Virus record (IMG/VR): IMGVR_UViG_3300007640_000091 | Coordinates: 1 to 37,327 of that record | Source of the DNA: a virus | Length of the DNA stretch: 37,327 bases | Direction: 5' to 3' (one strand) | Notes under the pieces: model-generated | Databases searched by the model: none | The model's input: only the letters and a program-made list of their open reading frames with translations | Told to the model about the DNA's origin: nothing | Position numbers and translations under genes: made by a program | Part shown: positions 1-37,327 of the stretch, piece by piece | Position numbering within the stretch: the stretch's first letter is position 1 | Layout: each line of letters begins with the position of its first letter

Positions 1-744
1 CTTGAGATCGTACAGGACATCATGTCCGACGGAGACGGTGATGAGATTAACTCTATTGGCGATACCGTAGAGTCGGAGCAGGTCGCCAACATTGTCAAGC
101 AAGAGTTCTTGATGATTGCCGATCAGTTCGATCTTGAACACCACAAACAAGTAAGAGGGCTGACAGCTACAAGCTCCAGCACTCCCACGGTAATGACCCG
201 ACCCGAAGGGTTCTATGACATAGCTTGGATCAAGTACGACAAGCGTACCACCGCTGGTGGTGATCCCGACTTCCAGTATGTCGAGTACATGCCCACGGAT
301 GAATTCGATGACTTGGTATCTGGACTCAACGTCAGCGATACCAACGTCGGTTCGCAGACCATCAACGGTCTGACGTACAACCACTACAATGACAGGCAGC
401 CTACGTACTACACGTTCATCCACGGATACGATAGCATCGTGTTTGATGCGTACAACTCGACGCTGGAGTCCAACCTCCAAGCGTCAAAGGCCAAGGCTTA
501 CGGTATCCAGCGCCCCACGCTCAGCATCGCAGATGCCTCGGTACCAGACCTGCCACAGAATCTTATGACCCTCCTCCGTAACAGGAGCAGGGCCATGTAC
601 TTCGACCTGTTCAAGGACGGAGTAACGAAGGAGATTGACAAGCGCCAGCGTAACTCGGAAGTCCGAGCACAAAGGCAAAGGCATATTGCCGCAGCTAACC
701 GTCGCAAGTTACAGCGACGTACTCCCGATTATGGGAGAAAGTAA
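1..744 (+). CDS. Tail adaptor protein, T7 gp11-like (5' truncated)
   Basis: The reading frame is open from base 1, so the true start lies upstream; the ATG at 22 is internal. The visible N-terminus (LEIVQDIMSDGDGDEINS) resembles the short helical opening of T7 gp11-type tail tubular A proteins, which form the ring between portal and nozzle. About 248 residues are visible, close to the ~200 of T7 gp11. The C-terminus is basic and Arg-rich. It sits directly upstream of the nozzle gene, as in T7. The assignment rests on N-terminal resemblance plus gene order and could instead be another head-tail connector protein. Confidence 0.6.
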   Translation, partial: LEIVQDIMSDGDGDEINSIGDTVESEQVANIVKQEFLMIADQFDLEHHKQVRGLTATSSSTPTVMTRPEGFYDIAWIKYDKRTTAGGDPDFQYVEYMPTDEFDDLVSGLNVSDTNVGSQTINGLTYNHYNDRQPTYYTFIHGYDSIVFDAYNSTLESNLQASKAKAYGIQRPTLSIADASVPDLPQNLMTLLRNRSRAMYFDLFKDGVTKEIDKRQRNSEVRAQRQRHIAAANRRKLQRRTPDYGRK

Positions 745-758
745 GGAGAACTCTGACC

Positions 759-1139
759 ATGAGTGACACATTCAACATCGACCGCCACGTAAATATCGAG
801 AACAACGTAGACGCACTGGGTAAGCAGTGGCAAATTTTCCACCTCAAAGGCTCTGCCTTGTACGAAGCACGACCCAATCCGTACCGAGCAGACACTGAGA
901 TACCCGATGAGTTTAAAGGTCGATGGACCAAACCTCATCTTCTTCAGGAGCAGATCCTCAAGTACCTTAACAGGTCTTGGGATCACGCAGAGGAAGCTGC
1001 TAAGAAGTCAGCAGCTAACAAACGAGCTGCCGATCAACGAGCTGCTACCAAGAAGAAGACAGCACAGGAATCACTGGATGATCTTCCCGAGGAAATCAAG
1101 AAAGAACTCGGGGATACCATCGCTACTAAGGACGACTAA
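759..1139 (+). CDS. Small hypothetical virion-operon protein
   Basis: A 126-residue protein I do not recognise. The first ~85 residues are mixed and probably folded. Residues ~85-115 are a Lys/Ala-rich helix (KKSAANKRAADQRAATKKK) followed by an acidic tail. A GGAG lies about 10 nt before the ATG, and the stop overlaps the start of the nozzle gene (TAATG), so the two are probably translationally coupled. Its place between adaptor and nozzle genes suggests a minor virion or assembly protein. Confidence 0.7.
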   Translation: MSDTFNIDRHVNIENNVDALGKQWQIFHLKGSALYEARPNPYRADTEIPDEFKGRWTKPHLLQEQILKYLNRSWDHAEEAAKKSAANKRAADQRAATKKKTAQESLDDLPEEIKKELGDTIATKDD

Positions 1140-3685
1140 TGCCAGAAGCGGAGCGTACTAAACAGTACTTCTCTCTACGCAAAGGCTTGAACACACTGTC
1201 TAATGAGATCACCTTTCCGGACGAGTATACGTCGGATGAGATGAACTACACGATCGAGGCAGATGGAAGCCGTAGAAGGAGGAAGGCACTTGACCGAGAG
1301 AGTGGTGGGTCTACTAAGACTGTCGTCACTATCGCTTCGGGGCAAGTCAACCAGTCATACCTATGGGCAGATGCAGGGTCTATTGAGAACCTGTTTGTCC
1401 ATCAGATTGGCTATTCGCTCTACTTCACAGACGATGCTGAAACCATATCAACTACGTACAATTCTGACGTAATTGATCTGTCTAGCTTTCTAGTAGACTC
1501 TGGTACTTATGCAGCTTCCGATATTGGCGGCGAGCCGTGTTCCTTCGCCGTCCATAGAGGTTACCTTATTGTAACCAATAAGTACATTACTCCTCTGTAT
1601 CTTAGCTATGATGGTACCGATGTAGAGGCGAACGCTATCCAGTTGCTTATCCGAGACTTCGAAGGTATCGAAGATGGCATCAACGTAGGAGCACAGCCAG
1701 CCGGTACTATCACTGCTGACCACTACTACAACCTCCGTAACCGAGGTTGGAAAGACGCTGATATTACGGATTATAAGACCAATAGTTCTGGAAATTCGAA
1801 CCCATCAAAGAACATGATCTGGTACAAGGGCTACGCCAGAGGTACAGTTGCCAGTACTGCTGAACAAGACTGGACACAAGCGTGGTCCACCTCTAAGATA
1901 GAGAACGAAGCCTTCGGTACCTCTAGCGCACCACAGGGTGCTCTGTTCCTAGACCCCCTTAATTCAACCGTTGGTATAGCGGCTGCTGATAACGTCGGAG
2001 ACTACCAGCTCTCGTACGATTCCGGAGACTTTGCCGCAGACCCTACTAGTGCTACTACTCTTACAGTCAGCTATCCCTCTCACGGATATACTTTGGGTGA
2101 TCCGGACATAGTAATCACCGGACACCGTTGGTTGTACAACTTTACAGGTGGTGGCTCTGGTTACTGGTGGGGATTGAACAACGCACCCTATGGACTAGGA
2201 CCGTGGACTCCTGTTAACGGAGCCCCGGCTGCTGGACAGGTGCAGGTTAATGATAGTATCAATACTCTGGTATTCCACATCCCCGCTATTCCAGGCTGGG
2301 CCTCATGGAACCAGACAGATCCTGACGGTATCATCCAAGGCCAAGACCCGATAGCTAACAGCTCGGGTAGTGAACTTAGCGTAGGCCCCACAGTGTGTGA
2401 AGCCTTCGCTGGTCGTGCTTGGTACGCCGGTATCCCTGATACCTTGTGGTCCGATACTATCTTTTTCTCGCAGGTATCTCTCAAGGCTACCTCGCTAGGG
2501 TACTGCCACCAACGGGCAGACCCCACCGACCCCCTGAACAACCAGCTTCGTCCTGACGATGGTGGTACCATTATCATCCCGAACATGGGACAGGTCAAAC
2601 AGATGGTAGCCCACCGTGATGCTATCGTAGTCTTTGCTACGAACGGTGTATGGGAGATCAGTGGAGGTCGTGGTGGCTTCACGGCTGATAACTACTTAGT
2701 CCGTAAGATCACTGACATTGGGTGTAGCTCTGCCCTGTCCCCGAGACAGGTAGAGAACTCTATCATATACACAGGCCCGAACGGCATCATCTCTCTTAGT
2801 CCTAATCAGTACACGAGTCTCTTGGAAGACTCTAAGATGTCAGATGTGATAGAACCTACGTGGAACGCTATCCCGGCAAGCGACCAGCAGAACGTACAGA
2901 CAGCGTACGATGACGCTAAGAACAGGATCTACTTCCTGTACCGAGACAATTCCTACGACACGGGCTACACTTCGTTAGCCCACGGGTATAACTTCGCCCT
3001 AGTGTGGGACATGAAGAACCAAGGGTGGTATCGTCTGAACTTTGATGACACGGCTACTAAGGCTATCATCTCTATCTTCGCTATCTCAGAAGCAGACAGC
3101 TCTGAGTCTAACCAGAAGGTTAAGTTCCAGTGTCAACAGTCTACCACCACGGTAGATACGTGTGACATGAATCAGACAGACTACGTAGACTTTACCGGAT
3201 CTGAGTCCCCACTCCCGTACCTAGTAACGGGGTGGGATACCTCGTTTGGATTCCAGAACAGGAAGCAAGCCCCTATTATCCATGTGTACAACCGACGCAC
3301 AGCGACGGGTTGGACAGACCTAGGTGGTGACACTGGCTGGACTGAAGATAACGCTGGGTCTACACTAATGACTCCGTTTTGGAACTGGACAGATACCATC
3401 CAATGGGATGATCCAGACGCGCCAACGGCACAGGAGGCTTGGGATGCAACAGCGGGTAACTATGGCATTACTGGGAAGATTGGTAAGCAAGTTGAAACGT
3501 ACCGTCATATCCGTCCTTTCACTCCTCTCGCTAGCGGTGATGTGGATGGTTATCCTGTTATTGCTACTAGACATAAAGTGCGTGGTAGAGGAAGATCTCT
3601 CTCCATGCGATTCGACGGAGCAGCTACTAAGGACTCTCACCTTTTGGGCTTCACCGTAAACTACCGAATTAGTAGGAGAAAGTAA
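1139..3685 (+). CDS. Tail nozzle protein, T7 gp12-like (tail tubular protein B)
   Basis: An 848-residue protein, near the ~794 of T7 gp12. The N-terminus has the family pattern: a short 'G-L-N-T-L-S-N-E' segment, a statement of the number of components, then a basic patch (GSRRRRKALD, residues ~42-51), followed by a long beta-rich body with many Gly/Asp/Tyr/Trp residues. No membrane segment or signal peptide is present. In T7, six copies form the nozzle below the gp11 adaptor. Translation is coupled to the preceding gene through a TAATG overlap, and the small internal protein gene starts 1 nt after its stop. Confidence 0.8.
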   Translation: MPEAERTKQYFSLRKGLNTLSNEITFPDEYTSDEMNYTIEADGSRRRRKALDRESGGSTKTVVTIASGQVNQSYLWADAGSIENLFVHQIGYSLYFTDDAETISTTYNSDVIDLSSFLVDSGTYAASDIGGEPCSFAVHRGYLIVTNKYITPLYLSYDGTDVEANAIQLLIRDFEGIEDGINVGAQPAGTITADHYYNLRNRGWKDADITDYKTNSSGNSNPSKNMIWYKGYARGTVASTAEQDWTQAWSTSKIENEAFGTSSAPQGALFLDPLNSTVGIAAADNVGDYQLSYDSGDFAADPTSATTLTVSYPSHGYTLGDPDIVITGHRWLYNFTGGGSGYWWGLNNAPYGLGPWTPVNGAPAAGQVQVNDSINTLVFHIPAIPGWASWNQTDPDGIIQGQDPIANSSGSELSVGPTVCEAFAGRAWYAGIPDTLWSDTIFFSQVSLKATSLGYCHQRADPTDPLNNQLRPDDGGTIIIPNMGQVKQMVAHRDAIVVFATNGVWEISGGRGGFTADNYLVRKITDIGCSSALSPRQVENSIIYTGPNGIISLSPNQYTSLLEDSKMSDVIEPTWNAIPASDQQNVQTAYDDAKNRIYFLYRDNSYDTGYTSLAHGYNFALVWDMKNQGWYRLNFDDTATKAIISIFAISEADSSESNQKVKFQCQQSTTTVDTCDMNQTDYVDFTGSESPLPYLVTGWDTSFGFQNRKQAPIIHVYNRRTATGWTDLGGDTGWTEDNAGSTLMTPFWNWTDTIQWDDPDAPTAQEAWDATAGNYGITGKIGKQVETYRHIRPFTPLASGDVDGYPVIATRHKVRGRGRSLSMRFDGAATKDSHLLGFTVNYRISRRK

Positions 3686-3686
3686 G

Positions 3687-4142
3687 ATGCCTCTACCATT
3701 AGTACCTGTTATTGGGGGATTGACGGGCATAGCCGGTGCTATCTTTGGTAGCAAGGCTAAGAAAGCCAAACGTAAAGCTGATGCTGCACGTAAAGAGATT
3801 GGAAAGATCCAACAGTTTCAAGCCAAGCGGAAGTTCTTTAACGACTTCCAGCAAGCCCAAGCTGTAGCACTAGCACGAGGAGCTTTGACAGGAGCCGACC
3901 TAGGGTCGTCTGCTGTACAAGGACAGCTAGCTAGCCAGAGAACCCAAGCTCAGGCAGGCGCAGTAGAGCTGCGTAACCAAGAGAAGCTGGGAGAAATCGC
4001 AGGGCGGTACGACAGTAAAGCGTCCAAGTACGAAGGGTACGCTAGCGTAGCTGGTACCATCGGACAGATTGCTGGTCTTCCGGGTATATCCGATGAGTTG
4101 AACAAAGTTAAGATTGGATCAGTTATAGGACCTAAGGCATAA
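3687..4142 (+). CDS. Internal virion protein, T7 gp14-like
   Basis: A 151-residue protein (T7 gp14 is 196). The N-terminus is a Gly/Ala/Ile-rich hydrophobic segment (residues ~7-22, VIGGLTGIAGAIFGSKAKK) followed by a basic cluster and a long Ala/Gln-rich helix. This layout is typical of gp14-like ejection proteins, which insert into the host outer membrane during DNA entry. The position after the nozzle gene and before the giant internal proteins matches T7 gene order. The stop overlaps the next start (TAATG). Confidence 0.75.
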   Translation: MPLPLVPVIGGLTGIAGAIFGSKAKKAKRKADAARKEIGKIQQFQAKRKFFNDFQQAQAVALARGALTGADLGSSAVQGQLASQRTQAQAGAVELRNQEKLGEIAGRYDSKASKYEGYASVAGTIGQIAGLPGISDELNKVKIGSVIGPKA

Positions 4143-7100
4143 TGGCTAATGACCAACTAGTTGTCCCAAGACCCCAAGGTGACGAGATCGTACAGCGACT
4201 CAACGCCCTTAAGGTACAGGACAACATCGTGGCTAACCGAGCTTTGGAAGCATCCATTGTCACAGGACAGGGGGCATTCGCTGAGAGGTTCGCTGAGTAC
4301 AAGCAGAACGAGGGAGCCATCGTCTATGACGAGGCCCTCCAGCGGATCATGAACCTGAACACGGAGTCACGCCTTAACGACATTATCGCTAATGAGAATA
4401 TCTCAATCGAGGATAAGGTCAAGGCCATGCAGTACGAGGCCAACAGGATCTCGTACCGTAGGCTGTCCCCGTTTGATGAGATGATCTTCGCCACCCTCCA
4501 GCAGGACGGTGGGGCCTTTGTTCCGATGGAAAGGATCGAGAGGATCTATCAAGAGACTCCTACCTCCACCCTTCGGGCCTTGTCCGATCAGACAAGGATA
4601 CGTCAGCTCGATTCTCTGAGAACAGAAGTCAACGCTGTAGCGGCTGAGAGTGGGTGGGAAGATCCAGTACAAGCTGTGGGAGAAGTCATTGTTCAGGACT
4701 TCATCCCTATCTACAACATTGCCTCTCGCATTGGCCTGACCAATGCTATGGCTGAGGCTGCTGGCGTGGAGCTGTCCACTTGGGAGAGCTTCTGGGTAGG
4801 TTCAGGACGACAGGCTATCCGGGATTCGTTCCTTGATATGGACCCTGAGGAGGCACAGGAAGCTGTGGCCTCTATGGCCGAGGAACTTAAGGCCCTTCAG
4901 AGTGACGCTATCATCGGTCCCCTGCTGACCGAGTACAACGTACTGGAGCACTGGTCCACGGTATTCTCAGACAATGTGATGGATCAGATATCCTCACAGG
5001 ATACACTGGACGAGTGGCTGGGCAACTTTGAGGTTGCCATTGAGTCCTTGTTCGGTGTCGCTATCCTAGCCAAGGGCGTAGGTAGCGTACGTAGGGTATT
5101 CACTAAGGCCCCTAGGGCTGTCAATGCTACCACTGCTGCTGTTACGGCTCGCTCAGGTGAGGCGTACACGCGCCTTATGGACATGCTGTCCGAGGAAGCC
5201 ACAGCTGCTAAGTTCCAGCTCTCCCCTGATGAGGTGGCGGTAGCCAAGCTGCCCAAGCCCACCCATATTCTGGATGACGTAGAGTACGCACCAGAGGGAG
5301 TACAGCGGGTCGTGGCTGAGGGCCAGCGACTCCGTGGTATGCTGCTTGAGGGAGCCTCAAACCCCGAGGATCTAATCTCCCTAGCAGATAAACAGCGTGT
5401 TGTCAAGCAAGAATTGGACGAGCTAGCCCAGTTTGACGGGGCTACCGTACACACCCCCATGTCCACCATTAAGTTGCTGGACGATGGATCAGGCATTGAG
5501 ATCAACGCAGTCTTCGGTGCCACCCCTACTAGTGGGTGGGACGATATCGAGGACGTACTGCTTGAAGCTCTGCTGATAGATCCCGAGCTGCGTAAGCTCG
5601 ACATCATGTACATTAATGATGCGGGTAAGTTGGAGAAACTAGACCTTACTAGTAAAGAGTTCTTGGATATGGTGAACTATGATAAGGTTCCCTTATCCAA
5701 GGCTGGCGAAATACTGGGAGCAGAACAGTTCTTCTTGCGGTATAACAACCAGCGTCCTTGGAACCCCTTCGATGCTAGGTTCCTAGACGAGAACCACGTT
5801 AACAGCACGATGCCGGGTATTACCCCGAACGCTAGGTTCTCCGAGTTCTTCTACGGAGCCTTCGCTCGTGGAGCCTTGGACGAGCAGAGGACTATCTCGA
5901 TCCTTAATCAGATAGCCCACCCTTATCAGACTCTAGGCATAGCTGACAAGAAGCTAGCCAACGGTATCTTTGAGTGGCAGGAGCAGTTCGGTAAGGTACA
6001 GCGTCGTAATCCCACGTACGCTGAGCTGTCAGCACAGTTCCCCGAAGCCTCACAGAAAGTACTGGAGGGTGTCGTAGCCATGCGAGCTACGATGGACACC
6101 ATGTACGACATGCTGAACACCCGGCTCTACCGGGAGTTTACCAGCAACGGATACAAGACGGTTAAGCCCACCGATCCCACGATGCCTACCTTCCACGGTA
6201 GGGTAGCCACTAATGCTGCTGACGTTAAGCCCGGTTCGTTCCTTGATCCCAAGACGGGAGATCTTGTCAAGTACTCTCGTAAGGATATTGAGGACGTTAT
6301 GGCCTCAGGTGGTACGTTCATTGAGGAACTACCAATCGCAGTAGCCACGAACACTCCGGGTGCTAAGGTCACCCGAGTAGTCGTCAGAGCTGACGAGTAC
6401 AGGGTACGTCCTCTCACTGAGAGGCCTCTGCACTACCACCCCGGTTACACCATGAGGTTCTACGAGGACCCGTTCTACATCGTACGCAAGCGTAAGAACG
6501 CTACGATTGACGGACGTAGGGACCCGGTAGGTGGGTCTGAAGCTGTACGTACCACGGGTACGGAGATGGAAGGTAAGGCTTGGATAGCCAGAGCCAACCG
6601 GGCTATGGCTAGAAGGTACGGTGAAGGAGCTGACCAGTTTGAGCTGGTACGAGCGTCTGACATTGACCAAGGCGATAGCGCCCTGTTCCAGAAGCAGGTC
6701 CTCCAACAGGAAGGACGGCTGTTCTACGACGAGCGTAACTTCGACCGGCTTAAGAACACATCTGGTAACCGAGCAGAGATTGACGATCCGGGTATAGCAC
6801 TGGAGCGTGGCATCCACATAGCCTCGCGCCAGCTAGCCACGGAGGATCTGTTCCGATCCCTTAAGAAGGCGTGGACTGAGAAGTACGGTAAGGACATGTC
6901 CTCGGGTAAGCTGGACCTTAATCGTCCGGGCGTTAACCTGCGCCACGTAGAACAAGAGCTTGACTCTATGGTCAACAACGCTGCTACCTCTGAAGCACGT
7001 AATCGTTTCAAGGAAGCTCGTGAGTACATCCGGTACATGAGGTTGATGGAGGGTACCAACTCTAGGGCTGTGTCTCTGACACGCCGTACCCTTATTGAAT

Positions 7101-8923
7101 TCGGGCAGAAACTACACCAGTACCTCGGTATGGGAGACAAGCGTAACAGGTTCTTCAGAGCCTACGAGAAGTTTGCTGAGCAAGCAGAACCTCTCCGACT
7201 GGTACGGTCGGTAGCTTTCAACCTGTTCATGAAGCTCCGTCCCTTCCGCCAGTTCACTATGCAGACCATGCAGATAGGGTTCTTGGCCGGTATGGACCCG
7301 GCCTACATTGCTACGGGTCGTGTATTCAAGGACATGTACGCCCTACAGATGGGACGTACGGCTGTGCGACAAGGCACTGACATCTCTGAGAAGAGCCTTG
7401 CTAAGCTCATGGGCGTCAGCCTACAGGAGTACAGGATACTGGTCAAACAGTTTGAACGCTCCGGTCTTATCGACTCGGTAGACGTTCACCAGTACACGGG
7501 ATCGTCCTACACCAAGACGAGGCCCAGTGCTCTGCCTACTAACCCGCTGGGTGCTGGTGTCTACCACACCAAGGGTCTGGGTAACGCCGTAATGGACGGC
7601 TTAGGTAAGGGCTTCTCGTGGGGTGAAGGTAACAACCTATCCGGTACGTACATGGTCGCTCTCAGGCGACACATGAAGCGGACCAACACCACGGACATCC
7701 GTAAGATCAGTGACGAAGAGTGGAAAGTCATTCGCACTGACGCTAGTAACCTAGCTCTTGCCATGATTAAGCCCAACAACATGTCTTATCAGACCGGGTT
7801 CTTTAGTATGGCTACCCAGTTCCTTAGCTTCCAGCATAAGGCAGCTCTGGCCCTATTGGGTAAGAACCCCTCGATGACAGCCGGTGATGCTGTCAAGCTG
7901 TGGCTGTCCGGGGGTCTACTGTACGGAGCTGAGTTCGTAGGTATGGGAGCCTTCGTAGGAGCTGTGCTGGCACAGTCTAAGATGGAGCACGTAGGGGACA
8001 TGGAGATCCCCGGTGAAGCTACCACCATTGAGAAGGTGCTTACGTGGGGCCTGTTCGATACGATGATTAACACAGTAGGGTCTTGGTCTTCCGATGAATG
8101 GAAGGAGCTGGACTATAGCTGGTTAACCCCGTCCCCCAATCCCGTAAGGATCTGGGAGATGACGGCTCAAGCTATGCTGACTACCCCAGCTTCGGCTATG
8201 TTCGGCCCCGCTGCTTCTATCGCAGAGCGTAGCATCGGAGCCCTAGCCTTCATCAACGAAACGGTCTTCCCGGCTGATATCCCGATGGAGGACAAGTTCG
8301 TACTGGCCCTTAAGGCAGTAGGTGAGGGGCTTATCCCCGCTGTTAACGACAACTTCCAAGCGTGGAACCAAGCCCGTATGGGACGGATGTTCTCCAATCT
8401 GGGAGAACCCCTGCCTCTGGAGTCCTCGTGGAACACGATCCTTGCTAGGGGCGTGTTCGGACAACGATCTCGTGGTGAGATCTCCTACTACGAGACAGTA
8501 CGTGATATGTGGGAACAGAAGGATTCCCGTAGGGAGTTCACTAAAGCCTATCAGGATCACTTCCAGAAGCTGTTCACGATGTACTACACCCGTGAGCTGA
8601 CCCCTCAGGCGATGGCTCAACAGGTACAGATCGTGGCTAACATCATCGAGGATGTGCCGGAAGAGTACAGAGCGGAGATACTTGAGGGTATCTTCATTGA
8701 GAAATTTAAGGACGGGCAACCGTCTATTGTTGAGATGGTTAGTGAGGAGCTGGGTAATGGTATCCTCTCCCCCACTATTTACGACAGTGTAGGTCAGATG
8801 GATCTTCCCCCAGAAGAGATCTCTCTTCTCCAAGAGATGATCCGTGACGCTTATCAGGACCGTGTAAGACGGGCTCCTGAGCTACACGAAGCACTAACAG
8901 ACGAACTTAAGGAAGGTTACTAA
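4142..8923 (+). CDS. Giant internal virion (ejection) protein, 1593 aa
   Basis: The largest gene in the window. Predominantly helical and charged, with one clear hydrophobic stretch at about residues 1250-1280 (GGLLYGAEFVGMGAFVGAVL) that could enter the inner membrane. I see no convincing transglycosylase or peptidase motif. By size and position it corresponds to the long core proteins gp15/gp16 of T7, which leave the capsid and build the trans-envelope channel; T7 gp16 is 1318 residues. It is flanked by TAATG overlaps on both sides, so it is coupled to the gp14-like gene and to the 692-residue protein. Assignment is by context. Confidence 0.75.
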   Translation: MANDQLVVPRPQGDEIVQRLNALKVQDNIVANRALEASIVTGQGAFAERFAEYKQNEGAIVYDEALQRIMNLNTESRLNDIIANENISIEDKVKAMQYEANRISYRRLSPFDEMIFATLQQDGGAFVPMERIERIYQETPTSTLRALSDQTRIRQLDSLRTEVNAVAAESGWEDPVQAVGEVIVQDFIPIYNIASRIGLTNAMAEAAGVELSTWESFWVGSGRQAIRDSFLDMDPEEAQEAVASMAEELKALQSDAIIGPLLTEYNVLEHWSTVFSDNVMDQISSQDTLDEWLGNFEVAIESLFGVAILAKGVGSVRRVFTKAPRAVNATTAAVTARSGEAYTRLMDMLSEEATAAKFQLSPDEVAVAKLPKPTHILDDVEYAPEGVQRVVAEGQRLRGMLLEGASNPEDLISLADKQRVVKQELDELAQFDGATVHTPMSTIKLLDDGSGIEINAVFGATPTSGWDDIEDVLLEALLIDPELRKLDIMYINDAGKLEKLDLTSKEFLDMVNYDKVPLSKAGEILGAEQFFLRYNNQRPWNPFDARFLDENHVNSTMPGITPNARFSEFFYGAFARGALDEQRTISILNQIAHPYQTLGIADKKLANGIFEWQEQFGKVQRRNPTYAELSAQFPEASQKVLEGVVAMRATMDTMYDMLNTRLYREFTSNGYKTVKPTDPTMPTFHGRVATNAADVKPGSFLDPKTGDLVKYSRKDIEDVMASGGTFIEELPIAVATNTPGAKVTRVVVRADEYRVRPLTERPLHYHPGYTMRFYEDPFYIVRKRKNATIDGRRDPVGGSEAVRTTGTEMEGKAWIARANRAMARRYGEGADQFELVRASDIDQGDSALFQKQVLQQEGRLFYDERNFDRLKNTSGNRAEIDDPGIALERGIHIASRQLATEDLFRSLKKAWTEKYGKDMSSGKLDLNRPGVNLRHVEQELDSMVNNAATSEARNRFKEAREYIRYMRLMEGTNSRAVSLTRRTLIEFGQKLHQYLGMGDKRNRFFRAYEKFAEQAEPLRLVRSVAFNLFMKLRPFRQFTMQTMQIGFLAGMDPAYIATGRVFKDMYALQMGRTAVRQGTDISEKSLAKLMGVSLQEYRILVKQFERSGLIDSVDVHQYTGSSYTKTRPSALPTNPLGAGVYHTKGLGNAVMDGLGKGFSWGEGNNLSGTYMVALRRHMKRTNTTDIRKISDEEWKVIRTDASNLALAMIKPNNMSYQTGFFSMATQFLSFQHKAALALLGKNPSMTAGDAVKLWLSGGLLYGAEFVGMGAFVGAVLAQSKMEHVGDMEIPGEATTIEKVLTWGLFDTMINTVGSWSSDEWKELDYSWLTPSPNPVRIWEMTAQAMLTTPASAMFGPAASIAERSIGALAFINETVFPADIPMEDKFVLALKAVGEGLIPAVNDNFQAWNQARMGRMFSNLGEPLPLESSWNTILARGVFGQRSRGEISYYETVRDMWEQKDSRREFTKAYQDHFQKLFTMYYTRELTPQAMAQQVQIVANIIEDVPEEYRAEILEGIFIEKFKDGQPSIVEMVSEELGNGILSPTIYDSVGQMDLPPEEISLLQEMIRDAYQDRVRRAPELHEALTDELKEGY

Positions 8924-11001
8924 TGGCTGATATAGGTGTACCGCAGTACATACCGACGAGCTCGGTCCCCTCTGGGAACGATGCTCCTGATATAGCGGCT
9001 GGTGTAGGCGCAGCAGCGGCAGCAGCCAGTGCAATCTACTCCCAGAAAAAGGAAGACCAACTCGCACGAGACTTAGAGGCAACTGCTAAGGATGGCTTAG
9101 CTGTTGTCACAGATCCAGCAGAAGAAGAGCTGGGCTATGTGTTCGGACGAGAGCGAGAGCAGCAGCTCTACGACCAGCTCCGTAGCTATCAGGCCCAAGC
9201 CTCTCAGGCTACTGGGTCTGTCCGTGCTGCCGTAGTTAACAAGGCCAAAAGGCTCACGTACGAGGCTTTAAAGAAGAACCCATCGCTCTCCGATAGGTTC
9301 AAGAACGAGTTCAACGAGTTCATGGGACTCAACCCAGACCTCGATGCTCTGGGTATGTACGATGAGTCGGCTAGTAGCCTCGGTGCTCAGTCTAGGAAGC
9401 AGATGGATCTGATCTTTGAGAAGGGATACGGACGACCCTCTGAGGGTGGGTTCGGTATCCCGGCTTCCGTTCCGTTTGGTTCCCCCGAGTTCGTACGTAA
9501 GTGGTTTGAGAAGGAAGATGCCGATACCCTTATGAACAACCGGATCTTTATGCTCAACACTATCGACGTAGGAGCAGAGTTTAATCTGGAGACAGGGGCA
9601 GCGGTACTTCAGGAGTCCATCGGTAAGAACATTAACGCAGTGGATTCGTACTTTAAGACCGTACAGGCCCAAGGGGTAGAGATAGCAGGCATTGCCAAGA
9701 AGATCGCTAACGGTCAGGCATCCTCTGACGAGATGGAGATCTATAACCTGTGGCAACAGGGTGGCGCACAGGAAGCTATCCAAGGCTTTGAGCAGTACAA
9801 GGCTAACTTTGAGATGCTTAAGGCTAACATACCCCCGAGTGCTCGTAACTCGGATCGTGGTAAGAACACCATTGCTATGCTCAATGACCAGATAGGGTAC
9901 ATTGACAGGTGGCAGGCAGCCTTCGAAGGCATGGCTGAGAACCCCGACCTTGTTAAGCTCATGCAGATTGAGTCCGAGGTACGCCAGACTAAGTGGCGGG
10001 AGAACTTCCCCCAGCAGGACAAGATGGTCCAGCGTATGCAACAGATCCGTCCTCTTCTGGAGTACGCCGAAGTCATCGGACTTAAGGACGTAATGATGAA
10101 GAACAAGATGGGTGACCTTACCATCGACGGACTGGAACAGTACATCGTAGACTCCCTCACCTTTGGGGCTGAGGGTATTGACAGGGCTCAGAGGGTAGAC
10201 CCCGAGGAGTACCGGAGGGGTATCCTGCGTAATAAGGACAACGCTGAGGGAGCCCCCTATGGTGGGGGTACGGATCAGGAGCAGGGCCAGACCGCTATCC
10301 GTAAGCTGGAGACAGCGGTAATCATGGACGCTGGAGCTAATCAGGTGTACACCGAGATTGGTAGGCCCGAGGAATCCATCCTCTTCCCCTCTATGGGTGC
10401 TCAGGTAGCCCACGTTAACGAGCTGCGTACGGGCAATCAGTACGCCCAGTCTACCGTTGATAAGGTAGCTGAGCTGTACGGTGGTACCGATGTGGTAGAT
10501 CAGGTAGTGGCTATCAGGGCTAACCCGAACCAGCCCCCTGAGGCTGTCGCTATCGCTGCTCTAGGTGAGGAACTGTCAGACTACATCGTTAGTATGCCTA
10601 ACGGTGGGATGCGAGGGCAGATCGCTAGTCTTGCTAGTGACCTAGATCGGAAGTTTGGTGGGGTACCACTGAGTTCCCTAGTCTACGTATCGCACGAAAA
10701 CCTAGATAAGGGTCAGATACGTATCAAACTAAGGAACGATGCTGAGAATGAGGTCCTTACAAGGGACACCACACGCTACCGTGAGGCTAGCCTGAGGAGT
10801 GCAAGCCCCTCAGAGCTGCGTCGTACCCGCAGAGAACTGGACGAAGCAGCCCGTGCCATTGAAACGAGGCTGAATAACCTGCTCAGGTTCCAAGCACACG
10901 TAGATTTCTACAAAGATCAGTACGCTGACGTACCAGCGTACGGTATAACGTACAAAAACATGGGTCTCGACCTGCTATTTCCAGCTAACCGAGGTGAATA
11001 A
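8923..11001 (+). CDS. Internal virion protein, 692 aa
   Basis: After a short polar leader, residues ~25-42 form an Ala/Gly-rich helix (GVGAAAAAASAIYSQKKE). The rest is helical and charged with many Gln/Glu/Arg residues and no recognisable catalytic motif. Its length is close to T7 gp15 (747 residues), and it lies between two other giant proteins in one tightly coupled operon, so a gp15-like core or channel role is likely. Residues around 440 contain a Gly-rich loop (GAPYGGGTDQEQGQ). The long open frame on the opposite strand across this gene is a shadow. Confidence 0.7.
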   Translation: MADIGVPQYIPTSSVPSGNDAPDIAAGVGAAAAAASAIYSQKKEDQLARDLEATAKDGLAVVTDPAEEELGYVFGREREQQLYDQLRSYQAQASQATGSVRAAVVNKAKRLTYEALKKNPSLSDRFKNEFNEFMGLNPDLDALGMYDESASSLGAQSRKQMDLIFEKGYGRPSEGGFGIPASVPFGSPEFVRKWFEKEDADTLMNNRIFMLNTIDVGAEFNLETGAAVLQESIGKNINAVDSYFKTVQAQGVEIAGIAKKIANGQASSDEMEIYNLWQQGGAQEAIQGFEQYKANFEMLKANIPPSARNSDRGKNTIAMLNDQIGYIDRWQAAFEGMAENPDLVKLMQIESEVRQTKWRENFPQQDKMVQRMQQIRPLLEYAEVIGLKDVMMKNKMGDLTIDGLEQYIVDSLTFGAEGIDRAQRVDPEEYRRGILRNKDNAEGAPYGGGTDQEQGQTAIRKLETAVIMDAGANQVYTEIGRPEESILFPSMGAQVAHVNELRTGNQYAQSTVDKVAELYGGTDVVDQVVAIRANPNQPPEAVAIAALGEELSDYIVSMPNGGMRGQIASLASDLDRKFGGVPLSSLVYVSHENLDKGQIRIKLRNDAENEVLTRDTTRYREASLRSASPSELRRTRRELDEAARAIETRLNNLLRFQAHVDFYKDQYADVPAYGITYKNMGLDLLFPANRGE

Positions 11002-14000
11002 TGGCTGACATTGCCCCTAATAGGCAGAATTTTTACGCTGAACGCCGGCTTACGGATCAAGCGATCATTAATCGCTCCCGTGAACTGGATAAAGCTATGG
11101 GTGAATCCCAAGAAAGGTTCTCTCCTAATAGGAGCGTAGACCCTATCTCTCTTATGAGTGCCTTATTCGACACTGAGTACTGGAAACAGGACGTATGGCC
11201 CCGTATTGTGGACTATGCCGGGGCAGTATCGGACAAAGAGTTCTGGACAGAGGATGTAGCCCGCAATGTTAAGCCTGCTTTGAAGAAAACAGGCAAGGCT
11301 TACGTCTCTGGCATAGCGGGTGCTCCTGTAGACCTTACTGTAATAGCAGCACACACCTTTTGGTGGGTGACTGACAACTTAGGGCTCAGTAATGGGGGTG
11401 ACTATAGTTGGTTAGAGGGTATGCCGGACTTCAAGAAGATCCCAGTCAGCTCTGACTGGATAATGAAGAACGTGTTTGAAGAGGAACCCGAGGGTCTTGA
11501 GTGGATTGCTGGTTCGTTGTTGCAACCACCCGCAAACTTTACGGCTAAAGCCGCTATCTTCATTGGTGCCAAGACAGGATTCCCTAAGTACGTAGCCTCA
11601 CTGGGCAACGATACCCAACAAGTAAGGAACGCCCACAAGAACTACAACGATGCTCAGTATGCTGCTGAACTAGTGAAGAGGGGCGAGATGACCCACTCTG
11701 AGATGATCGCTGAAACGGGCTGGAGTCTCACCCCTAACGATGAGCTTCAGATGTTCGTTGATTCTAGCGAGGCTTCCTTCAACTGGTTTGCCATTGACGA
11801 TGCTCTGATAGAAGGTGCTAACACAGCAACGGAGAACCACACCATAGTTTCCATGAGGACAGGAGATATATGGGATCACCCCGAACTTAGGAAAATCTAT
11901 GGTGAGGAGTACGGTGATTTCAACACCACGTTCTCGCTAGAGAAGATACCCGATGGTAAAGATATCATGGGTAACGGTGGCTACAGAGTACAGGACAAGG
12001 ACGGTAACTGGTGGCAGGTATCCACTAACGGGGCAGAGCCGGGTACTGGTGGGGCAGTGATGAGGAGTCAGCCCCAGTGGGAGAAGAGTACGGCTGAGGT
12101 ACGTGGGTGGCCCAGTAGGGACTACCCCGGACAAAGACCCATGTCTCAGCAAGCTATGCGAGATAAACTGGAACAGGTCATGATACACGAGTACCGTCAC
12201 GGTTTCTCGGCAAACAACCAGTGGGTTGGTGGTGGAAGCTCCCGCTATTACGAGCAACTAATTCAGCAGTCTGTCAATGGGTACCTCTCCAGTGCCATAC
12301 CTCTGCTAGTAGAGCAGTACGCACGGGAGGGTGTGGATGTTGTGGGTTCTACACAGTTCTTTGACATCTTAAAGGGCCAGTTCCGTAATGTAGACGAGGA
12401 TCTCCTGAGGTCCTATATCCGAAACGGTGCTACAATGGCTAGGGGTGAGGTTGACGGTGCTATGTCTGTATCCCATAGGGCTAGGAGAGATCGGTATGAA
12501 GCCGATGTACAGAATATCATCAATATGGTGGCTGGCTCTGAGAGAGGTAAGGAAGCTGTTGATATCTTTGCTCGGAAGATCGACAACCAAGTGATCTACG
12601 ATATGTCAAGGAACATATACGGTAGGTTGGGTGACGAGCAAGCCGCTAGGATGCAAGAATACTTGTGGATGATGCGTGAAAAGAATCCAGAGAAACGTAT
12701 GGAGATGGCTAGGGCGTACGCTAATGAGGTAGCGTGGACTTATGAGGACCTACCACCGTACATTGAGAGACTCTTTGGCCCCGACTATGACCCGACTGCT
12801 CCCGTTAGGGGTCTGAATCAGGTACAGGATGCCGATGGTCGCTTTAGAGTTGCTACCGAGGGTAACAAGTGGGAGTCCTACATGAAGGGTGAGCCGGAAC
12901 GTGCACCGTGGGACGAGGCGGATAAGATGAACGTAGAGGTAGAGGACGGTATAACCGTACTAGGGGACTTTAAGGAAGCCCCACGTTCTGATCCGCTCCA
13001 GCCTGAAGGCCCGGTATTTGACCGTGGCCGGGATACCCAGCGTACCCTGAGTACCCGTGGGGGTACGGAAGGTGGACTTATGGACTCATCCTTTGAGGAG
13101 CGTGTCAATCCCGGTGGTCTACCCGAGGGTACACAGCAGGTAGGTACCCCAGAGGAGTTGTTCCCAGCGCAGCCTAAGCCCACGGTAGAGGTACCGGGGC
13201 AGGATCACTACTCTAACTACGAGGGTATCCTTACTGAGGAGATGGCGATAGACGAGCTTCTCAATAAGAGACCGGGTAACGGAGCTGTGCGTGAAGCAGC
13301 CAACAAGCTGCTGCACGGTGAGCCTATGAAGTACAAGTCTGACGAGTGGCTGATGAACAAGGCCAGTGAGCTGGGCATCGAGGCTAAGAAGCTATCGGAT
13401 AAGGAACTCAAGCTCAAGATCAAGCGAGAGAATTACCTTAAAAAAAAACAAACACCTAACCCACAGAGTGAAGAACCACCCAAGAAGGACTACTTAGCAG
13501 AGGCGAGAGCAGCACTGAAGAAGGAAGATCCAGACCTTCCGGATGATGAGATAGAGCCTATGGCTATAGCTGACGCTGCTGTCAATAGAGCAAGGGACAA
13601 AGCTTTGGCTACTCCTAAAGGTGAGATAGAGTTGGAGTGGATCAACTGGGGTGGAGATAACGCTAAGATGAAAGCTCTGAAGAACCCCGACGAAGCTATG
13701 CTTCGCAGGTGGGCAGGGCGAGACATAGAGGAAGTACGTTGGGTAAGGACACCAGACGGAGACTTGGTTGTATGGGATGCTGAGAAAGGTATGCACGAGC
13801 CAGTGATGGAAGCGTTAGGCTACAGTGCATGGGATATGCTGGATGATGGAGCTGACAGAGGTGCAGGCTATAAGTTAGACAAAGCTATCGAGAAGCTCTT
13901 TGGTAAGAAGGCACGTAGACAACCAGCGAACCGCCCTGAGTCTCAAGTACCTACTACTAGGAAGAGAATCAGTACTCTTAAGGATGAGTACATACATGGT

Positions 14001-14558
14001 AACTACGGCATCCGAGCACGAGGCAGTAGTATGCAACAGACCTACTCCCCTAGATCTGATGACATCTACTTCAATCAAAGGAAGAGGATGTGGAGAGGGT
14101 CAGACTCGGAGTTAACGGATGAAGAGATCAATGAACTAGCATTTCAAGATCTTCAAAGATTCCAGAAGAATAAGGAAACGGTAGGCTCATGGGATCATGG
14201 CCTACATAAGGTTGATCTACCCACCAGTGCCGGGGGTGCAGGTGGTCCTGTAAAGATAGACATACTTAAGAACCCGACCAAGCAAGAGTTTGATAAGTGG
14301 GCTCGTGATAAGTTCAGGAACTTCTACCGTAGACCTGACGTTAGGGAAGATGATGTACCGGGAGTCCGAGTAATCACCGATGTCAACGGTAACGTGTACG
14401 TGTGGGATGCTGACGATGCCCTTCACCATGACGTTGTCAAGGGGACAGGGATGCAGTACGATTACGAAGATGACTGGACTGACGTAGACAGCATCGACGT
14501 TGACGATCTGTTTAATCAATTAGTAAAGGGTAAGATCTACGAGAAGGCTTATGAGTAA
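11001..14558 (+). CDS. Internal virion protein with HExxH motif and C-terminal tandem repeat, 1185 aa
   Basis: Third giant protein of the ejection set. Residues 396-400 read HEYRH, a zinc-metallopeptidase (HExxH) signature, in a Gly-rich context; a third ligand is not obvious. Residues ~770-810 resemble a SAP-like helix-extended-helix. After a Lys triplet encoded by a run of nine A (residues 814-816) and a Pro-rich linker come two copies of a ~60-residue unit: ~890-941 (KNPDEAMLRRWA ... LVVWDAEKGMHEPVM) and ~1084-1150 (KNPTKQEFDKWAR ... VYVWDADDALHHDVV). Enzyme activity is inference. The 3' end overlaps the lysozyme gene by 8 bp. Confidence 0.7.
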   Translation: MADIAPNRQNFYAERRLTDQAIINRSRELDKAMGESQERFSPNRSVDPISLMSALFDTEYWKQDVWPRIVDYAGAVSDKEFWTEDVARNVKPALKKTGKAYVSGIAGAPVDLTVIAAHTFWWVTDNLGLSNGGDYSWLEGMPDFKKIPVSSDWIMKNVFEEEPEGLEWIAGSLLQPPANFTAKAAIFIGAKTGFPKYVASLGNDTQQVRNAHKNYNDAQYAAELVKRGEMTHSEMIAETGWSLTPNDELQMFVDSSEASFNWFAIDDALIEGANTATENHTIVSMRTGDIWDHPELRKIYGEEYGDFNTTFSLEKIPDGKDIMGNGGYRVQDKDGNWWQVSTNGAEPGTGGAVMRSQPQWEKSTAEVRGWPSRDYPGQRPMSQQAMRDKLEQVMIHEYRHGFSANNQWVGGGSSRYYEQLIQQSVNGYLSSAIPLLVEQYAREGVDVVGSTQFFDILKGQFRNVDEDLLRSYIRNGATMARGEVDGAMSVSHRARRDRYEADVQNIINMVAGSERGKEAVDIFARKIDNQVIYDMSRNIYGRLGDEQAARMQEYLWMMREKNPEKRMEMARAYANEVAWTYEDLPPYIERLFGPDYDPTAPVRGLNQVQDADGRFRVATEGNKWESYMKGEPERAPWDEADKMNVEVEDGITVLGDFKEAPRSDPLQPEGPVFDRGRDTQRTLSTRGGTEGGLMDSSFEERVNPGGLPEGTQQVGTPEELFPAQPKPTVEVPGQDHYSNYEGILTEEMAIDELLNKRPGNGAVREAANKLLHGEPMKYKSDEWLMNKASELGIEAKKLSDKELKLKIKRENYLKKKQTPNPQSEEPPKKDYLAEARAALKKEDPDLPDDEIEPMAIADAAVNRARDKALATPKGEIELEWINWGGDNAKMKALKNPDEAMLRRWAGRDIEEVRWVRTPDGDLVVWDAEKGMHEPVMEALGYSAWDMLDDGADRGAGYKLDKAIEKLFGKKARRQPANRPESQVPTTRKRISTLKDEYIHGNYGIRARGSSMQQTYSPRSDDIYFNQRKRMWRGSDSELTDEEINELAFQDLQRFQKNKETVGSWDHGLHKVDLPTSAGGAGGPVKIDILKNPTKQEFDKWARDKFRNFYRRPDVREDDVPGVRVITDVNGNVYVWDADDALHHDVVKGTGMQYDYEDDWTDVDSIDVDDLFNQLVKGKIYEKAYE

Positions 14559-14979
14559 ACTACTGGAATCGGTTAAGCTACACGAGGGACTGAGGCTCAA
14601 AGCTTATCAGGATAGCGTGGGTGTCTGGACCATAGGATATGGAGAGAACCTACAGGAGTTGGAGATAGACGAGGCTCTAGCTGAGCACTGGCTTGAGGAG
14701 TCTATCCTCAAGGCCGAGCAATACGCTAGGAACTACAGCTTCTACGATTCTCTGTCTCAACCACGTAAGGACGTACTGATAGAGATGATCTTTAACATGG
14801 GACCGTCTCGCGTACGAGGTTTCACTAACGCACTGGCAGCCATGAAGGCTGGCAATTATGAGGATGCAGCTAGGGAAATGCTGGACTCTAAATGGGCTAG
14901 ACAAGTAGGCAAGCGGGCTGATAGACTAGCTGAACAGATGAGAACAGGGAAGTACTGGAATGCAGACACCGGACAGTAA
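14551..14979 (+). CDS. Endolysin, T4-type lysozyme (GH24)
   Basis: A 142-residue N-acetylmuramidase. The GH24 catalytic triad is intact: E12 in LHEG, D21 in YQDS and T27 in WTIGYG, the T4 lysozyme spacing (E11/D20/T26) shifted by one. The C-terminal half contains the usual helical core (LIEMIFNMG; SKWARQVGKRADRLAEQM). There is no signal peptide or SAR segment, so it needs a holin for release; several small membrane proteins follow. It overlaps the preceding and following genes by short stretches, consistent with one late lysis/structure operon. Confidence 0.92.
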   Translation: MSKLLESVKLHEGLRLKAYQDSVGVWTIGYGENLQELEIDEALAEHWLEESILKAEQYARNYSFYDSLSQPRKDVLIEMIFNMGPSRVRGFTNALAAMKAGNYEDAAREMLDSKWARQVGKRADRLAEQMRTGKYWNADTGQ

Positions 14980-15379
14980 TACCATGACAACGAACGCTGA
15001 CAATTGGGTACGAGTACAACGTCTAGAAGCAGACGTAGCTGGTCTGCAAGTTGATATTCAATATATCAGGACATCTATAGACCAGCTCATGACTCACCAG
15101 AACAGACAGTTCCCGTTCGGGCCTATGGTCAGTATGGTATCAGTCCTTGTACTGGTACTAGGTGGGTTTGCTACGATGTTAACCGCTCCCATAGCAGAGC
15201 TTACGACGTATAACCGAGAGCAGATAGAGGCTAACCAGTCTGTGGATCAGGACAAACACTCGGAGCTAGCAGTAGAGAACTCCTACCTTAGGGGTAGGGT
15301 TGAGACACTGGAAGAACGGGTAAGGGAGATTGATATATACGGTTCCCGCAGGTGGAACCACGGAGATATCAAACCGTGA
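14960..15379 (+). CDS. Single-span membrane protein with coiled coils, holin or spanin candidate
   Basis: A 139-residue protein with a heptad-like helix at residues ~15-40, one strong membrane segment at ~52-73 (MVSMVSVLVLVLGGFATML), and a second coiled coil at ~100-130 (LRGRVETLEERVREID). The start at 14960 has AGGGAAG about 7 nt upstream and overlaps the lysozyme gene by 20 bp; an ATG at 14984 is a weaker alternative. Its place right after the lysozyme gene suggests a role in lysis, but I do not recognise a holin family. Confidence 0.7.
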   Translation: MQTPDSNTMTTNADNWVRVQRLEADVAGLQVDIQYIRTSIDQLMTHQNRQFPFGPMVSMVSVLVLVLGGFATMLTAPIAELTTYNREQIEANQSVDQDKHSELAVENSYLRGRVETLEERVREIDIYGSRRWNHGDIKP

Positions 15380-15639
15380 AATTAGACTTCAACATAGCAA
15401 GTATATGGGCAGCTCTAGTAACCACAGGTACGGCTATGTTGTGGTTATTTACCAACATCGCTTGGGCTGCTGACATTGATAGAATCGAGATCCGTCTTAT
15501 TAAGCAAGAGATCAGGGAGATCCGGCGGGACTTACAGGATACGGATGACGATACTGTACGGGCCTACTTAGAGGCCGAACTTAATGAACTAATCGACGTA
15601 CTATGTACGATGAAACCAGAAGATAGGGAATGTAACTAA
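15376..15639 (+). CDS. Small membrane protein with charged helical tail
   Basis: About 87 residues from the GTG at 15376, whose GTGA overlaps the previous stop and has GGAG about 10 nt upstream; a GTG at 15352 is an alternative giving 95 residues. Residues ~8-28 are hydrophobic (ASIWAALVTTGTAMLWLF) and end in an AWA motif that could be a signal-peptidase site, so it is either a membrane anchor or a secreted helix. The remainder is a charged coiled coil (IRLIKQEIREIRRDLQD) with two Cys near the end. Lysis or envelope function is a guess from context. Confidence 0.65.
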   Translation: MKLDFNIASIWAALVTTGTAMLWLFTNIAWAADIDRIEIRLIKQEIREIRRDLQDTDDDTVRAYLEAELNELIDVLCTMKPEDRECN

Positions 15640-16733
15640 TGGCTAAGCTATCACTCACCGACTTAGTATCGGGGTACGCTGCTGCTGCCGCATACAACGC
15701 TAACAATACGTTGATCGAAGCAGCACTAGAGAATACTCTGTCTAGGGATGGTACCTCTCCTAACACGATGAGTGCCAACTTGGACATGAATTCCAACAAG
15801 ATCACCAACCTTACGGATGGTACTAATAATCAGGACGCAGTTACCTACGCTCAGCTAGCAGCCGCTAGCCTTGCCAGCATAGCGAGCGTGGATGATCTCT
15901 CTGATGTCACTATCACCAGTGCTGCTAGTGGTGACGTTCTGTACTACAACGGTAGTGCTTGGGTAGACAGTGCTCTGAGTACTATTGTTACTGAAGCTAT
16001 TGTAGAGGGAGCCTTGACAGGCATCACAGCCTTTACGGTAGGGAACTACGTGTTCAACGTAGACCAGACCGTAGGTGCTGGGCAGGACAACTACGTACTG
16101 ACGTACGACCACGGTACTGGTGAGATAGGACTGGAAGCTGCTGCTGGTGGTGGTGGACTATCTAACGTAGTAGAGGACGTTACTCCTCAGCTTGGTGGCA
16201 ACCTTGATCTCAATAGCCAGACAATCAACGGTACGGGTACCATTGGTATCACTGGTGCTATCACAGCAACCAGCTACGGTGGTATCACAGAAGCTAATCT
16301 AGTTGATAAGAGTGCTGCCGAGACTGTCTCTGGTCTATGGACCATGAGTGGTGGCATCAACATGGCTGATGCTACCCTTGACAGACCTAAGCTGGAGGAC
16401 TACGGTATCACCTCTACCTCCCCGTCCTCTAGTTCTGGGGCTATCACGCTTGACCTGTCCGCCGGTAACTCGTTCCAGACTACCCTAACTGAGAACATCA
16501 CTAGTATTACACTATCTAACCCACCGGCCTCTGGTACTTACGGTGAGTGTATCTGGAAGATCACGCAGGGTGCCAGTGCGTACACTGTAACCTTCCCGGC
16601 TGCTGTATTGTGGCCTGATGGGGGTACAGCCCCGACCATCTCCACTACTAACGGAGACGTAGACATCGTAGTCATGCGTACATGGGACGCTGGTACTACG
16701 TGGTACGGTGATGTCGGACAGGACTACGCATAA
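15639..16733 (+). CDS. Tail fibre or tail appendage protein
   Basis: A 364-residue protein with low-complexity Thr/Ser/Gly/Asn beta-structure. The N-terminus contains a fibre-type repeat segment (MSANLDMNSNKITNLTDGT), the 'keep-track-of-nodes' motif common in phage fibres, followed by repeated 'SGDVLYYNGSAWVDS' and 'PQLGGNLDLNSQTINGTG' modules. The C-terminus is a compact beta region ending in GTTWYGDVGQDYA. It begins at a TAATGG overlap with the preceding gene and ends with an overlap to a second small beta-rich protein. It probably forms the host-contact fibre. Confidence 0.8.
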   Translation: MAKLSLTDLVSGYAAAAAYNANNTLIEAALENTLSRDGTSPNTMSANLDMNSNKITNLTDGTNNQDAVTYAQLAAASLASIASVDDLSDVTITSAASGDVLYYNGSAWVDSALSTIVTEAIVEGALTGITAFTVGNYVFNVDQTVGAGQDNYVLTYDHGTGEIGLEAAAGGGGLSNVVEDVTPQLGGNLDLNSQTINGTGTIGITGAITATSYGGITEANLVDKSAAETVSGLWTMSGGINMADATLDRPKLEDYGITSTSPSSSSGAITLDLSAGNSFQTTLTENITSITLSNPPASGTYGECIWKITQGASAYTVTFPAAVLWPDGGTAPTISTTNGDVDIVVMRTWDAGTTWYGDVGQDYA

Positions 16734-17161
16734 TGCTAGGCTTCTTTGTCTTAGGTAGAGGGACTAGCTGCGTACTATCAGGCGCAAGCCCTAATATGTC
16801 TGATGAGTGTACCGACCCTTGTACTGCACAGGTACGGTTCCGTCTATTAAGGAATGGTACATGGGACACCCAAGGTGGGGGCGGGTCTGGTGGCTGGATC
16901 AGTAGCCCCTGTCAGACCGCTACTGTGGGTGACAGTTACGAGGCAGAGTTCGTAGTTGACACAGGGGATGGTCCTACCTCTACGTCCTCGTCACCTACTG
17001 GTGCGGGGAACTGGTACACTATCAGCAGTACCCTTGATTGGACATGGACTACCTCAGTAGCCGGTGGTCTGGATGGTACCGCTACTGTAACCGTAAGAGA
17101 GATCGCTGATACTGGCAACAGTGTCACGTTCAGCCTTACAGCACATACATTGGTGGAGTAA
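16733..17161 (+). CDS. Beta-rich protein next to tail fibre
   Basis: A 142-residue protein, Gly/Ser/Thr-rich, with four Cys in the first ~70 residues and a C-terminal half that looks like an Ig-like or fibronectin-like beta-sandwich (TATVTVREIADTGNSVTFSL). It starts inside the stop of the fibre gene, so it is probably co-translated with it. It may be a fibre tip, fibre chaperone or decoration protein. I do not recognise a family. Confidence 0.65.
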   Translation: MLGFFVLGRGTSCVLSGASPNMSDECTDPCTAQVRFRLLRNGTWDTQGGGGSGGWISSPCQTATVGDSYEAEFVVDTGDGPTSTSSSPTGAGNWYTISSTLDWTWTTSVAGGLDGTATVTVREIADTGNSVTFSLTAHTLVE

Positions 17162-17164
17162 GTT

Positions 17165-17245
17165 ATGGAATGTCAACTGTGTAAGTTAATCCGGAAGCTG
17201 CGTAAGCTAGGCTTCCTTAAGAAGAAGGAACCGAGGAGGGGATGA
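17165..17245 (+). CDS. 26-aa basic CxxC peptide
   Basis: A short open frame, MECQLCKLIRKLRKLGFLKK then KEPRRG, starting 3 nt after the preceding stop. It has one CxxC pair and is strongly basic. Its end overlaps the next ATG (GATGATG) and it contains the GAGGAGGGG that serves as ribosome site for that gene. It is either a real coupled micro-gene or a leader peptide; coding status is uncertain. Confidence 0.4.
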   Translation: MECQLCKLIRKLRKLGFLKKKEPRRG

Positions 17246-17403
17246 TGACCTTTGTAGGATTTTGTTTTTTGGTGGTAGTAGGATATGGTGTCTATTACTT
17301 AGTACAGAAGAAGAGGTTGGAAGGTGCGGAAGCACCTAAGCCTAAGCACCCGGACCCTAGGGTTCCGACGGGAGGTTCCGGTGGTGGATCAAAGGACGAG
17401 TAA
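17242..17403 (+). CDS. 53-aa single-span membrane protein
   Basis: A small protein preceded by a strong GAGGAGGGG ribosome site. Residues 4-21 form a membrane helix (FVGFCFLVVVGYGVYYLV), followed by a basic patch (QKKRLEG), a Pro/Lys linker and a Gly/Ser-rich tail. It lies between the fibre genes and the holin-like and spanin genes, so a lysis role (holin or antiholin type) is plausible. It overlaps the next gene by 20 bp. Confidence 0.6.
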   Translation: MMTFVGFCFLVVVGYGVYYLVQKKRLEGAEAPKPKHPDPRVPTGGSGGGSKDE

Positions 17404-17626
17404 GCAATGGTACCAGTCAAAGACTATGGTGTTCAACCTAGTGTCAGCATTGATAATGATGACGCAGGGTTTAGCTACACTGTTCGCTGGACTTGGCGCA
17501 GTCCTTCCCGAGACTGCTATAATCTGGGTAGTGTTCGGTATCAATATTATAAACATGGGACTGAGAGCAGTCACCAATAGTGGAATAGTGAGTAAGCCTA
17601 ATGCTATGGCTAAACCTGAAAGCTAA
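17384..17626 (+). CDS. Holin-like two-span membrane protein
   Basis: I choose the GTG at 17384 because GGAGGT lies 7 nt upstream; upstream in-frame codons are shadow of the previous gene. The 80-residue product begins MDQRTSKQWYQSKTMVFNLV, the 'W-Y-x-S-K-T' opening common in small phage holin-like proteins, then has two hydrophobic segments at ~17-38 and ~46-62 and a short Lys-containing tail. Two helices, small size and location immediately before the Rz-type spanin make a class II-like holin the best guess. Confidence 0.7.
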   Translation: MDQRTSKQWYQSKTMVFNLVSALIMMTQGLATLFAGLGAVLPETAIIWVVFGINIINMGLRAVTNSGIVSKPNAMAKPES

Positions 17627-17945
17627 GTTAGCTTTAGCCGGGGCTGCTATCATAGCAGTCCTCGGTTTCTTTCTTAGGATGTCAATGTTAAAGAACCAGA
17701 ATGAGAGGTTGAAAGTCAAGGCTGATACCTTACAAGCTCAGGTTCATCAAGCCAAGACAATCAAGAAAGAAGAGAAGAAGATCCAAGAGGAGTTCCGCTC
17801 TAGGGAGACGGACCTCCTCAATGAGTTAGAAGAACATTCAAAGATTAAAGAAAAGCTAGACAAGGAAGAAGATCCTGTCAAGAAAGAGGAGATCAAGCAT
17901 GAGTTTCAGGGTATTGACAACTTGTCTAATCCTAACGATTGGTAG
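17601..17945 (+). CDS. Inner-membrane spanin (Rz-like)
   Basis: A 114-residue protein with an N-terminal membrane anchor (residues ~7-26, LKAKLALAGAAIIAVLGFFL) and a long periplasmic coiled coil rich in Lys/Glu (residues ~30-100). This is the standard i-spanin layout. The next gene, a Pro-rich lipoprotein, starts inside it in another frame, as in the lambda Rz/Rz1 pair. Together they would fuse inner and outer membranes at the end of lysis in a Gram-negative host. Confidence 0.8.
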   Translation: MLWLNLKAKLALAGAAIIAVLGFFLRMSMLKNQNERLKVKADTLQAQVHQAKTIKKEEKKIQEEFRSRETDLLNELEEHSKIKEKLDKEEDPVKKEEIKHEFQGIDNLSNPNDW

Positions 17946-18150
17946 TGGGTGTGCTCATGCACCCCCTCCAGAACCACCCCTTTGTTTACCAGAGCGTCCC
18001 GTTCTGTTAGAGGTTACACCGGATGAGCAACTCCAAGTCCCAACCAACGTCCTCCGCAAGTTCGCCATCAACGACCTATCCCTTAAGCTCTACGCCAGAG
18101 AGCTTGAGTCTAGGATCAACGTACACGACGAACCCTTGGACTCATGCTAG
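17899..18150 (+). CDS. Outer-membrane spanin lipoprotein (Rz1-like)
   Basis: An 83-residue protein overlapping the Rz-like gene by 47 bp in a different frame. It has a lipoprotein-type signal (hydrophobic residues ~5-14, then G-S-G-C18) and a Pro-rich segment right after the cysteine (APPPEPPLCLPERP), both hallmarks of o-spanins. The lipobox is slightly atypical at -3. The i-spanin/o-spanin overlap is diagnostic of this gene pair and indicates a Gram-negative host. Confidence 0.8.
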   Translation: MSFRVLTTCLILTIGSGCAHAPPPEPPLCLPERPVLLEVTPDEQLQVPTNVLRKFAINDLSLKLYARELESRINVHDEPLDSC

Positions 18151-18427
18151 CTTAGGGCTCCCCCACTTCATTGAGATATTCGGCCATCGCATCGAAGTGA
18201 TCATTGACCATACTAGAGATGTGGGTAAGTTCGGAGACGCTGACTTCAGTCTCAATCTCATACGTCTCTTCGTATCCGGTGTTTGTAAGGATGTTATACT
18301 GCACACATATTGGCATGAGGTCGTCCATTTTATTCTCCATTATGCTGGTCGTCCTGATCTAACAGACGACGAAGTTCTTGTTGATGTGATAGGTGGCCTA
18401 CTGTATCAGGTAACCTCAGTGAAATGA
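18023..18427 (+). CDS. HExxH putative zinc metallopeptidase-like protein
   Basis: A 134-residue protein whose C-terminal half holds WHEVVHFILHYAG and then DLTDDEVLVDVIGGLLYQV. HEVVH plus a downstream acidic helix resembles SprT/ImmA-type minimal metallopeptidases. The ATG at 18023 has AGAGG about 9 nt upstream, but the Ser/Thr-rich first ~45 residues overlap the Rz1-like gene and may be shadow, so the true start could be nearer 18140. It is the last rightward gene and overlaps the end of the leftward operon by 12 bp. Substrate unknown. Confidence 0.6.
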   Translation: MSNSKSQPTSSASSPSTTYPLSSTPESLSLGSTYTTNPWTHASLGLPHFIEIFGHRIEVIIDHTRDVGKFGDADFSLNLIRLFVSGVCKDVILHTYWHEVVHFILHYAGRPDLTDDEVLVDVIGGLLYQVTSVK

Positions 18428-18610
18428 GGTGTGAGGCCCATCCTCCGGGCTTTCTATCATGATGTGGAGTACCTTGACAGTACCATCCCTTGCCTCAAAG
18501 GGGACGGCAACAGCATACTCGTTACCGTACTCTTCAAGGATCTCGTACATATCATCTAGGAACTGATAGGCCGGTACTAACAGGTTAGCAGCTCGCTTAT
18601 TCTTCATCAT
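18416..18610 (-). CDS. Small hypothetical protein
   Basis: About 64 residues; the ATG at 18610 is preferred because GAGG lies about 6 nt upstream and it overlaps the end of the preceding gene. The protein has a basic N-terminus (MMKNKRAANLLVP) and an acidic, Tyr-rich middle (DDMYEILEEYGNEYAVAVPF). I do not recognise it. It is the last gene of the leftward operon and runs into the rightward HExxH gene tail to tail. Confidence 0.6.
   Translation of the reverse strand: MMKNKRAANLLVPAYQFLDDMYEILEEYGNEYAVAVPFEARDGTVKVLHIMIESPEDGPHTSFH
18434..18451 (+). terminator. Weak candidate terminator between convergent operons
   Basis: AG(G)CCC and GGGCT can pair around a short loop just after the last rightward stop, followed by TTTCT. 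The stem is only 4-5 bp and lies inside the 3' end of a leftward gene, so it is a candidate only. Confidence 0.25.
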
Positions 18611-18866
18611 CAAGCACCTCTACTACGCCCCATACTTCGTGAGCATAGCACCGGATGCGTGACTCGCTGATCTTAGCAGCGAACTTGGTATGGAACACAG
18701 CTTCCTGTATGTTCAGCTCCCCCGTCATACCAACAGCCCACATATACTGCTTCCCCGGACCTTGAGTCCAAGTCTCCTCCGTACCATCACGGAAGTAAAC
18801 CTTAAAGTCCTTGGCCTCGACCTGCTTACCATTCAATTCGTAGAAGTACTTCTCTTTATTACTCAT
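18597..18866 (-). CDS. Small hypothetical protein
   Basis: An 89-residue protein starting at the ATG that overlaps the previous stop (TGATG), with GAGGAG 6 nt upstream. Mixed alpha/beta composition: KYFYELNGKQVEAKDFKVYF, then a Trp/Tyr-containing middle, and an acidic C-terminus. No catalytic motif is apparent. It is coupled to the FmdB-like zinc ribbon gene upstream and to the small gene downstream. Confidence 0.6.
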   Translation of the reverse strand: MSNKEKYFYELNGKQVEAKDFKVYFRDGTEETWTQGPGKQYMWAVGMTGELNIQEAVFHTKFAAKISESRIRCYAHEVWGVVEVLDDEE

Positions 18867-19102
18867 CACTTGCTCCTCGCATACTTACCGGCATAGATTT
18901 TCTTGCCATCATTGAAGGCCCCGTCGATTAGATCGTAGGGGTCTTTTGCTTTGTCAACACTGGGTGTGCTTAACCACACCAGCTTGGTAAAGTTAGAGCC
19001 ACACTCCGGGCACTCCGGTGGGTAGTCCTTCACCTGACCTGCTGGTACTACAGCTTCCCAAGTGTTGTCACACTTCTCACATCTAAAATCATAAAGGGGC
19101 AT
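18866..19102 (-). CDS. FmdB-type zinc ribbon protein
   Basis: A 78-residue protein. The ATG at 19102 is chosen because AAGGAG lies 8 nt upstream and because the family starts MPLYDFRCEKC. Two CxxC pairs (C-E-K-C near residue 8 and C-P-E-C near residue 30) form a single zinc ribbon, followed by a Lys/Asp-rich tail. FmdB-family proteins are small putative regulatory zinc ribbons; the role in a phage is unknown. It lies directly downstream of the ribonucleotide reductase gene. Confidence 0.75.
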   Translation of the reverse strand: MPLYDFRCEKCDNTWEAVVPAGQVKDYPPECPECGSNFTKLVWLSTPSVDKAKDPYDLIDGAFNDGKKIYAGKYARSK

Positions 19103-19114
19103 TAGCATATCTCC

Positions 19115-20974
19115 TTACAGTTCACACGCTCCACCTGCACAGGCCAGCTCTTGGCTTGACGTAGTGCTGTCCATCTCTTCTTCAATATCCCAGTTGATTG
19201 CTGTCGGAAAGCCTCGCGCCATAGCTTCATATTCTTGCTGCTCAATCCTTTCATAGGGAGCTTGCCTGTAGCTGTGGTCATCGACGGGGAAGAAGGATAC
19301 TCCGGATAGATGGTCGAAGTTGTTGTATACCCATGCTCCCACCTCCATCCATTCAGAGTCTCGGACATAGATTGACACGCTGGGTTTATGCTCACAGTAT
19401 ACTTCGTTGAAGAGCTTCCAGTGTTCAAGCTGCTCAATAGCTGTAATTCCATCCACCGTGACGCAGGCATCAGGAGACTTAATCGGGAAAGTAAAGACCC
19501 ATTGTGTCTCGTTAGTAACATCAGTCTCATGTGGTACCCCTGCATCTATCAAGACTTGACTGATAGGGTCAGTCTTATGCTGTCGAACTCTTCGGAGATA
19601 ATATGGTGCGTATCTCGGGTGTATTCCAGAGCTACTTGAAGTAAGCTGGGAGACAGTTCCTGAGGGTTTAACACACGTAATTGCCGCTGAAGGAGCAATA
19701 CCAAACTGTTTTGCCCATTTAGCATTGATCTTAATTGCATGATCTCTTAACTCCTCTAGTATATTAGGAAGAGTATCAGTCACAGTAGACAGGACCGGGT
19801 GGTCCATGATACCTGTGAGGCTCACACCTAACAGCCTCTCCTCCTCACAGTTGTCCTTCCACTTCTTACCCAAGTACCGGAAGTCAGTGAAGCACGACTG
19901 TGCTGTACCCATGATGGTAGCCAGCCTGATCTTACGCTTCAGATCCGACAGGTCGTCCATTGGACGGACCACTACTTCGGTAAGGTTACAGAACTGTCGG
20001 GGTCTGAGGACGATCTCGGAGCAAGGATTGGTCCCCCAATCATATCCCCTTTCTCTGCGATCTGGCAGCTCCCGCTCAACTGCATACCTACTGAATAGTC
20101 CCCGCTCACCGGATCGAGATTCAATGAGTGCTGCCCACTCCTTAATGAACACGCTAATATCTGGACGCTCTGTGTAGCATACGGAGTTGTTAGATAGGGC
20201 TCGTTGAGGATCAGCATAGTACCAAGTTCCCTGCTTAGCCGTTCTAAGACGCTCACTTTGTAGATTAGATAGGCTGAGGAGAGCAGACCTACGCACACCC
20301 CCACAGACAACACCTTCTGCAATCTTGCAGACAATATCGTGACATTCCAAGTCATTTAATTTCCTCCCTGCGGCACCCTTAAACGTAGCAATAATGAAGT
20401 TGTGGAGATCTTTAAGGGGTCCCGGACCTGATGCTCTACCTCCAAAAGTCTTAAGGGGTGTACCTTCCGGCCTGACTTTAGAGTAATCCATTTCGGCCAC
20501 GCAGCCATCGTACAAGAGTGACACCAGTTTTCGGGTTGCACTTGCCCACCCAATCTTGCTATCCGCAACATGAATCGTTGTTTCGGCAGGGTAAAAGGTG
20601 TCCGGCACATCGGGCAACTGGCTGGTATACTTGCGTTCAACTGAGAATCCGACACCTGTCCCGCATAATAGAATGTACATGATTTCATCGAAGGCTTTCC
20701 TATCATCTATTGGCACGTATGCACAGTTGTACCCAGCTACGTGGTCCCTGTTTAAGGCAGGGCCAGCCGTCATCATGGCTCTCATGCTAGGCATGACATC
20801 CATCCTCAGGATAGCGTTACGTATCTCAGCACTGGTGTTACCAGCGCCTACGTGAGGCTCGATCACGTTAGCTACGTACCTGTCTACTGTCTCTTCCCAA
20901 GTCTCCCGCCTCTTCTCTTCGGGAAGATAGCGGGCATAGCGTGACTTGTGTATGAATTGTTGGTATAAGTCCAC
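19115..20974 (-). CDS. nrdJ: Adenosylcobalamin-dependent ribonucleotide reductase (class II, monomeric type)
   Basis: A 619-residue enzyme that reduces ribonucleotides for phage DNA synthesis. The active site is intact: N316-P-C318-S-E320 matches the N-x-C-x-E motif, C329 lies 11 residues after C318 exactly as in the Lactobacillus leichmannii enzyme (C408/C419), and C84 in GYNCAYV is the partner of that redox pair. The C-terminal tail carries C612 and C617 (CAGGAC) for re-reduction. It is somewhat shorter than the ~740-residue prototype. The GTG start has GGAGGAA just upstream. No separate small subunit gene is present, as expected for class II. Activity needs coenzyme B12 from the host. Confidence 0.95.
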   Translation of the reverse strand: MDLYQQFIHKSRYARYLPEEKRRETWEETVDRYVANVIEPHVGAGNTSAEIRNAILRMDVMPSMRAMMTAGPALNRDHVAGYNCAYVPIDDRKAFDEIMYILLCGTGVGFSVERKYTSQLPDVPDTFYPAETTIHVADSKIGWASATRKLVSLLYDGCVAEMDYSKVRPEGTPLKTFGGRASGPGPLKDLHNFIIATFKGAAGRKLNDLECHDIVCKIAEGVVCGGVRRSALLSLSNLQSERLRTAKQGTWYYADPQRALSNNSVCYTERPDISVFIKEWAALIESRSGERGLFSRYAVERELPDRRERGYDWGTNPCSEIVLRPRQFCNLTEVVVRPMDDLSDLKRKIRLATIMGTAQSCFTDFRYLGKKWKDNCEEERLLGVSLTGIMDHPVLSTVTDTLPNILEELRDHAIKINAKWAKQFGIAPSAAITCVKPSGTVSQLTSSSSGIHPRYAPYYLRRVRQHKTDPISQVLIDAGVPHETDVTNETQWVFTFPIKSPDACVTVDGITAIEQLEHWKLFNEVYCEHKPSVSIYVRDSEWMEVGAWVYNNFDHLSGVSFFPVDDHSYRQAPYERIEQQEYEAMARGFPTAINWDIEEEMDSTTSSQELACAGGACEL

Positions 20975-21100
20975 TTACAGTTCCTCCATAACACGTTCGA
21001 TTGCTTTAATCCACTGGTCAGGTACGGCATACTCTTCATAGTTGTCGCACAAGAACTCATATATTTCTTCCAAGTACACAATTGCATCCTCCTTATTCAT
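20975..21100 (-). CDS. 41-aa acidic hypothetical protein
   Basis: A short gene, MNKEDAIVYLEEIYEFLCDN then a Tyr/Glu-rich helix ending RVMEEL. It overlaps the end of the coiled-coil gene by 8 bp and its own stop is directly adjacent to the GTG of the reductase; the reductase ribosome site (GGAGGAA) lies within its last codons. Tight coupling on both sides supports it being real. Function unknown. Confidence 0.6.
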   Translation of the reverse strand: MNKEDAIVYLEEIYEFLCDNYEEYAVPDQWIKAIERVMEEL

Positions 21101-21302
21101 CGTCATCCCCCAGTACTAGCCAGCGAAGCCTCTGGTTCTCGGCTCGCAGGGATTCGATTTCATTCTCTTGTTCCATAATACACTCGTCAGCATCTGATAC
21201 GCGCTTCTCCAGCCGCTCATTCTCGGCTTCCAGTTCTTCGACCAGTTCTGTCCAGCGTGGAGCAAGGCCAAGAAGCCGCTTGTTCTCTGCCTTATTACTC
21301 AT
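21093..21302 (-). CDS. Small coiled-coil protein
   Basis: A 69-residue, almost entirely helical protein with heptad pattern from residue ~18 to 60 (LVEELEAENERLEKRVSDAD; IESLRAENQRLRWLV) and an acidic end. It starts at a TGATG overlap with the exonuclease gene upstream. A leucine-zipper-like dimer is likely; function unknown. Confidence 0.65.
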   Translation of the reverse strand: MSNKAENKRLLGLAPRWTELVEELEAENERLEKRVSDADECIMEQENEIESLRAENQRLRWLVLGDDDE

Positions 21303-22069
21303 CAGTTTATCCTCACAGTCAGGTGTCCTTGTGCAGTACCCTCACTCTTGTTGCTACGTAGTGGGGTCTGACAAGTGTTGCATTGGTACGCCTGATACCT
21401 AAGTGTCTTGGTAGTGTACGGTTGATCCAGTGCGTCAAGGTTCGTACTACCACAGTGAGCACACACAGGTAGCTGGCTCTCACGGTACAGCCCCACGTTG
21501 GGGTGCTGTGCTATCCAAGGTAACAGCTTCTTGTACAGCTTGGGCAGTAGCCTTACGTCCTGCTTGTTGTAACTCTGCATCTTACGCCACGCTTTCTTGC
21601 ACCCCTCCATACACTCGATCCACAAGCTGAGGCCCTTGTGTTGTTCTTTGGCCCCGATGCCTAGCATTCGACACACATAGTCTAGCTTGTTGGATTCAAA
21701 CCTGAACCTCTTACGTACTGTCTTGAGTAGATCTATCTCATGTACGTGGGACACAGGTGGTAGCCCTAGCTTGATGAACTCACGGTTAAGCGTAGGCATA
21801 TCGAACTTGGTTCCATTGTAGTGGACCACAGCGTCGGCCTCCATAAGTAGTCGGTGCATCCTGATAACCATACTCTCTTCAGACTCGATGTCCCTTCCAC
21901 CATATATAATACCACGTTCACCCTCCCACTTAGCAGCCCAGCACAGGGTGTACCCCGGCTGTCGTACAGCATTGGGATTGATGTACCTAGTACGGAGCCC
22001 GAACACTACAGCCTCGGCTGGTGCTGTCTCTATATCAAAGTACAGTATCCTCATCGGATTAGTTTTCAT
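21302..22069 (-). CDS. DEDD-family 3'-5' exonuclease with C-terminal zinc ribbon
   Basis: A 255-residue protein from the ATG at 22069, which overlaps the endonuclease I stop (ATGA) and has GGAGG 8 nt upstream. RNase H-like exonuclease motifs are present in order: ExoI LYFDIETAP (D12, E14), ExoII HYNGTKFDMP, ExoIII SYNKQDV. The last ~55 residues carry two CxxC pairs (CAHC; CNTC), a zinc ribbon. Similar domains occur in YprB-type nucleases. It is distinct from the proofreading domain of the polymerase, so it may act in recombination or host DNA degradation. Confidence 0.8.
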   Translation of the reverse strand: MKTNPMRILYFDIETAPAEAVVFGLRTRYINPNAVRQPGYTLCWAAKWEGERGIIYGGRDIESEESMVIRMHRLLMEADAVVHYNGTKFDMPTLNREFIKLGLPPVSHVHEIDLLKTVRKRFRFESNKLDYVCRMLGIGAKEQHKGLSLWIECMEGCKKAWRKMQSYNKQDVRLLPKLYKKLLPWIAQHPNVGLYRESQLPVCAHCGSTNLDALDQPYTTKTLRYQAYQCNTCQTPLRSNKSEGTAQGHLTVRIN

Positions 22070-22503
22070 AGCCACTCCTCCTTAGGTGTGGTGCCTACCA
22101 CGTAGTCTATACCGTTGGCCTCGGCCCAGTCAGAGTAACGCTGCTTGGCGTTACGGTTCAGCTTGTTGTCCCTCATGAACATGAGCACTAGCTTTTCCCC
22201 CAGCTCTGGTACCGTAGATACCACGGCCTTGATCTTTGCACGGTCAGACGCAGTGAACTTTCCCTTCGCCTCAATGACTGTACCACATGCCATAAAAAAG
22301 TCAGGGGTATACCAGCCCTCACGCACAAGATTCTTAGACTCACAATCGGCACACCTTGCTCTGTTAGCTCGTATGGCTTGTGTGTACTGGTAAGAGTAAG
22401 CCTCATACTTGAACTGTCCTCCGAGTCGTGTGATCTCATTAGCTATATCCTCCTCATACAAGGAACGATACGGTTCCTTAGGCTTACGCTTCCGGCGTGA
22501 CAT
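22066..22503 (-). CDS. Endodeoxyribonuclease I, T7 gp3-like Holliday junction resolvase
   Basis: A 145-residue nuclease. The ATG at 22503 (MSRRKRKPKE) is preferred; codons further upstream overlap the DUF3310 gene in another frame. The T7 endonuclease I active site is intact: E17 or E18 in the first helix, D68 in WYTPDF, E78 and K80 in IEAKG; the D-10-E-2-K spacing equals T7 D55/E65/K67. A CADC pair at residues 51-54, in an insertion before the TPDF strand, is not in the T7 protein. Role: resolves branched DNA before packaging and degrades host DNA. Confidence 0.88.
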   Translation of the reverse strand: MSRRKRKPKEPYRSLYEEDIANEITRLGGQFKYEAYSYQYTQAIRANRARCADCESKNLVREGWYTPDFFMACGTVIEAKGKFTASDRAKIKAVVSTVPELGEKLVLMFMRDNKLNRNAKQRYSDWAEANGIDYVVGTTPKEEWL

Positions 22504-22909
22504 TGAACAGTTCGTCCACAAACCACACAGCTTTGTGTACGTCCTTATCATGCTGACCTTTGAAGTTAGCACGTAGCAGGTACTTCAAGGAACTACCCTT
22601 AAGGTAGCCTCGGTATTCCTCGGGTGTCAGCTTAGCTCTGATCACATCAATAGCCTCGATACCACCAGCAGTGTAGTGGTCAGGGCTGTCGATGTCATTG
22701 GTAGCATACGGGTAGTCCGTGGCTGCCAGCCCATTGACATTACTACGTAGCTGCTCAAGCACTGGATCTATCTCACGCTCATAGATCTCCTGATCTGTCA
22801 GGGAATCCAACGGGCTGTCCTGTTCCATCAAGTTAACATACATTTGAAAGTACTCCTCTTCCATATGCTGAAGTTCTTCAGCTTCAGTGGTGTCACGCAT
22901 CTCAGGCAT
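22484..22909 (-). CDS. DUF3310-domain protein
   Basis: A 141-residue protein. The C-terminal ~65 residues match the DUF3310 pattern: DSPDHYTAGGIEAIDVI, then KGSSLKYLLRANFKG and KDVHKAVWFVDEL. The family is widespread in phages near replication genes and has been called nucleotide kinase-like without firm evidence. The N-terminal half is acidic (EAEELQHMEEEYFQMYVNL). GAGG lies 9 nt before the start, which overlaps the exonuclease gene; the end overlaps the resolvase gene by 20 bp. Confidence 0.8.
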   Translation of the reverse strand: MPEMRDTTEAEELQHMEEEYFQMYVNLMEQDSPLDSLTDQEIYEREIDPVLEQLRSNVNGLAATDYPYATNDIDSPDHYTAGGIEAIDVIRAKLTPEEYRGYLKGSSLKYLLRANFKGQHDKDVHKAVWFVDELFNVTPEA

Positions 22910-23804
22910 TAGGTGTTACCTCCGGTACCTTAGGTTCTCGTTTAACATCGGTAAGATAGGCTGGTCCGTTACCATACAGGAATGTACGCAGTCCCTTACC
23001 ACCATTGCTGTCCTTCCAACAGTGCTCCCTGAAGTCGCAGTAGCTACACTTGGTGTTGAGTTTCATGTTACCTGACTTACCATCAGGTACATCTGCTATC
23101 CTGAAGTCAGTCGGCTTCGGTTTCTCTATTGTCTTTACTAGAGTCTCTACCTTAGTAGCTACCTCCTCATCACTCCACAGCTTAGAGCTTACGTTGTCGT
23201 ACAGTATGTGTCCGTTCTGCTTATCAATCCACACGAACCCTGTCTTGTCCTTATCAAAGAGGTACGGACCTTTGTAGTGGTGGTGATAGAATGACAACTG
23301 CCACAGGTACCCGAAGGTATCGTTACTGTGGTTGAGCCCTTCAGTAGCGTACTTCTTGTACCCATACGATGACGTTGACTTAACATCTATCAGTGCATCA
23401 TCAATGATAGCGTCGATCCTACCTGACACCATCCAATCTGTATTGGGTACGTCCCACTCTACCCTGTCCTGAGTACCACACACAATGTGACCTGCTTCTT
23501 CTGCAAGATAGAGCGTTGCTTCCTCAAGTAGGTTACCGTACAGAAACTTGAACTTAGTGTGTCCCATGAGGGGGAGCATCTCACCAGTAGCGTGGAACTT
23601 ATACCACGCCTTCCTTAGACAAGTCTCACCTAGATCACTAGCCCACAGCTTGCCCATCTCCCGCTCTTGCGAGCGGGGACGGGTAGCCTTGGCTAACTCA
23701 CCACCTATATTCATAGCGTAGTGAGCAGCCTTAACTTCATTAGGCTCATGATCTTCCGAAGCATCTAGCACATGGTAGATGTCCTTCTCTAGATCCTCAA
23801 TCAT
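22902..23804 (-). CDS. PD-(D/E)XK exonuclease, Cas4/RecB-like with Fe-S cysteines
   Basis: A 300-residue nuclease. Catalytic core: D131 in SGRIDAI, D140 and K142 in LIDVKST, followed by Q169 in LWQLSFY. Four cysteines sit where Cas4/AddB-type enzymes bind a 4Fe-4S cluster: C62 (ETCLRKAWY) and C253, C256, C262 (KCSYCDFREHC). It is probably the phage 5'-3' exonuclease for recombination or host DNA breakdown, replacing T7 gp6. A perfect 7-bp hairpin with a GCAA loop lies inside the gene at 23660-23677. There is no CRISPR array, so a CRISPR role is not supported. The start overlaps the upstream stop (TAATG). Confidence 0.87.
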   Translation of the reverse strand: MIEDLEKDIYHVLDASEDHEPNEVKAAHYAMNIGGELAKATRPRSQEREMGKLWASDLGETCLRKAWYKFHATGEMLPLMGHTKFKFLYGNLLEEATLYLAEEAGHIVCGTQDRVEWDVPNTDWMVSGRIDAIIDDALIDVKSTSSYGYKKYATEGLNHSNDTFGYLWQLSFYHHHYKGPYLFDKDKTGFVWIDKQNGHILYDNVSSKLWSDEEVATKVETLVKTIEKPKPTDFRIADVPDGKSGNMKLNTKCSYCDFREHCWKDSNGGKGLRTFLYGNGPAYLTDVKREPKVPEVTPNA

Positions 23805-24286
23805 TAGAACTCCACTGCGAAGTTAATGTTACCAAGGTAGTTACCACCAGCCTGTGACAACTTGAACGTGACGAACGATACTTCGTCCAGCCTACGGGCA
23901 TAGCCGAAGCCAAAGCCCGTGGTGCTGCTTACCCTGCTGAACCCGAAGGTCAGTCGGTTGTCCATGTTATCAGGGAGGTACGGATTGACAGCCGTGCTTG
24001 CTGCCGTGTACTCAATCATCTCCCGGTACCAACGGTAGCTTACAACCCCGTCCTTACCAGCCGGACCAGCAGGCCCCATTGGACCAGCCGGACCCGGAGG
24101 TCCCTGCTCACCGGGCTCACCCTGTGGCCCCGGCTCACCTTGATTACCCGGTGCAGGTGGTGTCAGGATAGAGTCTAGACACTCATAGGTTACAAAGTTG
24201 GGGTGAGTGCAAGGCTCATCGGCGTACACCTGAGCCATACACATCATACCAAGCAAGACCAAAACAAATGCAATAGTTGTTTTCAT
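23804..24286 (-). CDS. Secreted collagen-like protein with C-terminal beta-barrel-anchor-like end
   Basis: 160 residues from the ATG at 24286. Residues 1-22 form a signal peptide ([20 protein letters not shown] then YA-D). Two Cys follow (C26, C36). Residues 47-80 are eleven uninterrupted Gly-X-Y collagen triplets. The last ~50 residues read as four alternating beta-strands ([43 protein letters not shown]) and end in Phe, as Gram-negative outer-membrane proteins do. The layout resembles a miniature trimeric autotransporter (YadA-type) with a collagen stalk. It lies inside the replication operon, so it is probably made early in the host and not as a virion fibre. The barrel is inference. Confidence 0.75.
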
Positions 24287-24346
24287 ATTAACATACTCCA
24301 GTATGGTGCTGTCATTAGTAAGAAATACCCGATGATGAGTAACCAA

Positions 24347-24865
24347 TCACTCTTGGTCGTCAGCTTCATTAGCAGTCTGAGCTGCCAACTGTTTAGCCAG
24401 CTCCTTATCAAGGGTACCCATTGCAAAGCCAGCCAAGTTATAGGCTGCCTTGATTACTTCGTTATAGTACTCCTCCCGAGTATCGAAGTCAGCCTCTGCG
24501 GCATAGTTACACGCATTAGCTACCATCGTGTTGGCATTGGTCAGTGCGTTCTGCCTGATGATCGAGTGATCCTTAGAGTTGGGATCAACCGGAAACATCT
24601 TGGTAGAACTAGCCTGCCGAGCTGGTGCTGGTTTACGTGCTGGTGCAGCACTGTTAGTACCACCAGTCTTACGACCACCAAAGGTACGGGGTACTTGCAG
24701 TCCCCACTTGGTGGACTCCACTTCCAGTTCTACATACTCACCCTCCGAGTGGTTGCACTGGAACCCAAGGTTAATCTCCTGCCCATCAATGTGGGCTGTG
24801 TATACAGTACCACCATTGGATACAGTCTTGCTCGTGATGCTATCAATTACGCCTGCTACTTTCAT
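24347..24865 (-). CDS. Putative single-stranded DNA-binding protein
   Basis: A 172-residue protein. Residues 1-60 look like a small OB-fold (MKVAGVIDSITSKTVSNGG; YTAHIDGQEINLGF), followed by a Gly/Ala/Pro/Arg linker (residues ~60-87), a helical domain containing DHSIIRQNALTNANTMV, and an acidic tail (EADDQE) of the kind used by SSBs to contact partner proteins. It is adjacent to the DNA polymerase gene. Assignment is by architecture and context. Confidence 0.6.
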   Translation of the reverse strand: MKVAGVIDSITSKTVSNGGTVYTAHIDGQEINLGFQCNHSEGEYVELEVESTKWGLQVPRTFGGRKTGGTNSAAPARKPAPARQASSTKMFPVDPNSKDHSIIRQNALTNANTMVANACNYAAEADFDTREEYYNEVIKAAYNLAGFAMGTLDKELAKQLAAQTANEADDQE

Positions 24866-24874
24866 TCTACTCTC

Positions 24875-26755
24875 CTATAACCAGTAGGTTGCTTCTTGGA
24901 TCTCAAAGTTCAACGGGACTTGGATCTTATAGATCTCCCGTACTATCTTACACACCTCTTCCATGTATCTCTCTAGTTCTCCCTCCTTCCCTTCAAACCA
25001 ATCAATCAGGATGCTATCGTGTACCGTCATGCGGAACACAGCACCCAGTGGTTCAATTAAATCGTACAGAATAGCCAGTGCTGTCATCACTATGTCACCA
25101 CCAGCGAACCCTTGGATCGGGTAGTTCTTAGTTTCAGTAGGCTTGAAGCTGTACTTATCCTTCATCCATGCCGGTGATAAACTCTCCTCAAAGTAGAACT
25201 TACGACCACCGTAATGGTCGGGTAGAGTATACGTTGAGGCACGATACGACACTCCCTTGTCATCTACTCCCTCCGCCCATGCCCCCTTCTTAACAGACTC
25301 AAGTACATCCTCCTGCCATTCCTCTACCTTAGGGTACCTACTATAGAACGAGTCGATCAACTTCTTGACTATCCTGATGTCGGCCCCGGTATTCTCAGTG
25401 ATACCTTTGGGGCCACCACCATACAACAAGCCGAAGTTCACACCCTTAACTATACGTCTAGTGTCCTTGGTCATATCAGCTTCAGACTTCCATCCGAATA
25501 CTTTCTTGCCACTGAGGTAGTGTAGATCAAAGCCCGCCCTTAGGTCGGCCCTCATCTGCACATCACCACTTAGTGTAGCTGCACCTACCATCTCCAGTTG
25601 AGAGAAGTCTATATCGTACAGTCTGCCTACCTTACTCACTACTAGGTTCCGGATACGAGGTGGCATATTCTGTCCATTAGGACCAGAGCTTGACAGCCTA
25701 CCCGTAGCAGTAGAGGTGGTGTTCATTGACGGGTGTACAAACCCACCCGTCTTGTTAGCCTCAGCTAAGAACGGTTTGATATAGGTGTTCAATAGCTTGT
25801 TCGCTTCCTTATACTTAGCGTAGTGGTCTACTACTGAGTACTTATTCCGTAGTTGCTCTATAATGCTAGCGTTAATTGGGAAGCCTAAGTTAGGATTGGG
25901 TTTCTGCTTGCCCCATACCACTGGTATATCCAGATCCGACATAATAGGATCGGCACCACTTATGAACTGGATTACTTTCTTATCTTTAGCAGCTCCGATA
26001 CCGTGCTCGGGGAACCCGGTAAGTACGTACGATATGGTACGAGGAGCCGTCACGTTCAGATCATTGGGCTTGATAGGTGTACCATCACTCCACTCAAGTA
26101 TCCCTTCAAGCATACCTTCCAACACACCCTGATTGAAGTTCATCTGACTGACTAGCATGGTGCCTAGCTTCTCGGTCTCATCTATATCAATGGGCAGACC
26201 ATTGAGTTCCATAGATGCCAGTGCCAGTAGGTACTGCTGGTTGACTGGGTACTCTGGTATCAGCAGGAGTACCTCAATATCCTCTATAAGGTACGCCCGT
26301 AGATCATCCTTAGGTATGGTAGACACACACTTACCACTAGCTATGATAGCGCCAAGGTCAAGCCCCTTCTTGAATGGGATATTGTGCAGCTTAGCTACGA
26401 ACTCCAGTGATGGGTACTTGTTCCTGTGCCCTGACCTACGGTACTCCTCCACCATAGTACAACGGTACCTTATCTTGGTCCAGTCAATGCCATACCCCAC
26501 GGTCTTGTTGTGACGTAGCAGATACTTGAGGTCGAACATCAAGTTGTGAGCTACAAGTACTACATCCGCCCCACTCTGTTGGTGTTGATAGATAACATAC
26601 AGCAGTTCATCTATCGTGTTGGTTACAACCGTAGAAGAATTAATGGACCATCCGGCCATGAGTACCCTGTTGATACGGTACTCTGCTCCCGGACTATTCT
26701 TAGGACCGAGAGCTGTAGTTTCTAGGTCAAAGTATATCTCTACTTCTTTGTCCAT
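24875..26755 (-). CDS. DNA polymerase, family A, with 3'-5' proofreading exonuclease
   Basis: A 626-residue replicative polymerase (T7 gp5 is 704). Exonuclease motifs: YFDLETTALG (ExoI), HNLMFDLKYL (ExoII), AYLIEDIEV (ExoIII). Polymerase motifs: A, YDIDFSQLEMVGAATLSGD; B, RRIVKGVNFGLLYGGG; C, MTVHDSILIDW. The residue equivalent to E. coli Pol I position 762 is Phe (VNFG). It overlaps the helicase gene by 16 bp and is followed by the SSB-like gene, forming a replication cluster. A processivity partner is not obvious. Confidence 0.95.
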   Translation of the reverse strand: MDKEVEIYFDLETTALGPKNSPGAEYRINRVLMAGWSINSSTVVTNTIDELLYVIYQHQQSGADVVLVAHNLMFDLKYLLRHNKTVGYGIDWTKIRYRCTMVEEYRRSGHRNKYPSLEFVAKLHNIPFKKGLDLGAIIASGKCVSTIPKDDLRAYLIEDIEVLLLIPEYPVNQQYLLALASMELNGLPIDIDETEKLGTMLVSQMNFNQGVLEGMLEGILEWSDGTPIKPNDLNVTAPRTISYVLTGFPEHGIGAAKDKKVIQFISGADPIMSDLDIPVVWGKQKPNPNLGFPINASIIEQLRNKYSVVDHYAKYKEANKLLNTYIKPFLAEANKTGGFVHPSMNTTSTATGRLSSSGPNGQNMPPRIRNLVVSKVGRLYDIDFSQLEMVGAATLSGDVQMRADLRAGFDLHYLSGKKVFGWKSEADMTKDTRRIVKGVNFGLLYGGGPKGITENTGADIRIVKKLIDSFYSRYPKVEEWQEDVLESVKKGAWAEGVDDKGVSYRASTYTLPDHYGGRKFYFEESLSPAWMKDKYSFKPTETKNYPIQGFAGGDIVMTALAILYDLIEPLGAVFRMTVHDSILIDWFEGKEGELERYMEEVCKIVREIYKIQVPLNFEIQEATYWL

Positions 26756-27999
26756 GAGTGTGCTCCCTTAAATAAGGTGGAGTAGAACCGACCTGTTGGT
26801 CCATCAAATCCTACCTCTACCATAGCGTGTTTCATATTCGGCATAGTACAAGCAGCGGGTGGCAGCTTGTTCTTAGCCACATGGAAGTACCGTCTATCTT
26901 CAGGCTCATTGTAGTCCAGCCCTATCATCAACAGTACATCAGCCTCACCTTGCAAGGCTGTCTTACTCTTATACAACTTGTCTTGGTGTATGTACTTGAC
27001 ACCATCAGCAGTCGGGTCGGCTTGCTGGATTCCCATGATAGGACAGTGGCTAGTTGCCAAGGCTCGTAAGTTCTCACCTATATACTGTAGCTTATCATGG
27101 TCCTCCAGCTTACCGGGTACTGCTAACTTCATGAGGACATTCACCCCGAGTAGCCCGTAGTCTCCTGACTCTAGCCATCTACGTATGTCTGTGATAGATG
27201 CATCTGACTTGTGCTTAATACGAATGCTCCTCTCGTCTAACCAATCCAAGTAATCCTTATGATACTTGGTTGGGTTAGCTATAAGAGTACGATAATCCAC
27301 ATCAAGCGCAGTCGTCATCATTCTGGTCACCAACTTGGAAGGATCTTCCTCGTTGTTAATAAGCAACACATCCTGATCCATCTGTTCAAACATAAACGTA
27401 GACTCAGAGCACAAGAAACTAGTGCCACCTGTCTCGGGTCTCTTACCTATCACAATAAAGTCACCCTTATTGATCGGGCCTACGGATCTGTTCAGGTCCT
27501 CAAGTCTCCAATAGAGTCCCTCTTTCTTGGTTACTCTATCAGCGATATCAATTAGAGTTACATTGACATCGTAGTCATCAACCGAATTGGCTGATGGTTG
27601 AAGGTGGCTCACGCTATTGAAGTACTCATCCATGTTTACCCGGCCTGCCGATAGGTCGTCGGCTAGGTGGGCTAGCTCGGACTTGATCTTCGCTTCCTTC
27701 AGTGTACTGAGGAACTCGTCCGATACTGGCTCACGTTCCACAGCATTCTTAATGACAGCATTGTACATCTCTAAGTCATCAGACTTCTTATCAGGGTGGC
27801 GTATAAGATTCATCCACACTGAGAAGTCCTCCGGTACTATGCTGCTAACTGTTGGCTTACTTGTGTAGTACTCGTTAATGTCCTGCACTAATTGCCAACT
27901 CAATTTATTACACAGTCCCTTGTCTACTACCTTGCCATAGTTCTCCCAGTTGTCACGGGTAGACAGGAAGTTAAGTATTGATAAGTCGAGATCATTCAT
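26740..27999 (-). CDS. DnaB/gp4-like replicative helicase with degenerate ATP site
   Basis: A 419-residue RecA-fold helicase lacking a primase domain. The N-terminal ~150 residues are helical, as in DnaB. The P-loop region is GKRPETGGTSFL (residues 185-196): the Walker A Lys position is Gly192. The Walker B strand reads GVNVLMKL with Asn287 where Asp is normal. The catalytic Glu region (LLINNEEDPSKL) and the GIQQAD sensor-like strand remain; the Arg-finger segment reads AKNKLPP. The start overlaps the primase stop (ATGA). Primase and helicase are separate genes here, unlike T7 gp4. Family confidence is high; activity as an ATPase is uncertain. Confidence 0.85.
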   Translation of the reverse strand: MNDLDLSILNFLSTRDNWENYGKVVDKGLCNKLSWQLVQDINEYYTSKPTVSSIVPEDFSVWMNLIRHPDKKSDDLEMYNAVIKNAVEREPVSDEFLSTLKEAKIKSELAHLADDLSAGRVNMDEYFNSVSHLQPSANSVDDYDVNVTLIDIADRVTKKEGLYWRLEDLNRSVGPINKGDFIVIGKRPETGGTSFLCSESTFMFEQMDQDVLLINNEEDPSKLVTRMMTTALDVDYRTLIANPTKYHKDYLDWLDERSIRIKHKSDASITDIRRWLESGDYGLLGVNVLMKLAVPGKLEDHDKLQYIGENLRALATSHCPIMGIQQADPTADGVKYIHQDKLYKSKTALQGEADVLLMIGLDYNEPEDRRYFHVAKNKLPPAACTMPNMKHAMVEVGFDGPTGRFYSTLFKGAHSWTKK

Positions 28000-28841
28000 A
28001 GGTAGCTCCCAACTATAGAAGCAATCTCAGTTGGTACGTACTTAGGGTCTTCTGCTGTGAGTTCTACGTGTACCGTAGCACCGAACATCCTGAGTACATC
28101 AGCTATCTCCTTAGCCTTGTCCCTAACGTGGTCGCTATCGTTATCCAACCACACTATGTATGGTCGGACCGTACCAAAATAGTTAACCATAGCGTACAAC
28201 ATCCGAGGCTTAGTCTGCACACCATAGTTACAGTGTGCTAAGTACCCGGCCTCATGTACGTGGACCGCTGAGATATAGTCCTCCGTAATTACAACGGGCA
28301 ACTGTTGACTATGCTTGCCTGACTGTATACGAAACCCTCCCATTAACTTGTCGTTCTCTAGCATAGTGATATACTTGGGACCTAACTGTACCAATGGTCT
28401 AACCTGATATCCTATCCTATGCTCCATGTTATATACTGGCGTAACAATACCGAAGTGTTCAGAGCTGAACTGAATACGATTGTTAACACACATAGCTCTA
28501 GTCAGTTCGTTATTTACTCGCCATGTGTGTGCCTCTACTGGTATGTTAGAGTCATCATTAAAGGACACTGCGTGTAGTACTTGGAACTCTGGATCTTTCT
28601 GTACTGTGGTGTACCTAGCATCATGCCGGTACCTATCCTTTGGTCCCACGTACTTAGTCACACTGTTCTGGCAGTTGTGACAGTAACCAAGCAGGACATC
28701 AGGCTTACGTGTAACGTAGAACCTACGCTTACTGTCCCATCCACTGGGACACTGTTCGTGGTTGATACGAGTAGTCTCACCAGTATGCAGGCCATTGGCT
28801 ACGAGACACATAGTCTCTAGCATTTCTTTACGTACGCTCAT
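27996..28841 (-). CDS. DNA primase, T7-like with zinc finger and TOPRIM fold
   Basis: 281 residues from the ATG at 28841 (GGAGG just upstream; start overlaps the previous gene). The N-terminal zinc-binding region has an isolated Cys (HEQCPSGW) and CHNC. The TOPRIM core appears as VVITEDYISAVHVHEAG (catalytic Glu) and IVWLDNDSDHVRDKAKEI (DxD metal site). The family makes short RNA primers for lagging-strand synthesis. It is immediately upstream of, and coupled to, the helicase. Confidence 0.85.
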   Translation of the reverse strand: MSVRKEMLETMCLVANGLHTGETTRINHEQCPSGWDSKRRFYVTRKPDVLLGYCHNCQNSVTKYVGPKDRYRHDARYTTVQKDPEFQVLHAVSFNDDSNIPVEAHTWRVNNELTRAMCVNNRIQFSSEHFGIVTPVYNMEHRIGYQVRPLVQLGPKYITMLENDKLMGGFRIQSGKHSQQLPVVITEDYISAVHVHEAGYLAHCNYGVQTKPRMLYAMVNYFGTVRPYIVWLDNDSDHVRDKAKEIADVLRMFGATVHVELTAEDPKYVPTEIASIVGSYL

Positions 28842-29109
28842 GCCACCTCCGATCTGCCCACTGCTTAGCTCTCGCCTCACCATGCAGGTATACCATCTCA
28901 TTGTACTCCAGTATATCTTGCTTAGTGTACTTGTATACTGGTCCCGGTCCGGCTATCCTATCCTTCCATCCAGAGGGTAGGATACACGGTACTGATCTTA
29001 CTGCTGTTGCTATGTCCTCGTCACTGTCTGACCCTGTTGTTTTATTATACCGTGTCTGGAACAGCTCCACCGTGTCAGCAACATCTCCATTAAGAGGAGC
29101 CGTGTTCAT
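28828..29109 (-). CDS. Small hypothetical protein
   Basis: A 93-residue protein, Asp/Arg-rich and without Cys clusters, with Trp/Tyr-containing helices near the C-terminus (YNEMVYLHGEARAKQWADRR). It overlaps both neighbours by 14-20 bp, fitting the compact leftward operon. No family recognised; placement next to primase suggests an early replication or regulatory role. Confidence 0.6.
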   Translation of the reverse strand: MNTAPLNGDVADTVELFQTRYNKTTGSDSDEDIATAVRSVPCILPSGWKDRIAGPGPVYKYTKQDILEYNEMVYLHGEARAKQWADRRWHERT

Positions 29110-29437
29110 TATCGTCCCCCTGTGTGTGTATTAGACCATCATTATCCGATAAAGTTCCATCTAAATTTCCTAATGAATTCAATACCATAAGGACACTGAT
29201 CATCTTCTCAGTCTCCAGTGCATTGAGTCCAGCAGTATACATCCTGCTACCCCAGTGAACTAAAGAATAGAAAACCAGTGTCAGTATCCCATTGACCCAA
29301 GCATAGCTTTCTATATTCTCAGGGTACAGGGCGATCAACAGTACGTTGAAGGTAAGCAGGGCGTACCCTATTGCAGCCGTGACCCCTGCCAGTGGTGGTG
29401 TCCATTTCCTACGGACGATCTCATGCTTAGCTTCCAT
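29090..29437 (-). CDS. Two-span membrane protein
   Basis: About 115 residues from the ATG at 29437 (AAGGAG ~9 nt upstream, overlapping the VWA gene end by 11 bp). Two hydrophobic helices at residues ~18-40 (VTAAIGYALLTFNVLLIAL) and ~50-70 (WVNGILTLVFYSLVHWG) follow a basic N-terminus, and the soluble C-terminal ~45 residues are acidic. The layout is loosely like three-helix holins, but it sits in the early operon, so a membrane function in takeover or superinfection control is equally possible. Confidence 0.6.
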   Translation of the reverse strand: MEAKHEIVRRKWTPPLAGVTAAIGYALLTFNVLLIALYPENIESYAWVNGILTLVFYSLVHWGSRMYTAGLNALETEKMISVLMVLNSLGNLDGTLSDNDGLIHTQGDDNEHGSS

Positions 29438-31301
29438 TATATTTAACTCCTTGTGCCAGTACACTTAACAGTGCATCGTTGATTTCTTCAGCGTGTTGGA
29501 TAACCGAACGCTTAGTGTAGTACATCTCAACAGCATTGGATTGGATACCAATACCATACAGATCAATCTTACCTTCCTCCTCAATCTGCCTAGTTGCAGC
29601 CAGTAGTGCTGAGTGGTAGTCACCATTGTAACTACCAGCCGGGGCACCATCGCTCAGTACCAGCAGGATCTTACGTGGTTCCTTACGCCTCATCAGTTCA
29701 CGGTATGCCCACAGTACAGAGTCGGCATCGTTGTTACCACCGTGCCACTGACAGTAGGTAGCGAAGCATTGGGCCTGATCCCTAGTAGACATACGCCTAC
29801 CGAAGGGCTTAACAACTCCGATATCACAGTGTGTATTGTAAGCCGTGAACGCCGAGATCATAACCGGCATCTTAAGCTGGCGTTCAAACACATCACCTGC
29901 TCGGATAGCAGCCTGTGCTGCTAGCTCAGCCTTCCTACCACCCATGCTACCACTCCAATCCACTAGGATATGGATGGCAGTATTGATAGCTTGCTTACGT
30001 TGAAGATCGTAGAACACTCGACGGTTCCAGTTACCACCATCAACAGGTGGCATCAGCAGCCTAGCTATATCCTGATTGTTAATGCTCCCTGACTCACGGT
30101 CATTACGGATACGAGCACGGGTGTGTGACTGTACATACCGACGCACTCGGTTACCCAGTGCTGCTCCCTTATTAGCACAGGGTTCGAAGTGTTTAGCTGC
30201 TCGGCCCCTTCGCTTATAACGGTACTCATGATCCGGCAATTCATAGCCCTTAACATACAGGGGTTGAACAGCGATCTCATTGTGTGGTGAAAATGCTACA
30301 CCCTTCTGATCTTCGGGCTTACCTTCAAAGGTAATGCCAGCCGGACCACCGTTACCGTGGTTCTGTTTACCGTCGTCATGTTGTGACCAGAGTACATCCT
30401 TCCAGTTAATGACGTAGCCTTCACCCTCTTCAGCTTCGGCTTCTTCAGTACCAGATCCGTCGGCATCACCTTCACCTCCATCATCACCTTCGGTAGCACT
30501 ACTACCTTGACCCTTGCCTTTACCCTTACCTTGAGGCGGAGTCGGCGGGCTAAACTGTGGCTTATCAGGATACAGTCGGTCGAACAGGTCTAATGACAGG
30601 GCCCACACATCATCGACAGTAACACAAGCACGTAACCTATCAACGTACCCTTCCTTAACTAGAGCGGTGGTAAGATCCATGCCCTCCTCTGGCATACACT
30701 TAAGCCAGTTGTCATATGCTTGGCGAGACCAGCCATCCCAATCTCTACGTGACATCATCTGAATAGCCATGCAGATCATAGGTTTCAAGGACTCCTCATC
30801 AAACACGATGCCCTTAGCTCGTGCCTCCTGTACTTGCTCACGCCAGTACATCTCACCATCCTTACACATGATGGCGTTACCCTCACCCAGTACCTTGGCA
30901 TCACCGAGGCTAAGGCTAGCAACGTACCGTTCCATGCAATCATCCTCAAGGATATTAAAGATAGCTTGCAACTCAGGGCATGGCTGCTCCCTAATAGAGA
31001 TGTCGAATACCTCGGGCCGAAGCAAGTGACCGCACTCATGCACTACGTACATATAGGTACGGATCAGTTGCTCTTTAGTTATGGGTGACTGGATAGCCGG
31101 GAGCTTGATAATAAAATCATAAGCACTACCGGGTACGCAGTTGCTAGTAACAGCGGTGTCAATGCTATTAGACCACACTACCTGTACCCTATGACGTTCG
31201 CACCTGCGACGGATAACTTCTTGCACTCTATCTACTTCAAGGATAGATGCAGTGGTGTCATCAAACCCTAGCTGCTCGTACTCTTTGCGACCGTATCTCA
31301 T
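29427..31301 (-). CDS. CobT-like VWA-domain protein with HExxH motif
   Basis: A 624-residue protein. Residues 88-92 are HECGH in a metallopeptidase-like context (VVHECGHLL), with an EDDCMER segment downstream. Residues ~260-300 are a low-complexity linker (Gly/Lys, then Glu/Asp/Gly), as in CobT. The C-terminal VWA domain has a MIDAS motif D448-W-S450-G-S452 and LVLSDGAPAG. It is adjacent to a CobS-like AAA+ ATPase, the usual AAA+/VWA pairing. CobS and CobT form the chaperone part of aerobic cobaltochelatase, but no CobN is visible, so a chaperone-like role on another target is possible. Confidence 0.8.
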   Translation of the reverse strand: MRYGRKEYEQLGFDDTTASILEVDRVQEVIRRRCERHRVQVVWSNSIDTAVTSNCVPGSAYDFIIKLPAIQSPITKEQLIRTYMYVVHECGHLLRPEVFDISIREQPCPELQAIFNILEDDCMERYVASLSLGDAKVLGEGNAIMCKDGEMYWREQVQEARAKGIVFDEESLKPMICMAIQMMSRRDWDGWSRQAYDNWLKCMPEEGMDLTTALVKEGYVDRLRACVTVDDVWALSLDLFDRLYPDKPQFSPPTPPQGKGKGKGQGSSATEGDDGGEGDADGSGTEEAEAEEGEGYVINWKDVLWSQHDDGKQNHGNGGPAGITFEGKPEDQKGVAFSPHNEIAVQPLYVKGYELPDHEYRYKRRGRAAKHFEPCANKGAALGNRVRRYVQSHTRARIRNDRESGSINNQDIARLLMPPVDGGNWNRRVFYDLQRKQAINTAIHILVDWSGSMGGRKAELAAQAAIRAGDVFERQLKMPVMISAFTAYNTHCDIGVVKPFGRRMSTRDQAQCFATYCQWHGGNNDADSVLWAYRELMRRKEPRKILLVLSDGAPAGSYNGDYHSALLAATRQIEEEGKIDLYGIGIQSNAVEMYYTKRSVIQHAEEINDALLSVLAQGVKYNGS

Positions 31302-31310
31302 TGGTTACTC

Positions 31311-32420
31311 CTATTTAATTGCCGATGCAAACACTTGCATATACATTTCCTTAACGATAGCCTTGTCGTTATTGGATAGCTTGTCGAACCAGCATACCTT
31401 GAGTGCTGTAGCCATGTCACCATACATGGATATCTTATCAGCCCAGTTGAGCAGGGCTCGGACACTGAACGTAGACATAAGCTCGTCCTTCTTAAACGCT
31501 AAGCGTACTGCCTTGGCAAAGTCCAGCATACTATTAACCTGATCCTCGTTAAGATCCGGGGCATACTTGTTAAGGATCTTACGTTCCTCTGTCTTACCAA
31601 GGTAGTCCATCTCGATCACCGTATCAATACGGTCCAGTGTACTGACATCCTGCACCTCAGCTTGGAAGGTACCCGTCTCATCACCCAGACCTACGGTGTT
31701 GTCTGTCATTACGTAGTGCCACTTACCAATAGGTGCCAGCATCTTACGCTCATCAGCACTCATGCCTACTGCATTAGGCAGCAGCAAGAAGCGGCTCGAC
31801 TTCTCACGTAGAGACTGTAGTACCAGTGCACTGCTATGACGGAACGCCTCATCCTCAATGAAGATACCACCATATCGCAGGCTATCGGTCAGTGCCGTAG
31901 GTTCTTGCCTGATATGTGGGTTGCCATCCTCATCATAGATGATGCCCATGTTACCAGTGAAGTGTGCCTCCCTAGTCTCAGCGTTGCAGTTCATACGCCA
32001 GCATGGGTACCTGAATGTAGCAGCCCATTGCTTGGCAAGGTCTGACTTACCAGTACCTTGCAGTCCGAACAGCAGGGTGGTGTCGTTAGTAGACAGGGCA
32101 GCAGCGAACTTCTCGGTAGCTTCACGAGGCCAGATCCAGTTCTCATTAGGATCAGGTATCATACACCGTGCCTCTTCCGGCCAGTCCTCATCAGTGAACA
32201 CAGCTACCGGCAGGTTCTCCGGTACCAGTGTCGGCTTCCAATTGAACAGCTCACCGAATGTCTTGTAAGTAACACCCTCTTGTGCTACGTACTCACGTTC
32301 CTTAACATCGGACAACTTGGCTAGCTTATCAGCTACCTCGTCTACCTTATTAGCTGCGTCACCTTCCTGTACCATACGACGGATAACATCGGGGTCATAC
32401 ATACCTTTCATTGCTGCCAT
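31311..32420 (-). CDS. CobS/MoxR-like AAA+ ATPase
   Basis: A 369-residue ATPase. Walker A is GLQGTGKS (119-126, K125), Walker B IFIEDEA (D190, E191), with an Arg-rich segment and C-terminal helical lid following. The N-terminal ~95 residues include a CobS-like small domain (YKTFGELFNWKP). The gene ends 10 nt before the VWA partner; its start is a TAATGG overlap with the small gene upstream. MoxR/CobS ATPases remodel protein targets together with VWA partners. The name 'porphyrin/cobalt chelatase subunit' is customary for phage homologues but not demonstrated by sequence alone. Confidence 0.87.
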   Translation of the reverse strand: MAAMKGMYDPDVIRRMVQEGDAANKVDEVADKLAKLSDVKEREYVAQEGVTYKTFGELFNWKPTLVPENLPVAVFTDEDWPEEARCMIPDPNENWIWPREATEKFAAALSTNDTTLLFGLQGTGKSDLAKQWAATFRYPCWRMNCNAETREAHFTGNMGIIYDEDGNPHIRQEPTALTDSLRYGGIFIEDEAFRHSSALVLQSLREKSSRFLLLPNAVGMSADERKMLAPIGKWHYVMTDNTVGLGDETGTFQAEVQDVSTLDRIDTVIEMDYLGKTEERKILNKYAPDLNEDQVNSMLDFAKAVRLAFKKDELMSTFSVRALLNWADKISMYGDMATALKVCWFDKLSNNDKAIVKEMYMQVFASAIK

Positions 32421-32623
32421 TACTCGTCCTCCTCAAGGGACTTACCGTCCAGTTCTACAATCACCAGCCTAATCTTAAGCGTGGTCTCATTGTCCTTGCC
32501 TTCATTGATGACGGCATCTAAGATACCCTCATTAATATCAGCATCGAACATAGCCTCGATCATCTGTCGCCAGAACTGATCCATCGTTACGTCCGTAGCT
32601 TTCCCAAAGTCTTTAGTTATCAT
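32420..32623 (-). CDS. Small acidic hypothetical protein
   Basis: 67 residues from the ATG at 32623, chosen because GGAGGA lies 4 nt upstream; longer starts overlap the gene upstream without a ribosome site. It begins MITKDFGKATDVTMDQFWRQ, continues with an acidic helix and ends SLEEDE. Coupled to the CobS-like gene. No family recognised. Confidence 0.6.
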   Translation of the reverse strand: MITKDFGKATDVTMDQFWRQMIEAMFDADINEGILDAVINEGKDNETTLKIRLVIVELDGKSLEEDE

Positions 32624-32813
32624 CGCTTCCTCCGGTAGGATCGAATCGGGCCCATCTATCTCCGTCCATAAAACTGTAAGTGCCATCCTCATCCCATCCT
32701 ATTACGTTAATCAACTCAATGATCTTGGCTACTAGATCAAACAACTCAATGTCCTGCTCCTCTAGTACCTCGATCAATCGTTCCTTACTCAGCCCTCTGT
32801 ACTCCTCACTCAT
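32613..32813 (-). CDS. Small acidic hypothetical protein
   Basis: A 66-residue protein, helical at the start (LSKERLIEVLEEQDIELFDL) with an acidic C-terminus (DPTGGSDDN). It overlaps both neighbours by a few bases. Strong negative charge is common among phage takeover proteins and DNA mimics, but nothing specific supports that here. Confidence 0.6.
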   Translation of the reverse strand: MSEEYRGLSKERLIEVLEEQDIELFDLVAKIIELINVIGWDEDGTYSFMDGDRWARFDPTGGSDDN

Positions 32814-33031
32814 ACGAACTCCAATAGAATGTACTCTTCATCCTCTTCCTTAAATACAGGACGGGGTGGATCATACTGTTCTGCCTCTACCTTATCCCAT
32901 CCAGTGGGTACTGGTCCTGTTACTGACAGGTCAGCTTCGGTATCAAATACCGTATCGTCTGCCATATCAATAGCTTTATCTAACAGCTCCTCATCGGTGG
33001 GCTCTTCGTGTCCAACAATTAATTTATACAT
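32810..33031 (-). CDS. Small acidic hypothetical protein
   Basis: 73 residues from the ATG at 33031, which has GAGGAGG about 5 nt upstream. Highly acidic (EEPTDEELLDKAIDMADD and EEDEEYILLEF). One copy of the three-copy spacer hairpin element lies about 30 nt upstream of its start. Unknown function. Confidence 0.6.
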   Translation of the reverse strand: MYKLIVGHEEPTDEELLDKAIDMADDTVFDTEADLSVTGPVPTGWDKVEAEQYDPPRPVFKEEDEEYILLEFV

Positions 33032-33062
33032 CTCATCCTCCTCGGTCGGTGGTCTCGGTCTC

Positions 33063-33103
33063 ATCGCGAAGCCGAAGGCTGGCGGGCGCGGGCGAGCGTG
33101 AGG
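33063..33103 (-). repeat. Spacer hairpin element, copy C
   Basis: Plus-strand CGCGA, then the 11-nt hairpin AGCCGAAGGCT (33070-33080; CCUUCGG in the leftward transcript, a UUCG tetraloop), a GC-rich insert, and GCGAGCGTGAGG. The flanks match copies A (34162-34191) and B (35521-35550). The adjacent GAGCGTGAGG/CTCACCGCTC hairpin overlaps the stop of the membrane-protein gene upstream in the operon. Confidence 0.6.
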
Positions 33104-33104
33104 C

Positions 33105-33287
33105 TCACCGCTCTTCGCTCCAATCTTCCATTAAGACCTTGAGTATACTAGCTAGAATAAAGAACACAACTACACAGGCTGCTACTATGATAGGTAGTGC
33201 CAGCCATATGATGAATGTACCTACATCCATGAATGTAGCTATGAACAAGAAGCAACACAGCACACACCATATTAAGTACGCTTTCAT
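33105..33287 (-). CDS. Small two-span membrane protein
   Basis: A 60-residue, almost wholly hydrophobic protein with helices at ~4-22 (YLIWCVLCCFLFIATFMD) and ~27-50 (IWLALPIIVAACVVVFFIL), ending in a charged tail (EDWSEER). It overlaps the next membrane-protein gene by 4 bp. Probably an early inner-membrane protein; function unknown. Confidence 0.6.
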   Translation of the reverse strand: MKAYLIWCVLCCFLFIATFMDVGTFIIWLALPIIVAACVVVFFILASILKVLMEDWSEER

Positions 33288-33484
33288 AACACATACTCCT
33301 CTAAGTACCGTCGGTATTCAACGGGGTCAACAGCAACACCCTGATAGGTATTGATCTTCTCTTTCTCTATCTCTCCTCCTTTAGGGGAGGAGAGAGAATA
33401 GTATACAAACAAAGAGAAAGAGAATAAGAACATGATGAACACACCCAATAGGATACGCACCACCTCTGTCAACCACATCTTCAC
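33284..33484 (-). CDS. Small single-span membrane protein
   Basis: A 66-residue protein with a membrane helix at ~8-32 (VVRILLGVFIMFLFSFSLFV) and a soluble C-terminus containing KGGEIEKEKINTYQG. The coding DNA at 33350-33425 is unusually purine/pyrimidine-skewed (runs of CTCTTTCTCTATCTC and GGGAGGAGAGAGAA on the plus strand) and can form a mirror or hairpin structure. Confidence 0.6.
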   Translation of the reverse strand: MKMWLTEVVRILLGVFIMFLFSFSLFVYYSLSSPKGGEIEKEKINTYQGVAVDPVEYRRYLEEYVL

Positions 33485-33684
33485 AGCATCTTCCAGTTAA
33501 CACGAGGGTTAACTGTCCTCCACTCTAGTGGATAGACAGCCGGGTTACGTGCTGCCTCACTAGCAGTGTACAATTGGGCATCCTCTAAGCCCTTGATCTG
33601 CTTACCTTTCTTGTCCTCTACGTACTCAGTCCATCCATCGTACGTCTTAAACTTACAAGTCTCTACATTATACAGTGCTTTCAT
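33481..33684 (-). CDS. Small hypothetical protein
   Basis: 67 residues from the ATG at 33684 (MKALYNVETC), with GAGG ~9 nt upstream; a second ATG at 33693 has no spacing for a ribosome site. Basic middle (EDKKGKQIKG) and Trp/Tyr-rich ends. Overlaps the gene upstream by 17 bp. Not recognised. Confidence 0.6.
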   Translation of the reverse strand: MKALYNVETCKFKTYDGWTEYVEDKKGKQIKGLEDAQLYTASEAARNPAVYPLEWRTVNPRVNWKML

Positions 33685-34033
33685 CTTGCTCATCCTCTGT
33701 CTGTGTCCAGCCAAACCGTTTAGCTGTGTGATATAACTCAAGCTCTAAGATTAACACCTCCTCTCGCAGCTTACCAAGGAACTCAAGCTGTCGCTTAGCT
33801 GCCTTGTTACTGTCTATGTACATGTCATAGTGTACCTGACCAGAGCAATCACTCAGTATCAGGTCGGCGCTGATCCACTTGTCATCCTCACCTATACCTG
33901 TCGAAACAGTACGTACGAGGCTGGATCTGTCCCCTCCCTCACCTACATTACGCAGCCACGTACGGTACGTGCTGTCAGTGTACGTCATACCATTCCGGTC
34001 GCTTACTTTAGTCCGGGTCTTGTCGTTTATCAT
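33668..34033 (-). CDS. Hypothetical protein, 121 aa
   Basis: Start at the ATG 34033, which has GAGGAA about 8 nt upstream and lies inside the basic 44-residue gene. Begins MINDKTRTKVSDRNGMTYTD; middle is mixed, C-terminal half a long amphipathic helix (QLEFLGKLREEVLILELELY) and an acidic end. No family recognised. Confidence 0.6.
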   Translation of the reverse strand: MINDKTRTKVSDRNGMTYTDSTYRTWLRNVGEGGDRSSLVRTVSTGIGEDDKWISADLILSDCSGQVHYDMYIDSNKAAKRQLEFLGKLREEVLILELELYHTAKRFGWTQTEDEQDESTV

Positions 34034-34142
34034 GCTTACGTTTCCTCGTGTACTTGGTGCGGACTCTATGGGCTGCACCTTTGCCCATTATAGCAGGGCT
34101 ATGCCCTGTTCTGTACTTAACCTTGCGCTTATCCTTTGCCAT
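34008..34142 (-). CDS. 44-aa highly basic protein
   Basis: Begins MAKDKRKVKYRTGHSPAIMG and ends RKRKHDKRQDPD, with about 17 Lys/Arg in 44 residues. GGAGGG lies 9 nt upstream of the ATG. It overlaps the next gene by 26 bp in another frame. A 6-bp hairpin (CAGGGC/GCCCTG, 34094-34108) lies inside it, and element copy A is about 20 nt upstream. Nucleic-acid binding is plausible. Confidence 0.6.
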   Translation of the reverse strand: MAKDKRKVKYRTGHSPAIMGKGAAHRVRTKYTRKRKHDKRQDPD

Positions 34143-34161
34143 GCTGCTCTCCCTCCGGTTC

Positions 34162-34191
34162 AACGCGAGTCCTTCGGACTGCGAGCGTGGG
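34162..34191 (-). repeat. Spacer hairpin element, copy A
   Basis: Plus-strand AACGCGAG, core hairpin AGTCC-TTC-GGACT (34168-34180), then GCGAGCGTGGG. Flanks are identical to copy B while the 11-nt core differs and has the opposite loop (TTC here, GAA in B), so pairing is kept while sequence changes. It lies about 20 nt upstream of a leftward start. Confidence 0.65.
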
Positions 34192-34209
34192 TGATAGGAT
34201 ACCTCTCAC

Positions 34210-34231
34210 AAGCCACTCATTTGAGTGGCTT
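34210..34231 (-). terminator. Perfect 9-bp hairpin at a stop codon
   Basis: AAGCCACTC and GAGTGGCTT around ATTT. The stop codon of the 70-residue gene (34217-34219) is inside the structure. There is no U-run in the transcript, so it is more likely an RNA end-protector or processing signal than an intrinsic terminator. Confidence 0.5.
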
Positions 34232-34429
34232 CCAAGTGAGACCCTTATCGTGATAGAACAAGTAAGTCACTGTCTTGTTCCGAGTCACAGTAAACTGTGT
34301 GGCAAGGGCATCTAGTACCCGTGCCTTATACAGTACGTCACCGTCCTCATCAAGGACGTTAACGGAATCCCCGGTATTAACCGGGGTCCGTCCAGTGTAC
34401 CGATAGCTACTCGCCACGGTACTCACCAT
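34217..34429 (-). CDS. Hypothetical protein, 70 aa
   Basis: From the ATG at 34429 (AGG ~7 nt upstream), MVSTVASSYRYTGRTPVNTG, then an acidic loop (DEDGDVLYKARVL) and a beta-rich end. It looks like a small SH3-like or barrel fold, but no family is recognised. Hairpins at 34342-34358 and 34369-34386 (CCCCGG/CCGGGG) fall within it. It overlaps the 45-residue gene by 23 bp. Confidence 0.55.
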   Translation of the reverse strand: MVSTVASSYRYTGRTPVNTGDSVNVLDEDGDVLYKARVLDALATQFTVTRNKTVTYLFYHDKGLTWKPLK

Positions 34430-34544
34430 CGGTGAGCCTAAGTAACAGGTACTCACCCCAAAATGCCATCTCGCTAGCGAGATCAGCACATACTTGCTCA
34501 TCATGTGCCTCGATCAGGTCATCATATGTTACCATGTCATCCAT
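34407..34544 (-). CDS. 45-aa acidic protein
   Basis: Begins MDDMVTYDDLIEAHDEQVCA and ends LTDGEYRGE. AAGGGAG lies 7-8 nt upstream of the ATG. A perfect 16-nt palindrome (ATCTCGCTAGCGAGAT, 34468-34483) lies within it. It overlaps the neighbours on both sides in different frames. Function unknown. Confidence 0.55.
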   Translation of the reverse strand: MDDMVTYDDLIEAHDEQVCADLASEMAFWGEYLLLRLTDGEYRGE

Positions 34545-34659
34545 CGTGCTGCTCCCTTATACGTTGATACAGTCGGGCTATATGCCGAGTGTCCTCGGCC
34601 ATCTCAGCCCAGAGATACAGTATGTACAGCACTAGTGCTGCGATTATGTAGCCTTCCAT
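34537..34659 (-). CDS. 40-aa single-span membrane protein
   Basis: Starts MEGYIIAALVLYILYLW, a membrane helix, followed by a charged tail (AEMAEDTRHIARLYQRIREQ). GAGGAA is 6 nt upstream, and the start is at a TAATG junction with the 26-residue gene. Overlaps the next gene by 8 bp. Confidence 0.55.
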   Translation of the reverse strand: MEGYIIAALVLYILYLWAEMAEDTRHIARLYQRIREQHDG

Positions 34660-34739
34660 TACTGGTTCCTCATGTAGTTAATAAGAAGGGGTATCATAAC
34701 GATACCCCACACAATAAACGCTCCGATGATGGCAGTCAT
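34659..34739 (-). CDS. 26-aa hydrophobic peptide
   Basis: MTAIIGAFIVWGIVMIPLLI followed by NYMRNQ: one membrane helix and a short basic end. The start overlaps the zinc-ribbon gene stop (ATGA) and the stop forms TAATG with the next gene. An 8-bp hairpin (GGGGTATC/GATACCCC, 34688-34708) lies inside it. Tight coupling supports translation, but confidence is limited by length. Confidence 0.5.
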   Translation of the reverse strand: MTAIIGAFIVWGIVMIPLLINYMRNQ

Positions 34740-34933
34740 TCTCCGAAGCTCCGGTCCCAACAGGTACCACATATACCTGACATGAGCATCTCACGTAGTG
34801 TAGCCGACAGTTCAGGCATGGCCTGCTGTATCAGCATACCCTTACGCCATGCCATGTACCCTTCGTAAGGTACATCGACATCGTGACTGTTGCTACAGAT
34901 AGGACACGTTGTAACTACGTTAATTTCTTGCAT
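34736..34933 (-). CDS. Small two-CxxC zinc ribbon protein
   Basis: 65 residues from the ATG at 34933 (GAGGAG 6 nt upstream): MQEINVVTTCPICSNSHDVD, a helical middle, and SGICGTCWDRSFGE at the end. The CPIC and CGTC pairs form a zinc site. Small proteins with this layout are common in phages; role unknown. Codons upstream of 34933 have no ribosome site and are treated as non-coding. Confidence 0.65.
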   Translation of the reverse strand: MQEINVVTTCPICSNSHDVDVPYEGYMAWRKGMLIQQAMPELSATLREMLMSGICGTCWDRSFGE

Positions 34934-35053
34934 CGGAATCTCCTCATGTATGGGTATATGTACCCTGCTCGCCTTGGTGCTGCCGCTGCCCAACTGTACA
35001 GTGTGCAAGCTATTATTTAACGCAGCTAGCCAAGGCAAGCCAGAGTAACAAGC

Positions 35054-35077
35054 AAGCCCACTCATTAGAGTGGGCTT
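35054..35077 (-). terminator. Perfect 10-bp hairpin between genes
   Basis: AAGCCCACTC and GAGTGGGCTT around ATTA, 14 nt downstream of the stop of the 120-residue gene in the leftward transcript. The following transcript is GCTTGTTAC, so it lacks a clear U-run. Shares stem end and loop type with the hairpin at 34210-34231. Confidence 0.5.
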
Positions 35078-35090
35078 AATGTTACCCCGA

Positions 35091-35453
35091 TTACTCGGGC
35101 TGGAAGGTAGCGACCTTGCCAAGGTAGCCCTTATCACGGACCTGTATGTCGGCGTGGCGGCTAGCCTGAGCATAAGCCAGTACCGTGCGACCGGCCAAGT
35201 TCTGCCGGGCATACAGTACAATCTCGCCACCAACTTTGTTGGCGTGAGCTTGAGCGGCTACCTTACGGTTCGACAGATAGGCAGGCTTCACCTTATAGGC
35301 TGACTTGGTTTCCGTATCGGAAACTACAGGCGTAGGTGCCGGTGCTGCGGGCTGTGCCTGAGTACCAGCTAGTACGTTAACAAGCGCCGTGATAGCGTCC
35401 GTCTGACCTGCGATGGCTTCCAGAATTTGCTTGTTGCTGACTCGATTCGTCAT
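35091..35453 (-). CDS. Hypothetical protein, 120 aa
   Basis: Starts MTNRVSNKQILEAIAGQTDA with AAAGGAG 8 nt upstream. Residues ~30-45 are an Ala/Pro linker; the C-terminal domain (residues ~52-120) is basic with mixed structure (SNRKVAAQAHANKVGGEIVL; ASRHADIQVRDKGYLGKV). Its stop codon lies exactly in the loop of a CCCGA/TCGGG hairpin (35086-35099), and another near-perfect hairpin (GTTTCCG/CGGAAAC, 35308-35324) lies in the coding region. Element copy B is upstream. No family recognised. Confidence 0.65.
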   Translation of the reverse strand: MTNRVSNKQILEAIAGQTDAITALVNVLAGTQAQPAAPAPTPVVSDTETKSAYKVKPAYLSNRKVAAQAHANKVGGEIVLYARQNLAGRTVLAYAQASRHADIQVRDKGYLGKVATFQPE

Positions 35454-35520
35454 GTCATGTGCTCCTTTGCATCATGTGATTTGCTTGGGTCGGTAGCCCT
35501 TTGCTGCCGGCCTCGAACTC

Positions 35521-35550
35521 AACGCGAGGACGAAGTCCGGCGAGCGTGGG
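35521..35550 (-). repeat. Spacer hairpin element, copy B
   Basis: Plus-strand AACGCGAG, core hairpin GGAC-GAA-GTCC (35528-35538), then GCGAGCGTGGG. Flanks are the same as copy A, with a different hairpin core. It lies in the 106-bp spacer upstream of the 120-residue gene. Confidence 0.65.
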
Positions 35551-35559
35551 CGGGATTGT

Positions 35560-35973
35560 TTACGTGAGGACCAGTTCCACCATCTCATCACAGTCGTTAG
35601 ACTGTGACCGTTTGGCAGCCCTTTCCGCTTTCTTCAACGCTTTGCGTTGACGCTTTGTCATACGGCCTTTGGCCGTTCGTCCGCCCTTATACGCAGGTAG
35701 GATACCAGCCATGGTATCCCAGTTAACGTCTCGGCCCGGACCGTCCAGCTTGCCGATCTGGTCGTCAGTATACTGACGACCGACCCAGCTTATCTCGTCT
35801 CCTTCGGAGACCATCGTGACACGTTCGCTGCCTTTGGCAGCTTCGTATTCCATTGCCACGGTCTCCCAAAGGGTCCCTGCTACGTCGTCAAAGACGACGC
35901 CGGGTTCCATTCCAAATAGCTCCGCTATTTCAAGCGCCGTGTCTACAGCTATGCTGTCGAAGATGTGGTTCAT
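35560..35973 (-). CDS. Hypothetical protein, 137 aa, hairpin-rich gene
   Basis: Start at ATG 35973 (MNHIFDSIAVDTALEIAELF); its ribosome site GGGAG is in the 3' arm of a hairpin. N-terminal half acidic and helical; residues ~100-125 strongly basic (GRMTKRQRKALKKAERAAKR), suggesting nucleic-acid contact. Seven perfect inverted repeats lie within the coding region, five of them with the 3-nt loop being exactly one codon (K, K, E, K, F). No family recognised. Confidence 0.65.
   Translation of the reverse strand: MNHIFDSIAVDTALEIAELFGMEPGVVFDDVAGTLWETVAMEYEAAKGSERVTMVSEGDEISWVGRQYTDDQIGKLDGPGRDVNWDTMAGILPAYKGGRTAKGRMTKRQRKALKKAERAAKRSQSNDCDEMVELVLT
35635..35930 (-). repeat. Cluster of in-gene 6-3-6 hairpins
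   Basis: Perfect inverted repeats at 35635-35649 (CAACGC-TTT-GCGTTG), 35662-35676 (ACGGCC-TTT-GGCCGT), 35761-35780 (20-nt palindrome), 35797-35811 (GTCTCC-TTC-GGAGAC), 35827-35841 (GCTGCC-TTT-GGCAGC), 35883-35899 (CGTCGTC-AAA-GACGACG) and 35914-35930 (AAATAGC-TCC-GCTATTT). Sequences differ; the shape and the C-G loop closure are shared, except in the palindrome. Confidence 0.8.
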
Positions 35974-35980
35974 TTTCGTT

Positions 35981-35994
35981 CTCCCTTTAGGGAG
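35981..35994 (-). promoter_or_regulatory. Shine-Dalgarno hairpin of the 137-aa gene
   Basis: Leftward transcript CTCCC-TAAA-GGGAG, then 7 nt to the ATG at 35973. The GGGAG ribosome site is the 3' arm of the stem, so folding would hide it. Confidence 0.6.
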
Positions 35995-36050
35995 CCGGCC
36001 AGTCCAGCTCCCGATTGCCATACTAGTATGGGGCCAAAGTTCCCCGATGT

Positions 36051-36068
36051 CAAGCCCTTTAGGGCTTG
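36051..36068 (-). terminator. 7-bp hairpin after the 76-aa gene
   Basis: CAAGCCC-TTTA-GGGCTTG begins immediately after the stop of the 76-residue gene in the leftward transcript. There is no U-run after it. Its loop (UAAA in the transcript) equals that of the Shine-Dalgarno hairpin at 35981-35994. Confidence 0.45.
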
Positions 36069-36299
36069 TTAAATCTCGACTCCGAAGAGTCGAGATACGC
36101 GAGATTCGCCGTAAGCATCAAACCAATCGGCCCATTCGGGGCTCATCTCATCTAGCTTCGCTAGATATTGCGTGATTGCTTCACACAACGTCGAGAAGGC
36201 TACGCCTTCTTCAACGCACCATCGGATCGCTTTGCGATCCAGAGCAGCTCGATCCGAAGCCTGAAAGGCTTTAATGCGACCCAATTCCGAAATTGCCAT
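36069..36299 (-). CDS. Hypothetical protein, 76 aa, first gene of the leftward operon
   Basis: Starts MAISELGRIKAFQASDRAAL at 36299; its ribosome site (GGAGAGG) is the 3' arm of the 68-nt inverted repeat upstream. Helical, with Trp-rich middle (SPEWADWFDAYG). Four perfect hairpins lie in the coding region: 36073-36096 (10-bp arms, UUCG loop in the transcript), 36150-36166, 36194-36210 and 36224-36240. As the first leftward gene it is probably expressed very early. No family recognised. Confidence 0.65.
   Translation of the reverse strand: MAISELGRIKAFQASDRAALDRKAIRWCVEEGVAFSTLCEAITQYLAKLDEMSPEWADWFDAYGESRVSRLFGVEI
36073..36240 (-). repeat. Cluster of in-gene hairpins, 76-aa gene
   Basis: 36073-36096 (ATCTCGACTC/GAGTCGAGAT, loop UUCG in the transcript), 36150-36166 (ATCTAGC-TTC-GCTAGAT), 36194-36210 (AGAAGGC-TAC-GCCTTCT), 36224-36240 (GGATCGC-TTT-GCGATCC). 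Transcript-sense loops are UUCG, GAA, GUA and AAA. Confidence 0.8.
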
Positions 36300-36304
36300 T
36301 TGCC

Positions 36305-36372
36305 CTCTCCTCTCTCTAAGAAATAAATCAATCACCCCTAACGGGGTGATTTATTTCTTAGAGAGAGGAGAG
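36305..36372 (-). repeat. 68-nt inverted repeat holding the Shine-Dalgarno of the first leftward gene
   Basis: Arms 36305-36330 and 36347-36372 are perfect 26-nt complements; inside them CCCC/GGGG pair around TAAC with a 4-nt (ATCA) bulge. In the leftward transcript the 3' arm ends AGAGAGAGGAGAGGGCAA before the ATG at 36299, so the ribosome site is locked in the stem. Direct observation; control role inferred. Confidence 0.85.
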
Positions 36373-36793
36373 ACCCCAGACCGACCAGCCAAGGCCACTC
36401 TGAGGACTACTAACGTAGTCCTAGGCGCAGACGTTAACGATAGCGTTAGCTATCGCCGCGTGTGCACATAACGCGAGAGATGACAACGCTGTCAATTGCC
36501 TTAATCGACAGTTACTTACGTAACTGTACGCGTGTAGGTGGGTGTATTCGAAGTTGCTAATATAACATAATCAGCTGCCAGATGTGGGAATTTCGGACCA
36601 GATTCGGTTGATTTGACATAACGGGGAGGGGCGGGGTCCGGGGGCCTCGCGTGTACGGGGAAAGACACCTTAAAAATTTCTCACAGAAATCATGGATATC
36701 CTTGTGGTTCTAGGTATACTAAGTACTTGAGAACTAAGGGATAAAAAAAATAAATTGAACTTTTTCGTGTTTTCATTGTCTAATACCCTTGAA

Positions 36794-36948
36794 GAGGGGT
36801 TGAAAACCAAGGGACAACCCCTCGACTTAGGGAGTCGCCTCCCCTAAGAGGTCGGCTCCCTAGTCAAGTCTAGGTTAAAATACATGGAGGTCTACCCCGT
36901 GGGGGGTAGCCACCCATATTGTCAACTTACCGTAAGGGTAAGATTGAC
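36794..36948 (+). repeat. Hairpin cluster with competing stems ahead of the rightward genes
   Basis: 36794-36823 (GAGGGGTTG/CAACCCCTC, 12-nt loop); 36824-36865, where the arm CTTAGGGAG (36826-36834) can pair either with CCCTAAG (36842-36848) or with CTCCCTAG (36856-36863), giving exclusive structures; 36892-36909 (CTACCCC/GGGGTAG); 36921-36948 (GTCAA-CTTACC/GGTAAG-A-TTGAC). The switchable arms resemble an attenuator or leader. Confidence 0.65.
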
Positions 36949-36988
36949 GGAGATCTATGGGGTGGCCCATAACCACTTTATCAACTTA

Positions 36989-37018
36989 GAGTCGCAAGAC
37001 TCGTTGAGCCTTGCTCAA
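36989..37018 (+). repeat. Two hairpins just before the first rightward gene
   Basis: GAGTC-GCAA-GACTC (36989-37002, GNRA tetraloop) and TTGAGC-CTT-GCTCAA (37004-37018). The second abuts the AAGGA ribosome site of the gene at 37030. Confidence 0.65.
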
Positions 37019-37029
37019 AGGATATATCA

Positions 37030-37179
37030 ATGCCCCTTAAAAAACCTGCCCCTGTCAAGAAACCTTCTCTTCCGCCCTCTTCCTCTCCGGGGAAGCGGGC
37101 TAAGACAACTGAAGAACTCCTTAGAGAGCTGGAGAAGGACCGTCAGAGACGGGACGCCTCTGTTAACAAGAGATCTTAA
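37030..37179 (+). CDS. 49-aa basic, Pro/Ser-rich protein
   Basis: Begins MPLKKPAPVKKPSLPPSSSP and ends with a charged helix (TEELLRELEKDRQRRD) and NKRS. AAGGA lies 8 nt before the ATG. It is the first rightward gene after the divergent region and is probably at the head of the virion operon. Disordered basic N-terminus plus helix; no family recognised. Confidence 0.55.
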   Translation: MPLKKPAPVKKPSLPPSSSPGKRAKTTEELLRELEKDRQRRDASVNKRS

Positions 37180-37181
37180 CC

Positions 37182-37285
37182 CCATGACAACTGTCATGGT
37201 GGAAAACCCGAAGGGTTTGTAAATGTCAGGTATAGAAGACACTAATAACCCCGAAGGGGTTACTATGGATGCCACACGGGGTGGC
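37182..37285 (+). repeat. Hairpins around the start of the last gene
   Basis: 37182-37199 (CCATGAC/GTCATGG), 37204-37218 (AAACCC-GAA-GGGTTT), 37246-37262 (TAACCCC-GAA-GGGGTTA, in frame with the Glu codon as loop) and 37271-37285 (GCCAC/GTGGC). Confidence 0.75.
37204..37218 (+). promoter_or_regulatory. Shine-Dalgarno hairpin of the gene at 37223
   Basis: AAACCC-GAA-GGGTTT. The only plausible ribosome site (AAGGG, 37211-37215, 7 nt from the ATG) lies in its loop and 3' arm. Confidence 0.5.
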
Positions 37286-37327
37286 TTCGCTGTTCTCAAG
37301 GATGCTCAGGGTCGGTTCCGGACCCAA
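37223..37327 (+). CDS. Rightward gene, 3' truncated by window end
   Basis: Thirty-five codons are visible, MSGIEDTNNPEGVTMDATRG then GFAVLKDAQGRFRTQ, still open at the end. Too short to identify. By position it should be an early member of the rightward virion operon, possibly a head or packaging gene; that is inference only. Confidence 0.55.
   Translation, partial: MSGIEDTNNPEGVTMDATRGGFAVLKDAQGRFRTQ

Follow-up and report, generated by a model that had tools for sequence, protein, structure and literature searches.

Phage genes for proteins that end in a YadA-type anchor have been annotated for years, one example being the 'agglutinating adhesin' of phage phiEco32 (PMC3728262). The yadA homologues of two Salmonella phages do not lie near tail genes (PMC3728262). 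A marine phage tail fibre with a C-terminal YadA domain has been reported (PMC3909814), so a YadA-bearing phage protein need not be a cell-surface protein. The papers that we found on phage YadA homologues mention them in descriptions of genomes, and we found no functional study among them.

A tblastn search with a standard YadA anchor, encoded by a plasmid of Burkholderia savannae, matched 71 phage records. The combination of signal peptide, collagen repeats and anchor occurs in phiEco32 gp119 and in proteins of phages RF1, SP-076 and Munch (22, 17, 41 and 21 Gly-X-Y triplets, respectively), and AAM22, SKML-39, EamP-S6, GAP32 and P59 encode anchor proteins without a collagen run. In phiEco32, the gene for gp119 belongs to the block of leftward genes. 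Transcription of the early and middle genes of this phage runs opposite to that of the late ones (PMC8948821), and the corresponding block of phage SU10 has been described as early genes (PMC4281155). In RF1 the gene is two after that for DNA polymerase I, and in SP-076, EamP-S6 and AAM22 the YadA-anchor gene adjoins a dUTPase gene. Across the records of the unrelated phages RF1 (PV942687), SP-076 (NC_021782), EamP-S6 (NC_019514), AAM22 (MK798142) and phiEco32 (NC_010324), the YadA-anchor genes lie by DNA polymerase, dUTPase or other early genes and not by tail genes; several of them are annotated as tail protein.

Here we analysed a stretch of 37,327 nucleotides (the window), which is a whole IMG/VR phage record, and describe in it a gene for a small exported protein with a collagen stalk and a predicted anchor of this type. 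An initial annotation of the DNA knew of no described system of this kind, a statement that is too strong in view of the shared plan of phiEco32 gp119 and of the RF1, SP-076 and Munch proteins.

A protein with an export signal, encoded among replication genes

The complete gene (23804..24286, minus strand) runs from an ATG at 24286 to a TAA stop codon at 23806-23804 and encodes 160 amino acids in the order signal peptide, tip, collagen stalk and YadA-type anchor, the last as predicted by modelling. A GGAG ribosome-binding site, read off the sequence at 24296..24299 (minus strand), lies 9 nt 5' of the ATG. A longer version that starts at a TTG (180 amino acids) gains no support, as the signal peptides of the homologues align from the ATG. 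A chance open reading frame or artefact is excluded by the conserved homologues, the ribosome-binding site and the overlap with the start of the exonuclease gene.

The left half of the window carries, on the plus strand, genes for tail, internal virion, endolysin, tail fibre and spanin proteins, and the right half carries, on the minus strand, those for ribonucleotide reductase (RNR), exonucleases, endonuclease I, DNA polymerase A, DnaB, primase and a CobS/CobT-like pair. The placement of the gene among replication genes, between an exonuclease and an SSB-like gene, agrees with the initial annotation. Directly downstream is a Cas4-type exonuclease gene (22902..23804, minus strand; PHROG 1990, 1.2e-30), the ATG of which overlaps the stop codon by one base. 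The gene directly upstream (24347..24865, minus strand; 172 amino acids) has no Pfam match and occupies the SSB position, a place beside polymerase and exonuclease that is conserved in relatives of the phage. These relatives keep the order polymerase, SSB-position gene, slot and exonuclease. Their slot may contain no gene at all or small unrelated ones; in L105, the closest relative, it encodes an exported protein of 88 amino acids. This phage has no match to the 160-residue gene, which seems to be dispensable or replaceable because a different exported protein fills the slot there; secreted proteins may be the cargo that this slot accommodates. The protein in L105 (6461-6727) is unrelated and contains cysteine.

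Two further features of the window are recorded here. The CobT/CobS-like pair (29427-32420; PHROG cobaltochelatase CobT, porphyrin biosynthesis) stands at the start of the replication block. At 17601-18150, an Rz-like i-spanin gene is followed by an overlapping small lipoprotein-like open reading frame (o-spanin-like, GSGC), and this spanin pair points to a Gram-negative host.

A search with Pfam family PF03895 of phages related to the window phage through the exonuclease yielded three homologues of the 160-residue protein (L022:3190-3672, L025:11012-11572 and L024:11060-11596), all with the order tip, collagen and anchor. After removal of the collagen part, the window protein still matched the homologues by tblastn (3e-19, 6e-18 and 1e-10, E values that are relative to the candidate stretches), so the homology is independent of low-complexity sequence. 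All four genes sit on the strand and in the block of the replication genes, directly after the exonuclease in L022 and at the far end of the same block in L024 and L025; in the latter two, as in the window, tail and spanin genes run the opposite way. As its position differs among the four phages, we regard the gene as an accessory one that moves within one block, and this variability argues for an accessory role, not for any particular one. Other searches had little yield. The whole protein found only collagen cross-matches in a direct search of IMG/VR and nothing among INPHARED phages; the C-terminal half gave only chance matches, and an IMG/VR scan with this half yielded no true relative; and two scans of bacterial genomes with the family returned no relative.

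Two further genes of these phages were inspected by eye. Directly after the homologue in L024, a gene at 11599-12123 encodes a protein that resembles a band-7/SPFH (stomatin-like) membrane protein, which is unusual for a phage. In the replication block of both L024 (9079-9531) and L025 (9035-9487) lies a gene for a small protein that begins with MAKFVITG.PRSRT.WFAAYLT and resembles a sulfotransferase-type P-loop protein.

Export signal, conserved tip, collagen stalk and predicted anchor

By sequence-based rules, residues 1-22 (24221..24286, minus strand) were assigned as a signal peptide, which has a hydrophobic core and an A-X-A-type site without a lipobox; cleavage is expected after ...QVYA and before DEPC. 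All three homologues carry a signal peptide as well, in line with the export signal that had been proposed for the window protein. An Llp/Cor-type lipoprotein was considered and rejected, given that LGMMC is not a lipobox and its cysteine is not kept in the homologues.

The tip (residues 23-40; 24167..24220, minus strand) is the most conserved part of the protein and contains an invariant pair of cysteines (C-x9-C) within the consensus PC[TSA]HP[NV]FVT[YH].CL. Between the window protein and its homologue in L025, the tip is 83% identical (15/18) and the anchor 36%; the corresponding values for L022 are 56% and 32%. Tip identity is 72-83% when the window protein is compared with L024 and L025, and anchor identity across the homologues is 32-36%. 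For other proteins of the window phage with a counterpart in the L024 and L025 contigs, identity is 22-55%, in every case below that of the tip shared with L025. In a binomial calculation with p = 0.36, the probability of the 15 identities in 18 is about 5e-5, a figure to be read with the shortness of the tip and the small numbers in mind; chance is thus an unlikely source of the difference between tip and anchor in the comparison with L025. The residues HPNFVT and CLDS, between and around the cysteines, are nearly invariant across the window, L024 and L025, and a degenerate DNA pattern of the tip, scanned in IMG/VR, matched only the three homologue contigs. Judged from these comparisons, the tip appears to be the most constrained part, whereas the anchor may need only to insert. 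The invariant cysteines suggest a closed loop or a staple between chains.

The collagen stalk (residues 47-82; 24041..24148, minus strand) consists of 12 unbroken Gly-X-Y triplets, 11 of which are collagen-like, the last being GVV; the eleven triplets counted by the initial annotation are thus correct in substance. Among 20,000 shuffles of the window protein, the longest such run was 6 triplets. The stalk matches the Pfam Collagen family (E = 9e-07; 29.0 bits against a cut-off of 27.2), and the gene is the sole collagen match in the window. Runs of 11, 18 and 19 triplets are present in the homologues, and the stalk resembles a spacer that varies in length.

For the C-terminal part (residues 80-160), AlphaFold2 was run on the monomer with the three homologues in a four-sequence alignment, and two of the five models were confident. 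The model consists of one helix and four antiparallel strands (pLDDT 88.6). The helix (residues 84-99; 23990..24037, minus strand) would be expected inside a barrel, and the strands (residues 110-119, 122-132, 137-146 and 149-158; 23813..23959, minus strand) precede a C-terminal phenylalanine, as had been anticipated from the sequence. An aromatic residue ends the chain in all four proteins (EF in the window protein; EF, EF and EW in the homologues). Folding of the full chain as a single sequence gave a pLDDT of 43.6 and was left unused.

The top five solved structures in a VIA-align comparison are all anchors of trimeric autotransporters (Hia, YadA and AtaA; Z 9.3-10.2), with alignment over 81 of 81 residues for four of them and over 74 of 81 for the fifth; the next chain is a pilin (Z 5.8). 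Anchor entries of Hia, YadA and AtaA also ranked top in Foldseek, and in a comparison with viral models the best matches were phage proteins with the name YadA-like anchor. No match to the Pfam family YadA_anchor (PF03895) was obtained with the window protein itself, owing, we consider, to its divergence. The homologue in L022 scores above the cut-off of that family (24.9 against 22.7 bits) and those in L024 and L025 match below it, so that three of the four members match. Direct comparisons gave weak matches: residues 94-160 of the L022 protein align to the YadA anchor 2lme in phmmer (E 0.23), and a profile–profile comparison of the family with phage YadA anchors reached a probability of 31% (E 5e-4). 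With the anchor alignment as query, a PDB profile search found nothing and PHROGs contained no family for it. The assignment of the C-terminal domain to the trimeric-autotransporter anchor fold is well supported. Of the YadA-type trimeric anchor put forward initially, it is the fold that has been matched; the homotrimer is inferred from the family, in which three times four strands would give the expected 12-strand barrel.

Proposed display on the infected cell and possible roles

We propose that the Sec machinery would export the chain, as its signal peptide suggests, and that host BAM would insert three C-terminal domains as a 12-strand barrel with three helices inside, the trimer being that expected of the family. 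The N-terminal parts would then cross the barrel and assemble as a collagen triple helix of ~10 nm, which would hold three 18-residue tips off the cell. A pair of cysteines in the passenger does not sit easily with export through a narrow barrel. The pair may hold the tip together by a bond inside one chain or across chains. The position among the replication genes suggests that display would precede lysis. In a last step, the tip would bind a specific partner and alter what the infected cell can bind. Up to and including display, this model—a miniature trimeric autotransporter (type Vc) made during infection—is probably correct, a degree of confidence that does not extend to the binding step.

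What the displayed tip would do is a matter for more tentative reading. Our first guess, which we hold as a possibility and not as the expected outcome, resembles superinfection exclusion: the tip would bind either a phage receptor or the tail of the phage itself and so interfere with secondary adsorption or with DNA entry of further phages, or guard progeny from loss on infected cells and debris. Outer-membrane exclusion proteins of phages are well established (PMC9586334, PMC12685063), and the gene is part of the replication block. The exclusion protein Llp is, however, a lipoprotein that acts from the periplasm, and the window protein is predicted to be neither lipoprotein nor periplasmic. 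We lean slightly towards exclusion because conservation is higher in the tip than in the tail proteins of these phages, which suggests the fixed target that such a function needs. A second guess, somewhat more doubtful, is that of a classical adhesin, through which infected cells would aggregate or attach to one another, to nearby uninfected cells or to surfaces, with the result that released progeny find hosts in the vicinity. Adhesion and autoaggregation are described as typical functions of trimeric autotransporters in two publications (PMC7247746, PMC3498257), the phiEco32 counterpart is annotated as an agglutinating adhesin, and the stalk varies in length among the homologues (11-19 triplets), as a spacer would. 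Yet the tip has only about 18 residues and no known head domain, and the degree to which it is conserved points to a single specific partner more than to stickiness in general.

The cysteines invite two other explanations. The protein might be a structural cap, in which disulphides between chains lock the collagen trimer and the protein shields the cell surface physically; gp119 of phiEco32 and the proteins of SP-076 and S-ESS1 likewise have a cysteine pair before the collagen, in unrelated sequences. We consider this unlikely, as the near-invariance of HPNFVT and CLDS in the window, L024 and L025 exceeds what a staple needs. Still less probable, and purely speculative, is that a disulphide-closed tip stalls in transit and jams BAM, stopping the insertion of new receptors or host porins. 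The location in the replication block, the conserved cysteines in a part that has to be translocated and the dependence of trimeric autotransporters on BamA and BamD (PMC7940764) would fit such an effect; a short C-x9-C loop would probably be tolerated, however, and stalling alone does not need the conserved residues around the cysteines. Collagen repeats are also common in phage tail fibres, as the PHROG matches of the collagen part illustrate, and the marine tail fibre with a YadA domain (PMC3909814) offers a precedent for a virion protein of this composition. Identity as a tail fibre was rejected on account of the signal peptide and the position away from the virion-structure module, and we judge a fibre of the virion, or any other structural component built on a collagen rod, to be highly improbable: the protein has a Sec signal peptide, its gene lies in the replication block on the strand opposite to the tail module, and the phage has a tail fibre of its own at 15639-16733. 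The published proteome of SU10, a relative of phiEco32, names no YadA or adhesin protein (PMC4281155), although SU10 may not encode one.

Relation to described surface proteins

Many YadA-anchor genes in phage genomes bear the label of a tail protein or a virulence gene. Our small survey suggests that the products of several, encoded close to early genes or to genes of nucleotide metabolism, are exported and stand on stalks at the surface of the infected cell; in that case, lytic phages remodel the exterior of the cell as well as its interior. We offer, as a conjecture that may well need revision, that lytic phages of several unrelated groups show their own trimeric autotransporters on the infected cell during replication, and that the family described here is a reduced form, in which a conserved, probably disulphide-closed peptide on a collagen rod meets one particular partner, be it a receptor, the tail of the phage itself or a nearby cell, as a surface device that controls adsorption. 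At 160 amino acids and with a defined tip, this is a very small natural protein of its plan, and could be a practical model for secretion and display.

Several described proteins share parts of this plan. Eib proteins such as EibD, which are prophage-borne trimeric autotransporters, are products of lysogen conversion genes; they have a coiled-coil stalk and are encoded outside a replication block. The EibD structure 2xqh appears under Enterobacteria phage P in an entry of a published listing (PMC7247746). Bacterial trimeric autotransporter adhesins of type Vc (YadA, Hia and AtaA) have the anchor fold, signal peptide and C-terminal aromatic residue in common with the window protein; they carry a coiled-coil stalk and a beta-rich head, in contrast to its collagen and short tip, and are not phage-borne. 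Legionella Lcl and streptococcal Scl use a collagen triple helix as a surface rod and match the collagen part alone: their anchors and C-terminal domains differ, and the window protein scores far under the cut-offs of those families. T5 Llp and Rtp45, which are made by phages and act at the outer membrane of the infected cell, offer a possible working analogy only (PMC9586334, PMC12685063), as Llp has no stalk.

In Synechococcus phage S-ESS1 (KY249644; L149:38662-39168), a protein of 168 amino acids has a signal peptide, a cysteine pair, nine Gly-X-Y triplets and a strand-rich C terminus; its fold matches the anchor weakly, and sequence comparison of its C-terminal part with the family gives no support.

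The closest likeness is to phiEco32 gp119 (YP_001671864.1) and its Kuravirus homologues, which have, like the window protein, a signal peptide, a cysteine pair before the collagen and a YadA-type anchor. Counted from an internal ATG, gp119 has 226 amino acids and 22 triplets, and it includes a coiled-coil-like stretch between collagen and anchor that the window protein lacks; its tip sequence is unrelated, and its anchor is standard and easily detected. Erwinia phage RF1 and Salmonella phages FSL SP-076 and Munch share signal peptide, collagen and YadA anchor with the window protein, but their proteins are larger (320-441 amino acids), with further passenger parts and without its tip. We read the window protein as a diverged, miniature variant of phage-encoded trimeric autotransporters. 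The kind is known from annotation, and the form found here is new in its coiled-coil-free, miniature build and its conserved tip.

Follow-up and report, generated by a model that had tools for sequence, protein, structure and literature searches.

A field of short perfect hairpins with nearly free arm sequences where the early operon begins in phages resembling Zobellviridae

Hairpins in origin DNA that are read by their structure are known from single-strand initiation sites and from phage primase-recognition sites, where they are few, larger and conserved in sequence. In phage N4 (Schitoviridae), hairpins form the vRNAP promoters, and their extrusion requires a C:G closing pair and a loop with a 5' G and a 3' A (PMC4496689); its early promoters are three in number, share conserved stem bases and are served by a giant polymerase that is recognised as such. 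Perfect palindromes within functional mitochondrial genes of nematomorphs, at least 15 bp long (mean 43, with arms up to 142 bp) and spread over the genes, are gained and lost without an excess of imperfect repeats, from which active maintenance has been inferred (PMC6649704). Passages in two reports on quasipalindrome template switching describe imperfect repeats made perfect by paired multi-nucleotide changes, and present such correction as scattered mutational hot spots (PMC7202029, PMC8604942).

The locus described here resembles the N4 promoters in its short perfect stems, small loops, C-G closing and early-region location, and the nematomorph palindromes in its perfect repeats within functional genes, their gain and loss, and the lack of an imperfect excess. 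It differs from the former in having dozens of elements per genome, with free arms, in both orientations and often in coding DNA, and from the latter in its uniform 6-8 bp stems, its loop rule and its restriction to a single phage locus. Unlike the quasipalindrome cases in those passages, it comprises tens of uniform elements, which are bound to a single locus and maintained in related genomes. No described system was found in which dozens of small hairpins of fixed geometry and free arms overlie protein genes and remain perfect as their stems change, and the open-licence PMC literature gave no precedent in phages.

The window, that is the whole 37,327-nt stretch of DNA analysed, is, judged from its sequence, a fragment of a Zobellviridae-like podovirus; the "-like" label is based on the presence of a tail appendage, an internal virion protein and a gene order typical of Zobellviridae. 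A scan for perfect inverted repeats (arm of at least 6 bp, loop of 3-4 nt) identified 35 hairpins between 33,060 and 37,327, where dinucleotide shuffles gave 2.05 +/- 1.62 (for arms of at least 7 bp, 22 were found and 0.51 expected), which confirms the dense cluster claimed near the window end by an earlier note on this DNA, and makes it stronger than claimed. Its start, placed there at 33,060, must be moved to about 34,090, since 33,060-34,000 is not enriched (1 hairpin, 0.5 expected). The field then continues to the contig end, with 27 hairpins between 34,000 and 36,540 (1.4 expected), and is interrupted at about 36,530-36,890 by a stretch poor in hairpins. Very few hairpins had been noticed in the first 33 kb: the rest of the window is indeed near background, but with a mild excess of short ones (114 against 71 for arms of at least 5 bp).

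Hairpins occur in both the genes and the spacers of the field. When synonymous codons were shuffled, the excess was again strong, with 18 hairpins against 1.6 in the field genes of the window and 128 against 11.2 +/- 3.0 in those of all eight genomes; together with the nearly hairpin-free FAM7 homologues of two relatives (G019/G020), this rules out protein constraint as the cause. An assembly artefact is ruled out by the same feature in contigs of several independent samples. A DNA-level BLAST of the field gave no matches. The coordinates are reported in Table 1.

Table 1. Perfect hairpins, genes and other features in and around the field (window coordinates).
Feature	Position	Strand	Remark
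66-aa gene	32613..32813	-	outside field; family also tracks field presence
FAM2 gene	34008..34163	-	small basic protein, field edge
Hairpin field, whole	34094..37262		continues to contig end
6 bp, loop TAT	34094..34108		
9 bp, loop ATTT	34210..34231		
FAM1 gene	34217..34504	-	far edge of field
7 bp, loop ATTA	34369..34386		
6 bp, loop ATC	34422..34436		
6 bp, loop CTAG	34468..34483		
6 bp, loop TGTC	34584..34599		
10 bp, loop ATTA	35054..35077		after FAM0
FAM0 gene, 120 aa	35091..35453	-	candidate binder of the hairpins; present in all field-bearing genomes
7 bp, loop TAT	35308..35324		inside FAM0
FAM7 gene, 137 aa	35560..35973	-	hairpin-filled; G019/G020 homologue nearly hairpin-free
8 bp, loop GTTA	35588..35607		wholly different stem at same place in G005 (7/8 pairs changed)
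7 bp, loop TTT	35634..35650		
6 bp, loop TTT	35662..35676		one pair rewritten in G005
8 bp, loop GCCA	35700..35719		
9 bp, loop TATA	35760..35781		
6 bp, loop TTC	35797..35811		
6 bp, loop TTT	35827..35841		identical in G005
7 bp, loop AAA	35883..35899		common to G005
7 bp, loop TCC	35914..35930		
7 bp, loop TTTA	36051..36068		
FAM6 gene, 76 aa	36069..36299	-	first early gene, hairpin-filled
10 bp, loop CGAA	36073..36096		
7 bp, loop TTC	36150..36166		C-GAA-G in early sense; conserved in G001
7 bp, loop TAC	36194..36210		
7 bp, loop TTT	36224..36240		common to G001, 2 compensated pairs
6 bp, loop GAA	36257..36271		
Long inverted repeat	36305..36372		early leader; about 30-bp arms with 4-nt difference, self-match 86%; surrounds hairpin 36330-36351
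9 bp, loop TAAC	36330..36351		leader
8 bp, loop TAAC	36403..36422		leader
7 bp, loop GTTA	36438..36455		leader
8 bp, loop TTAC	36508..36527		first on early side
Hairpin-poor core	36528..36891		between early (-) and late (+) genes
7 bp, loop GTGG	36892..36909		first on late side
6 bp, loop GTGG	36956..36971		
6 bp, loop CTT	37004..37018		
First late gene, 49 aa	37030..37179	+	hairpins flanking
7 bp, loop AACT	37182..37199		
6 bp, loop GAA	37204..37218		
7 bp, loop GAA	37246..37262		

About 20-45 elements per genome share a common design across the fields: a stem of 6-8 bp, a loop mostly of 3 nt that follows R-N-A or its complement T-N-Y, and a C-G closing pair. The closing pair and the 3-4 nt loops previously noticed in the window hold clade-wide, with C-G in 195 of 250 hairpins and triloops in 175 of the 250. 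Triloop hairpins with arms of 6, 7, 8 and 9 bp number 61, 73, 33 and 9, peaking at 7, against 3.1, 0.8, 0.2 and 0.05 by chance; C-G closes 151 of the 181 triloop hairpins, and among all 181 the loop is G..A or the complement T..C in 92 cases and A..A or T..T in 64. The arm sequence is nearly free: 203 distinct inner arms are found among 242 hairpins, and conserved stem bases common to all elements are absent. Loops had also been reported to coincide with single codons, and 57 of the 96 triloops in coding DNA do begin at codon position 1; a closing C as third and a closing G as first codon base would, in our explanation, favour this phase.

Seven related, non-identical contigs contain one field each, in the homologous position where the early operon begins and next to a conserved putative divergent-promoter core, so that the same locus is occupied in eight non-identical phages, window included. 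The named Zobellviridae SIO1, MEP401/402, CVT22, HP1, ICP2, GX1 and T2S2 have no field, and an apparent spike in MW202697 is an (AT)n tract. The sister pair G019/G020 nests with G000/G005 yet has no field, and has lost it. At the same junction this pair carries clustered DnaA boxes, an array found only in these two genomes. FAM0, present in all nine field-bearing records, was not found in G019/G020, and its link with the field rests on one loss event. Sequence searches of Pfam and the PDB gave no noteworthy match for it; its AF2 model, of modest confidence (mean pLDDT 72, about 85 in the C-terminal domain), gave no significant PDB fold match, and tblastn of FAM0 and FAM7 in annotated phages retrieved nothing. 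No CobS relative was found in bacterial genomes.

Within the hairpin-poor core, the alignment shows a TTAGACAAT...AAAAGTTC...TTTCTC(C)GAGA block, written in the early sense and conserved in relatives, which may correspond to divergent promoters; this putative promoter core is plausibly also the replication origin.

The elements combine uniform geometry and nearly free arms with upkeep across relatives and strict Watson-Crick perfection; they show no transcript-strand preference in non-coding DNA, and the field is present in step with FAM0. The explanation we favour, with a probability of roughly 0.4, is that they are DNA mini-hairpins of the origin/early-promoter region, kept perfect by templated correction and selection and probably bound by FAM0, with a function that we infer. 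Single-stranded DNA mini-hairpin signals, the last option of the earlier note, are the best fit. The elements would fold as DNA hairpins, whether because negative supercoiling extrudes them or because the origin or replication DNA is single-stranded, as suggested by the resemblance of the loop rule to the N4 extrusion requirement. A structure-reading protein, most likely FAM0, would bind many copies, leaving the arm sequence unread, and would thereby serve to open the origin/early region, to prime it or to organise it. A broken arm would be re-copied from the other by quasipalindrome-type templated correction, giving perfect stems, while imperfect elements would be selected against and elements would turn over as whole units. 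It is doubtful that the field is, more specifically, a sequence-independent origin/early element lying across protein genes, read by shape through FAM0, copied from arm to arm and standing in for a DnaA-dependent origin; the FAM0/DnaA-box contrast between the sister phages makes an origin role directly testable. Overall, the data point to a device that acts at the level of DNA, has not been described before and sits where early transcription starts, as replication probably does too; if true, what is inherited here would be the shape of the DNA and not its sequence.

Perfect 7-bp stems number 161 (2.1 expected), whereas one-mismatch stems, G.U included, are near chance: within fixed 7-bp arms, a single interior mismatch is G.T in 9 cases (4.9 expected), A.C in 12 (5.4), R.R in 18 (10.8) and Y.Y in 16 (9.5). 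Orthologous positions are all-or-none, 34 being intact, 5 having one broken pair and 84 two or more. At these positions 84 pairs are compensated, and shared stems diverge about as much as unpaired sites (0.30 against 0.33). In one hairpin both arms differ between two strains that elsewhere share 99.8% identity over 11 kb. The paired two-arm changes and the few imperfect intermediates seen here are those expected of quasipalindrome-correction products, and the near-absence of one-mismatch stems implies active arm-to-arm copying, which can be studied in a phage. Perfection, whole-unit turnover, strand symmetry and stem divergence that is not slowed would also suit a purely mutational origin, in which hairpin-templated DNA synthesis (quasipalindrome, fold-back), locally concentrated in a hot spot, perfects short imperfect inverted repeats and generates new ones, the hairpins being without function; a passage in PMC8604942 describes template switching that homogenises inverted-repeat arms and inverts spacers, and the same inference was made for the nematomorph coding palindromes by their authors (PMC6649704). 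Size and place are however constrained, unlike those of plain quasipalindrome-correction products: arm lengths peak instead of decaying, loops are strongly restricted, and the field is bounded, held at one locus in eight phages and lost together with FAM0. A process without selection would need very precise targeting, and we regard a mutational origin as rather unlikely.

A purine-N-A strand bias had been taken in the earlier note to indicate function as RNA. The bias exists in the window (10 R : 3 Y among strict-motif loops) and is local to it, the non-coding parts of all fields having 35 R and 36 Y loops, which argues for a structure formed in DNA and against one acting as RNA. G.U is not preferred to A.C either at stem ends (43 against 38) or inside 7-bp stems (9 against 12). 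Terminators, known RNAs and tRNAs were ruled out by searches: a terminator-like T or A tract was found at only 6 of 242 hairpins (2 sense, 4 antisense), and Rfam gave no match to a described RNA family. It is therefore unlikely that the hairpins act in the 5' part of early transcripts, by binding a phage RNA-binding protein, protecting the mRNA or tuning its processing, although the field lies where an RNA device also would: it starts just downstream of the promoter core, in transcribed DNA, extends over the initial 1.3-2.4 kb of the early unit, ends near FAM0 and, in the window, also takes in a few hundred bases at the beginning of the late unit. When the arm is not fixed, longer stems that carry a single interior mismatch have more G.T than A.C (10:2), some cases being homologous, a hint of RNA pairing, and single loop types are strand-asymmetric (TCT 10 against AGA 1, GGA 9 against TCC 1), an asymmetry not expected from a model of purely symmetric DNA elements. 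What stands of the first interpretation is a real, confined feature, conserved with compensation and probably functional, but not its RNA reading. That the hairpins individually serve as promoters of an RNA polymerase carried in the virion is very improbable: short stem, small loop and C-G closing are those of N4 promoters (PMC4496689), part of the loops have the G..A pattern, and the phage encodes a 1,593-aa internal virion protein, but the elements are dozens, in both orientations, inside genes and with unconserved stem bases, and no N4-like single-subunit RNA polymerase was recognised in this incomplete contig by PHROGs, Pfam and PDB sequence searches of the large virion proteins tested.

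As to the origin, the GC-skew minimum is located at the field in G001, G002, G003 and G005, as also follows from gene orientation, and about 3 kb away from it in G004.

That the hairpin field is real is strongly supported. Between 33,060 and 37,327, 35 perfect hairpins (arm of at least 6, loop of 3-4 nt) were counted versus 2.05 +/- 1.62 in dinucleotide shuffles, and 34,000-36,540 holds 27 versus 1.36 (19 versus 0.2 for arms of at least 7). The earlier note had described a dense array over the last 4.3 kb: the excess stands, but 33,060-34,000 shows no enrichment over dinucleotide shuffles, and a gap poor in hairpins lies at about 36,530-36,890. The excess also persists under codon-preserving shuffling, the other shuffle which that note had proposed: in the field genes of eight genomes, 128 hairpins were observed versus 11.2 +/- 3.0 after synonymous-codon shuffling (18 versus 1.6 for the window's own field genes). 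Because the shuffled counts are far lower than the observed ones, codon content and protein sequence were ruled out as the cause of the hairpins. Outside the field, at 1-33060, short hairpins are mildly over expectation (114 versus 71 for arms of at least 5). A near-perfect 30-bp inverted repeat at 36305-36372, much longer than the other elements, surrounds a leader hairpin and may have been made, at greater length, by the process that makes them; another long one, at about 33358-33424, lies outside the dense field (TCTTTCTCTATCTCTCCTCC..GGGGAGGAGAGAG..AAAGAGAAAGAG).

The record is a linear viral sequence of 37,327 bases, with profile matches to a tail appendage, an internal virion protein, ribonucleotide reductase, DNA polymerase, a DnaB-like helicase, primase and a CobS/CobT-like pair. 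Protein profiles and tblastn point to Zobellviridae-like podoviruses, and CobT, CobS, primase, helicase and polymerase follow the order of Vibrio phage ICP2. The CobT- and CobS-like pair (29427-32420), also found in ICP2, adjoins the phage replication genes. The field thus lies where early and late genes diverge, the early ones being on the minus strand and reaching about 36.3 kb, the late ones on the plus strand and beginning near 37.0 kb. No terminase, portal or capsid gene was found in the window, which is therefore probably an incomplete piece of a phage genome.

Related contigs were gathered from IMG/VR by helicase and CobS profiles. The field is conserved as a feature: G001, G002, G003, G004, G005, G007 and G021 each carry only one, in the homologous place, the rest of each genome being at background. 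G006 is 99.98% identical to G002 across the field, and non-identical field-bearing phages number eight, window included. The field is absent from named Zobellviridae and from the distant G016 and G017; we could find no precedent for it. A look-alike at the late/early junction of L006 (MW202697, about 35.4-35.6 kb) was rejected as an (AT)n tract. The genes within fields are homologous small genes (families FAM0, 1, 2, 3, 4, 5, 6, 7 and 18). In three relatives, tRNA genes lie close to the junction (L109:1394-1469, L105:6368-6445, L112:13153-13387).

The design was analyzed on 250 field hairpins (arm of at least 6) from the window and G001-G007, with both G002 and G006 included. The short, C-G closed loops first noticed in the window hold across relatives, 175 of the 250 loops being 3 nt long and 195 closed by a 5'C-3'G pair. 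Triloops include GAA (38), TTC (19), TTT (16), TAC (15), AAA, GTA and ATA (12 each), TCT (10) and GGA (9); 156 of the 175 follow the pattern R-N-A or, as its reverse complement, T-N-Y. Triloop hairpins with arms of 6, 7, 8 and 9 number 61, 73, 33 and 9 (3.1, 0.8, 0.2 and 0.05 by chance), a distribution peaked at 7 and without a decaying shape. Median centre-to-centre spacing is 48 bases. Arm sequence varies widely, with 203 distinct inner 6-bp arms among 242 hairpins.

A stem is either perfect or missing. At a fixed arm length of 7 bp, perfect stems number 161 versus 2.13 expected (75-fold), while exactly one interior mismatch occurs at 1.7-2.2 times chance for every type: G.T 9 (4.9 expected), A.C 12 (5.4), purine-purine 18 (10.8), pyrimidine-pyrimidine 16 (9.5). 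Turnover is by whole units; hairpins mapped to a relative's orthologous codons are bimodal, 34 having six inner pairs intact, 5 one broken and 84 two or more. The compensatory changes that had been suggested for checking in relatives are present: this projection gives 84 compensated pairs, and both sides changed in 30 of 140 base pairs over 22 comparisons of hairpins perfect in both members, where broken pairs are absent by construction. One FAM3 site occurs as CATCATC GTA GATGATG, CATTGTC ATA GACAATG and CATCGTC CTT GACGATG. In FAM6 (36,224-36,240), GGATCGC AAA GCGATCC corresponds to TCGATTGC AAA GCAATCGA, the stem being kept despite an Arg/Cys difference; in FAM7 (35,588-35,607), TCACAGTC TAAC GACTGTGA corresponds to AGAGGCTGC TAAT GCAGCCTCT. 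Divergence is about equal in stems common to both members (0.30) and at unpaired sites (0.33). G005 and L014, 99.8% identical over 11 kb, differ by one hairpin altered on both arms and by a 21-base insertion; recombination could also account for this case. Redundant elements, each perfect, with unslowed stem divergence are hard to obtain by mutation and selection alone, so that the simplest addition would be arm-to-arm templated correction; an equivalent argument has been made for coding palindromes of nematomorph mitochondria (PMC6649704).

The hairpins more likely act as DNA than as RNA structure, since RNA signatures are lacking in most tests. Inside fixed-length stems G.T is no commoner than A.C, and the first mismatch past the stem end is G.T in 43 cases and A.C in 38. 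The strand bias from which the earlier note had argued for RNA vanishes in the non-coding parts of fields (R:Y loops 35:36). Taking the reverse complement of the set of loops returns the same set, which fits a structure formed in duplex DNA or on one or other of its single strands; an RNA device would require two loop types that are complements by coincidence. Such a device, the less likely reading, is favoured by longer stems with an interior mismatch (G.T 10 versus A.C 2, some cases homologous), by the strand bias of single loop types (TCT over AGA, GGA over TCC) and by the location of the field in transcribed DNA directly downstream of the putative promoter core. At N4 virion-polymerase promoters, hairpin extrusion at physiological superhelicity requires a C:G loop-closing pair and a 5'G/3'A loop (PMC4496689), a rule near to that of the field loops.

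The core between the divergent genes contains a block conserved from the window and G005 to G019 and G020, a sister pair without field: TTAGACAAT ... AAAAGTTC ... TTTCTCCGAGATAATTT. CobS and helicase trees cluster this pair with the window and G005, so that field loss would be the simplest reading. Their FAM7 homologues have no hairpin with an arm of at least 6, and FAM0 was not found in them. With one mismatch allowed, DnaA boxes cluster at their junction, G019 having six starts in a stretch of 132 bases and G020 five in one of 63; no field-bearing genome has such a cluster there. The clusters suggest a host-DnaA-dependent phage origin.

DnaA-box clusters of the field-less sister genomes (CobS-oriented coordinates)
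Feature	Genome	Coordinates	Location
DnaA-box cluster	G019 (L144-L146)	15939-16070	early/late junction
DnaA-box cluster	G020 (L147-L148)	1615-1677	early/late junction

This contrast makes a replication-origin role of the field attractive; being a single evolutionary event, it is only a lead. The GC-skew minimum falls at the field in G001, G002, G003 and G005 and about 3 kb off in G004, a pattern that gene orientation alone could yield.

Judged on sequence evidence only, the best fit is a mechanism in which field elements would fold as hairpins in DNA, broken stems would be restored from the opposite arm, FAM0 would bind the hairpins and the field would serve in the origin. The FAM0 gene lies close to the end of every field. 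Its proteins (112-132 aa) have an N-terminal helix, an Ala/Pro linker and a C-terminal alpha-beta domain, whose conserved basic stretch reads GEEVVLYARRNxxGETKLAYA; the AlphaFold model (mean pLDDT 72) is confident in the C-terminal domain only (about 82-88) and gave no significant PDB match. From co-occurrence and composition, our guess is that FAM0 may be the hairpin-binding partner. A 66-aa protein family (window 32613-32813), not found in G019 and G020, is likewise present in field-bearing genomes.
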